The notes beneath the pieces are model-generated. The model did no database searches, was not told where the DNA came from, and saw only the letters and a list, made by a program, of their open reading frames with translations. Below are positions 1-50,392 of a DNA stretch of 50,392 bases, in pieces; positions within the stretch are counted from its first letter, which is position 1; the number at the start of each line of letters is the position of its first letter. A program made the translations under genes and the position numbers. Source of the DNA: Candidatus Bathyarchaeota archaeon (lineage in GTDB: Archaea; Thermoproteota; Bathyarchaeia; 40CM-2-53-6); assembly GCA_005884195.1 (NCBI GenBank), contig VBBP01000049.1:1-50392 (forward strand). Direction: 5' to 3'.

Positions 1-30
1 GCCATCCAGCGCATGCTTGAACTAGCCTAG
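1..30 (+). CDS. 3' end of an unidentified gene (partial)
   Basis: Frame 1 reads nine codons (AIQRMLELA) and then TAG, followed by non-coding sequence, which looks like the helical C-terminus of a gene entering from the left. It is too short to identify, and the reading could be chance. Confidence 0.25.
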   Translation, partial: AIQRMLELA

Positions 31-172
31 ACCACGAAGAGCCCGACGAGCGAATCTGGCCCCTCAGAGGATCTCGAAAAAACTATGAAAGAGAACAATC
101 GCAGAAGGCCTTCCAACCGCAGCAGTTTACGCTATACCATAGAACTGGACAATGAGGAACATCACAATTTAG

Positions 173-1114
173 ATGGAGGTCGGCGCATGGTCAATGGAAC
201 GTGACATGTCAAGGGTCCAAGGAAAGAATTCAGATCTCCTAGGCGATCTATCGAACACGAGTCTGAAGGATAGATGCGAATCGTGCAGCAATATTACAAC
301 CTGCAACGTGTGTGGTAAGTCAATTTCCGGGTTCGAACATATCGGCGTAAGGGCGGCGACCGGTCAAGAATCGGGAATCTGGCACTACGCGACTCCTTGC
401 CGCCATCGGAACCAGATCCGCGCTAGATCTGCAAGTGTGAAGTATGGTGGCGGCCCACTCTGGAAGAACGGCTACACTTGGCAGGACATATACTGGGGCC
501 CATACTTCGCAAGTGCTACCGCATCTGCCTGGGTTCAGAGTGTTGAGAAGGCCGTTGCAGACATAGAATCGGACAAGACATATTCCGCAGGGTTATCGGA
601 GTACAATGTTGGAATAGGGAAACCAAACCCCCCCATCACCGTCAAGACTGCTCCCGCAACGAAAATGTCTGATGGACAGATCAGACAGACTCTTACTAGC
701 TGGATCGCATCAGGCACGATTCCCAACCTAGGAACAAAAGGGGCGTACAACATATTCCTGCCACCGGGAGTCACAGTTTCTCTCTCACCCGTTGAGGCAT
801 CATGTGCATTCTTCTGCGACTATCACAATACCGTGAACGGGTCCAACGGTCCATTCTATACGGTTGAACCCTATCCGTGTAGCAAAGGTTGTAACCAGTG
901 CACCAACAATCCTCTGGATACTCTGACGCAGGGATTGTCGGAGGAGATGGTGGAGCTGAAGACCGATATGAACCCGGGAACGGGATGGGTCATAGGGAAC
1001 CTTGAACTCTGCGACTATTGCGACGCGAAATTCGTCTGCAACCGGATTAGCGGCGGCGAGTACGTCAACTCCTGGTACGACAAGAACAAGAAGGCTTGCT
1101 GGAAAGGAACCTGA
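173..1114 (+). CDS. Exordium/PHI-1-like protein with an altered HE motif
   Basis: The protein has 313 residues. From about residue 90 it matches, from memory, the microbial exordium/phosphate-induced-like family: a YGGGPL opening, a WGPYF segment, a LPPGVTVSL core strand, a C-x3-C-x-YH pair, and a terminal block ending GTGW...LELCDYC. Family members carry S-H-E-x2-E in the last block, suggestive of a metal site. Here it reads SEEMVE, so the His is Glu. The first 60 residues add a Cys-rich stretch (CESC, CNVC) that looks like a small zinc ribbon, and there is no signal peptide, although relatives are usually exported. A GGAGGT lies at 175-180, so the true start may be the in-frame ATG at 194. 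Function is unknown. Confidence 0.6.
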   Translation: MEVGAWSMERDMSRVQGKNSDLLGDLSNTSLKDRCESCSNITTCNVCGKSISGFEHIGVRAATGQESGIWHYATPCRHRNQIRARSASVKYGGGPLWKNGYTWQDIYWGPYFASATASAWVQSVEKAVADIESDKTYSAGLSEYNVGIGKPNPPITVKTAPATKMSDGQIRQTLTSWIASGTIPNLGTKGAYNIFLPPGVTVSLSPVEASCAFFCDYHNTVNGSNGPFYTVEPYPCSKGCNQCTNNPLDTLTQGLSEEMVELKTDMNPGTGWVIGNLELCDYCDAKFVCNRISGGEYVNSWYDKNKKACWKGT

Positions 1115-1233
1115 AATCTCAAGATTTCAATCCTCTGCAAGCCTCGTTGATTTCTAGCGATCCCCCCTAGGAGTCGAATGCGTCATCTTGATTAGAGCAC
1201 GGATGTACTCCTTTTGACGGTTGCTAAGAAATC

Positions 1234-1518
1234 ATGATGGCTGAAGCAAAATGGTTGATACTGTTTGGAATCGCGTGCTACGGATTTGGGGCACTCTCTG
1301 TCACTGCGGACGAGCTCTATGGAATCGCCCAATTTTACGGGACCAACGGTGTGTACTATTTCCCGATCATCGGAGCGAGAGGGCTGTGGGACGCCTGGGT
1401 CTACGTGTTCACAGGGTTAGGATTTTGCTTTTTCTTGTGTGTATTCTCGGTTTTGATGCTTCAGCGGACAAAGCCTCCCGTAAAGAGGGACATCCAATCG
1501 GAAACAAGGACAGAATAG
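1234..1518 (+). CDS. Small membrane protein, unknown
   Basis: The 94-residue product has two clear hydrophobic segments (about residues 5-24 and 53-75) and a basic, polar tail. This predicts a two-pass membrane protein with both ends on the same side. It starts with a double Met (1234 or 1237). I do not recognise the family. It lies between the exordium-like gene and a DUF1801-like gene on the same strand, but the spacing gives no firm operon signal. Confidence 0.5.
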   Translation: MMAEAKWLILFGIACYGFGALSVTADELYGIAQFYGTNGVYYFPIIGARGLWDAWVYVFTGLGFCFFLCVFSVLMLQRTKPPVKRDIQSETRTE

Positions 1519-1572
1519 AGAAAAAACCTCTGTGTATCGCTTAAGGTGCTTAGAAAGTAGGAGCTGATCGTT

Positions 1573-1989
1573 TTGGCCGACGTTGTGAAAGAGTTTCTCT
1601 CGAGCTATCCTGAGGAAATACGGAGGATAAGCGAAGATCTGCGCAAGATGGCAAGAAGCGCGATGCCTGGAGCACACGAGTTTCTTTACTATGACTCAAT
1701 CAACTACTCGATTAACGATTCTCCGCTTGGCCGTATCTGCTACATTTCGCCGATGGAGAAATATGTCGCAATCGGATTCTTGTTCGGAGCGCGACTCGAC
1801 GACCAGCGTCACCTACTCGAAGGTAGCGGCAAACGAGCACGCCACGTCAAGATCAGGACATTAGAGGAAGGGAAGAATCCAGCCCTCAAAGAATTGGTCA
1901 AGGCGGCGTGGATCCACGGGGCCGACCCAGTCCCAAAGGTGAAGAGGAGCAACAAGCGGGCTCCTCGATCTCGGCGCAGAAGACGATAG
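1573..1989 (+). CDS. DUF1801-like (YdhG/YjbR-type fold) protein
   Basis: The 138-residue protein has the DUF1801 pattern: an N-terminal helix ending in YPEEIR, a helix with LRKMARSAMPGAHE, then strands with YYDSINYS, GRICYISPMEKYVAIGF and a C-terminal ALKELVKAAW helix. These small cytosolic proteins have no proven reaction. The last 20 residues are a strongly basic Arg/Lys tail (RSRRRRR) that could bind nucleic acid. The start is TTG at 1573, which leaves a full-length family N-terminus. Confidence 0.6.
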   Translation: MADVVKEFLSSYPEEIRRISEDLRKMARSAMPGAHEFLYYDSINYSINDSPLGRICYISPMEKYVAIGFLFGARLDDQRHLLEGSGKRARHVKIRTLEEGKNPALKELVKAAWIHGADPVPKVKRSNKRAPRSRRRRR

Positions 1990-2218
1990 CTGTAAGCAAT
2001 TCAGCCCCAAAACCGCCAAAAAGATAGTTGAATGAAAAGAAAACCGCGAAAAAGGAACGATTACAGCAGCTAGAATCGGGAAACGTTAAGTCTAGAACTA
2101 TCTAGTAGGATCTCTTGTTTGTCACCCTACCGGGGGCGGCCTGGTTGAACTCGACTATTATCAGTGAGAATTGACTCTTCTAAGTTCAATCAAGTCCTAG
2201 GAAGGTAGCGCAACGCTG

Positions 2219-2470
2219 GTGGATTTCAAAGAAGCTTCTTTCATCCAGGGGAAGCTTATCCGTATTACAAAGAAGAAGATGGAGATATTACTGGACGACG
2301 AGGAGACAGGTGAGCCTGCCATTGCCACTGTCAGACTGGCCGATGATGTAACAGTCGATCTTGATACCGTAGGGGAAGAAGTGAAAGCGATCATAGTGGA
2401 CGGTAAGGTTGCCAGAATAACTGCTCTAGCCCCAAACCCAGCGGCCCGCCCCGGAAAAGTAACCACCTAG
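2219..2470 (+). CDS. Small hypothetical protein, probable beta-barrel
   Basis: The 83-residue product starts with GTG and shows alternating hydrophobic and charged residues typical of a small beta-barrel (IQGKLIRIT, MEILLDD, ATVRLADDVTVDL, VKAIIVDGKVARITAL). It recalls an OB-like or KOW-like single-domain binding protein, but I cannot assign a family. An AGGAAGG sits 19 bp upstream, far for a ribosome binding site. The 230 bp before it hold no other gene. Confidence 0.5.
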   Translation: MDFKEASFIQGKLIRITKKKMEILLDDEETGEPAIATVRLADDVTVDLDTVGEEVKAIIVDGKVARITALAPNPAARPGKVTT

Positions 2471-2557
2471 GACGACGCCGTCTACTTTCCGAAGATCTGT
2501 CGGCGATTTCATGCGTAAATGATATTTTGATCCTCATAACTGAGGGATATTCTTGAG

Positions 2558-2959
2558 ATGGCTAGTAATAGACTGGTTGTGAACCGGTGGATTCGTAACT
2601 ACTCCAAAGCGTGGCTGAAGAAAGATGGGAAAGCGATTGCGTCACTCTTCACCGAAGACGCCACCTATTACTCACACCCTTTCCGGTCAGTGAACCAGGG
2701 TAGAAAGAGTATTCTGGATTACTCGTTGGGAGCGTTGGATGTTGGACAGGTGTACGCGGTTCGTTTTGGAAAGCCGGTCTTAGAAGGCTCTAGAGCCGCT
2801 GTTGAATACTGGACCACCATGAAAGAGAAAGTGGAAGATGTAACCCTTGCCGGATGCATAACGCTACACTTCTCAAAGAACGGGCTATGCAAAGAACTAC
2901 ACGACTACTGGGTCCTACAAACAGGAAAACTCCAGCCTCCACCCAATTGGGGCCACTGA
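2558..2959 (+). CDS. SnoaL-like / NTF2-fold protein
   Basis: The 133-residue protein matches the SnoaL-like NTF2 fold: an N-terminal helix (NRWIRNYSKAWLKKDGKAIASLF), then TEDATYYSHPF, a helix-linker with GRKSILDY, and C-terminal strands (AAVEYWTTMK, LAGCITLHFSKNG, ELHDYWVLQTG). The fold is used by small-molecule isomerases, hydrolases and binding proteins, so the activity cannot be called. It stands alone, convergent with the M20 peptidase. Confidence 0.75.
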   Translation: MASNRLVVNRWIRNYSKAWLKKDGKAIASLFTEDATYYSHPFRSVNQGRKSILDYSLGALDVGQVYAVRFGKPVLEGSRAAVEYWTTMKEKVEDVTLAGCITLHFSKNGLCKELHDYWVLQTGKLQPPPNWGH

Positions 2960-3095
2960 AGACGGTTCAACGAATTTTCCGAAACGTCGACGCGACCTCC
3001 CACATGCGGAAGAGAACTCCCTACCATACCTCGTCGAAGAATTTTCTTTTAGGTGACGCTCGCCAATGACGATGCCCTCGGCGGGCCTTCGGCAA

Positions 3096-4484
3096 CTAGG
3101 CTTTGGCGAATTCTTCAATTACCCTTGCGATCCACTTGCTTCCCTGAATGAATACGTCAACTCGCTGATTCTCGTTAGGCGCGTGAGTATTGCTCTTCGC
3201 ATGGTTACAACCGATAGCAACTGTAGGCAGACCAAGTGTGTTCGTGTAATAGTGCATGGGACCCGAAGCTGCCGAGGTCACGAGGATAACGGGCTCCTTG
3301 TGAAATACTTCCCTCCCAGCCCTCGCTGCAATCTTCGAGATTGCCGAGTCGATGGGAGTTCGGGCTGCAGGGTTCTCTGCCTGAAGATTCACTTCCACTT
3401 CCCCGAACCCATGTCGGACTAGGTGTTTTTTCAATTTCTCTGCCAGCTTTACTGGGTCTTGGTTAGGCACGAGACGAAAGTCCATCTTCGCCTGGGCAAC
3501 AGAGGGGAGAACGGTCTTGTGTCCCGGGCCAGTGTAGCCTGACCATATTCCGGCGATGTTCGCAGTGGGATTGCCGTAGAAGGCTTTCTTGAACTCGAAT
3601 CCTGTTAGGCCGAAGAGGAAGTTCTTGACTCCCAGCTCGTCCCGGATGCTATGCTCTTCTAAAGGCATTGCGCGTATGACTTCTAGCTCTTCTGGAGTGA
3701 ACGGTTTGACATCGTCGTACCAGCCTTCTACCATGATTCTGCCATCCTCGTCCGTGATCGTGTCGAGCATTCGGACTAGACGCCATGCTGGGTTCTCGAC
3801 GACCGCGGCACGAGCCGAGTGCGAGTCCTTCAGTGCGGTTTGAACTTTGAACTCGACATAGAGCATTCCCTTCAAACCAAGAGTGACCAGCGGTCTATCC
3901 TCGTAGTCGAGGCCTCCGAACTCCCAGATGGCCGATTCTCCAGTCAGCCTCTCCTTGTATCGCGCAATGAACTCGGAAAAATGGGGAGATCCAATCTCTT
4001 CCTCACCCTCGATAGCCCATCTGATATTGCAGGGAACGTCTCCGGTCACTTTCAAAAACGCGTTTATCGCCATCAAACGAGAGACGATGTTTCCCTTGTT
4101 ATCGCTCGCTCCCCTAGCATAGACTCTTCCATCCTCCACTATGGCCGAGAATGGGGGGTTCTTCCAAAGCTCAACAGGCTCAACCGGCTGTACATCATAG
4201 TGATTGTAGAAGACAAGCGTCCTCCTCCCGGTCTTAGATCGAAGTTCAGCGAATACCACGGGCGGGCCCTTACTCGGGGAGAACTCTTCTACCGTGAAGC
4301 CGAACTCTTTGAGAAATTTGCCAACGAGTTCAGCAGTCTCGTCTAACCCAAGGTTCTGGGCCGAGACGCTTGGCTGCTTGCATAAGGCACGGAGCTTTTC
4401 AACAAACATGTCACTGCTAGAATCTATCTCGCGGAAAATCCTGTCTTGCGGGTCGGTGATGGTCTCGCTTGAGGTCTTAGCCAC
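3096..4484 (-). CDS. M20 family dipeptidase/deacylase
   Basis: The 462-residue enzyme is a two-zinc M20 (ArgE/DapE/CPG2-type) metallopeptidase. Visible metal and catalytic sites are H95-x-D97 in the FYNHYDVQP motif, D128 in RGASDNKGN, the Glu cluster at 161-163 in EGEEEIGSPH, and a late His in KSNTHAPNE. The dimerisation domain lies between about residues 200 and 330. The length fits the archaeal/bacterial dipeptidase subgroup that trims short peptides or acylated amino acids in the cytosol. It lies 122 bp downstream of the arginine decarboxylase on the same strand. The exact substrate is unknown. Confidence 0.9.
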   Translation of the reverse strand: MAKTSSETITDPQDRIFREIDSSSDMFVEKLRALCKQPSVSAQNLGLDETAELVGKFLKEFGFTVEEFSPSKGPPVVFAELRSKTGRRTLVFYNHYDVQPVEPVELWKNPPFSAIVEDGRVYARGASDNKGNIVSRLMAINAFLKVTGDVPCNIRWAIEGEEEIGSPHFSEFIARYKERLTGESAIWEFGGLDYEDRPLVTLGLKGMLYVEFKVQTALKDSHSARAAVVENPAWRLVRMLDTITDEDGRIMVEGWYDDVKPFTPEELEVIRAMPLEEHSIRDELGVKNFLFGLTGFEFKKAFYGNPTANIAGIWSGYTGPGHKTVLPSVAQAKMDFRLVPNQDPVKLAEKLKKHLVRHGFGEVEVNLQAENPAARTPIDSAISKIAARAGREVFHKEPVILVTSAASGPMHYYTNTLGLPTVAIGCNHAKSNTHAPNENQRVDVFIQGSKWIARVIEEFAKA

Positions 4485-4606
4485 CGGAAATCATCAATCC
4501 AAACAGAGATAGAACCGGATATCTATAGTTTGGTCGTTCCTAACGCTCGATCAGCTTTGGACAAGTCGCGAAAAAAATGAGCCTTGCACTTGGAGAGTTG
4601 CGGTTG

Positions 4607-5248
4607 TCAGACTGGTTGGTTTGACGGAGGCAGAAGTTCCTGCATTGAAGCGGAAGTTCCTGGGAGAAATACTACGGCTGCAACGACTGAGGTCCAGAGC
4701 CCGCTCTTGTCCCCTATTGCAGACTGTGTTACCTGAGTCGTCTTGATGATCAAGCCGCTAGACATGAAGAGCTGTTTTCTCTCGTCCCATGCTGTCGCTG
4801 GATCAAACGCGACCCCCATGGTAGTGGCCAACATGCTAGCGGCGAGGTCTTCTGAGTAGTCTCCCGCGATCTCTTCTGGTTGTCCGAAAGAGTGGTGCTC
4901 GGAGAGATATCCGTACTGATTTTCCTCGGAAGGAATCGCGATGCCAATAGATGATGCGATCAGCCTATGCGGCTCATCTGTGCAATTCCTCGCGAGCACG
5001 ACAAAAGTGATCTCGCCCGGATGCAACATCTGTACACCCTTCTCTTTCGGGATGAGTTTGCAGCCTGGTGGAATTATGCTCGACACGGGTACGAGGTTGC
5101 AGTGTTGAATCCCCGCATCACGGAGGGCCAGTTCGAAACTGGCTAAGTTCTCCTTATGTTTTCCAACGCCTTTCGTCATAAAGAAATATTTGGGGATCAT
5201 TTCTAGGACGACGTAGACACCTTCGCGCAGCGTATAACCTTGAGACAA
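4607..5248 (-). CDS. pdaD: Pyruvoyl-dependent arginine decarboxylase
   Basis: It converts arginine to agmatine, the first step of archaeal polyamine synthesis and of agmatidine modification of tRNA-Ile. The protein resembles the PdaD family: [28 protein letters not shown] (positions 20-47), then [10 protein letters not shown] (55-64). Self-cleavage between S56 and S57 would yield the beta chain and the pyruvoyl-capped alpha chain. Family members often begin near the second Met (residue 17, ATG at 5200), so the first 16 residues may not be translated. The C-terminal 40 residues are variable. Divergent from the DyP peroxidase gene. Confidence 0.9.
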
Positions 5249-5391
5249 AATGGTGAATCGGCTGGGATAGCACTATGACTTCCGAGAAGAGAAAAAGCAC
5301 GAACTGACGACACCAGCCTAGCTTCTCGACTACAGCAATACTAGAGGAAAGACGGCAAACGTTTTCAGTACTCTAGTCGAGCCTCGGCTCT

Positions 5392-6348
5392 ATGGCGCCT
5401 AGAGCGTCAGCCATTCCGCATGTCATCCCGCAACCCGTAGCGACACCGCTGACCCGAGCCGCGATCTTTCTGGTCGTGACGATCAACCCCGGCGCTGGGA
5501 ACCGAGCGATAATCCGAACCTTCTGCACCGATCTATCCGCTCTTGTCCGTTCTGTAGGATTTCGCGAACAGGAGGGAACTCTCTCCTGTGTAGTGGGGTT
5601 TGGGTCCGATGCCTGGGACCGCCTCTTCGGGAAGCCGCGGCCGGCGGAGCTGCACAGGTTCCGCGAGATCCGGGCAGGGGAACGCCAGGCCGTCTCAACA
5701 CCCGGAGACATGCTTTTCCATATTCGAGCGCAACGCATGGACTTGTGCTTCGAGCTGGAGACGCAGATCATGGCTCGGCTTGGACCCGCAATCAGTCCGG
5801 TTGACGAGGTACAAGGATTCCGCTACTTTGACAGCCGCGACCTCATCGGCTTCGTCGACGGAACAGAGAATCCTAAGGGTCAGGACGCGATTGATGCCAC
5901 GCTGATAGCTGACGAGGACCCTAGGTTTGTCGCGGGTAGCTATGTGATCATCCAGAAGTATCTTCATGATCTAGCCGGCTGGAATATGTTGCCGACCGAG
6001 AAACAGGAAAAGATCGTCGGCCGTACGAAACTGAATGATGTGGAGCTGGATGAGAAGGTCAAGCCCACCTACGCGCACAACGCGCTCACCAAGATAGTTG
6101 AGAATGGGAAGGAGATCAAGATTCTCCGGGACAACATGGCTTTCGGGCATGCTGGCCAGAAAGAGTTCGGGACGTACTTCATCGGCTACAGCCGTTCCCC
6201 GCGGACGATCGAAGAGATGCTTCAGAACATGTTCGTGGGCAAGCCGCCGGGCAATTATGACCGACTGCTGGATTTCAGCCGCGCGGTTACAGGGAACCTT
6301 TTCTTCATCCCGTCCGCAACGTTCCTGGAAGACGTCAGAGCTGACTAG
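5392..6348 (+). CDS. DyP-type heme peroxidase
   Basis: The 318-residue protein is a dye-decolorizing peroxidase, which uses H2O2 to oxidise a broad range of organic substrates at a heme. The GxxDG motif is present (GFVDG, residues 163-167, D166 as distal acid), the likely proximal heme ligand is H229 (PTYAHN), and a distal Arg lies in ILRDNM (R246). No Tat or Sec signal is visible, so it is probably cytosolic, and I see no encapsulin gene nearby. Its stop codon shares the tetranucleotide CTAG with the stop of the convergent DUF2277 gene. Confidence 0.93.
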   Translation: MAPRASAIPHVIPQPVATPLTRAAIFLVVTINPGAGNRAIIRTFCTDLSALVRSVGFREQEGTLSCVVGFGSDAWDRLFGKPRPAELHRFREIRAGERQAVSTPGDMLFHIRAQRMDLCFELETQIMARLGPAISPVDEVQGFRYFDSRDLIGFVDGTENPKGQDAIDATLIADEDPRFVAGSYVIIQKYLHDLAGWNMLPTEKQEKIVGRTKLNDVELDEKVKPTYAHNALTKIVENGKEIKILRDNMAFGHAGQKEFGTYFIGYSRSPRTIEEMLQNMFVGKPPGNYDRLLDFSRAVTGNLFFIPSATFLEDVRAD

Positions 6349-6626
6349 ACGGGCACGCTAGCGCGAAACCTCTCTGCAGACCGAGTTTTCGCTCTCGCAG
6401 CTTCCTGCTCTCGATTCTTCGGTTGCGCGTTCGTTTCTAGGGAGCGGAGAAGATTGGTTGAGACCTGGGCGATCTGTTCAACTGCGGCTGAGAACGAGTG
6501 TTCGTTTGCTTTCGACGGTTGGCTAAACCCGCTGATCTTTCTGACGAACTGTATGGAAGCATCCCGTATCTCTTCCTCCGTCGCGGGAGGGTCGAAGTTG
6601 AACAGGGTTCTGATATTCCTGCACAT
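6345..6626 (-). CDS. DUF2277 family protein
   Basis: The 93-residue protein begins MCRNIRTLFNFDPPATEEEI and continues FVRKISGFSQPSKANEHSF, the hallmark of DUF2277, a family common in actinobacteria and other soil bacteria. The N-terminal Cys and the conserved Arg/Asn suggest a binding site, but no function is established. The distribution and the bacterial-type neighbours suggest lateral transfer. It overlaps the DyP gene by 4 bp at the 3' end. Confidence 0.85.
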   Translation of the reverse strand: MCRNIRTLFNFDPPATEEEIRDASIQFVRKISGFSQPSKANEHSFSAAVEQIAQVSTNLLRSLETNAQPKNREQEAARAKTRSAERFRASVPV

Positions 6627-6722
6627 TTCTCAAGGCCTCAAGGTATCAGCGCATCTAGAGGTGTTTTAGTGTAGGCTTCCGTTCTCGACTCGCATTTTCC
6701 CCGCATGACCGAGCTTAACAAA

Positions 6723-6758
6723 ATGGTTATATAGCTATATGGTTATGTATGGGTTATG
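6723..6758 (+). promoter_or_regulatory. Repeat-bearing promoter of the SRPBCC-ArsR operon
   Basis: ATGGTTAT occurs at 6723-6730 and again at 6739-6746, and a variant with an extra G (ATGGGTTATG) lies at 6749-6758, overlapping the ATG at 6756. Between the first two is the 12-bp palindrome ATATAGCTATAT (6729-6740), which also supplies a TATA-like box. Such AT-rich dyads are typical ArsR-family operators, so autoregulation by the downstream ArsR is likely (inference). Confidence 0.5.
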
Positions 6759-7244
6759 AGAGTTTCACAATCCACGGCAAAGCCCGCTGTGATCACAACC
6801 CCTAGCGATACTGAGATCCACATAGTCCGGACGTTCGAGGCTCCCCGCGACCTCGTCTTCCGGGCATACACTGACGCCAAACTCCTCTCCCAATGGATGG
6901 GCCCCCGAAAATACAAGATGACGATCGAGGAGATGGAGGTCCGCCCCGGCGGCAGATGGCACTTCACTCACATCGACACGGATGGCACCAAATACGGCTT
7001 CCACGGTGAATTCCGCGAGATCGTGCGCCCCGAGCGCATAGTGCAGACCTGGAACTTCGAAGGCATGCCAGGCGAGTCCCTTCAAACAGCCGTATTCCAA
7101 GAACATGATGGGCGAACCACTGTCACGTCTACCGTCAAGTTCGAGCGCAAGGAGCATCGTGATGGTATGCTAGCCAGCGGTATGGAAAACGGCATGAACG
7201 AGGGCTACGACCGGCTCGACGAGCTCCTGCGGACTACGCATTGA
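6756..7244 (+). CDS. SRPBCC / AHSA1-domain protein
   Basis: The 162-residue protein is a START-like (Bet v1-fold) protein of the AHSA1 type. It has the usual motifs: VRTFEAPRDLVFRAYTDAKLLSQWMGP (about 25-52), RPGGRWHFTHIDTDG, GEFREIVRPERIVQTWNFEG and the C-terminal ENGMNEGYDRLDELL. Such proteins bind hydrophobic ligands; no specific ligand can be read here. Its TGA overlaps the TTG start of the ArsR gene, so the two are translationally coupled. Confidence 0.88.
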   Translation: MRVSQSTAKPAVITTPSDTEIHIVRTFEAPRDLVFRAYTDAKLLSQWMGPRKYKMTIEEMEVRPGGRWHFTHIDTDGTKYGFHGEFREIVRPERIVQTWNFEGMPGESLQTAVFQEHDGRTTVTSTVKFERKEHRDGMLASGMENGMNEGYDRLDELLRTTH

Positions 7245-7573
7245 ACAACGACAACCTCTCCACGACCTTTCAAGCCGTAGCCGACCCGACACGCCGCATC
7301 ATCCTTGCGCGGCTCGCGCACGGCGAGGCCACGGTTCAAGAACTGGCGAGGCCTCTGCCAATGAGCCAACCCGCTGTCTCCAAACACCTCAAGGTTCTAG
7401 AGAGAGCCGGCCTGATTGAACGGCGACGCGAAGCACAGAGGATCTGGTGCCGCCTACAAGCCAAACCCTTGCACGACGTAGCCGTATGGGCTACCGAGTT
7501 TCAGCAGTACTGGGACGAGAGCTTTGAACGGTTGGACGACTTGCTGGAAAAGGAAAAAGGCAATCGGCAGTAG
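7241..7573 (+). CDS. ArsR-family transcriptional regulator
   Basis: The 110-residue winged-helix repressor has the segment DPTRRIILARLAHGEATVQELA followed by the recognition helix MSQPAVSKHLKVLERAGLI and a wing with RRREAQRIWCRL. It lacks the ELCVC metal-binding motif of arsenic sensors, as is usual for the SRPBCC-linked subgroup. The start is TTG, overlapping the preceding stop. In bacteria this gene usually comes first in the pair; here it is second. Confidence 0.9.
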   Translation: MNNDNLSTTFQAVADPTRRIILARLAHGEATVQELARPLPMSQPAVSKHLKVLERAGLIERRREAQRIWCRLQAKPLHDVAVWATEFQQYWDESFERLDDLLEKEKGNRQ

Positions 7574-7574
7574 C

Positions 7575-7922
7575 ACAGAGACTGTTCCGAGCGGGCAAAC
7601 GGGGGAGAGTTCGACAGGTTGGAAGACTTTGGGTAGTCGGGAGAAGGCGATGCGATCCCATTCGAGAAGGTTGAGAGGACTGGAGGCAGAAGGCCGGGTG
7701 AACCGGTTTGAGACATGATCCTCAAGCAAATGCTTTCGGATCGCGCTTCTTCGCCCCGCAGCTGTAGACTTGTAAGAGCAACGATTGCAGGTCAGTTGGA
7801 GCCAAACGATGTGTGAGAATATTAGCTAGGTGCGGTACCCCTGCTTCCCTTTCGATTCTCTCAATGATTGAATTTCTGTTGGCAAGCTCAGGAGACGAAG
7901 GACCAGCGGAAGAGATTGGCAT
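7575..7922 (-). pseudogene. Frameshifted, truncated remnant of a conserved unknown gene
   Basis: Two frames on this strand together read as one protein of a family I recognise but cannot name. Frame one (7922 to about 7725) gives ERIEREAGVPHLANIL and RLAPTDLQSLLLQVY. Frame two (about 7720 to 7575) gives LEWDRIAFSRLPKVFQ and VELSPVCPLGTVSVL. In intact relatives these two blocks lie in a single frame and the protein continues well past the second. Here the match stops at the 3' end of the ArsR gene, so the copy is both frameshifted and 3'-truncated. Confidence 0.55.
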
Positions 7923-7948
7923 AGCTCAGATAGGGAAGCACTTGGTCA

Positions 7949-8803
7949 TTAATTGTTGACATCGCGAACCCGAGATGAAACGAGGTATAGTCCAGCCCTC
8001 AGGAAAGCTTCATCACGCAACAATTCCTCCTTGATCGCTTCCATATCGGCACTCCACTGGAACCATTTGCGGACTTGATCTTCACGGGCAAGAACGCAGG
8101 CGTCAATAGTTTTCTCTAGGAGTTTCGCCAGCGCTTTCTCATAGGAGGGGCCAGTACGATCAATTCCACTACGGGTTCTCGTTTCCCATGTCTGCCAGAT
8201 GTTAGCGTGCAGATGTGTCTCCGGATGGGGATCCTCAACACCGATTATCAACGCGTAAGTTTCCAGATTATTCAACGCTCGATGAAACCTGGAATTGTTC
8301 TCTTTCCCATCCAGCTCTAGCTTCTTTCTGAGCCGGTCAGTCCGAATTGAACTCTCACCGCCGATGGTCTTGAGCAATTGCTGTTCGAGGTCAGAGAGTA
8401 TCTCTCCTTTCTGGACGAGTCCTCTGTGGTGCTTCACGACAGGGTCGAGTATCGGCCAGATCCTGCTAGATACGAAGGTCTTAGTCCGTCTGAATAGCCT
8501 AGTGGCAAGAATATCCTCTCTGCCTTCAACCTCCCTGGAGATTTGTGCCACTGGCTGGCCGGAGATCTTGACCGACCACCAGTCCATCCATCCGGTGAAG
8601 CCTTTAGCAGATGGTTTCCATGATCTTCCGAGTATCGCACTAATGAAGCTAGGGAGTTCATTTCCTCCCAAGAATGAGACGAGGCCCTCATCGTGGATGA
8701 ATCTGTAAACTCCCTCCCGAGTCCTAAGCCGGAGGCTTAGCTTCAGCTTGTGTTCTCTGACCCGGATTTCCTCTGCTTTCTCTATCAAGTGTTTAGCTTT
8801 CAA
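7949..8803 (-). CDS. AlkZ-related winged-helix protein (tentative)
   Basis: The 284-residue protein resembles the AlkZ/YcaQ-related family that includes interstrand-crosslink DNA glycosylases. Resemblances are an N-terminal block with VSFLGGNELPSF, a WWSVKISGQPVAQISRE segment, a central winged-helix with SIRTDRLRKKLEL followed by ENNSRFHRALNNLETYALI, and a C-terminal helical part. I do not see the glycosylase catalytic signature clearly, so a DNA-repair role is only a suggestion. It follows the gene remnant at 7575-7922 on the same strand, which may once have been its operon partner. Confidence 0.45.
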   Translation of the reverse strand: MKAKHLIEKAEEIRVREHKLKLSLRLRTREGVYRFIHDEGLVSFLGGNELPSFISAILGRSWKPSAKGFTGWMDWWSVKISGQPVAQISREVEGREDILATRLFRRTKTFVSSRIWPILDPVVKHHRGLVQKGEILSDLEQQLLKTIGGESSIRTDRLRKKLELDGKENNSRFHRALNNLETYALIIGVEDPHPETHLHANIWQTWETRTRSGIDRTGPSYEKALAKLLEKTIDACVLAREDQVRKWFQWSADMEAIKEELLRDEAFLRAGLYLVSSRVRDVNN

Positions 8804-8867
8804 GTTAGAATTGAAGGCAATAGTCCTCCTTGTGACAACTGAATATGGGTTGGGGAGGTCAGCTCAA

Positions 8868-10241
8868 CTAGGGAACAAATATTGTGTAGAGCAGGAAGCT
8901 GTTGAAAGCCATGATCAATGCGACAGTAACAATGGCAAGGATTATCGTGATCCTTCTGTTAACGAAGCCTGCCATGAACTTCTTCTTTGAAGTATAGTAG
9001 ACGATAGGAATCATTGGGAGGGGAATCATTAGACTGAGAATTACCTGACTGTAAACGAGCAGACTGAGCGGATTGAGTCCAAGTAGTATTGCGAACGTGG
9101 TCGGAAACACGTTGATAAATCTCGTCACTATTCGTCTCGCCCACACGTTCCAGTGCTTCCCTATCAGACCCTCCATTATGACCTGCCCAGCTATTGTCCC
9201 AAGCGCCGACGAGGAAAGCCCTGACATGAGCAGAGTCAAAACAAAGACGACAGCAATCGCCGGCCCGAATAGGAGTCCTATTCCGCCAACAAAATCGCTG
9301 ACCGTGACGTTCGCGTTCGGATAGAGCGGTACGGCGATGAGGATTATTCCTGCATTGACCACAGACGCAATCGTCAGAGCAATCACGGTTTCCTTGAGAT
9401 GGAATTTCCTCGTCCTCTCTATCTCCCTGATCGAAAATGGGTGGTGAGATGTTAATTTCATCGATTCGGTGACTGAATTGCCTAGGTTTCCTCCATTGAT
9501 CCTTCGTGCCAAGAGGTCCATCTTGTTCTTCGAAAGCCAAGAGTGAACAAACAAGGCGTGCGGCATCACGGTTGCACCGATGATCCCAACTACGATCAAG
9601 AGGGCAGCGTTAGTCGACGCAAGGGGCACTACGGAGTGATAGGCGATCTGTGTCAAGTCGGGTTTGATCACTACCAGATTGTAGAGAATGCCAATGACGA
9701 GAATGCTAATCAACATCGCGAAGTATTGCTCAATGAGACGGAATCTTCTGCCCATCATCATTAGAAGGAGGATTACATCAAGGGCTCCGAATATTGCGGC
9801 ATATAGAAGTGGGACCCCAAAGAGCAGGTTGAGACCCAGTACCGTCCCCAAGTATTCCGCGAGATCCGTTGCTGCTACGGCAGCCTCGGCGGCGAGCCAG
9901 TAGGGAATGACGTATCTGCGCTTTACAAGCGACTTCCTGAGCAGTTCTGGCAGGGAATAGCCGGAGGCGATTCCGAGTTTACCGGAGAGATATTGCAGCA
10001 GCATGGCCATTCCTCCGGCAAACCAGGCGGCCCAAAGTAGATCGTACTTGAAGCCGGCACCAGCTGCGATATCGGTGCCATAGTTGCCTGGATCCATGTA
10101 TGCTATGGACACCATGAGTGCGGGTCCTAGCCAGAGAATGAAACTGCGCAGAGAAGCGCTGGTTTTTGTTGGTTGAACCGTGGTCTCCACGGAGACCTCG
10201 CGTTGTGTAGTCCTCCTGTTCCAGGGGAACCCTGCACCCAA
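8868..10241 (-). CDS. Nramp-family divalent metal transporter
   Basis: The 457-residue protein imports Mn2+/Fe2+ (or similar) with protons. About eleven membrane helices are visible. The TM1 metal site DPGN is at residues 50-53 (D50, N53), and the TM6 site reads VMPHALFVHSW with M226, the soft-metal ligand. This favours manganese/iron over magnesium. The first 30 residues are polar and variable, so the start could lie slightly downstream. The promoter carries a tandem repeat (10269-10306), which points to metal-dependent control. Confidence 0.92.
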   Translation of the reverse strand: MGAGFPWNRRTTQREVSVETTVQPTKTSASLRSFILWLGPALMVSIAYMDPGNYGTDIAAGAGFKYDLLWAAWFAGGMAMLLQYLSGKLGIASGYSLPELLRKSLVKRRYVIPYWLAAEAAVAATDLAEYLGTVLGLNLLFGVPLLYAAIFGALDVILLLMMMGRRFRLIEQYFAMLISILVIGILYNLVVIKPDLTQIAYHSVVPLASTNAALLIVVGIIGATVMPHALFVHSWLSKNKMDLLARRINGGNLGNSVTESMKLTSHHPFSIREIERTRKFHLKETVIALTIASVVNAGIILIAVPLYPNANVTVSDFVGGIGLLFGPAIAVVFVLTLLMSGLSSSALGTIAGQVIMEGLIGKHWNVWARRIVTRFINVFPTTFAILLGLNPLSLLVYSQVILSLMIPLPMIPIVYYTSKKKFMAGFVNRRITIILAIVTVALIMAFNSFLLYTIFVP

Positions 10242-10268
10242 AGAAATACGTCCGTTAGGCGAGTGTTT

Positions 10269-10306
10269 GGGTGACTATATAAAGTTCGGGTGACCGAACA
10301 AAGTTC
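10269..10306 (-). promoter_or_regulatory. Tandem 19-bp repeat at the Nramp promoter
   Basis: Two head-to-tail 19-bp units (10269-10287 and 10288-10306) share 15 of 19 bases with the pattern GGGTGAC-N5-AAAGTTC. The N5 of the first unit forms part of the TATA-like box (CTTTATATAG on the minus strand, about 30-40 bp before the Nramp start). The junction also forms a dyad, GTTCGG-N4-CCGAAC (10284-10299). A metalloregulator such as a DtxR/MntR-type protein bound here would block TBP (inference). Confidence 0.55.
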
Positions 10307-10363
10307 GGAACCACTAAGAGTCGAGAGACCGCGTTCTTCACCCTTTCGTCTCGTCCATGTCTG

Positions 10364-11170
10364 CTATTTCTTGGGTCCTCGGAGCCAGCCTTTGACTCCT
10401 AGCTCCTTTTCTTTCGAAGACTGTTCAGGTCCTATCTCTTTCACTCCCAGGAAACGCCGCGTCTCAACCAGAAAATCCCTCCACGCCGGCTCGTCTTCTA
10501 GTAGAATGTGGTTCCTGCTTTCCAGTGGGATGAAGTGGGCTCCAGGGATCAGGGTTGCCAGATCCCTTCCATCCTCGAACCGGTTCACCAGATCGCCTCG
10601 GGTATGGATGACGAGTGTTGGCGCTGATACTTTTGCGAGTTGATCGAGGACATCGATTTGTGCAAACTCCATCAAGTAGCGTACAGCGGTTTCTGGCGAC
10701 GTTGATTTTCGCTGCAACTCGTTAAACCAGCTGGCCTGCTCGGCAGTCCCACCGGGGACGAACATGGACGTGAAGAGTTGGCGATATGCAGGGTTGTCCT
10801 TTCCCCACCCCGTCTTCGTCAGAGTCAGAATAGCCATTCCTTCCTCCTGATCCTCGGGCGAAGTGTGGATCTTCGACCAGCCCAACGCGCTCGCGCCGTA
10901 TAGAATTAGATGACTTACCCTGTCAGGATGGCGGGCGGCGTAAGCGATGCAGACCGCGCCTCCCTGAGATATTCCCAGCAATGCAAACTTGTCAAGACTT
11001 GCTGCATCGACAACGGTTTCGAGATCGTGCACCCAATCCTGGAAGGTAGAGCTGGCTACGTCGCGGTCCGATAAGCCGCATCCACGGTCGTCATAACGGA
11101 CGTACTGGTTGTACCTTGACAGCTCGCGGGTCCAGTGACGAAAGATCGGGCTGTCTAGATCGAACTGCAA
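10364..11170 (-). CDS. Alpha/beta hydrolase (start uncertain)
   Basis: The hydrolase fold is clear: RYDDRGCGLSD, the nucleophile elbow GISQGG, the acid in LVIHTRGD and a late His in SRNHILL. The best usual start is TTG at 11170. However, the same frame continues upstream with family-like sequence (KFCTTEDGVRLAYSTLG, then GPPLVKAANWLGH) to about 11275, and meets a TAA at 11294-11296 without any ATG, GTG or TTG; the only near-start is CTG at 11276-11278. The gene has therefore lost its start, is frameshifted near it, or uses an unusual start codon. Substrate unknown. Confidence 0.85.
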   Translation of the reverse strand: MQFDLDSPIFRHWTRELSRYNQYVRYDDRGCGLSDRDVASSTFQDWVHDLETVVDAASLDKFALLGISQGGAVCIAYAARHPDRVSHLILYGASALGWSKIHTSPEDQEEGMAILTLTKTGWGKDNPAYRQLFTSMFVPGGTAEQASWFNELQRKSTSPETAVRYLMEFAQIDVLDQLAKVSAPTLVIHTRGDLVNRFEDGRDLATLIPGAHFIPLESRNHILLEDEPAWRDFLVETRRFLGVKEIGPEQSSKEKELGVKGWLRGPKK

Positions 11171-11342
11171 ATGCCCAAGCCAGTTCGCAGCCTTGACCAG
11201 GGGCGGCCCGTGGCCCAGTGTGGAATAGGCCAGTCTGACGCCGTCCTCTGTGGTGCAGAACTTGATCTTCTGGTCCAGACGAACTATCTCACTTTACCAT
11301 CATTTACGCGCGGTTTAAGATTGCCGGGCGAATGTTCAATGC

Positions 11343-12206
11343 CTATTTCTTGAGACGGTGAAGCTCAAGACTCATGTCAATGGCGTTAGACGAGTGAGTT
11401 ATCGATCCGACGGAGATCACGTCCACGCCCGTCTGGACGTAGCCTGCAAGATTCTCTCGTGTAATACCGCCGGACACCTCGACCAGAAGACGGTCTCGAA
11501 GCTTTCTTGCCTCCAGTAATCTCACTGACTTCTTCACTTCCTGTGGCGTCATGTTGTCCAGCAGGACGATATCAGCCCCCGCGAGCGCTGCTTCCACTGC
11601 GTGGTCCGGGGTTGTAGCTTCAGCTTCGACCTTCCTCGTGAAGCTTACCTTGCTCTTCGCTTTTCGAACTGATTCGGTTATGGAGCCGGCTAGCGCTAGG
11701 TGATTGTCTTTGATCAAGACAGCGTCATCAAGCCTTAGACGATGCGTATCACCACCGCCCAGCTCGACCGCTCTCTTCTCGAAATACCTGAGACCGGGAA
11801 GAGTCTTCCTCGTACAAGCTATTCTCGTCGAGCTCCCGTTCTTCTTGGCAATGTTGACAAGTTCAGCGGTCGCGGTTGCTACACCTGACATGTGAGATAA
11901 CAGGTTCAACAACACACGTTCCACCTTGAGCAGAGCGCTCCCGGACCCACGTACTTCGAGAACGATCGTCCCAGCAGGAACCTCTTGTCCGTCCTGGACC
12001 TTTGGGTTCCCTTTGCAACCAAGGAGCTTGAGTAGAATGATGGATTCAGATAAGCCAGCAACTACGGCTCGTTCTTTGCAGACCACAGTCCCGGTCGCTT
12101 TTGCGGCTGGATCAATTAGCGCGTCTGTGGTAATGTCTCCATGACCAATATCCTCGTCTAGAAATTTTTTCAGTGCTTCTTCAATCAACATTTCTGAAAA
12201 TGTCAC
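11343..12206 (-). CDS. nadC: Nicotinate-nucleotide pyrophosphorylase (carboxylating)
   Basis: The 287-residue enzyme converts quinolinate and PRPP to nicotinate mononucleotide in de novo NAD synthesis. Family motifs are present: DIGHGDITTDALI near the N-terminus, RVLLNLLSHMSGVAT, CTRKTLPGLRYFEKRAV, the substrate-site block HRLRLDDAVLIKDNHL, and the barrel strands DIVLLDNM and VEVSGGI. It is last in a probable operon behind a membrane protein gene (8-bp gap). No nadA or nadB is in the window. Confidence 0.95.
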   Translation of the reverse strand: MTFSEMLIEEALKKFLDEDIGHGDITTDALIDPAAKATGTVVCKERAVVAGLSESIILLKLLGCKGNPKVQDGQEVPAGTIVLEVRGSGSALLKVERVLLNLLSHMSGVATATAELVNIAKKNGSSTRIACTRKTLPGLRYFEKRAVELGGGDTHRLRLDDAVLIKDNHLALAGSITESVRKAKSKVSFTRKVEAEATTPDHAVEAALAGADIVLLDNMTPQEVKKSVRLLEARKLRDRLLVEVSGGITRENLAGYVQTGVDVISVGSITHSSNAIDMSLELHRLKK

Positions 12207-12214
12207 TTCATGAG

Positions 12215-12616
12215 CTATGCTTCGGTCTCAATCTCTCCGCGGTGGACTTCGTGGCCGCATGAGCCCAGAAAGATATCCAGCCCATCCGGCACCGCATCAC
12301 TTCTGAAGGGGCTTACGTGCACGAAAACTCCTTCGCGGTGATCGATAGGACATTCCGCCTTGATGAGATTCTTTGCCTTTGTTCTGGGACGCTGCTTGGA
12401 GACGGGATCGAGTCTCGCGGAGAGCTTCTCGATCTTTAGCCCTAGTAGTCCCGCGTATAGGCCTCCGATGCAGAAAATTCCGCTGCCCGCCAGGAGTCCT
12501 ATTACTCCTGTCTGACCTAGAGCATCGCTGGATGTCATGGCAAAGTAGCCTGCGACGACCGGGGTGATCAATGCTACTCCGATGATTATCTTGCCCATGA
12601 TGGAGAGAAAGCCCAT
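12215..12616 (-). CDS. Two-helix membrane protein with Cys/His motifs, unknown
   Basis: The 133-residue protein has two hydrophobic segments (about 8-28 and 36-60), then a basic linker and a C-terminal soluble part. That part carries CPIDHREGVFVHV and CGHEVHRGE, spaced like a possible zinc- or heme-binding site. I do not recognise the family. Its place between the B12-binding subunit gene (48 bp upstream) and nadC (8 bp downstream) suggests it is co-transcribed with them. Confidence 0.6.
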   Translation of the reverse strand: MGFLSIMGKIIIGVALITPVVAGYFAMTSSDALGQTGVIGLLAGSGIFCIGGLYAGLLGLKIEKLSARLDPVSKQRPRTKAKNLIKAECPIDHREGVFVHVSPFRSDAVPDGLDIFLGSCGHEVHRGEIETEA

Positions 12617-12664
12617 GATTTTTCCAGTCCTAGCCAGATAGCTCTAGATAGAAATGTCTTGGTT

Positions 12665-13111
12665 CTATCGCTTCTTCCTAGAGTCTCTCTCGCTCACAAC
12701 CGTCTCAACATGCTCGATGATCATCTTGAGAGGGGTCCCAGGCCCAAAATTGCCCGTGATACCTTGCTTCTCCAGCAATGGCTTGTCCTCATCCGGAATA
12801 ATTCCTCCACCCACCAAGAGAATGTCGTCTCCCCCTTTCTCCCTGATGAGCTTGGCGACCTTTGGGAAGGCGGTCATGTGGGCGCCATTGAGAAGGCTCA
12901 TAGCTACGACATCGACATCCTCGTCGATAGCCATCTGAGCAACCTGCTCGGGCGTCGCTAGAAAACCCGTGTAGATTACTTCCATGCCTGCATCCCGGAA
13001 TGCGCGTGTTAGGATCAGAGCGCCTCTATCATGGCCGTCCAGTCCAGGCTTCGCCACAAGGATTCGAATCGTCTTGGAGGGTTTGATGGTCGGCTTCCTT
13101 TGCGCGGGCAT
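12665..13111 (-). CDS. B12-binding subunit of methylmalonyl-CoA-type mutase
   Basis: The 148-residue protein is the stand-alone cobalamin-binding domain of a methylmalonyl-CoA (or related acyl-CoA) mutase. The base-off B12 motif D-x-H-x2-G is at residues 25-30 (GLDGHDRG, H27 as cobalt ligand), followed by the conserved ALLNGAH-like segment (SLLNGAH) and VGGGIIPDED. Archaea commonly encode this subunit apart from the catalytic one, which is not in the window. It sits 55 bp downstream of a nickel/cobalt transporter gene. Confidence 0.92.
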   Translation of the reverse strand: MPAQRKPTIKPSKTIRILVAKPGLDGHDRGALILTRAFRDAGMEVIYTGFLATPEQVAQMAIDEDVDVVAMSLLNGAHMTAFPKVAKLIREKGGDDILLVGGGIIPDEDKPLLEKQGITGNFGPGTPLKMIIEHVETVVSERDSRKKR

Positions 13112-13166
13112 CGGGACGTTCTGATCTTCGGAGGAAGCTTTCCGCTAATAAGGACTATCGGGTTTG

Positions 13167-14255
13167 CTAGTTGTATAGCTCGTCGTATCGTTTGTATTTC
13201 CAGTAAGCCATGGACGCAATCCACGATACGACAAAAATGCCGATTATTCCGAAACCCATCGTCTCAAAGTCTAGGGTCCCGAGCGAGGTCCAAAACGGAC
13301 CGCTCAACTTCAACTCGCTGGAGAGGACCTGTAGGAGCTCAATTCCCCCGATCGCAAAGGCGACCGCAACAGAGATCACTGTTACTGTCAGGTTGTAGTA
13401 TATCTTCCGGATCGGTCTGAGAAACGCCCAGCCGTACGCGGTCAGCATAGTAATCCCATCAGTCATATCGACCAGGACCATTCCACAGGTGAACATGAAG
13501 GGAAGGACCAGTATCATCCATAAGGGAACAGCGGATGAGACTCCGACCCCAACGGTGATGGCTATCAGGGCGATCTCGCTGGCTGTATCGAAGCCTAGTC
13601 CAAACAAGACTCCTATGGGATAGATCTGCCAGGGCTCCCGAACGATCTTGAATAGTCCTTTGAAGTAGCGGTTTAGGAATCCCCTTTTCTCCAGAAGATT
13701 CTCCAGTTCCTGCTCGTTCATTTTTCCCTGTTTGAGGGTCGTGAACATTCGATAGATTCCTAGGACGATAACGACATTGATGAGCCCGATTAGAAAGAGG
13801 AAGATTCCAGAGACTGTTGTTCCAATTATCGCGCCGCTGCTTCGAAGTGCCGGGATCTGGTCTTTCACCGCGTTGGTGGCGAGAATGAGGGATACGATGA
13901 GACCAACGACAACGGTCGAGTGTCCCAAGGAGAACCACATTCCAACAGTAAGGGGACGCTTACCCTCCTGCAGAAGCTTCCGCGTAGTATTGTCGATCGC
14001 GACAATGTGATCTGCGTCAACCCCGTGGCGCAGGCCGAAGGTGAAGGCGAGGACCCCGAGGCCCGCGAGCAAGGCGGACAGTTGACCAATTATAATTGAG
14101 GCTGTAAGGCCGATGAGGGTGGCTATTCCCAGGGCGGAGTATATGATGAAGATTCTGATCTTCTCTGCTGTTGAGAGTCCGAGGGTTGAACGGTTTAGCT
14201 GAGTTTCAGTCAATTCAGAAGACGACCTCCCCCGAGCCATTATCGCTCCCGGCAC
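13167..14255 (-). CDS. NiCoT-family nickel/cobalt transporter
   Basis: The 362-residue membrane protein belongs to the HoxN/NixA family. The metal-selecting TM2 motif is present as RHGVDADHI (H77, D82, H83), with a second signature GLGFDTASEIAL and further membrane helices. The family imports Ni2+ and/or Co2+. Divergence from nikR suggests nickel-controlled expression, while the next gene in its direction is a cobalamin-binding subunit, so cobalt supply is an equally sensible role. Which metal it prefers cannot be read from sequence. Confidence 0.92.
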   Translation of the reverse strand: MPGAIMARGRSSSELTETQLNRSTLGLSTAEKIRIFIIYSALGIATLIGLTASIIIGQLSALLAGLGVLAFTFGLRHGVDADHIVAIDNTTRKLLQEGKRPLTVGMWFSLGHSTVVVGLIVSLILATNAVKDQIPALRSSGAIIGTTVSGIFLFLIGLINVVIVLGIYRMFTTLKQGKMNEQELENLLEKRGFLNRYFKGLFKIVREPWQIYPIGVLFGLGFDTASEIALIAITVGVGVSSAVPLWMILVLPFMFTCGMVLVDMTDGITMLTAYGWAFLRPIRKIYYNLTVTVISVAVAFAIGGIELLQVLSSELKLSGPFWTSLGTLDFETMGFGIIGIFVVSWIASMAYWKYKRYDELYN

Positions 14256-14291
14256 AAATTGACAGGCTGTCTCGCCACGACCCGTCTATGT

Positions 14292-14350
14292 GGTAATATA
14301 AAGTCTTAAGTTGGTAATACTTTTAGCCATCTCGACCAAGCTGAGTAATA
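14292..14350. promoter_or_regulatory. NikR/NiCoT intergenic control region with GTAATA repeats
   Basis: The hexamer GTAATA occurs three times in the same orientation, at 14293-14298, 14314-14319 and 14345-14350, spaced 21 and 31 bp, that is about two and three helical turns. The first copy lies within the minus-strand TATA-like box CTTTATATTACC (14292-14303) that would drive the transporter. Regular spacing on one face of the helix fits a cooperative regulator such as the adjacent NikR (inference). Confidence 0.5.
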
Positions 14351-14369
14351 CTATGAGGCGAGTCACAGT

Positions 14370-14795
14370 TTGGTATTGAATGATGAGGGAGTTACCAGGA
14401 TAAGCATGTCCCTGCCGCCGGAGCTTCTCGTAGCCTTTGACAAGGCCTCCGGGCACAGCGGCTACCGGGACCGGTCCAAGGCGTTGCAGGCGGCGATGCG
14501 GTCTTTCATATCAGATTTTGAAACAGGTATCAAAGGAGGCCATGTTGTCGGGTCCATTGTCATGGTCTACAACCATGAGACCCATGGTGCTGACGAGGGC
14601 ATAACTGAAACGTCCCACCACCACCGACAATCCATCCTTTCTTCACTCCACGCCCACATCGACGCGGCGCATTGCTTGTGTGCGTTGCTCGTCCGTGGCA
14701 AGGTACAAGAAATCACTAGACTGGAAGGAGAGCTGAAGCGGCAGAAGGGAATAATGCAGGTAAAATCATCCTATCTCAAAACAGAATCCGCATAA
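14370..14795 (+). CDS. nikR: NikR nickel-responsive regulator
   Basis: The 141-residue protein has an N-terminal ribbon-helix-helix (RISMSLPPELLVAFDKA, then DRSKALQAAMRSFI) and a C-terminal ACT-like nickel domain. The four nickel ligands of the family align with H83, H94, H96 and C102 (SHHHRQ, LHAHID, HCLC); the H-x-H to Cys spacing of six matches E. coli NikR. The start is TTG at 14370, with an alternative TTG at 14376. It probably represses the divergent NiCoT operon when nickel is plentiful. Confidence 0.93.
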   Translation: MVLNDEGVTRISMSLPPELLVAFDKASGHSGYRDRSKALQAAMRSFISDFETGIKGGHVVGSIVMVYNHETHGADEGITETSHHHRQSILSSLHAHIDAAHCLCALLVRGKVQEITRLEGELKRQKGIMQVKSSYLKTESA

Positions 14796-14823
14796 GATTC
14801 AGCTCTTGCAAAGGAAGATTGGC

Positions 14824-15369
14824 ATGAGAAAGCTGGTCGTATCAGAGTTCGTGACACTGGATCGTGTCGCGGAAGAGCCTGGCAAGTGGTCCTTCCCGTT
14901 CTGGAACGAAGAAATCGGCAAGTTCAAGTTCGATGAGCTATTTTCGAGCAATGCTCTCCTACTCGGGCGAGTAACCTACCAGGGTTTCGCGAAGGCTTGG
15001 CCTCCGATGACAGATGAGGCGGGTTATGGGAAGAGAATGAACGGCTTCCCCAAGCATGTTGTTTCGAGAACACTGGAAAAACTGGACTAGAACAATTCAC
15101 ATCTGATCAAAGGGAATATTGAGAAGGAAGTTTCCAAGCTGAAGCAGCAGCCTGGTCAGGATCTTTTGGTCTTTGGCAGCGGGCAACTTGTAAACGCGCT
15201 AATGCAACATGACCTGATCGATGAATACCGGCTCTTGGTCTACCCGATTGTTTTAGGAAGTGGAAAACGTCTGTTCAGCGACGCCAACAAAGCAAACCTG
15301 AAACTCGTAGAAACAAAGACGTTCGGCTCCGGGGTTGTTCTGCTACGATATCAACCCAACAGAAACTAA
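14824..15369 (+). pseudogene. DHFR/RibD-C-family reductase split by one amber codon
   Basis: One frame encodes a full dihydrofolate-reductase-like (RibD C-terminal) protein: MRKLVVSEFVTLDRV, LLLGRVTYQGFAKAWP, then after the break LLVFGSGQLVNALMQHDLI and VLGSGKRLF. A TAG at 15088-15090 falls after TLEKLD, where relatives have Trp (D-W-N-N-S), so a single TGG to TAG change explains it. No frame change is involved: the next codon continues the conserved NNSHLIKG. It is a recent pseudogene, a sequencing error, or a suppressed stop. The ATG at 14824 gives the family N-terminus. Confidence 0.85.
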
Positions 15370-15370
15370 T

Positions 15371-15961
15371 CTAAGCGGGGATTCTTGTTGCCGATGTCAG
15401 GTACGCTTTGGCGCCATCGCTGTGGAATCGCGTAGTGAACGACGCGTCCCGAATGTGGTTGATCTTGAAAAGCAACGAGAAAGTTGCTTCGATCTCCTTT
15501 CGGGTTATTCTTCTCGGTCCGCCCCAGTCGGTCGGTTCTTTCTCGCTAAAGCAGAGCATGAAGTATCTTCCTCTTGGAGCTAGGACCCGGGCGACCTCTC
15601 GCGCGTAAACTGGCCGGTCGTCATCGGGAAATGTGTGGAACAGTCCCGAATCAATGACATTGTCGAAAACACCGTCTTTGAAGTCTAGCGAGAGCGCGTT
15701 TCCTATCCGAAAGTCGACCTTCAGCTTTCTCTCCACGGACTTTGCTTTTGCCGCGATAATCGCGCGGCGCGTCAAATCGACTCCAGTAACTGAGAACCCG
15801 TTCCCGGCAAGATAGAACGCGTTCTCACCGGTTCCGCACCCAACATCCAGAACGCTCCCACTATTCAGCTCGCCGGCCTTTACGAGTTCTACGAAAGCTG
15901 GTTGAGGAACTCCTACGTCCCATGGTGGTGTGGTCTTGTAAACCTCTTCCCAAGAGCTCAA
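15371..15961 (-). CDS. Class I SAM-dependent methyltransferase
   Basis: The 196-residue protein has the Rossmann methyltransferase motifs: motif I SVLDVGCGTGENAFYLA, the acidic residue ending strand 2 (VTGVD), motif II-like DNVIDSGLFHTF, and a post-motif segment RVLAPRGRYFMLCFSE. The N-terminal WEEVYKTTPPWDVGVPQP is typical of the thiopurine/tellurite-resistance (TehB-like) group that methylates small molecules. The substrate is unknown. Confidence 0.88.
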   Translation of the reverse strand: MSSWEEVYKTTPPWDVGVPQPAFVELVKAGELNSGSVLDVGCGTGENAFYLAGNGFSVTGVDLTRRAIIAAKAKSVERKLKVDFRIGNALSLDFKDGVFDNVIDSGLFHTFPDDDRPVYAREVARVLAPRGRYFMLCFSEKEPTDWGGPRRITRKEIEATFSLLFKINHIRDASFTTRFHSDGAKAYLTSATRIPA

Positions 15962-15983
15962 GGGCGGTTGAACGCGCTCATCG

Positions 15984-17162
15984 ATGCCCGATTCAAGTAC
16001 GTTGTGGAGCCGGGGTATTGGTCAGAGCACACTTGTCAGGCCTGAGCTGCAAGAAGACCCTTTTAGAGGAGCATGCGACTTGATTCATGAGCCTGATTTG
16101 GAACAGCTTCAGAGAGAAAGCCTAGTTTCGCCAACCGTTTCGAAATGGTTGCTCGAAGAGAACGAGCCGTCCAGTAAATACTTCACACTTACCGAGCTGA
16201 TGGGACGCGACAAACAAGACGCTTCGGTCTGGAGCGCCAAAGAGAAGATCGGAAAAGAAGGGTGGGCAGCAAGAATCTTTGCGAAACAGAAAGAGAATTC
16301 TTACTGGGAGAACAAGGAGTCCTGTTATGTTCCAAAGTTCACCGGTACAGGATGGCAGCTACCGGTTCTAGCGGACCTTGGAGTATCCTCAGAGGATCCG
16401 AGATTTGCGAATGCTGTAGACCACTTTTTGGAACTTCACAATGTTGAGACCGGCGGGTTTTCCATCCGTCCTAGAAATCAGAAAGGGTTCGAGCCGCACG
16501 TCTGCAACACGGGCAACATGGCCCGGGCCCTCGCGAAGGCAGGATATTCGAAGGATGATAGGGTTCGGAAGGCGATGAGTTGGCTTCTCTCCAAGCAGCT
16601 CTCCGATTCCGCATGGAACTGTGCCCCATCTGGCAAGCACGGATCCTTCCTTGCTACTGTGGAGCCTATGTGGGCACTCTCCGAGATGATCAAGCACGAA
16701 CCGAGAGAAGAATGGAAAGAGGCTGCAGCCAAATCCTCCGAGTTTGTTCTCAGACACAAGGTCTACAAGTCCGACAGGGACGAGTCGGTTGTTCTCTTCG
16801 ATTTTCTGAAGATACACTATCCTACTCACTACTGTTACGATTTCCTTCATGGACTGAGGATTCTAGCAGAATTGGGAGTTGCTCGAGACGAGAGAATGGA
16901 TGATGCGCTCAGAATGCTACGCGCGAAACAGCTCGTAGATGGGAGGTGGCCCCTTGAGGCGGTGTACCGAGGCTGGCGTCAATCCCATCCAATGCATGGA
17001 ACAGAAACAGTGTCAAGACCTGAAGAGCGAGAGCTCGTGACGGAAGGATGGGGAACCGACCATACTTCACAATTGGAAGAGGCGGGCAAGCCAAGCAAAT
17101 GGGTGACACTCCAGGCATTGCTCGTTATGAAACGATTCGGGCTGCTTGACTCGTCATCCTAG
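15984..17162 (+). CDS. Terpenoid-cyclase/prenyltransferase-fold protein, unknown
   Basis: The 392-residue protein is made of alpha-alpha toroid repeats like those of squalene cyclases and protein prenyltransferases: KQKENSYWENKESCYVPKF, GTGWQLPVLADLGV, LLSKQLSDSAWNC and LRAKQLVDGRWPLE are QW-like repeats. A cyclase DxDD motif is not evident, so it may bind or scaffold rather than cyclise. Homologues I recall begin near the VSPTVSKWLLE segment (residue 47), so the true start could be internal. It is divergent from the methyltransferase gene; substrate unknown. Confidence 0.7.
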   Translation: MPDSSTLWSRGIGQSTLVRPELQEDPFRGACDLIHEPDLEQLQRESLVSPTVSKWLLEENEPSSKYFTLTELMGRDKQDASVWSAKEKIGKEGWAARIFAKQKENSYWENKESCYVPKFTGTGWQLPVLADLGVSSEDPRFANAVDHFLELHNVETGGFSIRPRNQKGFEPHVCNTGNMARALAKAGYSKDDRVRKAMSWLLSKQLSDSAWNCAPSGKHGSFLATVEPMWALSEMIKHEPREEWKEAAAKSSEFVLRHKVYKSDRDESVVLFDFLKIHYPTHYCYDFLHGLRILAELGVARDERMDDALRMLRAKQLVDGRWPLEAVYRGWRQSHPMHGTETVSRPEERELVTEGWGTDHTSQLEEAGKPSKWVTLQALLVMKRFGLLDSSS

Positions 17163-17165
17163 GAC

Positions 17166-17960
17166 CTAGAATACAGATCTGATCAGTCCCCCGTCGATTG
17201 CGAGCATCGCTCCGTTGATGTAGCCCCCCTTGTCGCTCGCCAGATACGCGACGAGATAGCCAACTTCCTCCGAAAGTCCATACCTACCCGCAGGCACGTC
17301 GTGGAGCATCTGTTTCATCGCGTCATCCACGCTCTTTCCCGATCTTGATGCGAGATCGGTTGCGACTTGTCTCTGCCTGTCCGTGAGTATGTGTCCCTGC
17401 ATGATGCCGTTCGAGGTTATTCCCTTTGAACCGTACTCTAGCGCAAGAGATTTTGACAATCCGGCAAGGCTCAATCTTATCGTGTTGGACAAGACCAGAT
17501 TCGGGACAGGCTGCCGCAGGGTTGAGGAAGTAATGTAGATCAATCGCCCCCACTTGTCTTGAACCATTCCGGGAACAACTCGCTTCGTCAGCCATACAGC
17601 ACTCATCAGAAGCAGCTTCACACCGTTCTCCCAATCCGAGTCGCCGAGGTCAGCGAAGGTCCCGGGTTTCGGCGGGCCCGTATTGTAAGCGAGAATATCT
17701 ATGGTCCCAAATCTGCTGGTTGCGAGATCAACTAGGTGATCAATATCCTCTTTGAGAGTCAGGTCTGCTTTCATCGCCAGTACATTGTTGTTTCCAGTTT
17801 CCTTTACAATGACTTCACGAGACTTTGAGATAGAGTCCTGATTGCGGGAAGAGACTACAACTTTGCATCCTTCTGCGGCGAGAACTTTTGCAACACCGAG
17901 CCCTATTCCCTTGCTTGACGCCGGGACCAGGGCCACCCTGTTCTTGAGTCCAAGTTCCAA
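17166..17960 (-). CDS. Atypical short-chain dehydrogenase (SDR)
   Basis: The 264-residue protein has an SDR Rossmann core (VALVPASSKGIGLGVAKVLA) and the C-terminal AIDGG signature. The catalytic Y-x3-K is missing: after TSSTLRQPVPNL the sequence reads VLSNTIR, placing Ser and Arg at the Tyr and Lys positions. I recall a subgroup annotated as 3-oxoacyl-ACP-reductase-like with this SN-x2-R variant, so it is a family trait rather than decay. Whether it still reduces a carbonyl is unclear. It is convergent with the cyclase-fold gene. Confidence 0.82.
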   Translation of the reverse strand: MELGLKNRVALVPASSKGIGLGVAKVLAAEGCKVVVSSRNQDSISKSREVIVKETGNNNVLAMKADLTLKEDIDHLVDLATSRFGTIDILAYNTGPPKPGTFADLGDSDWENGVKLLLMSAVWLTKRVVPGMVQDKWGRLIYITSSTLRQPVPNLVLSNTIRLSLAGLSKSLALEYGSKGITSNGIMQGHILTDRQRQVATDLASRSGKSVDDAMKQMLHDVPAGRYGLSEEVGYLVAYLASDKGGYINGAMLAIDGGLIRSVF

Positions 17961-18017
17961 GATAGCCTCTGCTCAGGATCTAAGGAGATTAAAGTTGATA
18001 CTAATTGTGAGATTGTA

Positions 18018-18773
18018 ATGGATCCCAGGGTCTACCTCGAACGAATCGGGTATAGTGGGTCAACTAGACCGACCGTGAATGTTCTGCGCAAACTTCACAG
18101 GAAGCATCTGCTCTCAATCCCGTTTGAGAATCTCGACATATTCTTGCACAAACCGATTGTCTTGAGCCAGGCAGCCTTCTACGACAAGATCATCAGGCAT
18201 CATCGCGGAGGGTTCTGCTACGAGCTGAACGGGTTATTTGCCACACTACTAAGAGAGCTGGGTTTCAAAGTGTCCATGCATTCAGCGCGCGTCGCAGGGA
18301 AAGATGGAGGCTTCACTCCGGACTTCGATCACATGACCCTTCTTGTGCAGCTCAAAGAGCCATGGCTCGCCGACGTTGGGTTCGGGGACTCTTTCACGGA
18401 ACCAAAACGACTCGACATATCAGGCCCTCAAACCGACCATGGAAGAGACTACCGCGTCATTAGCAAAGGAAGTTGGACATTATTGGCTCGGAGAAATGAG
18501 GAGAATGGTCTATGGGAACCTCAATACAAGTTCGGCCCCAGGCCACGAAAGCTGAGTGAGTTTGCCCAGCGATGCGTCTGGCAACAAACCTCTCCAAGAT
18601 CTCATTTCAAAAAAGGTCGGGTGTGCACTCGCCTAACCTCCAGCGGAAGACTAACGCTTACCGACACGAAGTTCATCCTGACACGAGGCAGCAAGAAGGA
18701 TGAGCGACTGCTGAGGAATGTTGATGATTTTCCTGTACTGCTTCGCAGGCATTTTGGTATCAGCTTGAACTGA
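18018..18773 (+). CDS. Arylamine N-acetyltransferase (NAT)
   Basis: The 251-residue enzyme transfers an acetyl group from acetyl-CoA to aromatic amines or hydrazines. The Cys-His-Asp triad is complete: C67 in RGGFCYELNG, H105 in FDHMTLLV and D119 in LADVGFGDS. SIPFENLDI near residue 33 is also a family hallmark. NATs are common in soil bacteria and less so in archaea, so this gene was probably acquired. It starts with ATG and is convergent with the M32 carboxypeptidase gene. Confidence 0.93.
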   Translation: MDPRVYLERIGYSGSTRPTVNVLRKLHRKHLLSIPFENLDIFLHKPIVLSQAAFYDKIIRHHRGGFCYELNGLFATLLRELGFKVSMHSARVAGKDGGFTPDFDHMTLLVQLKEPWLADVGFGDSFTEPKRLDISGPQTDHGRDYRVISKGSWTLLARRNEENGLWEPQYKFGPRPRKLSEFAQRCVWQQTSPRSHFKKGRVCTRLTSSGRLTLTDTKFILTRGSKKDERLLRNVDDFPVLLRRHFGISLN

Positions 18774-18779
18774 CAGGAT

Positions 18780-20270
18780 TCAGTTCATTGCAAGGTACTT
18801 GTTCTCGAGATAACTTACGAGTCCCGATGGATCATATCCCTTGCCGAACACGCGGTTTAGCAGTTCCTTCGGAGAGTATGTTGATCCGGGCTTGTGGATG
18901 TTTTCTTCGAGCCAGCGCTTCAGCGGTGCAATGCTCTTGTCATTTTTCACCGGGAGCAATCCCTTCTTCGTCAGAGCGCTCCATAGCATTCCCGCAATGA
19001 TGTTTCCGAGAGAATAGCCTGGAAAGGTGGCGAACTGTCCCCAGCTCCAGTGAATATCCTGGAGGACTCCTTCCGCATCAGTTTCGGGTCTCTTGCCAAG
19101 ATAGTCCTCAATCATATCATCCCATACAGACGGGAGCTCTGAGACCTTGATTTTTCCCTCAAGGAGCTTCTTCTCAAGCTCGTATCGCATGGCGACATGG
19201 AAGTTGTAGGTCAGCTCGTCCGCTTCCACTCGGATGAGGCTTGGTTTTACAGTGTTGAAGTAAGAGTAGAGTTGCTTCTGGTCATAGCGGGATACAAAGC
19301 TCAGATTAGATTTGAGGAGCGGGTAGACGAGTGGGACGAACGCTTTGCTCCTTCCAACGACATTCTCCCAGAATCGGGACTGCGACTCATGAACTCCCGC
19401 CGATACGCCCGAGGCCGTAGGTGTAAACTGTAGATCATGGTCTACTTGAAGCTCGTAGAGAGCGTGACCGCACTCGTGCATTAGCCCGAACATTGAAGCC
19501 TTGAAATTCTTAGGTTCGTACCTCGTCGTTATTCTCACATCATCGCTCCCGATCCTGATCGCAAAAGGATGAGTGGAAACATCCTGCCGGAACCTCTTCT
19601 CAGGCATGCCGAGCAAGCGCAGAATTTTCTCGTTCACCTGTTTCAGCGAATTAACATCGTAATCTACATCCTCCAAAGCGTGTTTCTCTGGAAAGACTCC
19701 TTGAGAGAGAGTCTTGGCCAAGATCTTCTTGAGCTGTGGGATAAGTACGGAGAAAATCTCGTCAAGATCGGTGACAGTTAGCCCCTCCTCCGAAATATCT
19801 AGGAGCGCATTGTACGGGTTTCCCTTGGGGTCGAGATGATCCGCCTCTTCCCGTTTCAGCTGAGTTATTTTTTCCATGTGAGGCTTGAAGATACTGAAGT
19901 CAGATTTCTTTCTCGCTTCTCTCCACGGGATATTCGCATCGATCGTGGCCTTTTGTAATTCCTCAACGAGTTTCGGCGGGACTTTCTGGAAGTAGTTGAG
20001 TTCTCTTTTGACAACCCGGACAACGCCCTTTTCGGCGTCGTTGAGGGCTTTCAGCTTCTCAGCCTTCTCAACAGGACCCGTCAGGTCGATGGTCATTTTC
20101 TGGCGGAGCAGCTCGATCTCGGATTGGGATTGGCCTCTAGCACTGGCTCCTGCTTCAGGCATGTTGATCTCGAGATCCCAACCCAAGAGGGAGGAGGCAT
20201 GGGTCATCGCTGCGATCGACCTGTACCTGGCTAGAAGGTCGAGGACAATAGGATTATTGAACGGGTTCAT
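18780..20270 (-). CDS. M32 family carboxypeptidase (Taq type)
   Basis: The 496-residue zinc carboxypeptidase removes C-terminal amino acids from peptides. The active-site HExxH is HECGH (residues 265-269), followed by a downstream HESQSRFWEN that supplies the third ligand. DVSTHPF (about 230-236) and the IRxTTRY-like RITTRYEP are further M32 signatures. The length matches the thermostable carboxypeptidase Taq family. It is cytosolic with no signal peptide and stands alone. Confidence 0.95.
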   Translation of the reverse strand: MNPFNNPIVLDLLARYRSIAAMTHASSLLGWDLEINMPEAGASARGQSQSEIELLRQKMTIDLTGPVEKAEKLKALNDAEKGVVRVVKRELNYFQKVPPKLVEELQKATIDANIPWREARKKSDFSIFKPHMEKITQLKREEADHLDPKGNPYNALLDISEEGLTVTDLDEIFSVLIPQLKKILAKTLSQGVFPEKHALEDVDYDVNSLKQVNEKILRLLGMPEKRFRQDVSTHPFAIRIGSDDVRITTRYEPKNFKASMFGLMHECGHALYELQVDHDLQFTPTASGVSAGVHESQSRFWENVVGRSKAFVPLVYPLLKSNLSFVSRYDQKQLYSYFNTVKPSLIRVEADELTYNFHVAMRYELEKKLLEGKIKVSELPSVWDDMIEDYLGKRPETDAEGVLQDIHWSWGQFATFPGYSLGNIIAGMLWSALTKKGLLPVKNDKSIAPLKRWLEENIHKPGSTYSPKELLNRVFGKGYDPSGLVSYLENKYLAMN

Positions 20271-20382
20271 GACAGCGACCCGGCCTCCCGGCTCCTAACT
20301 ACCTAAAAACGTTGAAGCATATGACCCGACCGGAAAAGGATAATACGCATCAGAGTCAAATTGTCAAAGCCGGGAGAGGGCC

Positions 20383-20694
20383 TTGTCTGATTTTATCCGT
20401 GTCGCTTCTACAGGTGAGATTCCTGAAGGCAGGATGAAGAAGGTCACCGTCGGGAATCAACAGGTTCTAGTTGTCAATTTGAAAGGCAGGTATTACGCTA
20501 TTGGAAATGTCTGTACCCATTTGGGCGGATCCTTGGATAGGGGGATTCTTGACGGTACCGAGGTGGAATGCCCCTTGCACCATTCTCATTTTGACGTCAC
20601 CAGTGGGCAGGTGAAGAGAGGTCCTGCAACGAGGGCAGAGCCAGTCTATGAAATCAGGGCTGAAAACGGTAGTATCCTAGTGAAACCGAAGTAG
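20383..20694 (+). CDS. Rieske 2Fe-2S ferredoxin-type protein
   Basis: The 103-residue protein is a single Rieske domain of the non-heme dioxygenase-ferredoxin/NirD type. Cluster ligands are C44 and H46 in CTHLGG and C63 and H66 in CPLHHSHFD. There is no membrane anchor, so it is a soluble electron carrier; the partner enzyme is not nearby. The start is TTG at 20383 with a purine-rich GGGAGAGGG just upstream that can serve as ribosome binding site. Confidence 0.93.
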   Translation: MSDFIRVASTGEIPEGRMKKVTVGNQQVLVVNLKGRYYAIGNVCTHLGGSLDRGILDGTEVECPLHHSHFDVTSGQVKRGPATRAEPVYEIRAENGSILVKPK

Positions 20695-20847
20695 TAGCAA
20701 GTGTAATCACCAATACGGTTGAAGCTACGACTGTTTTGCAGCGCAACTGGTGCAGAATACAGCCGAACTGGGAAGCCTATCTCTACACTTGAGACAGAAT
20801 TTCGACTCGACCGAAGGTTGTTGTGGTGGAGTTGCTGGACGTGGGTG

Positions 20848-21966
20848 CTATTCTTCTTTCCAGTTCATGAGTACGCTACCGAGGACAATGAAGAATGCTG
20901 CTAGTCCTAAGGCTATGAGGGTGTTGGTCAGAGCTTGGGCTGGTTCCGCATAGATTAGCGCGTCCCTTAGTCCGTCGTTCACGTATGTTAGTGGCATGAA
21001 GTTCGCTATGATCTTCATGATATCAGGCAACGTCTCGCGGGGCCAGAAGGTTCCAGCCAAGAACATCATGGGGAAGGTTATCGCGTTGGCTGCTGCATCT
21101 GCGCTCTCTGCTTCCTTTACGAAATTTGCCAGCACCATTCCGATGCCTGGGAACAGGAGAGAGGCCGCAACGACTAATCCTACGGTGTAAATGTCTATGG
21201 TCGCCGTCACTCCGAAGATGGCATAGCCAAAGAACAGTATGACGACGAGTGATATAGTGGCGAGAATCATCTGGTAGCCAACCATGCCCAGTATCCATTC
21301 GATTTTGCTGAGGGGTGTAGTGGCCAGTTTCTTGATGATCTTGAGCTCACGGTAGCGTCCGTTAGTATTCACCGCACCGAAGACCCCGGTTGTAAGAAGT
21401 GTCATCCCGATTACTCCGGGGATGAAGAAGTCGATGTAGCGGATGTTCTTGGTTACAATGCCTACTTGTTGTACAATTAGGTGGTCGGGTGCACCCGCAA
21501 TAGAAGCTGCATACGAGATGGTTACTGAGCGTACTATTCCCGCGAGCGACGCGGAGGCTTGATCGCTCTGATCCATGTAAAGTTGAATGGTGGCGTTACC
21601 TCCATTTTTCAGAGTCTGGTTGAAACCTAATGGTATGACTAGTAGTCTCTGCCCTCGGTTATGGGGTTGAGCATCACTTTTCACATATGTTAGCGGGTCT
21701 GGCTGCTCTGCTGCGACCACGTGGAGGTTGAAGGCTCCCGTGTTGTTCAGGGCATTGATGTACCCGTGAGAGTATAGAGTTGGGGTGTTCGCATTAAGGT
21801 CCTGGTTCTGGAGGTAAAGGTCGAACTTGGTGCTTCCGCTGCCGAAGATTGCGCCGAAGAGGACGATGAGGAGTAGGGGGAAGGCGATAGTCCAGAATAT
21901 GTTGCTCTTGCTGCGATACCAGCTCTTGAAGTGTCCACTGATTATAGTGTAGATTCGGCTTCGCAT
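20848..21966 (-). CDS. ABC-2 type transporter permease
   Basis: The 372-residue membrane protein has the ABC-2 exporter plan: one N-terminal membrane helix (about 20-42), a large outer domain (45-185), then five or more helices, with SADAAANAITFPMMFLAGTFWP near the end. It starts 2 bp after the ATPase gene stops, so the two make one exporter. The set is likely to export lipids, drugs or similar hydrophobic compounds. It lies at the end of the SDR-ABC gene series. Confidence 0.9.
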   Translation of the reverse strand: MRSRIYTIISGHFKSWYRSKSNIFWTIAFPLLLIVLFGAIFGSGSTKFDLYLQNQDLNANTPTLYSHGYINALNNTGAFNLHVVAAEQPDPLTYVKSDAQPHNRGQRLLVIPLGFNQTLKNGGNATIQLYMDQSDQASASLAGIVRSVTISYAASIAGAPDHLIVQQVGIVTKNIRYIDFFIPGVIGMTLLTTGVFGAVNTNGRYRELKIIKKLATTPLSKIEWILGMVGYQMILATISLVVILFFGYAIFGVTATIDIYTVGLVVAASLLFPGIGMVLANFVKEAESADAAANAITFPMMFLAGTFWPRETLPDIMKIIANFMPLTYVNDGLRDALIYAEPAQALTNTLIALGLAAFFIVLGSVLMNWKEE

Positions 21967-21968
21967 GA

Positions 21969-22928
21969 TTAGTTTCCCTCTTCCGAAACTCTACGCCCGG
22001 TAAGATTGAGAAACACGTCGTCCAATGTAGGACGTCTGACTTCGATCTCCTTGTCGCGCAAAGGGGTTTGACCTAGACTCATGAGGATGTTTGTGAGTTC
22101 GCCATTGTGCAAGGGGATCGCAATATCTCCAGCGTTTCTGAGCTCTGCCTTGGGTAGACCTGGTGGTAATTGTTTGAGCCCTTCTTCACCGGCATCTCGG
22201 ATGATGAGCGTCTTCTTTCCGCCATGGCTGTCTATCAGCTGGTCAGGCGTTCCCGACGCGATTATCTGTCCGTGGTCAATGATTGATACGATGTCAGCCA
22301 AGTATTCCGCCTCGTCCATGTAGTGGGTTGTTAGAAAGACTGTTTTTCCTTGGCTCTTCAACCGCTCTATAACGCCCCAGACGTCCCGGCGAGCTCTAGG
22401 GTCCAAGCCGGTTGTGGGCTCGTCGAGGAAAACAACGTAAGGATCGTTCACCAGAGAAACCGCAAGTCCGACTCTCTGCTTGAGACCGCCTGATAGTTTC
22501 TTGAACTGTTCATCCCGCTTATCCTTTAGGTCAACTAGCTCGATGAGCTTGTCCGCGTCGAGCTGATGTTTGAACATCGCTCCGAAGTAGTTAATGTTCT
22601 CACGAACGGTGAGTCGGTCGATGGCGTTGAAGTCTTGGGGTAAGACACCTATTCGTTTTCTGATCTCTGCCTGATCGGAACGTTTGCTCACATCGTATCC
22701 TAGAACCCGCGCATGGCCGCCAGTCGGGTTTCGAAGACATTCCAGGATTTCCACGGTTGTGGTCTTTCCAGCGCCATTAGGACCGAGGAAGGCGAAGACT
22801 TCGCCTTTAGTGAGGCTGAAGGAGATGTCGTTAACGGCAACGTTGTCGCCGTATTTCTTCGAAAGCTTGTCAACCTGTACGACCTTGTCAGATTGGCCGG
22901 GCAGAGGCGCTGGTACGTTGTCGCTCAA
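21969..22928 (-). CDS. ABC transporter ATP-binding protein (DrrA-like)
   Basis: The 319-residue ATPase has Walker A GPNGAGKT, the Q-loop region VLPQDFNAID, the signature LSGGLKQR, Walker B VVFLDEPTTGLDP and the H-loop TTHYMDEA. The C-terminal 80 residues form the extra domain usual in DrrA/NatA-type drug exporters. The start is TTG at 22928, overlapping the stop of the 75-codon gene upstream (TTGA), which implies translational coupling. Partner permease follows directly. Confidence 0.93.
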   Translation of the reverse strand: MSDNVPAPLPGQSDKVVQVDKLSKKYGDNVAVNDISFSLTKGEVFAFLGPNGAGKTTTVEILECLRNPTGGHARVLGYDVSKRSDQAEIRKRIGVLPQDFNAIDRLTVRENINYFGAMFKHQLDADKLIELVDLKDKRDEQFKKLSGGLKQRVGLAVSLVNDPYVVFLDEPTTGLDPRARRDVWGVIERLKSQGKTVFLTTHYMDEAEYLADIVSIIDHGQIIASGTPDQLIDSHGGKKTLIIRDAGEEGLKQLPPGLPKAELRNAGDIAIPLHNGELTNILMSLGQTPLRDKEIEVRRPTLDDVFLNLTGRRVSEEGN

Positions 22929-23152
22929 GAGAGAAGGACTCCTACCGCGCGATTCTCAACAGGTTCGTAGTGACTATTGTCGCCGTGATTGCTTCCGGCT
23001 TCGAGTGAGTGTAAGTTTCCATTAGATTTCACCGCGATTATTCTATTGACCTCGTTGTTGCTTTTAATGGTCGGGCAAGTTTCGTGGTCACAAAATGTGA
23101 TTACATCCCGCTGAGTCGCGAGATCTGTTTCATCCAGATGAATGTTGTTCAT
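22925..23152 (-). CDS. Small hypothetical protein coupled to the ABC exporter
   Basis: A 75-codon frame starts with ATG preceded at good distance by GTAGGAG, and its TGA overlaps the TTG start of the ATPase gene. The product is polar, with a CDHETC cluster and several His (HSLEAGSNHGDNSHYE), so it might bind a metal. There is no recognisable family. The upstream SDR gene ends 48 bp before it. The ribosome binding site and the overlap argue for translation; composition alone would not. Confidence 0.45.
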   Translation of the reverse strand: MNNIHLDETDLATQRDVITFCDHETCPTIKSNNEVNRIIAVKSNGNLHSLEAGSNHGDNSHYEPVENRAVGVLLS

Positions 23153-23200
23153 CTTGAATCTCCTACTCCATCAATCGATTCCATTCATCTACTGGAAAAA

Positions 23201-24073
23201 CTAGGACAGGTGAGTTAGTTTTGCGCTGACATCCCATAGTCTCTGGGCGATCTCCCCGTCATAGGATTCGTCTGAAGACTTCTTGACTCTCAACTTCTCT
23301 AGGTATTCTCCGTTGAGATCGTTCGCCTCGGGCGAGGAAGCAAGATAGACAATTGTCTCTGCACCCTGCTCAGGACTCGTCATGAACAATTTGGGTAAGG
23401 CCATAATGAAGCCTACCGGGCCGAATGGTCTAGTCCAGATGTTGGTCGCGACGGTTCCAGGGTGCACAGAGTTGACTGTTACCCCGGTTCCTTGGAGCTT
23501 CTTGGCAAGTTCGTGGGTAAAGAGGACGAGGGCTAGTTTAGATTGTCCGTAGGCTTTCCATCCGCCATACTCCTTCTCCAAGTTGAGATCGTCGAAGTTG
23601 ATGTGTCCGTTGTAGTGTCCAACCGATGACACGTTGATGATTCGGCTCGGAGCGTTGGCTCTTAGAAGGTCCAGCTGGAGGTTTGTCAGGAGGAACGGTG
23701 CGAGATAGTTTGTGGCGAAAGTGTTCTCGTAGCCGTCAGTTGTGACGTGGCGTCTCTGATTGAAGAGTCCAGCGTTGTTGATAAGAACGTGTAGCTTGGA
23801 ATATTTTTCCTGGAATTTTGCTGCGAGCTGCCGTACTGACTCAAGAGATGATAGGTCAGCGAGAAGGAGATCTACTGAGCTGTTCTGAGATTCTCTGATT
23901 ATTTCCGATCTCGCAGCTTCGCCTTTCTCCGCGTTACGCGCGACCATGACTATCGTAGCACCCATCTTGGCGAGAGCTAGGCTAGCGGCTTTTCCGATAC
24001 CGGAATTGGCTCCGGTAACCATGACAACTTTGCCTTTCATTGTTGTTTTATCAGAGACGTTTTCATTCCGCAT
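23201..24073 (-). CDS. SDR oxidoreductase, retinol-dehydrogenase-like
   Basis: The 290-residue enzyme has the classical SDR signatures: TGANSGIGKAASLAL for NAD(P) binding (about residues 20-34), the structural NNAG (LINNAG), the catalytic Ser in NVSSVG, and Y-x3-K in YGQSKLA. An Arg in VMVARN favours NADP(H). The closest type is the RDH/WWOX-like group that acts on hydrophobic alcohols or aldehydes. It is divergent from a TetR gene with a dyad at its promoter, and may lead an operon with the ABC exporter. Confidence 0.9.
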   Translation of the reverse strand: MRNENVSDKTTMKGKVVMVTGANSGIGKAASLALAKMGATIVMVARNAEKGEAARSEIIRESQNSSVDLLLADLSSLESVRQLAAKFQEKYSKLHVLINNAGLFNQRRHVTTDGYENTFATNYLAPFLLTNLQLDLLRANAPSRIINVSSVGHYNGHINFDDLNLEKEYGGWKAYGQSKLALVLFTHELAKKLQGTGVTVNSVHPGTVATNIWTRPFGPVGFIMALPKLFMTSPEQGAETIVYLASSPEANDLNGEYLEKLRVKKSSDESYDGEIAQRLWDVSAKLTHLS

Positions 24074-24092
24074 GTGTATCGCGCGGCGAAAC

Positions 24093-24136
24093 TGACTGGC
24101 GAGTCATTATTTAAACGCGTCGGTCATTTTTAAATA
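24093..24136. promoter_or_regulatory. Divergent TetR/SDR promoter region with a dyad
   Basis: A perfect 5-4-5 inverted repeat, TGACT-GGCG-AGTCA, lies at 24093-24106. On the minus strand it falls just downstream of the TATA-like GTTTAAATAA (about 24107-24115), so a bound TetR dimer would cover the SDR transcription start. The plus-strand TATA-like box TTTTTAAATA at 24127-24136 would serve the TetR gene, with a very short leader. Assignment to this TetR is inference from position. Confidence 0.55.
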
Positions 24137-24163
24137 CAACGCGCCACATGTCATAGTAGAAAG

Positions 24164-24778
24164 ATGCCACGGGTCGTACCCGAATACAGGGAGGAAGCCA
24201 GAACACGGATTCTTGCTGCTGGAAACCAGGTCTTTGGCGAAAAGGGATACCGACAGGCCACAATGGATGATGTGGCCAAGAAGCTGGGCGTCAGCAAAGG
24301 AGCACTTTACCTCTATTTCGCCAGCAAAGAAGAACTGTTTGAGGAAATCTGCCGAGCAGAGCCCTTGGCTTTCAAAGAGATCCTGTACTCCACTTTCAGC
24401 GAGAACAAGAACCCCTTAGAGAGCGCTGGCGAATTCTTCGACAAGATGCTGAAGCGCTCCGGCTCGAACTCGGGACTAAGCTTCGAAATATTCTCAGAGG
24501 CCTCACACAATCCTGGCCTCCGAAGAGTGCTCAAGAAGACCCGGGACGAATACGCCGCGACCCTGATGAACTACCTAGATGAGGGACGGAAGAGGGGGTT
24601 CATTGAAAGAGACTTGGACTTGAGATCCATAACTTATGCCCTGATTGCATTGTGGAATGGGATTGAGACAATAATTGTCACAGGGCTGCCGGTCGAAGAT
24701 GCGAGACGAGCATGGCTGGAAGGATTCAAAGCCATATTTCTGCCCAAAAACGGGACTCACCCTTCACGAGATCGCTGA
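24164..24778 (+). CDS. TetR/AcrR-family transcriptional regulator
   Basis: The 204-residue regulator has the TetR DNA-binding domain: REEARTRILAAGNQVFGEKGYRQATMDDVAKKLGVSKGALYLYFASKEELF (residues 7-57, shown here only as a landmark of the helix-turn-helix) and an alpha-helical ligand domain. Divergent placement from the SDR-small protein-ABC genes makes it their likely local repressor, responding to the exported or reduced compound. Ligand unknown. Confidence 0.92.
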   Translation: MPRVVPEYREEARTRILAAGNQVFGEKGYRQATMDDVAKKLGVSKGALYLYFASKEELFEEICRAEPLAFKEILYSTFSENKNPLESAGEFFDKMLKRSGSNSGLSFEIFSEASHNPGLRRVLKKTRDEYAATLMNYLDEGRKRGFIERDLDLRSITYALIALWNGIETIIVTGLPVEDARRAWLEGFKAIFLPKNGTHPSRDR

Positions 24779-24937
24779 GCCAAGATTTTCTATCAAAGTA
24801 TCTGAAGAGCATTCGCCACCATATAGCTGCGCGGTCGACGTGACACGAAATTGTCACTGCTCCGACGGAAGCAGTCGGACTGTTTCGATTTCACACAGAC
24901 TCCGGCTCAGCCACCTCGCTGAGGGCAGAAGGTAGCT

Positions 24938-25251
24938 TCAAGGCTCTTTGATATTGAAGGGACTGTAGAATCCACTTTTCTCGGTGATGTTCCAGTTCCA
25001 TCCGTGATCATGGAGTGCGAGTTTCTTTGACTTGGCCACACGGTGGCGGGCTGGTTAGGGACGGCTGTAAAGGGTTGGTTCTCGATTGTTATGTCTCGGC
25101 CGCCCGCGCCTTCTAGAGCGGTGATTTGCATCTCTCCGATGCCGGGCATGTTCAAGGAGCGCTGTTTGCCCTTGGCCTGGAATTCGATGTGCACGGGTTT
25201 GACGCCCAAGACTTTTCCTATGAAGGGTGCAAAGGCCGCCATGTTCTCCAC
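24938..25251 (-). pseudogene. DUF1326 gene remnant, N-truncated and frameshifted
   Basis: The first frame (from GTG 25251) reads AAFAPFIGKVLGVKPVHIEF, MPGIGEMQITALEGA and PFTAVPNQPATVW, the middle of a DUF1326 protein. After QRNSHS the family ending continues in another frame: HDHGWNWNITEKSGFYSPF and then TGA at 24938. An in-frame stop lies just before the GTG, and the usual Cys-containing N-terminal half is absent. The gene is thus cut at the 5' side and shifted near 25015. Confidence 0.7.
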
Positions 25252-25269
25252 CGAGAATCAGTTTAACTA

Positions 25270-27099
25270 TTGAGGACTCTGAAGCCTGTCACCTTACTCG
25301 ATCTTTTGCCGGACCTGTCTTTGTCGAAGAGGTCGCACGGTTTGGCAAAAAGTTTCACGTTAAATAGAAATGAATCCAAGCCAAGCCTCTTGTGGCGGGG
25401 AACATTGGTAGAACGGCCTACATCTCCAAAAGTGCAAGCCGAAAAGAAACGATCGATGACTGCCGCTCAACTTCTCGTTCAGTGCTTGGAGAATGAGGGT
25501 GTTAGGTACGCCTTCGGCGTACCGGGCGAGGAGAATATTCACGTCATCGACGCGCTAAACGAGTCGTCCATCCGCTTTGTTCTTGTCCGTCATGAGCAAG
25601 CAGCCTCATTCATGGCTGATATCTACGGCCGCCTGACCGATCAAGCGGGAGTCTGCATAGCGACTCTCGGCCCGGGAGCAATCAATCTTCTCCTAGGGAC
25701 TGCGGACGCTAACTCCGATAGCGTCCCACTCGTGGCCATCAGTGCGCAGGGAGGCTTGAACCGGATCTACAAAGAATCCCATCAGATCGTAGATCTCGTC
25801 AGCATGTTCAAGCCCGTCACAAAGTGGGCTGAGATGATTCCGAGACCAGAGGCGGTACCGGAGATGGTTCGGAAGGCGTTCAAGCTTGCGCAGACCGAGC
25901 GTCCCGGCGCCGTCTATCTCGCCCTCCCCCAGGATGTCGAAAAAATGCCCGTGCCTCCTGGACATCGTCCGCTCGAGATCAACGTGGTCCGCGATACCTC
26001 CCCCTCGCCTATTCAGATATCTCGAGCCTCAAAAGTCCTAGAGGCTGCAAAGAGACCTGTTGTTCTGGCGGGACATGGTGCCGTGCGTAATCATGCTAGC
26101 GAATCGCTGATTCGTTTCTCAGATCGGTTGCACATACCAGTCGCGACCACATTCATGGGCAAGGGCGTCTTTCCCGACAGCCATCCCAACGCGCTAGGTA
26201 CGATAGGATTCATGGTCCACGACTACGCCAACTTCGGATTCGATCAAGCAGACGCGATCCTATGTGTTGGGTATGACATGCAAGAGTTCGACCCGGCAAA
26301 GATCAACCCCAACGGGAACAAGCAGATCATCCACATCCATCGCTATCCCGCCCAGGTTGACGCCCACTATCATCTTGCCGTTGGGATCCAAGGCGACATC
26401 TCAGAATCACTCGATGCCCTAGCCAAGGAGACAAAGCTGAATCCGGCAATGAATTCGACAGGTCAGAAGATCCGCCGCTTGTTACAGGAAGAGCTTGAGA
26501 TGGGAAGAAACGATAACTCCTATCCTGTCAAACCCCAGCGAATCGTCGCCGATATCCGCGCAGCTATGGGAGAGAAGGACATTGTTCTCGTTGATACGGG
26601 CGCGGTGAAGATGTGGATGGCCCGTTTGTACCCGACCTACCAGCCGAATACTTGCATCGTGTCCAACGGCCTTTCAACAATGGCTTTCGCTCTTCCGGGA
26701 GCGATTGCTGCGAAGCTTGCGTTTCCTGACCATAGAGTTCTCGCAGTTGCGGGGGACGCTGGGTTCTTGATGAACTCGATGGAGCTTGAGACGGCTGTGA
26801 GAGAAAAGATACCGATTGTGGTATTGGTTTGGGTGGACGGGTCTTATGGCATGATCAAGTGGGAGATGGATCTTGAGCTCGGACACCATTCGCATGTTGA
26901 CTTTGGCAACCCGGACTTTGTCAAGTTCGCGGAGAGCTTCGGCGGCAAGGGATATCTGATAACGCGAGCAGGAGATCTGCTTCCCGCCCTGAAGCGCGCG
27001 CTTTCCGACAATACTGTCTCAGTCATCGCCTGTCCCGTCGATTATATGCAGAACACATTACTAACGAACAAGCTGGGAGAACTCACAGAACCGATGTAG
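25270..27099 (+). CDS. Acetolactate-synthase-like ThDP enzyme
   Basis: The catalytic protein starts at MTAAQLLVQCLENEGVRYAF; this ATG is at 25456, and the preceding 62 codons look non-coding, with a TATA-like TTAAATA near 25360. From there it is a full-length (about 550-residue) ThDP enzyme: the catalytic Glu in PGEENIHV, RHEQAASFMADIYGR, and GDAGFLMNSMELETA of the ThDP-Mg site. The closest type is the catabolic acetolactate synthase (AlsS-like) without a regulatory subunit; none is encoded nearby. The usual NN of the cofactor motif reads VD (WVDGSYGMIKW), so another 2-oxo acid substrate is possible. Confidence 0.85.
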   Translation: MRTLKPVTLLDLLPDLSLSKRSHGLAKSFTLNRNESKPSLLWRGTLVERPTSPKVQAEKKRSMTAAQLLVQCLENEGVRYAFGVPGEENIHVIDALNESSIRFVLVRHEQAASFMADIYGRLTDQAGVCIATLGPGAINLLLGTADANSDSVPLVAISAQGGLNRIYKESHQIVDLVSMFKPVTKWAEMIPRPEAVPEMVRKAFKLAQTERPGAVYLALPQDVEKMPVPPGHRPLEINVVRDTSPSPIQISRASKVLEAAKRPVVLAGHGAVRNHASESLIRFSDRLHIPVATTFMGKGVFPDSHPNALGTIGFMVHDYANFGFDQADAILCVGYDMQEFDPAKINPNGNKQIIHIHRYPAQVDAHYHLAVGIQGDISESLDALAKETKLNPAMNSTGQKIRRLLQEELEMGRNDNSYPVKPQRIVADIRAAMGEKDIVLVDTGAVKMWMARLYPTYQPNTCIVSNGLSTMAFALPGAIAAKLAFPDHRVLAVAGDAGFLMNSMELETAVREKIPIVVLVWVDGSYGMIKWEMDLELGHHSHVDFGNPDFVKFAESFGGKGYLITRAGDLLPALKRALSDNTVSVIACPVDYMQNTLLTNKLGELTEPM

Positions 27100-27189
27100 C
27101 AACTGGAACCCGTCTTGGTCCAGCGCGCTGGCGCAAGGGTCTTAGCCAACCAAGAGATGATCGACTGACTATCGCATCTGGTTCTTGTC

Positions 27190-28374
27190 TTGAAAGAGAA
27201 GAAGTTCAAGCATGTTGAGACAAAGCTGATCCACTCTGGCGAGCCGGAGCCTCGGATTCAGGGCGCTGTGAGTATGCCTATTTTCCAGTCGGCTATGTTC
27301 GAGACCCGAAACGAAACCGGTTACCATGACATCCAGTATATTCGGCTAAATAATACGCCGAACGCGCAAGCGCTTCACCGGAAGCTGGCCGCGATCGAAG
27401 GCGCGGAAGACGCTCTCGTGGCATCTAGCGGAATGGCGGCAATCTCCACCACGCTACTAACGTTCCTCCATAACGGGGACCACCTGCTAGTCCAGAACTG
27501 CTTGTACGGTGGGACTCATGACTTTGTCACGAAAGACCTTCACACGTTCGGAATATCCTACGATTTCATCGATGGAAATGACCCGGAGTCGTGGGAGAAG
27601 AAACGGAGGCCTAACACGAAGGCGATCTATGTTGAAACAATGACGAATCCAATGCTCGAAGTGGCGGACCACAAAGCAGTCGTCAAGTTCGCCACGGCTC
27701 ACGACCTAGTATCTGTGATCGATAATACTTTCGCGAGTCCCATCAACTTTCGTCCCATCAAGCACGGGTTCGACCTCTCCCTTCACAGCGGGACAAAATA
27801 CCTGAATGGACACTCAGACATAGTCGCTGGCGCGGTCATTGGAAGCTCGGAGCTAGTCAGCAAAGTCAAACTCCGACTTGACCACCTCGGCGGAAGCCTG
27901 GACCCACACGCTTGCTTCCTGTTGCATCGCGGCATGAAGACACTCGCAATCCGCATGAAACAGCACAACGAAAGCGCTCTCAAGATCGCAAGATTCCTAG
28001 AGGAACATAACGCGGTTGCCAAGGTCAACTATCCAGGGCTCATGAGCCATCCACAACACAACCGGGCGGGAGAACTGTTTGACGGGTTCAGCGGTATGCT
28101 CAGCTTCGAACCTAAAGGCGGCAAGTCTGCAGCTGAACAGTTCATGAAGAATGTCTCTATCCCAATCATAACGGTGAGCCTTGGCGGAGTTGAAAGCTTG
28201 CTCACTAGACCGGCGGCCACGTCCCACTCTGGGATGTCTTCGGAAGATAGGAAGAGACTTGGAATCACTGACGGACTGATTCGCGTGTCGATAGGAATTG
28301 AAGCGACAGAGGATTTGATCGAGGATTTCGAAGAAGCGCTTGACACGATTAGAACCCTAGCTCGGGTATCCTAA
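27190..28374 (+). CDS. Cys/Met metabolism PLP enzyme (cystathionine gamma-synthase/lyase type)
   Basis: The 394-residue enzyme belongs to the trans-sulfuration fold-type I family. The PLP lysine is in LHSGTKYLNGHSD, and ALVASSGMAAI, ETMTNPMLEVAD and VIDNTFASP are further hallmarks. The usual R-x-x-NPT motif is changed to RLNNTPNAQA, so assignment among cystathionine synthase, cystathionine lyase or methionine gamma-lyase is open. The start is TTG at 27190. It follows the acetolactate-synthase-like gene by 90 bp on the same strand. Confidence 0.88.
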   Translation: MKEKKFKHVETKLIHSGEPEPRIQGAVSMPIFQSAMFETRNETGYHDIQYIRLNNTPNAQALHRKLAAIEGAEDALVASSGMAAISTTLLTFLHNGDHLLVQNCLYGGTHDFVTKDLHTFGISYDFIDGNDPESWEKKRRPNTKAIYVETMTNPMLEVADHKAVVKFATAHDLVSVIDNTFASPINFRPIKHGFDLSLHSGTKYLNGHSDIVAGAVIGSSELVSKVKLRLDHLGGSLDPHACFLLHRGMKTLAIRMKQHNESALKIARFLEEHNAVAKVNYPGLMSHPQHNRAGELFDGFSGMLSFEPKGGKSAAEQFMKNVSIPIITVSLGGVESLLTRPAATSHSGMSSEDRKRLGITDGLIRVSIGIEATEDLIEDFEEALDTIRTLARVS

Positions 28375-28466
28375 TCGAGAAACCCAGAGCCAGCGTCTTA
28401 GCTAGGCAAAAACCTGGTTTGTTGACTCAAGCTTCATTTCAGAACCTTTTGAAAAGTCCAGTTTGT

Positions 28467-29000
28467 CTAGTCGATCCGTTGGACCCGCTTTTGATCGCTT
28501 GATGGGATGATCTCCACTTGTCCGTTTGGAAAGGCTTTGTCGAAGGCGTGGTGTTGAAGTTTCCAGTCGAGGAAGACGGCTAGGGCTGCGACCTCGCTCA
28601 TCGGCTGGTTCGTCACTGAGACATTCCAGTCTGCCAGTTTGAAGACTTCTCCAGGCATCTTCTCCGATCCCACGACGACGAGAATATCTCGATCAGTCTT
28701 ATTGATCTCTTGAATAACGTCAGGCAATCTCAATCCATACGCTGTCAGGTGAACGACCTTCCCACCCTCGTCGCTCCAGTCTCGAATAGTCTTTCTCCAC
28801 GGGTTTCCGGACTCGATTGAAAAGTCTCCGCCGAATCTTCTAGCTACTTCTCGGATAGTAGATTCAACAGTCTTATCTTCTCTATCCGCTATTATGACAC
28901 CGTCAGCCCCGAGCGCGCGAGCCGTGAGACAAACGTGGGTTGTAACTCTTGAATCCCTGAAGAACCGGTGCCCCATCCGGAGCACTACCACTCTTCCCAT
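28467..29000 (-). CDS. tRNA (cytidine-56-2'-O)-methyltransferase Trm56
   Basis: The 177-residue SPOUT-class enzyme methylates C56 in the T-loop of archaeal tRNAs and is archaea-specific. It shows VVVLRMGHRFFRDSRVTTHVCL at the start, the SAM-knot segment VVVGSEKMPGEVF, and WNVSVTNQPMSEVAALAVFLDW near the end. The length matches the family. It is divergent from the TFE gene; together the pair is a strong sign of an archaeal chromosome. Confidence 0.93.
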   Translation of the reverse strand: MGRVVVLRMGHRFFRDSRVTTHVCLTARALGADGVIIADREDKTVESTIREVARRFGGDFSIESGNPWRKTIRDWSDEGGKVVHLTAYGLRLPDVIQEINKTDRDILVVVGSEKMPGEVFKLADWNVSVTNQPMSEVAALAVFLDWKLQHHAFDKAFPNGQVEIIPSSDQKRVQRID

Positions 29001-29085
29001 GACAAGAGAGCGGGGTTCCTGAAGCCTAATAGATTAAATTGGAGAAGCGCACAATATAGGGTGTTAACGAGGGATTTTTGGGAGA

Positions 29086-29622
29086 ATGGGGTCTAATCAT
29101 GATGATCTTGCACGACTGGCAAGCTTCTTCGGGGGACAGGAGGCTCTCAGCGTCGTCCAGGCACTATCCGACGCTGGGACAACTACTGACGATATTATCG
29201 CAGTCAATGCGAATGTCAAGCTGAACGCTGCCCGCAGAGTTCTCTACAAGCTGTACAACCACGCTCTTGTCACTGTTGTCCGGAGTCGGGATGAGAAGAC
29301 AGGCTGGTTCATCTATCACTGGAAACTTCAACCGGATCAGCTAGACGCGTTCGTCCGAAGCAGGAAAAAGAAGGCTCTAGAAAAGATGCGAACGCGCCTC
29401 GAATATGAGAAGGGGCACAGCTTTTTCATGTGCAAAGGCTGCCTCACCGTCCGAGTGACCTTTGAAGAAGCCATGGAGTCCGCCTTCCGCTGCAGTAGCT
29501 GCAACGGCCAACTAATCAGCGAGGACAACACCAGAACAGTCCAGGTGCTTGAGGATCTATCGCGAAAGCTAGAGTCAGAACTCCAGGAACGACCCGCAGC
29601 GTTCCACCCTGATAAGATCTAA
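29086..29622 (+). CDS. tfe: Transcription factor E, alpha subunit (TFE)
   Basis: The 178-residue factor helps RNA polymerase open promoters with TBP and TFB. The N-terminal winged helix (about 10-85) includes TTDDIIAVNANVKLNAARRVLYKLYNHALV, cited here as the domain landmark, then comes a charged coiled-coil (SRKKKALEKMRTRLEYEKG) and a zinc ribbon with FMCKGC and FRCSSC. Size and domain order fit archaeal TFE-alpha. DUF2110 follows after 20 bp and is probably co-transcribed. Confidence 0.95.
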   Translation: MGSNHDDLARLASFFGGQEALSVVQALSDAGTTTDDIIAVNANVKLNAARRVLYKLYNHALVTVVRSRDEKTGWFIYHWKLQPDQLDAFVRSRKKKALEKMRTRLEYEKGHSFFMCKGCLTVRVTFEEAMESAFRCSSCNGQLISEDNTRTVQVLEDLSRKLESELQERPAAFHPDKI

Positions 29623-29642
29623 TTTTTCCGAGGCAACAGCAA

Positions 29643-30401
29643 GTGGTGGAGGAGTGGCAAGTCTCCACCCTCGCTGAGAAGATCCCGCCACAAGCTCTGA
29701 AGCAAGGCTCACAGACAATTGGAAAGATTCTGGCTAGACAAGCCAAGGGCCTCAGGATGGAGTCGGACTTTGGCCTCCGAGGACAGTGGCTCCAGATCAG
29801 AGCTAAGGGTGAAGATGCAGACGCATTTCTCAACTTACTCAGAAGAGAGCAGGGAGAAGCTCCCGTCTCCCGCGCTAACTTGGAAAAGTGGGACAGCGTC
29901 AAAGGTTTCGTGGCAGGTGCAGGCCGAATCGGCTACGGCGTCTACGTCGACATCGGAATCCAGGACCCCCGACCGAAAGACGCGCTTTATCCGCTCCACA
30001 GAATGCGGGCACAACTGGCAGACGGAGAGCCTAAGTCAGCTAGAGAAATACTAGACGGAAACGCTCTAGTTGACTATGTTCCCCTGAATATGACCGTGAC
30101 CGAACTAGAGGGCGAGAACATCTCAGTTGAGATGAACGACGAGGCTAGGGACAATCTTGTTTCATGGAGAAAGTATCCCTTCGACAGAGTAATCGTGGTC
30201 GGAGCGGACAAGGCGCAGGTGGAGAATGCTGTGAGATTATCAGGACTGCAGAGTGACATTGTGGAAGTGGAGAACCTATCTCTCTTTGTCCAATCCTTAG
30301 TATGTAAGATTGGCACAGACGCACCGGGAGTAATCGCGAAGATTGGAGGCAGACTCCGAGGGATGAGTTTGAAATCTTACCGAACCCCTACTAAGCTGTA
30401 G
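29643..30401 (+). CDS. DUF2110 family protein
   Basis: The 252-residue archaeal protein matches DUF2110: an N-terminal alpha/beta part, then GFVAGAGRIGYGVYVDIG and PLHRMRAQLADG in the middle, and a C-terminal part with DRVIVVGADKAQVENAVRLSGL followed by DAPGVIAKIGGRL. The GYGVYVDIG stretch resembles an OB/S1-like strand pair, so RNA or nucleic-acid binding is possible. Function is not established. Tight linkage to TFE suggests a role around transcription (inference). Start GTG at 29643, or the GTG three bases later. Confidence 0.85.
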   Translation: MVEEWQVSTLAEKIPPQALKQGSQTIGKILARQAKGLRMESDFGLRGQWLQIRAKGEDADAFLNLLRREQGEAPVSRANLEKWDSVKGFVAGAGRIGYGVYVDIGIQDPRPKDALYPLHRMRAQLADGEPKSAREILDGNALVDYVPLNMTVTELEGENISVEMNDEARDNLVSWRKYPFDRVIVVGADKAQVENAVRLSGLQSDIVEVENLSLFVQSLVCKIGTDAPGVIAKIGGRLRGMSLKSYRTPTKL

Positions 30402-30528
30402 ACCCATCAAGCGTATTCTCATCGATCGGGTTGCCAAGCAACGAGTTTTCGAGGATGTCGTAAAGTGTCTCACCGGTTTCGCGAATCCTGCGAGCCTTCT
30501 TCTCTCCTCGTCTACTCAACTTCGACAT
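30391..30528 (-). CDS. Possible 45-residue protein
   Basis: An ATG at 30528 opens a 45-codon frame ending at TAG 30391, overlapping the 3' end of the DUF2110 gene by 11 bp. It encodes a very basic helix (SRRGEKKARRIRETG) and then an acidic part (ETLYDILENSLLGNPIDEN). A GGAAGG lies about 9 bases upstream. Residue make-up looks coding rather than random, but I recognise no family. Confidence 0.4.
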   Translation of the reverse strand: MSKLSRRGEKKARRIRETGETLYDILENSLLGNPIDENTLDGSTA

Positions 30529-30540
30529 TAAAGCAACCTT

Positions 30541-30689
30541 CCATGCAAAGCATGGTCTGAAGTAATAAGCTCATTTCACTTTTACACCGCTGAACCGTGA
30601 ACGTGAAGCCGTTTGGTGAACTCGCGACTGAAACCCTCTCAACCAGAGGGCATTATGATTCTCAGGAACCCGTGAGAGGCTCCTGCCCT
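30541..30689. other. Structured intergenic segment between DUF2110 and RDD genes
   Basis: This gene-poor stretch contains the hairpin CCATGC-aaa-GCATGG (30541-30555); CCCTCT-N5-AGAGGG (30634-30650); and an outer stem AGGGCA (30647-30652) with TGCCCT (30684-30689) around an inner stem TCTCA (30660-30664) with TGAGA (30673-30677). The second and third stems share bases 30647-30650, so they exclude each other. It could be a small RNA or a transcript end; nothing decides between them. Confidence 0.35.
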
Positions 30690-30700
30690 TCCCGCCGGAT

Positions 30701-31300
30701 TTACAACCAGTCGGGAATGATTCTACTATTGTTCGTAGTTTCAACAATGGTTCCTATGTAGCGGTCGCTGTACTTCTGCCGGCCGTCACCATGGGTCCCG
30801 AGACCCACTGCCACGTCAACTATCAGGAGGATGAAGGCGATCTTGGAAATATTTCTGACAAACGAGGACCATAAGTCTAGTCGTTTATTGTCCAACCTTG
30901 CCACTCTCAAGCCCATAAGCTCCTTTCCAAGAGTCCGCTCGAACAGCGCTTCTGCAAGAACAAAGTAGGCGAGTACGATCAGTGGTACGATTCCACCCAG
31001 CCAAAATCCCCAGAACCATGCGAAAGGAAATGTCTGTCCAGAGAAGAATGCCGGAAGCGCGGGGAGAGCCACGATGAGCACGAGAATATACACTGCAACC
31101 GAAACAATGGCCACATCGATTACGTAGGCGATGACGCGTTTCGCCCAGTGGTCCTGGAATCCCTTATCGTCCTTCAGACGGTCGAAGCCTGTTTGTGCAC
31201 TGGTACCCATTGTTTGAGACGGTTTGGCGGGTGCTCCGCAACTATGGCAGAAGGCAGAGTTCTCGTAGAGTTGAGCGCCGCATTTCCAGCAGTAAGCCAC
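30701..31300 (-). CDS. RDD-family membrane protein with zinc ribbon
   Basis: The 199-residue protein starts with a zinc ribbon (CWKCG and CHSCG, residues 4-22), then a linker, then an RDD domain with about four membrane helices. The R-D-D type residues appear in KRVIAYVIDVAIVSVAVY. RDD proteins include ion exchangers and unknown transporters. The last 25 residues (GRQKYSDRYIGTIVE) match the conserved C-terminal block. It is convergent with the DUF2110 side and downstream of the HerA-like gene. Confidence 0.88.
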   Translation of the reverse strand: MAYCWKCGAQLYENSAFCHSCGAPAKPSQTMGTSAQTGFDRLKDDKGFQDHWAKRVIAYVIDVAIVSVAVYILVLIVALPALPAFFSGQTFPFAWFWGFWLGGIVPLIVLAYFVLAEALFERTLGKELMGLRVARLDNKRLDLWSSFVRNISKIAFILLIVDVAVGLGTHGDGRQKYSDRYIGTIVETTNNSRIIPDWL

Positions 31301-31369
31301 TGTTCTCAGCTCAGATAGAACGTGTACTCCTCTATATCACAGTAGGGTTTGTGAGAACTGCGACCCCGT

Positions 31370-33448
31370 CTACGAGAGAGCATGTGCCTCCACGAGGGCG
31401 CGGAACTTGTTGTTCTTCGTCATTTCGTCCGCGACGGTGTCGTCTTCTTTGCCTTCGCGGTTCCAGACAATATACCGTCTCTCTCCACCACGAGAGAGCT
31501 TTGCGATAAAATAGGGCATGTAGAACAGTGTCCCATCCAAGAGTTCTAGCCTGTCGAGATCGAGCTTCTGTGGAAGCTGCAGCCCGTCGGCGAACATCTT
31601 CCATCGTAACAACTTCGTCTTTCTCAAGAACTCAATATTCTCTTTCAAATTTTCTCTCGCGGGACTCTCCCTTGGGAGAGCTTCATACTGTGTCGACCTC
31701 TCTTCTGATTGTACTTCATAATTTCTCAAGAGATTCTTGAGCTCTGCTAACCGTTCGCTCACTAGGACGGTGGAGTCAACACCTTTAACGATAGACGCGG
31801 AGTCCTCTTCCATATCAGCAAGCATCGGAGCCAGCGCAACCAGCCTGGGATCGAAGCCGAAGTTCGCTTCTCGCAAGGCCAAGATGGTTGACCGGCCTTC
31901 ATTGATCACTACCTGTTTCGATACAAGGCCTTTTTCCGCTGGATAGCGGTACGTGAAGTCTAGATATGGTAGAAAGATTGTCTTGGCGAATACGACCTTC
32001 TCTTCTGTTCCGCCTAGAATGCCTTTCTTTGCCCGTTTTCGGTCGGTGTCACGCAAGAAAACCTCTTCTGGTACCGCAAGGGGGACGGCCCTAACTGTCA
32101 TCTTTTCAGGAGCCGCTCCCTCTTTCAACCGCTTTATTTCTAAAGCTTCCAGCGGTCCACGATGGTAGCTGATCAGCCATCTGGGACAGAGAATCCCGGA
32201 TTCTCCCTGATCGAAGATCTGGTAATAGAACTCACGTGTCTTCAAGCTCGATATGACCTGGAACGCGTCAGCACCTAGCGAAAGACCGGTCCGGACCCTG
32301 TCAATATCTTGGCGAGTCGACAGATTACCGATGAACCGGAAGTTAGCGTTCGAAATGACCTTGTAATCGACATCCACAGGATTCTGCGTTGCCATGACTA
32401 TCCCAAGACCATAGGCTCGTGAGACGTGTATGAGATGCATCAGAATCTTCTTCGAAGGAGGCTCGCGAATAGGCGGGCAGTAGCCATGGATCTCGTCGAA
32501 GTAGAGGAGGTACTGTAGAGTCTGGGTTCCTTCTTGCCTGTTTATCCAATAGAACAGCTCTTGGAGAAGGTATTCAACGAAGACCTGTTTTCCTTCCTCG
32601 CTAGGAATCGTGCGAAGGTCAACGATGTTTATCGGAGTTCGTCCCTGAGATTTGTGGAACCACCGGTCGAAATCCGGGGGCTCACCGAGAAACCATGCTC
32701 TGGCAGCGGCGTCGGTGACTAGAACGTTTAGTCGTCTCGAGAGCTCGCTTCTCTCACGCTTGCTGATCGCATCATCAAGAGGTAGCATGCCTAGTTTCTC
32801 GAAGGGCGGGTTTGAGACCAGTTCGATCAGCTTCTCGATGGTAAGCTCGTGTCCAGCCTTCCATTCGTCTTCTAGAATCTTGGAGATCAATGACCGCTGG
32901 ACCTTTCCGTCCTCTGAATAGCCTGCTAACCGGAGTAGGTTGGACGCTTTCAGCTCAAGCATGTCGAAGGCGAGGCTCGGATCCTCTCCCATCTTCTTGG
33001 CGAAATCTTTCGGCGGGGTCAACCTTGGGCTCATGGATACGGGTAGGCCCGTGTTTGATCGAGGAGTGAAGACCCGAACGTCAGTCTTCTCAACGAAACG
33101 GTTTAGCTCGTCATCGTCACGAGCCAGGGCGTTGTAGCTGTCACTGTATTGGCCGGTAAGTTCCTTCGAATAGTCTTCCGGGGTCTTGCCGAGAAGTTTG
33201 GCCTCGTTGTCCGAGAAGGGTCTGAAGCTGAAGCTCTGCGAGCGTATGGCCAAGCATCCAATATCGCCTTTCGGGTCTATCGCGAGGACAGGTGTTCCGC
33301 GGCTAGAAGCTTCTTCCATTATTGATTTGCAGAGAACTGTCTTTCCGGATCCGGTTGCCCCGAATACGATAGTGTGCTTGGTGAGACTGCTGGGATCGAT
33401 GGTGAACGGTCGTCCTTCACCGGTTTGTCCTATCAGAAGCTTCGCCAT
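31370..33448 (-). CDS. HerA-like (DUF87) ATPase
   Basis: The 692-residue protein has an FtsK/HerA ATPase core: Walker A GATGSGKT (residues 30-37), PVLAIDPKGDIG, Walker B LLYFDEIHGY, an MATQNP sensor segment, and an Arg-containing NLSTRQDIDRVRTGL. The C-terminal 250 residues are charged and helical, with a coiled-coil-like stretch. HerA-type motors pump DNA in repair (with NurA) or act in defence; no nurA is adjacent, and the long C-terminal part sets it apart from classical HerA. Cytosolic, no membrane helix. Confidence 0.9.
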   Translation of the reverse strand: MAKLLIGQTGEGRPFTIDPSSLTKHTIVFGATGSGKTVLCKSIMEEASSRGTPVLAIDPKGDIGCLAIRSQSFSFRPFSDNEAKLLGKTPEDYSKELTGQYSDSYNALARDDDELNRFVEKTDVRVFTPRSNTGLPVSMSPRLTPPKDFAKKMGEDPSLAFDMLELKASNLLRLAGYSEDGKVQRSLISKILEDEWKAGHELTIEKLIELVSNPPFEKLGMLPLDDAISKRERSELSRRLNVLVTDAAARAWFLGEPPDFDRWFHKSQGRTPINIVDLRTIPSEEGKQVFVEYLLQELFYWINRQEGTQTLQYLLYFDEIHGYCPPIREPPSKKILMHLIHVSRAYGLGIVMATQNPVDVDYKVISNANFRFIGNLSTRQDIDRVRTGLSLGADAFQVISSLKTREFYYQIFDQGESGILCPRWLISYHRGPLEALEIKRLKEGAAPEKMTVRAVPLAVPEEVFLRDTDRKRAKKGILGGTEEKVVFAKTIFLPYLDFTYRYPAEKGLVSKQVVINEGRSTILALREANFGFDPRLVALAPMLADMEEDSASIVKGVDSTVLVSERLAELKNLLRNYEVQSEERSTQYEALPRESPARENLKENIEFLRKTKLLRWKMFADGLQLPQKLDLDRLELLDGTLFYMPYFIAKLSRGGERRYIVWNREGKEDDTVADEMTKNNKFRALVEAHALS

Positions 33449-33571
33449 GTATCATGCCGGTTCCAGTCAGTCTCTTAGAGGAGCCTGCGTCCTTGCGATA
33501 GGCTCTTCCTCATAAGCCCAAAGGTGGGCTAGATGTTCGCTGTGTAACCAGGGACCTTCTTAGAAGCGAGT

Positions 33572-34207
33572 CTATTGTGTCGGGGCCTGAGATGGAGCCA
33601 TTGGTGGTGGAGGGGCTGGTGGGCCCCAGGCTTGCTGGGAAGGCATTGAGGGTTGGAGCTGTTCGGGAATGGAGAAGAAAGCGACAATTTGTAGGATGGC
33701 GGCGATGAAGACAATTATGAATCCTATACCCACGACAAGGGTAGCGGCCCCAATTAAAAAGAGTAGACCTGTCGTCCGAAACATGTCGACTCTCATCTTC
33801 ACAGCCATGGCGTCGTAGGTCTTTTTCAAGAAGATGGCTGAAGTGAGGATGAACACCCATAAGACGACTAGTCCGAGTATTAGGGTTCCGATAATTGCGA
33901 AGAACCCAGTGGTAACTCCAGTTCGAGAAGGAACGCCTCCGAGGAATCCAAGTCCGGCAAATGATGCTAGGGCGACAAAATAGATCGCGGTTATGGCCAC
34001 AACTCCAACGATTGCCAAGATTACGGAGTAGAGCATGTTGTTGAAAATGGATTGGTCTCCGAGCGAGTCCGCAGCATTCTTGACGGCGAATAGGATGAGT
34101 ATGAGACCGATTATGAATAAGAACGCTCCCGCATTGGGAATAAAGAATAGGCATGCAAGAATTGAGCCTACTCCGCCCAGTGTCTTCGCCTGCCCTAAGG
34201 AAGCCAT
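33572..34207 (-). CDS. DUF996 family membrane protein
   Basis: The 211-residue protein has a DUF996 layout: an N-terminal LGQAKTLGGVGSILACLFF, five or six membrane helices, and the KKTYDAMAVKMRVDMFRTTG loop typical of the family. It ends in a Pro-rich tail (APPPPMAPSQ). These proteins occur in archaea and bacteria without an assigned function. It lies 120 bp upstream of the HerA-like gene on the same strand. Confidence 0.85.
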   Translation of the reverse strand: MASLGQAKTLGGVGSILACLFFIPNAGAFLFIIGLILILFAVKNAADSLGDQSIFNNMLYSVILAIVGVVAITAIYFVALASFAGLGFLGGVPSRTGVTTGFFAIIGTLILGLVVLWVFILTSAIFLKKTYDAMAVKMRVDMFRTTGLLFLIGAATLVVGIGFIIVFIAAILQIVAFFSIPEQLQPSMPSQQAWGPPAPPPPMAPSQAPTQ

Positions 34208-34346
34208 GCACGGGGGAAAGGTTTCTCGGTAAATAATGCTTTAAGGAGGAGAAATTTCTCTTCTCTTCACCTACTAGCCTTGTCCTTGGCGCTTGTGCCT
34301 ACACGCGTCTGATAGAAGAGTGGGGAGAGCTTTGCGCTTGCTCATT

Positions 34347-34859
34347 TTATTTGTTTTCTTGTTCCCTGTGCCGCACCAGTGCTATGTCGCCGAGGGTCAA
34401 CTCTCTAGGCCCAGCTTGCCTGACCGGGACCGTGGAAACCTCTAGCTCTGCTCTCGGAGCAAGTAGTTTGACCCGTAAGATATGTTCTAGCTCCGTGGTC
34501 AACCGCATCGTCGGCACTATCTTGCCCAGCTCGATCTTCTGGATCACAGTCAGCTTCTCTTTCGCCTTGAACGCGAGATCCGTCTGCGACAAGCCAAGTT
34601 TCTCTCGGGCGTCCTTCACAATATGGGAATAATCCTCGACCAGATCTGAGTCTTCGACCGCTTTCGGCAGGCTCTCTATTGGAGTTCGAGTATGCGATGG
34701 CACGGGACCGAGCCGGGCTGCTCTAGGTCTTCTCTCGGGAAAACCGGGTAGCTCCTTTCCAAGGCTGGAGCACTGCTGGCAGACGATCAGGGTTGCGCCT
34801 TCGACAAGGGATCGGCCGGGCTTACCGACGATCTCGTTCCCGCAAACCTCGCAGTACAA
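34347..34859 (-). CDS. MBF1-type transcription factor
   Basis: The 170-residue protein is an archaeal multiprotein-bridging-factor-1 homologue: an N-terminal zinc ribbon (C3, C6 in YCEVCG and C28, C31 in CQQCS), a flexible linker, and a cro-type helix-turn-helix (REKLGLSQTDLAFKAKEKLTVIQKIELGK, residues about 92-120, given as landmark). It may link TBP to regulators or bind the ribosome, as shown for archaeal MBF1 elsewhere. The start is TTG at 34859. Confidence 0.92.
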   Translation of the reverse strand: MYCEVCGNEIVGKPGRSLVEGATLIVCQQCSSLGKELPGFPERRPRAARLGPVPSHTRTPIESLPKAVEDSDLVEDYSHIVKDAREKLGLSQTDLAFKAKEKLTVIQKIELGKIVPTMRLTTELEHILRVKLLAPRAELEVSTVPVRQAGPRELTLGDIALVRHREQENK

Positions 34860-34937
34860 TGGCTGTTACAAGACCTCGCGGCAAGAAACAGTAGAAATAG
34901 CCTCAGACCCAGCTTAATTAGCTATCGGAAGGTTCTG

Positions 34938-35545
34938 CTAACTTATCGGTGGATAGGTTAGCTTCGGGGCATCGACTCCAGGGATTACCGTAGGCGTCGG
35001 GTTCCCCTTCACAGCTTCAACTGCTTCGCCTTGCGCCTCATTGATTGGAGGACGGGAACGTGCGAACCTCACCCGTCCCCGCCGAGCCAGGTTTATCGCT
35101 GCTACCCTGTCCCGGTCCATCACCATTCTGCACTTTTCACACCAGAGCTTGCGTTCCAGTCTCTTATCCCCTTGGGTATTCTGAAACGTTTCCTTCTCGA
35201 TACTGGAATACGCAAAGACCTGTTCTCTTATTTTGAAACCGTAGCAGGAGATGAGCTGTGGTTTGACGGAGTACGGGGTCTTGAGGCGTAGCCTCTACGG
35301 ATAGACTCTTTCCTAGCCGCAAGTATTCCTGCTGCTCTACTTATAGCGCACAGCTTGTAGTAGCTGGGTGAATCGTAACGAGATAATTGGCTGTAGGCGA
35401 GCAGCGAGAGTCCTCTGAGAGAACTAGTATCGTTGGTGAGACCAATCCGTATCGAGTCGTTCACCATGCACCGGAAAACATCCAGCAACCCTAGAAGACA
35501 TTCCCGTGGAGCAAAGTTCTGCCGGACAGATCTTACAGCGAACAC
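34938..35545 (-). pseudogene. tnpB (IS605-type) remnant with internal deletion
   Basis: On this strand a TnpB N-terminus (LLDVFRCMVNDSIRIGL, SRAAGILAARKESIRRGYAS) breaks frame near 35275 and continues in the next frame as PYSVKPQLISCYGFKI. It then jumps directly to the C-terminal zinc-finger half (RKLWCEKCRMVMDRDRVAAI, then NLARRG) and the usual tail NEAQGEAVEAVKG ending at 34938. The RuvC core and the first CxxC are missing, so an internal deletion has left the two ends. The frame break sits at CGTACTC, where loss of one 7-bp repeat unit would explain it. Confidence 0.75.
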
Positions 35546-35627
35546 GGGAGCGAGACATAGAAACCAAAAACCTACTTAAGCCATAGAGGCAAACGACGAG
35601 AAGTTTAGCGGAGCTATCGGAAGAAGG

Positions 35628-36119
35628 ATGCCTCTTCAACCCGTCAAGCCGCAGCTCCACGAGCTGCGAAGGATCAGAGCTGTCGCTGCCTATCAGTTCG
35701 GCAAGGGAGCTGAGAGGGCGTTTCCGACTTCAATACTGATCGTTCGATCTCCGAACACGCACAGAATACGCCATGTGTACATTGACGGAAAATTACTCGC
35801 CACTTATCGTCCCAAGGACGGGCTTCTGGCCTTGACTGTGAATGGAGGCGTCGCATTGAAGCGGATTTTCAAGGCTCCAAAGCTACGAGTCAAGGTTACC
35901 CCTGGAGTAGAGTCGTTCATCAGAAAAGGTGGAAACGTATTCGCCAAACACGTGATAGGGGTAGATCCTGAGCTGCGGCCTGAAGAGGAGGTCCTGGTGG
36001 TGGACAAGAAGGACCGGTTGCTGGCTGTCGGGAGATCCTTCTTCAATGCTATAGAGATGCAGAGTTTCAAGATCGGGATAGCTGTGAAGGTTCGGCATGG
36101 AGCTGCCGATTCTGAATAG
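35628..36119 (+). CDS. PUA-domain protein
   Basis: The 163-residue protein has an N-terminal alpha/beta part (ELRRIRAVAAYQFGKGAERAF) and a C-terminal PUA domain (LRVKVTPGVESFIRKGGNVFAKHVIGVDPELRPEEEVLVVD, given as landmark, residues 85-125). This is the stand-alone archaeal form related to the PUA tail of archaeosine tRNA-guanine transglycosylase. It probably binds RNA; the exact target is unknown. It is flanked on both sides by decayed tnpB copies and lies upstream of NAC, with which it probably formed a pair. Confidence 0.88.
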   Translation: MPLQPVKPQLHELRRIRAVAAYQFGKGAERAFPTSILIVRSPNTHRIRHVYIDGKLLATYRPKDGLLALTVNGGVALKRIFKAPKLRVKVTPGVESFIRKGGNVFAKHVIGVDPELRPEEEVLVVDKKDRLLAVGRSFFNAIEMQSFKIGIAVKVRHGAADSE

Positions 36120-36133
36120 GCTGGTTCCGTTAC

Positions 36134-36600
36134 GCCCACGTATCCTTCCGGTTCCATCTCGATTGTCTCTTTTGAGAAGCTAATGCTGACCGAGACTGGG
36201 GTCAGCGTGACTGAGCGAGCGTCAAACCCCGAGAGAGCCCTGAGTGTGTGACTGTTCAGCTTAACATGCACGTAGTGTCTTGGTTTGACTGGCAGTCTGA
36301 GAAGATTGTTCTGTATCTTGAACCCGTAGCAGGTGGTCAGCATTAGCTTCCTAGCATATGGAAACCTTGTCCGGGGATTCTTCCTTCGAACGCTTCTATG
36401 GTTGCGAAGTATTCTGGCGGCCGTGCTTATGGCTCCGAGTCTGAAATATCCGAGAATGTCACGGCTGAGAAGACGATACGATCTCAAAGAGAGAGTTTTG
36501 AGACTGGAAACGTTCTCTTGCATTCCAACGGCCATGCAGATGTTCACCATACGTCTGAACTCACTCAAGAGTCTTAGAAGATCTGCCTGAGGCTCGAAAT
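36134..36600 (-). pseudogene. tnpB (IS605-type) remnant, N-terminal half only
   Basis: The frame reads LLRLLSEFRRMVNICMAVGM, LGAISTAARILRN, MLTTCYGFKIQNNLL and ends the match at EMEPEGYVGV, just where TnpB would continue with the RuvC Asp (D-R-N). The break is 14 bp from the stop of the PUA gene. It differs in sequence from the copy at 34938-35545, so they are two insertions of related elements. No ATG is present at the expected start; the first usual start is TTG at 36568. Confidence 0.7.
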
Positions 36601-36633
36601 CTTTGTTTGACTACCTTCACCGCTAGCATCGGC

Positions 36634-36652
36634 CACCCCGAAGAACGGGGTG
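36634..36652. repeat. Hairpin beside the tnpB remnant
   Basis: A perfect 7-bp stem CACCCCG-aagaa-CGGGGTG lies 30 bp before the start of the tnpB remnant. Position fits the imperfect hairpin at the left end of IS200/IS605-type elements, recognised by TnpA. A regulatory or terminator role for the neighbouring NAC leader is the alternative. Confidence 0.5.
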
Positions 36653-36787
36653 CACTCTCAGCCAAATAATCCGTAGAGGATAGCAAACATAACCATCCAT
36701 CCAAACTAGAACCTCCCGATGAGAATAGCCAATCCACTTAATCCGACAAAGAGTTAACCGTGCCTAGGCTTAACAATCACCGGACCG

Positions 36788-37162
36788 GTGGAAGAGAATG
36801 ATTTCGTGATGATGCGTCGAGGAAAAGTTAACCCTCGCGAAGCAAACAGGATGATGCAACGGATGGGCATGCAAGTCCAACAACTAGACGATGTCACCAA
36901 GGTAATCATGGAAACCCCGACCAGGAGAATAGTTATCGACAACCCCGAAGTCGCCACCGTCACTGTACAGGGACAGACCATCTACCAGGTCGGAGGAGGA
37001 ACTATGCGGGAGGAGGGAGTAGGCGGAGGCTCCGATGAGGATGCAAAACTTGTAGCCTCACAAGCAGGTGTATCCATTGAACAAGCATCGAACGCGCTGC
37101 GACAATCGAACGGTGACTTGGCGCAGGCCATCATACTGCTCAAACAGAAACGCGCTCCCTGA
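36788..37162 (+). CDS. nac: Nascent polypeptide-associated complex protein (alpha-NAC)
   Basis: The 124-residue ribosome-associated chaperone has an N-terminal basic NAC domain (NPREANRMMQRMGMQVQQL, then VIMETPTRRIVIDNPEVATV and TIYQVGG) and a C-terminal UBA domain (DAKLVASQAGVSIEQASNAL and LAQAIILLKQ). Archaeal NAC works as a homodimer at the tunnel exit. The start is GTG at 36788; ATG at 36809 would also give a normal family N-terminus. Nudix hydrolase follows after 8 bp. Confidence 0.95.
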   Translation: MEENDFVMMRRGKVNPREANRMMQRMGMQVQQLDDVTKVIMETPTRRIVIDNPEVATVTVQGQTIYQVGGGTMREEGVGGGSDEDAKLVASQAGVSIEQASNALRQSNGDLAQAIILLKQKRAP

Positions 37163-37170
37163 CCGTTCAA

Positions 37171-37635
37171 TTGCCGATTCAAGCGACCCTTTGCTTCATC
37201 CTTCATGATAACAGAGTTCTCTTACTGAAGAAGAATCCCGGTCTCTTCGGAGCCGGCAAATGGAACGCGCCAGGCGGAAAAATACAACCCAAAGAGACCC
37301 CTGAACAGTGTGCTGCGAGAGAAGTCTACGAGGAAACGGGTCTAAAGGTCCAACCCAGAAAAGTAGGGACTCTCTTATTCTTCAAGTACGACAAACGCGA
37401 GGACCCGGACTGGATAGCACACGCATTCTTGACGAACGAATTTCACGGAACAATCAAGGAAAGCAAAGAAGGGATTCTCCGATGGTTCCCGGTCAACCAA
37501 CCTCCATTTGACGAGATGTGGGAAGACGACAGATACTGGTACAGACACGCGGTCGAGGGTAGGAATTTTCGTGGAGATTTCTACTTTAGAGGAGACTTCG
37601 AGAAACTAGTCGATCACAGGATCGAGCTTCTCTAG
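37171..37635 (+). CDS. Nudix hydrolase, MTH1/MutT-like
   Basis: The 154-residue enzyme has a perfect Nudix box, GGKIQPKETPEQCAAREVYEETGL read as G-x5-E-x7-REUxEExGU (residues 31-54). Substrate-side features (LFGAGKWNAPGG, LLFFKYDKREDPDW) resemble the 8-oxo-dGTP or 2-hydroxy-dATP diphosphatase group. It hydrolyses nucleoside diphosphate derivatives. The start is TTG at 37171, 8 bp after nac, so co-transcription is likely. Confidence 0.93.
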   Translation: MPIQATLCFILHDNRVLLLKKNPGLFGAGKWNAPGGKIQPKETPEQCAAREVYEETGLKVQPRKVGTLLFFKYDKREDPDWIAHAFLTNEFHGTIKESKEGILRWFPVNQPPFDEMWEDDRYWYRHAVEGRNFRGDFYFRGDFEKLVDHRIELL

Positions 37636-37692
37636 CCCGCTTGACTATTAAGGAGACCCAGAGGGGAGAGAACCGACTAAGAGGCGTTAGTA

Positions 37693-39234
37693 TTGCGGCT
37701 AGTCGAATGTGTTCCCAACTTCAGTGAAGGCCAGAAGAACGAGATCATCGAATCCATCGCGGACGCCATAAGGAGAACGCCTGGGGTAACGCTCCTCGAT
37801 GTGGAGTCCAACCCTGATCACAACCGGTCCGTGATAAGCTTCGTGGGTGAGCCCGGACCCGTGAAGGATGCTGCTCTGGCAGCAAGCCAAAAGGCGATCG
37901 AGCTCATCGACCTGAGACATCACAAGGGAGAGCATCCAAGAATGGGCGCAGTTGATGTTGTCCCTTTCGTCCCATTGTCCAGTGTGACGATGGAGGAGTG
38001 CGTTTCGCTAGCCCGTGCTTTCGGGCAGGAATTCGCTGAGAAATTTCACGTGCCTGTTTTCCTCTACGAGGAGGCGGCTACGGTTCCTGAGAGACGGAAT
38101 CTCGCAGATGTCCGAGAGGGCGAGTTTGAAGGCCTCCAGGACAAGATCGGCAAAGATCCTACGAAGAAACCGGACTTTGGCCCCGAGAAGATTCATCCCT
38201 CTGCGGGTGCGACTGCTGTTGGAGCCCGGGAGATACTAATCGCGTTCAACGTCAACCTTGGAACAAGCGACCTAAACATCGCGAAGAAGATCGCCCACCA
38301 ACTCCGAGCAAAAGATGGCGGACTAGCATATGTGAAGGCTCTCGGGTTCGAGCTGAAAGAGCGCGGAATTGTTCAGGTGTCAATGAACCTGACGAATTAT
38401 CGCAAGAGCCAATTGTTCAAGGCTTACGAGCTGGTCAAGCTCTTCGCTGATCGTTACGGCGTCCCAGTTGTTGGGAGCGAGGTCGTCGGGCTCGCACCGA
38501 TGGATTCCCTTGTCGATTCAGCAGAGTTCTACTTGCGCTTGGAGAACTTTAGCCGGAACCAAGTCCTAGAGAGGAAGCTCTTCGCTCCTAGACCTTCAAC
38601 ACTGACCGACCAGAGCTTGGCAATATTCAGCGAGGAAGTCGCGTCCAAAAAGAGCACTCCAGGCGGAGGAAGTGTCTCCGCATACATGGGAGCACTCGCC
38701 GCAGGACTTCTCTGCATGGTCGCCCAGATAACGCTGCGAAAGAAGGAACCGCCGCCCGGCGCAGAAAAACTCAACGATGTGGTCAAAGAGGGCGAGGCTC
38801 TCCGCCAGAAACTCCTACGCCTCGTGGTAGAGGACACGGAAGCCTTTGACCTGGTGATGAGAGCGTTCAAGCTCCCGAAGGACCAACCTGAGACTCGAAA
38901 GAAGGCGATAGAGGAATCAACCATCAAAGCATCCGAGATACCACTCTCAACACTCGACTGCTCAGTCAAAGTTCTACGATTAGCTCACGAGGTCGCAGAA
39001 AAAGGGTCGACCAATGCGCTCTCCGATGTCGTCACCGCTGTCTCTGCGGCGCGTGCGGCCGTTGAAGGAGCCGCAAGCAACGTCTTGATCAACCTTGCAG
39101 GTCTTAGCGACCAGAAGTACGTGGACAAGATCTCAAGACAGGTCTCTGATCTTCGGAAGGAAGCGGCTCAGCTTGAGGAGCGGGCTGGAAAGCTTGTCGA
39201 GTCTAGAATTAAGAATCCTAGGATTCCAGCCTAA
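37693..39234 (+). CDS. Formiminotransferase-cyclodeaminase fusion
   Basis: The 513-residue protein carries both steps that transfer the formimino group to tetrahydrofolate and deaminate it. The formiminotransferase domain (1-300) opens VECVPNFSEGQ and includes the catalytic-His region KGEHPRMGAVD; the cyclodeaminase domain (about 312-500) has STPGGGSVSAYMGALAAGL. Fusion is known in animals and some microbes. The rest of the histidine-degradation pathway is not in the window. Start TTG at 37693; it overlaps the convergent HxlR gene by 17 bp. Confidence 0.93.
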   Translation: MRLVECVPNFSEGQKNEIIESIADAIRRTPGVTLLDVESNPDHNRSVISFVGEPGPVKDAALAASQKAIELIDLRHHKGEHPRMGAVDVVPFVPLSSVTMEECVSLARAFGQEFAEKFHVPVFLYEEAATVPERRNLADVREGEFEGLQDKIGKDPTKKPDFGPEKIHPSAGATAVGAREILIAFNVNLGTSDLNIAKKIAHQLRAKDGGLAYVKALGFELKERGIVQVSMNLTNYRKSQLFKAYELVKLFADRYGVPVVGSEVVGLAPMDSLVDSAEFYLRLENFSRNQVLERKLFAPRPSTLTDQSLAIFSEEVASKKSTPGGGSVSAYMGALAAGLLCMVAQITLRKKEPPPGAEKLNDVVKEGEALRQKLLRLVVEDTEAFDLVMRAFKLPKDQPETRKKAIEESTIKASEIPLSTLDCSVKVLRLAHEVAEKGSTNALSDVVTAVSAARAAVEGAASNVLINLAGLSDQKYVDKISRQVSDLRKEAAQLEERAGKLVESRIKNPRIPA

Positions 39235-39571
39235 CAAGCTCCGTCCTATTGTCAGCCCAAGCCATCAACGGCGCCACCAACATCGTCAACTCGTTCCCTT
39301 CTTTGGTTAGATGATATTCTACTCGCGGTGGGATTTCGGCGAAGGCTTGTCGCTTAACTAGTCCTGTTTGCTGAAGATTCCTTAGAACTTCTGTCAGCGT
39401 CTTTGCGCTTATCCCTGGAAGTTTTTCGGCGAGCTTGTTGAAACGCAGGGTCCCATCGTTTCCTAGCAGCGCTAATACGCATAGGGCCCATTTCTTTCCG
39501 ATGATCTCAATTATTCCTTCGCATGGACAGGGGCATATGCAACATGGTTCTCCTTCTCTTTGTCTAACCAT
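39218..39571 (-). CDS. HxlR-family regulator with a Cys-cluster N-terminus
   Basis: The 117-residue winged helix has the HxlR core: GIIEIIGKKWALCVLALLG, LRFNKLAEKLPGISAKTLTEVLRNLQQ and a wing with PRVEYHLTKEG. Before it lies CCICPCPC (residues 10-17), five Cys where most family members have one or two. HxlR/YodB/HypR proteins sense electrophiles or oxidants through that Cys; five here could sense thiol stress or bind a soft metal. It is divergent from a Cys-rich peptide gene and shares a promoter region with it. Confidence 0.92.
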   Translation of the reverse strand: MVRQREGEPCCICPCPCEGIIEIIGKKWALCVLALLGNDGTLRFNKLAEKLPGISAKTLTEVLRNLQQTGLVKRQAFAEIPPRVEYHLTKEGNELTMLVAPLMAWADNRTELVRLES

Positions 39572-39583
39572 TCCGTAAACCTA

Positions 39584-39640
39584 GTTACTCGTTAGGTACT
39601 TCTTGAGTTAAATACTTCACTTTGGTAACTAATGTTACTT
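39584..39640. promoter_or_regulatory. Divergent HxlR / Cys-peptide promoter with GTTACT repeats
   Basis: A perfect dyad GTAAC-taat-GTTAC is at 39625-39638, and the hexamer GTTACT occurs at 39584-39589 and 39634-39639, exactly 50 bp apart. Between them, TTAAATAC (about 39608-39615) can act as TATA-like box in either direction. The repeats would cover both transcription starts, as expected for a regulator controlling itself and the opposite gene. Confidence 0.55.
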
Positions 39641-39658
39641 ACAGAGGTGAAGTGTGAA

Positions 39659-39745
39659 TTGAGTTGTTGCTGCTGCGGACCCGGCTGCGGATGCGGCGGG
39701 ACCATGGAACGAACACAGGAGACCGACAAAAACCAGACCGCGTAG
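39659..39745 (+). CDS. 28-residue cysteine-rich (metallothionein-like) peptide
   Basis: A TTG at 39659, nine bases after a strong ribosome binding site (GAGGTG at 39644-39649), opens a 28-codon frame ending TAG 39745. The peptide is Met-Ser, then four Cys (C3-C6), GPGCGCGG (C10, C12), then a polar tail with ERTQETDKNQTA. Six Cys in twelve residues suggest a soft-metal or thiol buffer. Divergent placement from an HxlR with its own Cys cluster supports a real, regulated gene. Unknown family. Confidence 0.6.
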   Translation: MSCCCCGPGCGCGGTMERTQETDKNQTA

Positions 39746-39891
39746 ACAAGTCGAGCATTTTGCTCTCGTCGCGCAGTTTGTACCCCCTTTTTTCTTCCAC
39801 GGACCGGGACCCTGCAATAGTGGCCTGCCAATTTTTCCAACTGACCTAAGAACATCCTTGCACGCATAGTTGCATTTGACGAGGATCTGAG

Positions 39892-40791
39892 ATGGTGTTG
39901 TATTCAGAAGAGGGCTCACTCCGACCGACCCCGCCTTTCGATTTTGCAAAATCGCTAGACTTTCTAGGAATGTTTCCACCTATGCGAGAAGACCAAACTG
40001 TGAACGAGCTGTCCATGACTAAAGCAGTCCGGGTCGGGGGCCGAGCCATAGTGTTCCAGTTGAAACCGACCGGAACAATCAAGATGCCTGGGCTAAAGTT
40101 CACGCTTTTTGCCGACCATCCTTTCTCCCGCGGACTAACGGAGGTGGTGATCGATAGGATCGCATTCTTCCTCAGCCTCTCAGATGATCTGGATCAGTTC
40201 TATCGCACGGCGATCAACGATTCCAACTTTTCGCCAATCCTTCAGAAGCTCTACGGGCTACACCAGGTCAAGTTCCTCACTCCCTTCGAATGCGCCTGCT
40301 GGGCCGTACTCTCACAGAGAAACCAGTTGAGCGCCGCACAGAAAGCAAAACAGGCATTGCTGGAGCGTTTCGGCACAAGCCTTGAGGTGAACGGTCACCA
40401 GTACCGGGCCTTCCCGGAGCCTGGCCAGCTAGGGGAAGCCTCCAAACAAGAGTTGAAGGGCCTAATCAGACATGAGCGTAGGGAAGAGTATCTAGGCGAA
40501 ATAATCAAGGCGTTCAACCAGGTTGATGAGAGATTCCTGAGAACTGCCAGCTATGACAAAGTCGAAGAATGGTTGAAGAATATCAGAGGGATAGGAGAGT
40601 TCTCCGCGAAACTCATTCTCCTAAGAGGTCTCGGCAGGATGGAGAAACTAGCAGTAGAGAAGCGACTGATGGCAGCAGCGGGCAAGGTCTACGGAAAACC
40701 AATGACAACTCAGAGACTTCATGTCATCGCGGAAAAATATGGGAAATGGAAGGGCTATTGGGCCTATTACCTTAGAACCGCGAGCCCATAG
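39892..40791 (+). CDS. HhH-GPD DNA glycosylase (AlkA-like)
   Basis: The 299-residue protein has an N-terminal AlkA-like beta domain and a helical HhH-GPD domain with FLTPFECACWAVLSQRNQLSAA and the hairpin LKNIRGIGEFSAKLILLRGLG. Such enzymes remove alkylated purines from DNA. The catalytic Asp expected a few residues after the hairpin is Glu here (KLAVEKRLMAAAG); I recall the same Glu in a subgroup, so activity is plausible but not certain. Upstream is the Cys-rich peptide gene on the same strand. Confidence 0.88.
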   Translation: MVLYSEEGSLRPTPPFDFAKSLDFLGMFPPMREDQTVNELSMTKAVRVGGRAIVFQLKPTGTIKMPGLKFTLFADHPFSRGLTEVVIDRIAFFLSLSDDLDQFYRTAINDSNFSPILQKLYGLHQVKFLTPFECACWAVLSQRNQLSAAQKAKQALLERFGTSLEVNGHQYRAFPEPGQLGEASKQELKGLIRHERREEYLGEIIKAFNQVDERFLRTASYDKVEEWLKNIRGIGEFSAKLILLRGLGRMEKLAVEKRLMAAAGKVYGKPMTTQRLHVIAEKYGKWKGYWAYYLRTASP

Positions 40792-40819
40792 GAGTGCACA
40801 AGAACGGGTCGATTCTAGT

Positions 40820-41482
40820 TTAGGGATTGTTTGAGATTGTAACATTCGTAAGGAAGACTGGGGTTTTGGGCTGACAGCACACCCCTTGGGGTGGCACTGG
40901 GTAGACAGGTATGTTCTTGAACGAGTTGACTACGTCCATCCCGCTGATTACTTTACCGAACACGGCATATTTTCCATCTAGAGGGGAGCGGTTGTCGACC
41001 AAGTTGATGAAGAACTGGGAGCTAGCGCTATTGTAGTCGTTACCAATACGCGCCATTGCAAGGTAGCCGACGTCGTTGTGAAGAGTGGTAACATTCTCAA
41101 AAGCAATAGTTTGAGGGGAATGGCCTGACCCCCAGGTGTTGTTGTTTCCGCCCCCACCTCGAGTGTTAGGGTCGCCTATCTGAATCACGAATGATGAATC
41201 AATTCTATGCCAAACGAGGTTATTGTAGAAGCCAGATTTCGCCAAACTAACGAAGTTGTCGACCGTGATCGGAGTCAGGCCTCGATAAAGCTCGACCTTG
41301 AACACTCCCTGGGAAGTTGTTAGCGTGGCGTAGAAGGTGTTTGGTGGTAGTGAGGAAACGTACGCGTATACTCCAACTGCTATGATTACTATGAGTACGA
41401 CAGCAAGTAGAAGATAGACTCCTCCTCGTCTTTGCCTTTTGCGTGTTTTTTCGAGAACCTTACGTTTCTGTGCAGAGGGCAA
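40820..41482 (-). CDS. Membrane-anchored cyclophilin-type peptidyl-prolyl isomerase
   Basis: The 220-residue protein has a basic N-terminus (KRKVLEKTRKRQRR), one membrane helix (about 20-42) and a cyclophilin domain outside the membrane. The domain shows TPITVDNFVSLAKSGFYNNLVWHRI, FVIQIGDP, SSQFFINL and YAVFGKVISGMDVV; the catalytic Arg is in WHRI. It likely helps fold exported proteins such as the S53 peptidase and relatives (inference). The C-terminal PQGVCCQPKTP is an insert with a Cys pair. Confidence 0.93.
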   Translation of the reverse strand: MPSAQKRKVLEKTRKRQRRGGVYLLLAVVLIVIIAVGVYAYVSSLPPNTFYATLTTSQGVFKVELYRGLTPITVDNFVSLAKSGFYNNLVWHRIDSSFVIQIGDPNTRGGGGNNNTWGSGHSPQTIAFENVTTLHNDVGYLAMARIGNDYNSASSQFFINLVDNRSPLDGKYAVFGKVISGMDVVNSFKNIPVYPVPPQGVCCQPKTPVFLTNVTISNNP

Positions 41483-41554
41483 AGGGAACTCGCAAAGCTA
41501 TGAGATGTTCCGCTTGTTGAAATATGATTCGTTGAGAGCCCCCTTCCAGACGCT

Positions 41555-42676
41555 TCACAGAGCGAGCGATTGGTATTCTGTCACACATGGCGATCCGACT
41601 GTCGCCCACAGCTTTCTTGCATACAAATCCATTATTACCGAGACTACTGTCTCGTATCTTTCGTACTCTGGCAGTTTCATGTTTGAGTGACGACATACAG
41701 ATTCCGGCTTCCCATAGTGGTCTCTCAACATGTTCTGTGCGCCAGCTAGACTCAGCTTTTGTCCCACTCGAACCGTTCCGTCTAGGAGCTTCTGGATTCT
41801 TCGATATCGTTGAAGCGTCGATAATCGTTCTTCGTCCAAGACCTGTCTTACGCCGAGTTTTCTAGGGTTGGAGAAGTGGTTGGTGTGGGCGAGCGCTCCT
41901 CTATCTGGTCCGACCTCGCAGAGTGCTTCGGGCGCAGACTCGATATCGACGGCCTTTCCCAATCCGATTTTTTTCTGTTGTCCCAAGATGAAGTTGGCTG
42001 AACAGTTCCTCTGACCTTGGGCTATTACCTTGACTGCACGTCCGAGTGTTTTCGATCTAAGTATTTCCCAGCATCGTACGTGGAAGGGTTTCTTGAGTCG
42101 TGCCCAATCGTCTTTGCTGGACACAATTCCGTTGATTAGCAAACCAACCCCTTCAGAGTTCAAACCAATCTTCCCTCCCACCACTCCTGCCTCTGTGAAC
42201 GACAGGACATCTGGGCCGTTTTCGTTTCTGATTTTTAGGAAGAGCCCTTTGACCTCTGGTATCCAGTCCCAGTTCTGTGCCATTATCAAATGTCCATTTT
42301 CGACTGCAGTCGGAAGCGCTGCGAAGGCTGTGCAACCGAAAGTCTTGGGTATAGGCTTGAGTCCAATCTTGGAGAACTGACTGTACATCAATTCGTAGCG
42401 AACGTTCAACGCGGTGATATCGAGAATTTCCTGACTCGAACCCGCGGCGACACCTTTCATCGTCTCAGCGTATTCTGGGCTAGCCTTGGTGATCACTTTC
42501 AGGAATTTTGCTGCTCGACTCAGGGCGACGTCATGTGAGAGTTCGGTTTCGCTTTGGAATCGGCGAAAGTAGATCTCTAGGTTGTGCTGGATTTCTTGAC
42601 GAGCCTTTTTTCCGTGCTTGTATCCTATCTGGTGTGGTGAGCCTGTGAGGGTTAGAACAGGGAGCTTCGTTTTCAT
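41555..42676 (-). CDS. C45-type Ntn hydrolase (acyltransferase-like)
   Basis: The 373-residue protein belongs to the isopenicillin N acyltransferase/acid-ceramidase-like Ntn family. The self-cleavage nucleophile is the Cys in FGCTAFAALP (about residue 115), with HLIMAQNWDW after it, and GLNSEGVGLLINGI and LAHTNHF as later active-site segments. The N-terminal HQIGYKHGKKAR is a family signature. It starts 6 bp after the tandem GNAT gene, so they are one unit. Substrate unknown (amide or acyl-amino acid). Confidence 0.88.
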   Translation of the reverse strand: MKTKLPVLTLTGSPHQIGYKHGKKARQEIQHNLEIYFRRFQSETELSHDVALSRAAKFLKVITKASPEYAETMKGVAAGSSQEILDITALNVRYELMYSQFSKIGLKPIPKTFGCTAFAALPTAVENGHLIMAQNWDWIPEVKGLFLKIRNENGPDVLSFTEAGVVGGKIGLNSEGVGLLINGIVSSKDDWARLKKPFHVRCWEILRSKTLGRAVKVIAQGQRNCSANFILGQQKKIGLGKAVDIESAPEALCEVGPDRGALAHTNHFSNPRKLGVRQVLDEERLSTLQRYRRIQKLLDGTVRVGQKLSLAGAQNMLRDHYGKPESVCRHSNMKLPEYERYETVVSVIMDLYARKLWATVGSPCVTEYQSLAL

Positions 42677-42682
42677 TCCTAT

Positions 42683-43666
42683 CTATGCCAGGTTCTTCTC
42701 TAAGGTTATCCAGCCAACTTCTCGTTTGAAGCCGAGCTTCACGTTGATCCCGAGCATCGGTGCGTTGGTCGAGTCGTTCCAAGTCTTGAGCTTCTCGTAC
42801 TGGTGGTTTCTAGCGAACTCGATGACTTTGAGTTTCAAAGCAACCGCTATCCCTCGTCCCCGGTATTCTCGAATTACCCCTGTAAGTCCCTGATAGAGGC
42901 CTTTAGGATCCTTCTGAGCTTTCCACACCGTGCTCATCCCCACATAATTGTCACTGTCCTTGGCTATCATGTACCCTTGGGGAACCAAGTTGGGACTCTT
43001 CATCTCGAAAGCTGACCACTGCTCAAAGGAGACCGGGGTGAACTGTTCAGGTCGGGGAATGTCTTCTGAGACGGCCTGGACTAGAGCATGGAGTTTGCGA
43101 TAACAATCGGGATCGCTCCTGATCTCATCAGCCAGTGTGACGAAGTGGATTCGATGCTGAGACGCCTTGTCCACGTATTTTTGGAAAACAGATAGGTTGA
43201 CCGTGGCGGGGTTAAGACGTGACTCCCAGGCTCTCATCTTCTCGTGGAACCCTCGATTCTTTGCGAACTTGATTGGAAGGGGCATGTCCTCCCTGACACC
43301 AGTCCATGCCGTTACAGCACCAAAATCCTTGAAGTCTTGCCTTAGTCGCTCGTAGAGTGCACCGCCTATTCCCTTCCTCTGATGTTGTGGATCGACCCAG
43401 ATATCGAACCAGAGTTTCTTCGGATGATACATCCAGGGAACGTGTTGGCACTGAGCGAACCCGACAGGTTCTAGGACATCCTTAGTAAGACAGGAGTATC
43501 GTTTGAAATGGAATTTCGACCTGTCAAGACTTTCATCTTCAAACCTCCATTCCTCCGGCGTCCGATCGTAGTCGGGAAAGATCGAGCCGAAGATGTGGGC
43601 CAATTTCCCATAATGTTCCGACCTGAACTCTGTCAGTTCGATGGGGAGTGTCCACTGTCTCGACAT
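42683..43666 (-). CDS. Tandem-domain GNAT acetyltransferase
   Basis: The frame runs to 43843, but the ATG at 43666 (MSRQWTLPIELTEF) is preferred because a TATA-like GGTTTAATCG lies about 25-30 bp before it and the upstream 59 residues do not look like a domain. The 327-residue product holds two GNAT folds. The first has the CoA loop QHQRKGIGGALYERL and the second REYRGRGIAVALKLKVIEFA, with KTWNDSTNAPMLGINVKLGF at the end. Acceptor unknown; the neighbour is a C45 Ntn hydrolase. Confidence 0.85.
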   Translation of the reverse strand: MSRQWTLPIELTEFRSEHYGKLAHIFGSIFPDYDRTPEEWRFEDESLDRSKFHFKRYSCLTKDVLEPVGFAQCQHVPWMYHPKKLWFDIWVDPQHQRKGIGGALYERLRQDFKDFGAVTAWTGVREDMPLPIKFAKNRGFHEKMRAWESRLNPATVNLSVFQKYVDKASQHRIHFVTLADEIRSDPDCYRKLHALVQAVSEDIPRPEQFTPVSFEQWSAFEMKSPNLVPQGYMIAKDSDNYVGMSTVWKAQKDPKGLYQGLTGVIREYRGRGIAVALKLKVIEFARNHQYEKLKTWNDSTNAPMLGINVKLGFKREVGWITLEKNLA

Positions 43667-43781
43667 GTTGAGTGTACTGGACCGCAAACGATTAAACCTT
43701 TGTAAGACCCGTCCGCGTCTTTCTAATCGGCGGAGATTACCTTGAGCGAGTCTCTTCAGGATTGGATTCTTCAGTTCCCGA

Positions 43782-43931
43782 ATGTCACAAAAAACCGGAG
43801 ATGTTAAAGCGGCGAAGGAACTGATTCGCCTGGCCCATAGCAATGCGGGGAAGCTGATGGCGGGTCAGGTTTCGTGGAGCGTCCAAAAGAAAGGGATAGC
43901 CTCCCCATCTAGACCTCTTCTGTTTGGATAA
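43782..43931 (+). CDS. Possible 49-residue protein
   Basis: An ATG at 43782 opens a 49-codon frame to TAA 43931, in the otherwise empty stretch between the GNAT and S53 genes. The product has an amphipathic helix (DVKAAKELIRLAHSNAGKLM), then SWSVQKKG and a short basic end. Codon make-up resembles the neighbours. There is no clear ribosome binding site, so the call rests on composition. Family unknown. Confidence 0.35.
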   Translation: MSQKTGDVKAAKELIRLAHSNAGKLMAGQVSWSVQKKGIASPSRPLLFG

Positions 43932-44134
43932 GGGGAAGAGCTTCTCGCCGATCCTTGGTTTAGCAAAAACCTGAGTACCTTACCCTCAGTCCGACAAAAC
44001 GTCGTCAATGACGCGAGCACCATGCCTCAGACTTGCTCATCGGAACACGATAGCGATGTAGCTTCGTGCATCTTTGGAATGACGTGGGTTTGGTGCCGAT
44101 TGCCAACTGTTAAATAGATAAAACTCAAGCCTCG

Positions 44135-46075
44135 ATGGTCTTCGTTATGTCATTACCGAGAATAGTTCTCGCACTGAGTGTTTTAGGATTGATTGTCTCG
44201 CTGAACGTTTCTTTTGGAGGCATGTTTGCTCAAGCAGCCAGTTCTGGTCGGTCAACCCTCGTAGGGAGCGCACCCACATGGGCGAACAGCAAGAATTACC
44301 TGAGTGCTGCCGATCCGGCTATTGACGTTGGTTTCCGGGTCTACCTTGGCTGGAATAATCCGTCAGCGATCGAGGCTCTTGCCGGGGCCGTTTCCAACCC
44401 CAAGAGCCCATCGTATGGTCAATATCTGACACCCCAACAGTTCCGTCAGCAATTCGCTCCCTCACAATCACAGGTGGGCGCGGTTCAATCTTGGCTCAAG
44501 AGCCAAGGCTTCACTGTCGAGTACACCCCGATGAACAATCATTATGTGTCGGCAGAGGGAACCGTCGCGCAAACGCAGGCCGCATTCGGCAACAGGTTCG
44601 GGATCTACAGCGTTGGTGGACTAAGCCTCAGGTCCCCATCCGGTGATGTTTCTATTCCCAGCTCCTTAGCAAACATCGTCACAGGTGTCATAGGCCTCGA
44701 CGATAGCGTACAATTTGTTCACATGGACAGCACTGTTGGAGACGCGCCTCCACCACCTGCCTTCGTTAGCGCTCACCCGTGCTCATCATACTGGGGACAG
44801 CTCCAAGCTGTTGGTTTTACGAACCCGTATGGACCAGGCACACTCCCGTTCGCGCCGTGCGGATACACCCCCCAGCAGGTCAAGGGTGCTTACGGTATCT
44901 CCGGGTATGATGGTTCAGGTCAGACTGTAGCGATTATCGACGCCTACGCAGCACCTACGATCGTCCAAGATACTAATCAGTGGTCGACCAATCGCGGGCT
45001 TCCGACACTTACAGCAAACCAATTCGTCCAGATTGTCGCACCCGGAACTTACAACCATCCCGAGAAGGGGCTCGTACAGGACCCGCAGGGATGGTATGGC
45101 GAGGAGACGCTTGACGTGGAAGCTGTTCACGGGATGGCGCCCGCCGCGACCATTGTTTTCATTGGCGCGCCCAACAATTTCCAAGACCTCGACGCGGCAC
45201 TGAATCATGTTGTTGACCGACATCTCGCGTCGATTGTCACCAACTCGTACGGCTTCAATACCGAAATACTACCCGCCGGCTACATCAAGCCACAAGAGGA
45301 TACGATTCTGCAAGGAGTGGTCGAAGGCATCGGAATCTACTTCTCCTCTGGCGACAACAGCGACGAGTCACTGGTGCAGGGCTATGCTACCACTGACTGG
45401 CCCGCCTCAAGCCCGTTTGTGACGGCAGTCGGAGGGACCAGCCTCGCAGCAGGCCCGTCGAACAATTACCTCTTTGAGACAGCTTGGGGAACAACCACGT
45501 CCTCATGGACTGGCACAACATGGTCCCCTACTCCGCCCGGCTCATGGTTGTACGGTTCAGGAGGAGGAGTCAGCCGCATCTTCGCAGAACCATCCTACCA
45601 AGTAGGTGTAGTGCCCAACTCGGTCTTCCAGGCTCAGGGACGTAGCGGTCGAGCTGTGCCGGACATTTCGGCTGTCGGCGATCCCAACACGGGATATTTG
45701 ATCGGCGAAACGCAGACATTCCCTAATGGCACAGTGGCGTACGCTGAATATCGTATCGGAGGGACCAGCTTATCGTCTCCGCTGGTCGCGGGAATCATGG
45801 CGCTAGCAGACCAGGCTGCGGGCCACACACATGGGTTTGCCAACCCACTCTTCTACAGTCTCGCAGGCTCGATGGCTTTCACGGACGTCGTCAGCCCCGC
45901 CTCAACCGTCGCAGTGGTGCGGGCAAATTATGTGAACAGTATTGACGCGAGCGCGGGAGTTGTTTATCGTCTGCGAACCATGAACCAGAATCTGAGTCTC
46001 AAGTCTACACCAGGGTATGATGACGTGACCGGCTTAGGAACGCCAACCAGCTCGTTCCTGAACGCTCTCAAGTGA
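44135..46075 (+). CDS. Secreted S53 (sedolisin/kumamolisin) acid peptidase
   Basis: The 646-residue precursor has a signal peptide (hydrophobic stretch about 8-35, cleavage near AQAAS), a pro-kumamolisin domain (about 50-200) and the S53 catalytic domain. Active-site residues are E323 and D327 (GEETLDVEAVHGMAP), D406 (SSGDNSDES) and S544 (GGTSLSSP). YDDVTGLGTP near the end fits the calcium site. These enzymes work at low pH outside the cell, typical for peptide-eating microbes in acid soils. Start at 44135, or ATG 44147. Confidence 0.94.
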   Translation: MVFVMSLPRIVLALSVLGLIVSLNVSFGGMFAQAASSGRSTLVGSAPTWANSKNYLSAADPAIDVGFRVYLGWNNPSAIEALAGAVSNPKSPSYGQYLTPQQFRQQFAPSQSQVGAVQSWLKSQGFTVEYTPMNNHYVSAEGTVAQTQAAFGNRFGIYSVGGLSLRSPSGDVSIPSSLANIVTGVIGLDDSVQFVHMDSTVGDAPPPPAFVSAHPCSSYWGQLQAVGFTNPYGPGTLPFAPCGYTPQQVKGAYGISGYDGSGQTVAIIDAYAAPTIVQDTNQWSTNRGLPTLTANQFVQIVAPGTYNHPEKGLVQDPQGWYGEETLDVEAVHGMAPAATIVFIGAPNNFQDLDAALNHVVDRHLASIVTNSYGFNTEILPAGYIKPQEDTILQGVVEGIGIYFSSGDNSDESLVQGYATTDWPASSPFVTAVGGTSLAAGPSNNYLFETAWGTTTSSWTGTTWSPTPPGSWLYGSGGGVSRIFAEPSYQVGVVPNSVFQAQGRSGRAVPDISAVGDPNTGYLIGETQTFPNGTVAYAEYRIGGTSLSSPLVAGIMALADQAAGHTHGFANPLFYSLAGSMAFTDVVSPASTVAVVRANYVNSIDASAGVVYRLRTMNQNLSLKSTPGYDDVTGLGTPTSSFLNALK

Positions 46076-46153
46076 GACAAGTCTCCAGCGATAGCCGTCA
46101 TCGACATCTTCATCCGAGTGCGTTCTTTCTATTGGTTCGCCTGATAGCGAGCG

Positions 46154-46819
46154 CTAAGGCTTTCCAAGTTTCACCAGAAAATGGGCACGATTTCCACCCT
46201 CTTCAACAGGAATCAACCTCTCTTCGAAGGTTACGATCTCGAATTTTCTGAAACAGGACTGGAGTTCTTGGCGCTGGAAAAAGTGATGAATTATTCCTCT
46301 CTCTTCTCCCTCAGTAAAAACGTAGGTGTTGCGCTCCAGCATCTTGCCGTTACCTTTTCTGAAATCTGCCGCGGACAGAGCCACGACGAAAGCAGAAGAA
46401 CCCCTTCTCATCACTCGATGAACCTCTCCGATCGCCTTCTTGATCTCGATCAGTTTGCCGTGGTGGAGAACGTTTGTACATACGACCCCATCGAAATAGT
46501 TGTCCACGAACGGTAGCTCCCGCATCTCATGCTTGACTAGCGTGATATTGTCGATGGAAGCACTCTTCAAGCGACCTTCAAGGGTCTTGAGCGCTGTCTC
46601 CGAAACGTCAAGAGCGACAACCTGAAAGCCGGTCTTGCCCAGAAGTATAGAGTGTCGACCTGCTCCGCAGCCTAGGTCCAGAACCTTCTTGGCGCCTTCA
46701 CGTTTCAAGTCTTCGGCGAAATTCACAACGACAGGGAGTGGTGGCGAAGTCTCCGCCCACCTCTCCTCTCTCCAGGCAAGCTCCCAAGGATGAGTCTTGT
46801 TCGAACGCATCAGCGTCAA
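46154..46819 (-). CDS. Class I SAM-dependent methyltransferase
   Basis: The 221-residue enzyme has motif I KKVLDLGCGAGRHSILLG, an acidic strand-2 end (VVALDVSE), NYFDGVVCTNVLHHG and VHRVMRRGSSAFVVALS. This is a Methyltransf_11/25-type small-molecule or lipid methylase; the substrate is unknown. It follows the metallophosphoesterase gene by 21 bp and is the last gene of a three-gene unit. Confidence 0.88.
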   Translation of the reverse strand: MTLMRSNKTHPWELAWREERWAETSPPLPVVVNFAEDLKREGAKKVLDLGCGAGRHSILLGKTGFQVVALDVSETALKTLEGRLKSASIDNITLVKHEMRELPFVDNYFDGVVCTNVLHHGKLIEIKKAIGEVHRVMRRGSSAFVVALSAADFRKGNGKMLERNTYVFTEGEERGIIHHFFQRQELQSCFRKFEIVTFEERLIPVEEGGNRAHFLVKLGKP

Positions 46820-46840
46820 GCCTTCCTGATTTACGACTGC

Positions 46841-47329
46841 TTACAGCCGGATGATTTCTCCACGAATCTCCTTGTCCACTGTCAGAATCCCGTAGGTTTT
46901 CTTTGTAGCGGGAAACTTTCCGGTTGCGCTGCCGGGGTTGAACCAGAGAATACCGTCCCGGAAATCGTTCTTCGTTTGGTGGCTGTGTCCATGAATAATG
47001 GCCTGGACCCCAGGGAACTTGGGCCTCAACCTCTGCTCCAGGGTGTGGGGAGAGCCTCCCTCAGCCGGATGGTTGACCCCGATCTTCAAATCTCCTACTT
47101 GGACGATATCAATTGCCGGCAATTCTTTCCTTACATCTGGCCCATCGATATTGCCGTAGACACCTCTGAAGGGGCCGATCTTGCGCAATTCGTCAACCAG
47201 CCGTTTGCCAGTGAAATCCCCTGCGTGAATGATCATATCTGCGCCGGATATCTCGTCAAGGACTTGCCTGGGTAGGTTGTCGATGGCGTTGGTATGGGAA
47301 TCGGAAATGGCGACTATTTTCACGATCAT
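46841..47329 (-). CDS. YfcE/MJ0936-type metallophosphoesterase
   Basis: The 162-residue protein is a calcineurin-like phosphodiesterase with two metal sites: D10-x-H12 (AISDSHTN), D38 (HAGDFTG), N61 (GVYGNIDG), and the H-x2-x-H pair in IIHGHSHQTKN. It resembles MJ0936, a Mn-dependent phosphodiesterase acting on cyclic nucleotides or similar. Length is full. It lies between the kinase-like gene (7-bp gap) and the methyltransferase (21-bp gap). Confidence 0.93.
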   Translation of the reverse strand: MIVKIVAISDSHTNAIDNLPRQVLDEISGADMIIHAGDFTGKRLVDELRKIGPFRGVYGNIDGPDVRKELPAIDIVQVGDLKIGVNHPAEGGSPHTLEQRLRPKFPGVQAIIHGHSHQTKNDFRDGILWFNPGSATGKFPATKKTYGILTVDKEIRGEIIRL

Positions 47330-47336
47330 TATCCCT

Positions 47337-48275
47337 CTATTTCAAGAGCGCTTGGGAGATCCTTTCCCGGTTTGCGTGACTCCACTGGGCGGCTTTTGAA
47401 AATAGAGTCGGCCCGTAGCCGTCCGCTTCTGACCGTTTCGCTCTATCCGGATCATTTCTCAGCATCCAAAGCGCAAAGGCGAAATCATCCAAGAAGCCAG
47501 CAGTCATCAGATCTGGAATCAATGCAATATCTCCGTTGGACAAGGGATGATATTCCGTATATGACTGGAGGAACTGCTTTGCGGAACCTATCCCCAATTG
47601 ATGCTGGACCCTTCTATCTCTGCAGCAGTATTGCATCGTTACAGCGATGTCTTTGATGACTGGATCGTTCGTTCCGCTGACGTGCTCGAAGTCAATAACC
47701 CCGGCTAGCTTGTCCTGTTTCCAGACCAGATTTTCGGAGATGAGGTCTCTGTGAATAGGATACAGCCGTGGTTTCTGGTCTGGACCGTCATCGAAGTCAC
47801 GCAGTATCAGAATCATCTTTGCGGCCTCGTCTATGAGGGTACGCTCGTTCCGATTGATCTTGTTTTTTCGCAGAATTTCCGTCCTATGTTCTTCAATCTC
47901 CTTCAAAGTGGCGGATGTGTTGTACAAGTCTGAGGCTGGTTTTCCATTGTTGAGGGCTGATCGTTCAATCAGCAGGTGATACTCTGCCATCATCTTTGCG
48001 AGTTGTGCGAGACGCGACTCGTCGAGTTTCTCAACGACACTTCCTTCTAGAAATTTGTAGAGCCAATAGTAGTGCCCTTGCACAGTTACGAATAAGCTAC
48101 CTTTCGTAGTTGCAATGGCTGCCGGGATTTCGTATGAGAAACCTGCATGCTTGAGATAGTCGAGATAGGCAAGTTCGAATTCCAAGTCGCGAGGAGTGTG
48201 GTGATGAGCACGGGAAACCTGTCGCAGGACATACTTTCCATCAGTGGTCCCAAGGATGAAATTACGATTGACCAC
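47337..48275 (-). CDS. APH/homoserine-kinase-II-like phosphotransferase (start uncertain)
   Basis: The 312-residue protein has the aminoglycoside-phosphotransferase fold: VLRQVSRAHH, HRDLISENLVWKQDKLAG with the catalytic Asp, and the metal Asp in VIDFEHVS. Substrate (homoserine, sugar or other) unknown. The GTG at 48275 starts at VNRNF, a point where relatives usually have 20-40 more residues. The frame runs upstream with plausible family sequence (WDLGRILTCRRATRG) but I see no ATG, GTG or TTG there. Confidence 0.85.
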   Translation of the reverse strand: MVNRNFILGTTDGKYVLRQVSRAHHHTPRDLEFELAYLDYLKHAGFSYEIPAAIATTKGSLFVTVQGHYYWLYKFLEGSVVEKLDESRLAQLAKMMAEYHLLIERSALNNGKPASDLYNTSATLKEIEEHRTEILRKNKINRNERTLIDEAAKMILILRDFDDGPDQKPRLYPIHRDLISENLVWKQDKLAGVIDFEHVSGTNDPVIKDIAVTMQYCCRDRRVQHQLGIGSAKQFLQSYTEYHPLSNGDIALIPDLMTAGFLDDFAFALWMLRNDPDRAKRSEADGYGPTLFSKAAQWSHANRERISQALLK

Positions 48276-48649
48276 GCCTCTCGTCGCACGTCTACAAGTT
48301 AGGATTCGGCCGAGGTCCCATGCTGATGCAGCATCTTTGACTTCCCTAAGAATCCGCGTGCTGCAATTTCCTCCGACGTAATCAACTCTCCGCGGTTCAC
48401 GAGTACATATGGAGTTGCTGCTAGCGTGTTCTTAGTGGAATGTTGATACTCGGCATTGCGAAGTTGTCGGCCCCTCGCAGAAGGATGCTCAGGATATGTC
48501 GCCGTCTTTCAATCAACAACCGGCGTGAATAATCCAGACGTGAGCGTAACCTACGACCCAGCTCCCACAATAACCGGAGCATGCTAGATATGGTTCCTGG
48601 AATTTCCATCCGCCCGGTCAAGTTTCCAAGAGCATTGGTATTGTCGCAT
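48276..48649. other. Intergenic stretch, no confident gene
   Basis: Part of this stretch (48276-48400) is the upstream extension of the kinase-like frame. A 66-codon frame on the minus strand (48421-48621) encodes an Arg-rich, helical product (LWELGRRLRSRLDYSRRLL), but it lacks a clear ribosome binding site or family match, so I do not call it a gene. No RNA gene was recognised. Confidence 0.5.
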
Positions 48650-49507
48650 CTAATCTAGACCAGAATAGGACGGTATGATATTCTTCGCAAAATCTTTGAG
48701 GTTGTCAAGATAGCCGGTGCGTTGGAGGGGCGCTATGTAATATAACGCGCCATCCTTTGCCGCCTTCTCCACATCTTGACCGACAGTTTTCAAGTCGAAT
48801 TTCTCGTCTCGGTTGGCGACCGACCCGGCTGCAAACGCTATCTTGTCCTCCCGATGGAATCTTCGAGACTCCTGCTTGACGATCGACCGAGCCTTCTCCA
48901 TCGGCACATGGACCCATGGCGGGATGTGGCAAATGTCGGAGTATTGGCCTGCGAGGCGTAGCATTCGTGTCCCGACACCTCCGAACATCAGAGGCGGATG
49001 TGGCTTCTGGACTGGTTTTGGATCTAGAATCGCGCCTTTCGCGTAGTAATATTTTCCTTTGAAATCAACTTGTGGCTTCTGCCAGAGCTGGAGTATCAGC
49101 TCCACCCCTTCCTGTGTTTTGTCTACCCGTGTCTTCGGCTTGTCCCACGTGCTGTAGCCTTCGAATTCTGTCTGGGACCATCCGGCTCCGACGCCGAGGA
49201 TTGCACGGCCGGATGACAACACATCCATCGTGGATACCATCTTGGCCAGGATTGCTGGTGGGCGGAAAGGGATTGGGGTGACGATGGTTCCAAGCTTGAT
49301 TTTCTGGGTCTTGGCCGCGAGATAGGCGAGGGCTATCCAGCTCTCGACTGTCGAATCCTTCTGTTGCTGCCCATAGCCTTCAGCCCACATGTAATGGTCC
49401 GGAATAACGGCGCCCCAGAACCCGAGCTTGTCGGCAAGCTGAACTGCTTGGTCCGTTAGATTCCAGCCATCGTACCAGTTTCCAAGACCTGAGAGAATGA
49501 ACTTCAA
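48650..49507 (-). CDS. F420-dependent LLM-class oxidoreductase
   Basis: The 285-residue TIM-barrel enzyme belongs to the luciferase-like monooxygenase class. It shows WGAVIPDHYMW, LGTIVTPIPFRPPAILAK, GRAILGVGAGWSQTEF and HPPLMFGGVGTRMLRLA. The GVGAGW motif and the archaeal setting favour F420 over FMN. F420 enzymes of this class reduce or oxidise varied substrates; this one cannot be assigned. The start is ATG and the next gene is divergent. Confidence 0.9.
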   Translation of the reverse strand: MKFILSGLGNWYDGWNLTDQAVQLADKLGFWGAVIPDHYMWAEGYGQQQKDSTVESWIALAYLAAKTQKIKLGTIVTPIPFRPPAILAKMVSTMDVLSSGRAILGVGAGWSQTEFEGYSTWDKPKTRVDKTQEGVELILQLWQKPQVDFKGKYYYAKGAILDPKPVQKPHPPLMFGGVGTRMLRLAGQYSDICHIPPWVHVPMEKARSIVKQESRRFHREDKIAFAAGSVANRDEKFDLKTVGQDVEKAAKDGALYYIAPLQRTGYLDNLKDFAKNIIPSYSGLD

Positions 49508-49569
49508 AACTTAACTCCTCATGTTAAGACCCTGCCGGTATTTATTTCAACCAAGGAAGAGCGTCAGCG

Positions 49570-50103
49570 ATGAGACTCGTCTTCATCTATGGACCACCCG
49601 CATCTGGCAAGCTAACAGTTGCAACCGAATTGGCAAAGCTGACAGGGTTCAAGCTTTTCCACAACCACGTCTCGATCAAGTTTGTCCAGTCTATTTTCGA
49701 ATTCGGAACAAAGACTTTCTCGCGTCTTACCGGCAGATATCGGCTAGAGATGATAGAAGAAGCTGCGAAGGAGAGAATTGACACAATCTTCACCTTTGTC
49801 TACGGCAAGGGCGAAGATGACAAGTTTGTGAAACGTGTTCTCCGAAAGGTCCGATCGAATGGAGGACAGGTTTGCTTTGTGAGGCTCTATTGCGACCGGG
49901 AAGAACTGGTCAGGCGATTCAAAGCGGGTTCGAGGAGAAGAATGGGAAAAGTCGGTACCGAAAAGATGCTGAACGACCTGTTTCGAAAATATAATCTCGA
50001 TCTAGAAATTCCATTTCATAAGAGTTTGAGTATCGACACGACGAATCGAACTCCAAGAAGTGTTGCAAAATCGATAGCGCGTCAATACAATCTGTCGGCT
50101 TGA
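49570..50103 (+). CDS. P-loop kinase-like protein
   Basis: The 177-residue protein has a Walker A loop GPPASGKLT (residues 8-16) followed by a conserved NHVSI segment, a region like a lid with basic residues (RRFKAGSRRRMGK), and a helical end. It resembles small AAA_18/chloramphenicol phosphotransferase-type kinases that phosphorylate small molecules. The usual catalytic Asp is not obvious. Stands alone, divergent from the LLM gene. Confidence 0.8.
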   Translation: MRLVFIYGPPASGKLTVATELAKLTGFKLFHNHVSIKFVQSIFEFGTKTFSRLTGRYRLEMIEEAAKERIDTIFTFVYGKGEDDKFVKRVLRKVRSNGGQVCFVRLYCDREELVRRFKAGSRRRMGKVGTEKMLNDLFRKYNLDLEIPFHKSLSIDTTNRTPRSVAKSIARQYNLSA

Positions 50104-50158
50104 CAATACTAACACGGTGACCTTGCGGCACATGAAAAATGCCAGCAGAAAAAACTGA

Positions 50159-50392
50159 CTAGGCTTTCAATTCTCGCAGTAGCTGTTTTGCAATCGTGAG
50201 TCTCTGAATATCGTTGGTGCCTTCGTAGGTCTTAATTATCTGCGAGTCTCGCAGAAACCGTTCTACAGGATATTCTGTAGCAACTCCATAACCGCCGTGA
50301 ATCATCATTGCTAGCAACGACAGTTTTTCCGCTGCCTCAGTTGAAGTAACCTTGGCGATGGATGATGCTTTTACAAAGTCCTTTCCCTGATC
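50159..50392 (-). CDS. Acyl-CoA dehydrogenase, C-terminal part (cut by window end)
   Basis: The 77 visible codons encode the C-terminal helical domain of an acyl-CoA dehydrogenase: KASSIAKVTSTEAAEKLSLLA, MIHGGYGVATEYPVERFLRD and the signature TYEGTNDIQRLTIAKQLL, then TAG at 50159. The catalytic Glu region (YEGT) is present. The 5' part lies outside. Role in beta-oxidation or related acyl-CoA oxidation. Confidence 0.93.
   Translation of the reverse strand, partial: DQGKDFVKASSIAKVTSTEAAEKLSLLAMMIHGGYGVATEYPVERFLRDSQIIKTYEGTNDIQRLTIAKQLLRELKA

Follow-up and report, generated by a model that had tools for sequence, protein, structure and literature searches.

The window analysed here, a stretch of 50,392 nucleotides, comes from a 1.92-Mb Bathyarchaeia draft genome. 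It contains a gene for an HxlR-type regulator and, on the opposite strand, a very short gene for a Cys-rich peptide, both diverging from a common promoter. The features of this locus are as follows:

39218-39571, minus strand: HxlR/DUF24 winged-helix regulator, 117 aa (PF01638)
39575-39588, no strand: HxlR-side candidate operator dyad GTAAACCTAGTTAC, 3 nt from the HxlR start codon
39608-39617, no strand: central TATA-like element TTAAATACTT; TAAATAC in 16/16 genomes, position constant in all but one
39625-39638, no strand: peptide-side candidate operator dyad GTAAC-TAAT-GTTAC, 9 nt past the TATA core
39644-39650, plus strand: Shine-Dalgarno (SD) sequence GAGGTGA of the micropeptide; kept in 16/16 genomes, with a single G-for-A change in G005
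39659-39745, plus strand: gene of a 28-aa Cys-rich micropeptide, starting at TTG; present in all 16 genomes whose DNA upstream of HxlR is intact, with synonymous bias in its core
39788-39797, plus strand: C-then-T run after the micropeptide stop, a probable archaeal T-rich terminator that would end a short monocistronic transcript

The 16 genomes are those with an intact HxlR gene and upstream DNA, namely that of the window and 15 relatives; all of the latter are drafts, assembled in most or all cases from metagenomes, and their sequences are not independent.

The two genes

The regulator matched PF01638 with 91.2 bits (E 3.7e-26, cut-off 20.8) in a Pfam profile search, which identifies it as a winged helix-turn-helix protein. 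The ArsR/SmtB profile HTH_metalloreg (NF033788) gave only 18.1 bits against a cut-off of 55. Its N-terminus, MVRQREGEPCCICPCPC, carries the Cys cluster that the initial annotation had ascribed to it. Five Cys are grouped there (C10, C11, C13, C15 and C17), and the corresponding motif, EPCCxCxCPC, is present in all 16 genomes. Matching solved structures are PDB 7bze (HxlR) and 4a5m (HypR/YybR). In the alignment, C15 is the counterpart of the redox Cys in HypR/YybR (4a5m) and HxlR (7bzd), lying before the I-G-x-K-W helix, where a sensing Cys is expected. C17 occupies the position of Lys13 in Bacillus subtilis HxlR. Formaldehyde sensing by the latter uses the Cys11-Lys13 pair, which forms a methylene bridge (PMC7835342); since Lys13 is replaced by C17, this type of mechanism was ruled out for the archaeal protein. 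In a tree of 67 HxlR proteins, the soil set to which the window belongs formed one clade (100/99), the nearest neighbours of which were weakly resolved.

The micropeptide, MSCCCCGPGCGCGGTMERTQETDKNQTA, is encoded from the TTG at 39659 to the TAG at 39745. As first described, this frame has 28 residues, a ribosome binding site and six Cys, all located within the first 12 residues; it contains neither His nor aromatic residues. Longer in-frame versions could begin at ATG 39632 or GTG 39647. The TTG is favored because in relatives the distance from the first base of the SD sequence to a start codon is always 12-16 nt. The start codon itself varies (TTG, ATG, GTG or CTG) and is found at this distance in any frame, so that the coding frame shifts relative to the SD sequence from one relative to another while the latter is conserved. 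Translation is therefore what has been retained. In-frame length differences also occur, such as seven additional residues in G008. When the six peptides closest to one another are compared, the 17-codon core shows 6 variable sites, 5 of them at third positions, and pairwise pS ranges from 0 to 0.38 against 0 to 0.054 for pN. Finally, no other SD-led frame in the window contains 5 or more Cys within its first 20 codons, and no such frame occurred in 100 first-order Markov windows.

The micropeptides of the set are 17 to 35 aa long and contain 6-8 Cys; Cys makes up 26% and Gly 20% of their residues, and one aromatic residue and one His were counted in total among 18 peptides. This composition is metallothionein-like: very small size, Cys above about 20%, CXC and CC motifs, and few aromatic residues or His. 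No family, and hence no described metallothionein family, was matched in Pfam at E 0.01 (37-aa form) or in NCBIfam at E 0.1. The Cys content is maintained across relatives while the order and spacing of the Cys drift, a pattern that suits a thiol peptide binding metals or electrophiles better than a folded enzyme. Because the residues between the Cys vary, tblastn with the window peptide alone missed about half of the relatives, which were recovered by reading the intergenic DNA directly.

T-runs resembling the one at 39788-39797 occur in most relatives. Further downstream, a gene for an 8-oxoguanine/3-methyladenine glycosylase-like protein (39892-40791), scoring far under the family cut-offs, directly follows the micropeptide in the window genome only.

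The shared promoter

The HxlR start codon and the SD sequence of the micropeptide are separated by 66-72 bp among the 16 genomes (90 in G018). The TATA-like element in the center probably serves both directions, judging from archaeal promoter geometry. It is flanked by the two dyads, which lie at fixed offsets across the 16 genomes. The initial annotation had noted the GTAAC-N4-GTTAC dyad, which was located at 39625-39638 and holds its position in relatives, and a second GTTACT. The latter is indeed present; rather than standing alone, it forms half of the second dyad, at 39575-39588. In relatives this HxlR-side dyad reads GTAAC-N3-GTTAC, with an N4 spacer in the window; it is exact in 9/16 genomes and has at most one mismatch in 14/16. 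The peptide-side dyad (GTAACT..GTTAC) is exact in 7/16. Its first half-site is retained in nearly all genomes and its 3'-half is degenerate in about half of the relatives, which counts against the operator model. Altogether, the 16 intergenic regions contain 53 GTAAC/GTTAC words, where shuffling led to an expectation of 2.3.

Transcription in archaea usually starts about 25 bp from the TATA element; each dyad should therefore overlap one start site. From this arrangement, HxlR probably represses both genes through the two dyads, one per gene.

A wider GTAAC/GTTAC regulon was considered and rejected. The dyads are not enriched genome-wide, either as exact matches (7, against 12 for the reversed control) or with one mismatch (20 against 52). 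The circuit thus looks local, and offers no regulon from which function could be deduced. One related sequence, GTAACCTGGTTAC, was found in the same genome about 11 bp upstream of the ORF of an HxlR paralogue (G000:C17:48307-48319), where no Cys-rich partner was seen.

Conservation of the pairing

The initial annotation had proposed looking for the peptide frame beside HxlR in close genomes. A Cys-rich micropeptide occupies the same divergent position in all 16 genomes with intact DNA upstream of HxlR. A retained HxlR lacking the frame, which the initial annotation would have counted as refutation, was thus not encountered, and both dyads keep their places. In G014 (93% complete), HxlR is a pseudogene and both promoter and micropeptide are missing, with the flanking FTCD and DNA glycosylase genes intact. 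In this sole informative case, regulator and micropeptide were lost together. The gene downstream of the micropeptide differs between relatives and has the opposite orientation in G006, G007, G008, G011 and G012. The micropeptide gene and its divergent pairing with HxlR are almost certainly real.

In four relatives (G017, G004, G002 and G015; loci L107, L117, L109 and L119, respectively), a cassette lies within the promoter. It carries a second, different Cys-rich micropeptide together with an orphan gene whose product (MSVTRLLRK...), about 153-181 aa long, has no Pfam match; the cassette reaches up to about 850 nt beyond the HxlR start (1250 in G004). The ancestral-type micropeptide persists downstream of it as a second copy in G017 and G004. 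At the HxlR locus, close copies were found only in these four genomes; G014 has a decayed copy, and a distant homologue lies elsewhere in G012. The N4 dyad region of the window (39625-39650) matches the left end of the cassette, yet the window micropeptide is of the ancestral type. It is as though recombination between two copies of GAGGTGAAG had removed a cassette here.

From 31 further Bathyarchaeia loci, related HxlR genes were collected, with 44-58% identity to a soil-type query. In their products, CXCP is usually all that the N-terminus has of the cluster, and in a few the first Cys is missing; C10, C11 and C17 would therefore have been gained in the soil lineage. A divergent Cys-rich small ORF, defined as lying within about 175 nt and having at least 3 Cys in its first 30 residues, faces HxlR at 25/31 loci, against 34/310 control windows drawn at random from the same loci and not restricted to intergenic DNA. 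These partners were grouped with the soil micropeptide by position and Cys content, not by homology, and are of several types. Sixteen have a Cys/His-rich head and a coiled-coil-like tail. Five (L091, L094, L095, L102 and L103) form a conserved small protein, MCxxxCxxPEKLxxxPxxCxxxQIxECHPNMKxHPC, of which the L091 member had no Pfam or NCBIfam match. The others include short Cys peptides and two thioredoxin-like proteins (PF13192 tested for one). By eye, three of the class HxlR genes face a methyltransferase-like ORF. The initial annotation was right in the coordinates and description of the pair, and had overlooked both the class-wide pairing and the presence of two candidate operators, one per gene.

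Outside Bathyarchaeia, relatives of the HxlR of the window adjoin genes for MerA, heavy-metal P-type ATPase, thioredoxin-like/TlpA-like or DsbD-like proteins. The neighboring mercuric reductases, in L062 (Nitrosarchaeum), L146 and L153, matched TIGR02053 with 570 and 554 bits against a cut-off of 454, the third being cut by the locus end. No report linking HxlR with mercuric reductase was found in the literature searched. In the window genome, the best MerA match reached 318 bits against the same cut-off, short of the mercuric reductase that marks a mer operon.

A putative sensor-and-buffer circuit

The locus is likely to be a sensor-and-buffer unit of some kind. This was the initial proposal, for thiol-reactive agents or soft metals, and the conserved pairing, the dyads and the MerA, P-ATPase, thioredoxin-like and DsbD-like neighbors of relatives speak for it; the transcript, the binding of HxlR to the dyads, the agent and metal binding are predicted parts of it. 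More specifically, the locus may be an autoregulated divergon, in which a thiol-based HxlR sensor-repressor and a micro-metallothionein-like peptide share one promoter; we give this version an even chance of being correct. Reduced, ligand-free HxlR dimers would occupy both GTAAC/GTTAC dyads over the presumed start sites, keeping both genes low. The N-terminal Cys cluster would capture a soft thiophilic metal, Cu(I), Hg(II), Cd(II), Zn(II) or As(III). Metal-loaded HxlR would then leave the DNA, allowing synthesis of the short transcript and translation of the micropeptide, the six to eight thiolates of which would sequester the metal until the signal drops and HxlR rebinds. DNA binding, repression, the ligand and metal binding are all deduced here from sequence and comparison.

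A metal is favored as the ligand because HxlR has gained Cys, its partner resembles a metallothionein and its relatives lie beside MerA and P-ATPase genes. Against this, the DUF24 regulators that have been characterized respond to oxidants and electrophiles instead of metals (PMC6943732). The genome itself also lacks a MerA over the cut-off. The case for a metal is about evenly balanced. It is possible, although somewhat doubtful, that the circuit is a class-wide archaeal metal response, in which DUF24 proteins became soft-metal sensors by adding N-terminal Cys, each with a fast-evolving Cys-rich microprotein.

The same divergon might instead answer to an oxidant or electrophile (quinone, aldehyde, hypochlorite or reactive sulfur), with C15 forming a disulfide or adduct as in HypR/YodB and the peptide serving as a sacrificial thiol pool. 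This agrees with the position of C15, which matches that of the redox Cys in HypR and HxlR, and with the use of that Cys for electrophiles or oxidants by described DUF24 members (PMC7835342, PMC6943732); moreover, the divergent partner is thioredoxin-like in four relatives and DsbD-like in one. However, five clustered Cys exceed the need of a one- or two-Cys switch, a gene-encoded 28-aa peptide would be an unusual thiol pool, the MerA and Zn/Cd-type P-ATPase genes adjoining related regulators suggest metals, and the loss of Lys13 excludes the Cys-Lys formaldehyde mechanism. We consider such a signal rather unlikely, yet a serious alternative. The peptide could also be a partner of HxlR, acting as a metal donor or anti-regulator, or a carrier of its cofactor, instead of a bulk buffer. 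Both are Cys-rich, always occur together and were lost jointly in G014, but the invariant cluster of HxlR contrasts with a freely varying Cys pattern in the peptide, which better fits loose metal binding and makes this role improbable.

A Cys-responsive leader peptide attenuating the downstream gene might be suggested by the run of four Cys codons close to the beginning of the frame and by the T-run past the stop. That gene is not conserved between relatives and is convergent in five; there is therefore nothing in common to attenuate, and this candidate was rejected as very improbable. A precursor of a modified (RiPP-type) peptide would likewise be short, rich in Cys and Gly and quick to vary; no evident maturase, protease or exporter lies nearby, as judged by Pfam for the neighbors in the window and by inspection for those of relatives, and we find this origin just as hard to credit. 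As for a chance frame with no protein product, the length is indeed below that used by gene callers. The conserved SD sequence, the moving start and frame, the synonymous bias, retention in 16/16 genomes and the empty Markov control leave this a negligible prospect, and it was rejected.

If the metal-responsive divergon is correct, Archaea would have metallothionein-like metal buffering under a dedicated repressor, through peptides overlooked because they fall below gene-calling length. The sensing repertoire of the HxlR/DUF24 family, redox and electrophile signals, would widen to include metals. On the class-wide reading, the metallothioneins of the soil lineage, as short as 17 residues, would rank among the smallest that are genetically encoded and, within the literature searched, would be the first described in archaea. 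The peptide, HxlR and the 70-bp promoter would also offer a simple experimental handle on stress biology in soil Bathyarchaeia, a subject so far unstudied. No archaeal metallothionein or comparable archaeal regulator-peptide pair was found in the literature searched, the coverage of which leaves out many journals; this agrees with the initial annotation, which knew of no described archaeal system so arranged.

Several known systems resemble parts of the locus. HypR, YodB, CatR and HxlR of B. subtilis have in common with the regulator the winged-helix DUF24 family and the redox Cys at the C15 position, whereas the archaeal protein has five invariant N-terminal Cys and no Lys at the position of HxlR K13, and its predicted target is a Cys-rich peptide instead of a reductase or azoreductase. 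At the archaeal MerA loci (Nitrosarchaeum L062; L146 and L153), the HxlR proteins are 52-53% identical to that of the window and have the CXCP motif; they adjoin mercuric reductase, whereas the window genome has the micropeptide and no MerA over the cut-off. The micropeptide is roughly half the size of SmtA. It is comparable in length, high Cys content and CXC motifs to the copper metallothioneins of Neurospora (26 aa, 7 Cys) and Agaricus (PMC4755600), but has CCCC and CC runs, other spacing and no homology to them. In the smtB-smtA divergon of Synechococcus PCC 7942, a repressor gene and a metallothionein gene diverge about 100 bp apart, with the operator over the promoter (PMC8790569). The present locus resembles it, and AzuR/nmtA of Anabaena, in its divergent regulator and Cys-rich peptide and in the candidate operators predicted at the common promoter. 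It differs in having an HxlR/DUF24 regulator instead of ArsR/SmtB, an archaeal host and a micropeptide with no Pfam family. On our best reading, the locus would be an autoregulated divergon that works like the cyanobacterial smtB-smtA, in which the regulator is of the HxlR (DUF24) type and its partner a micro-metallothionein.
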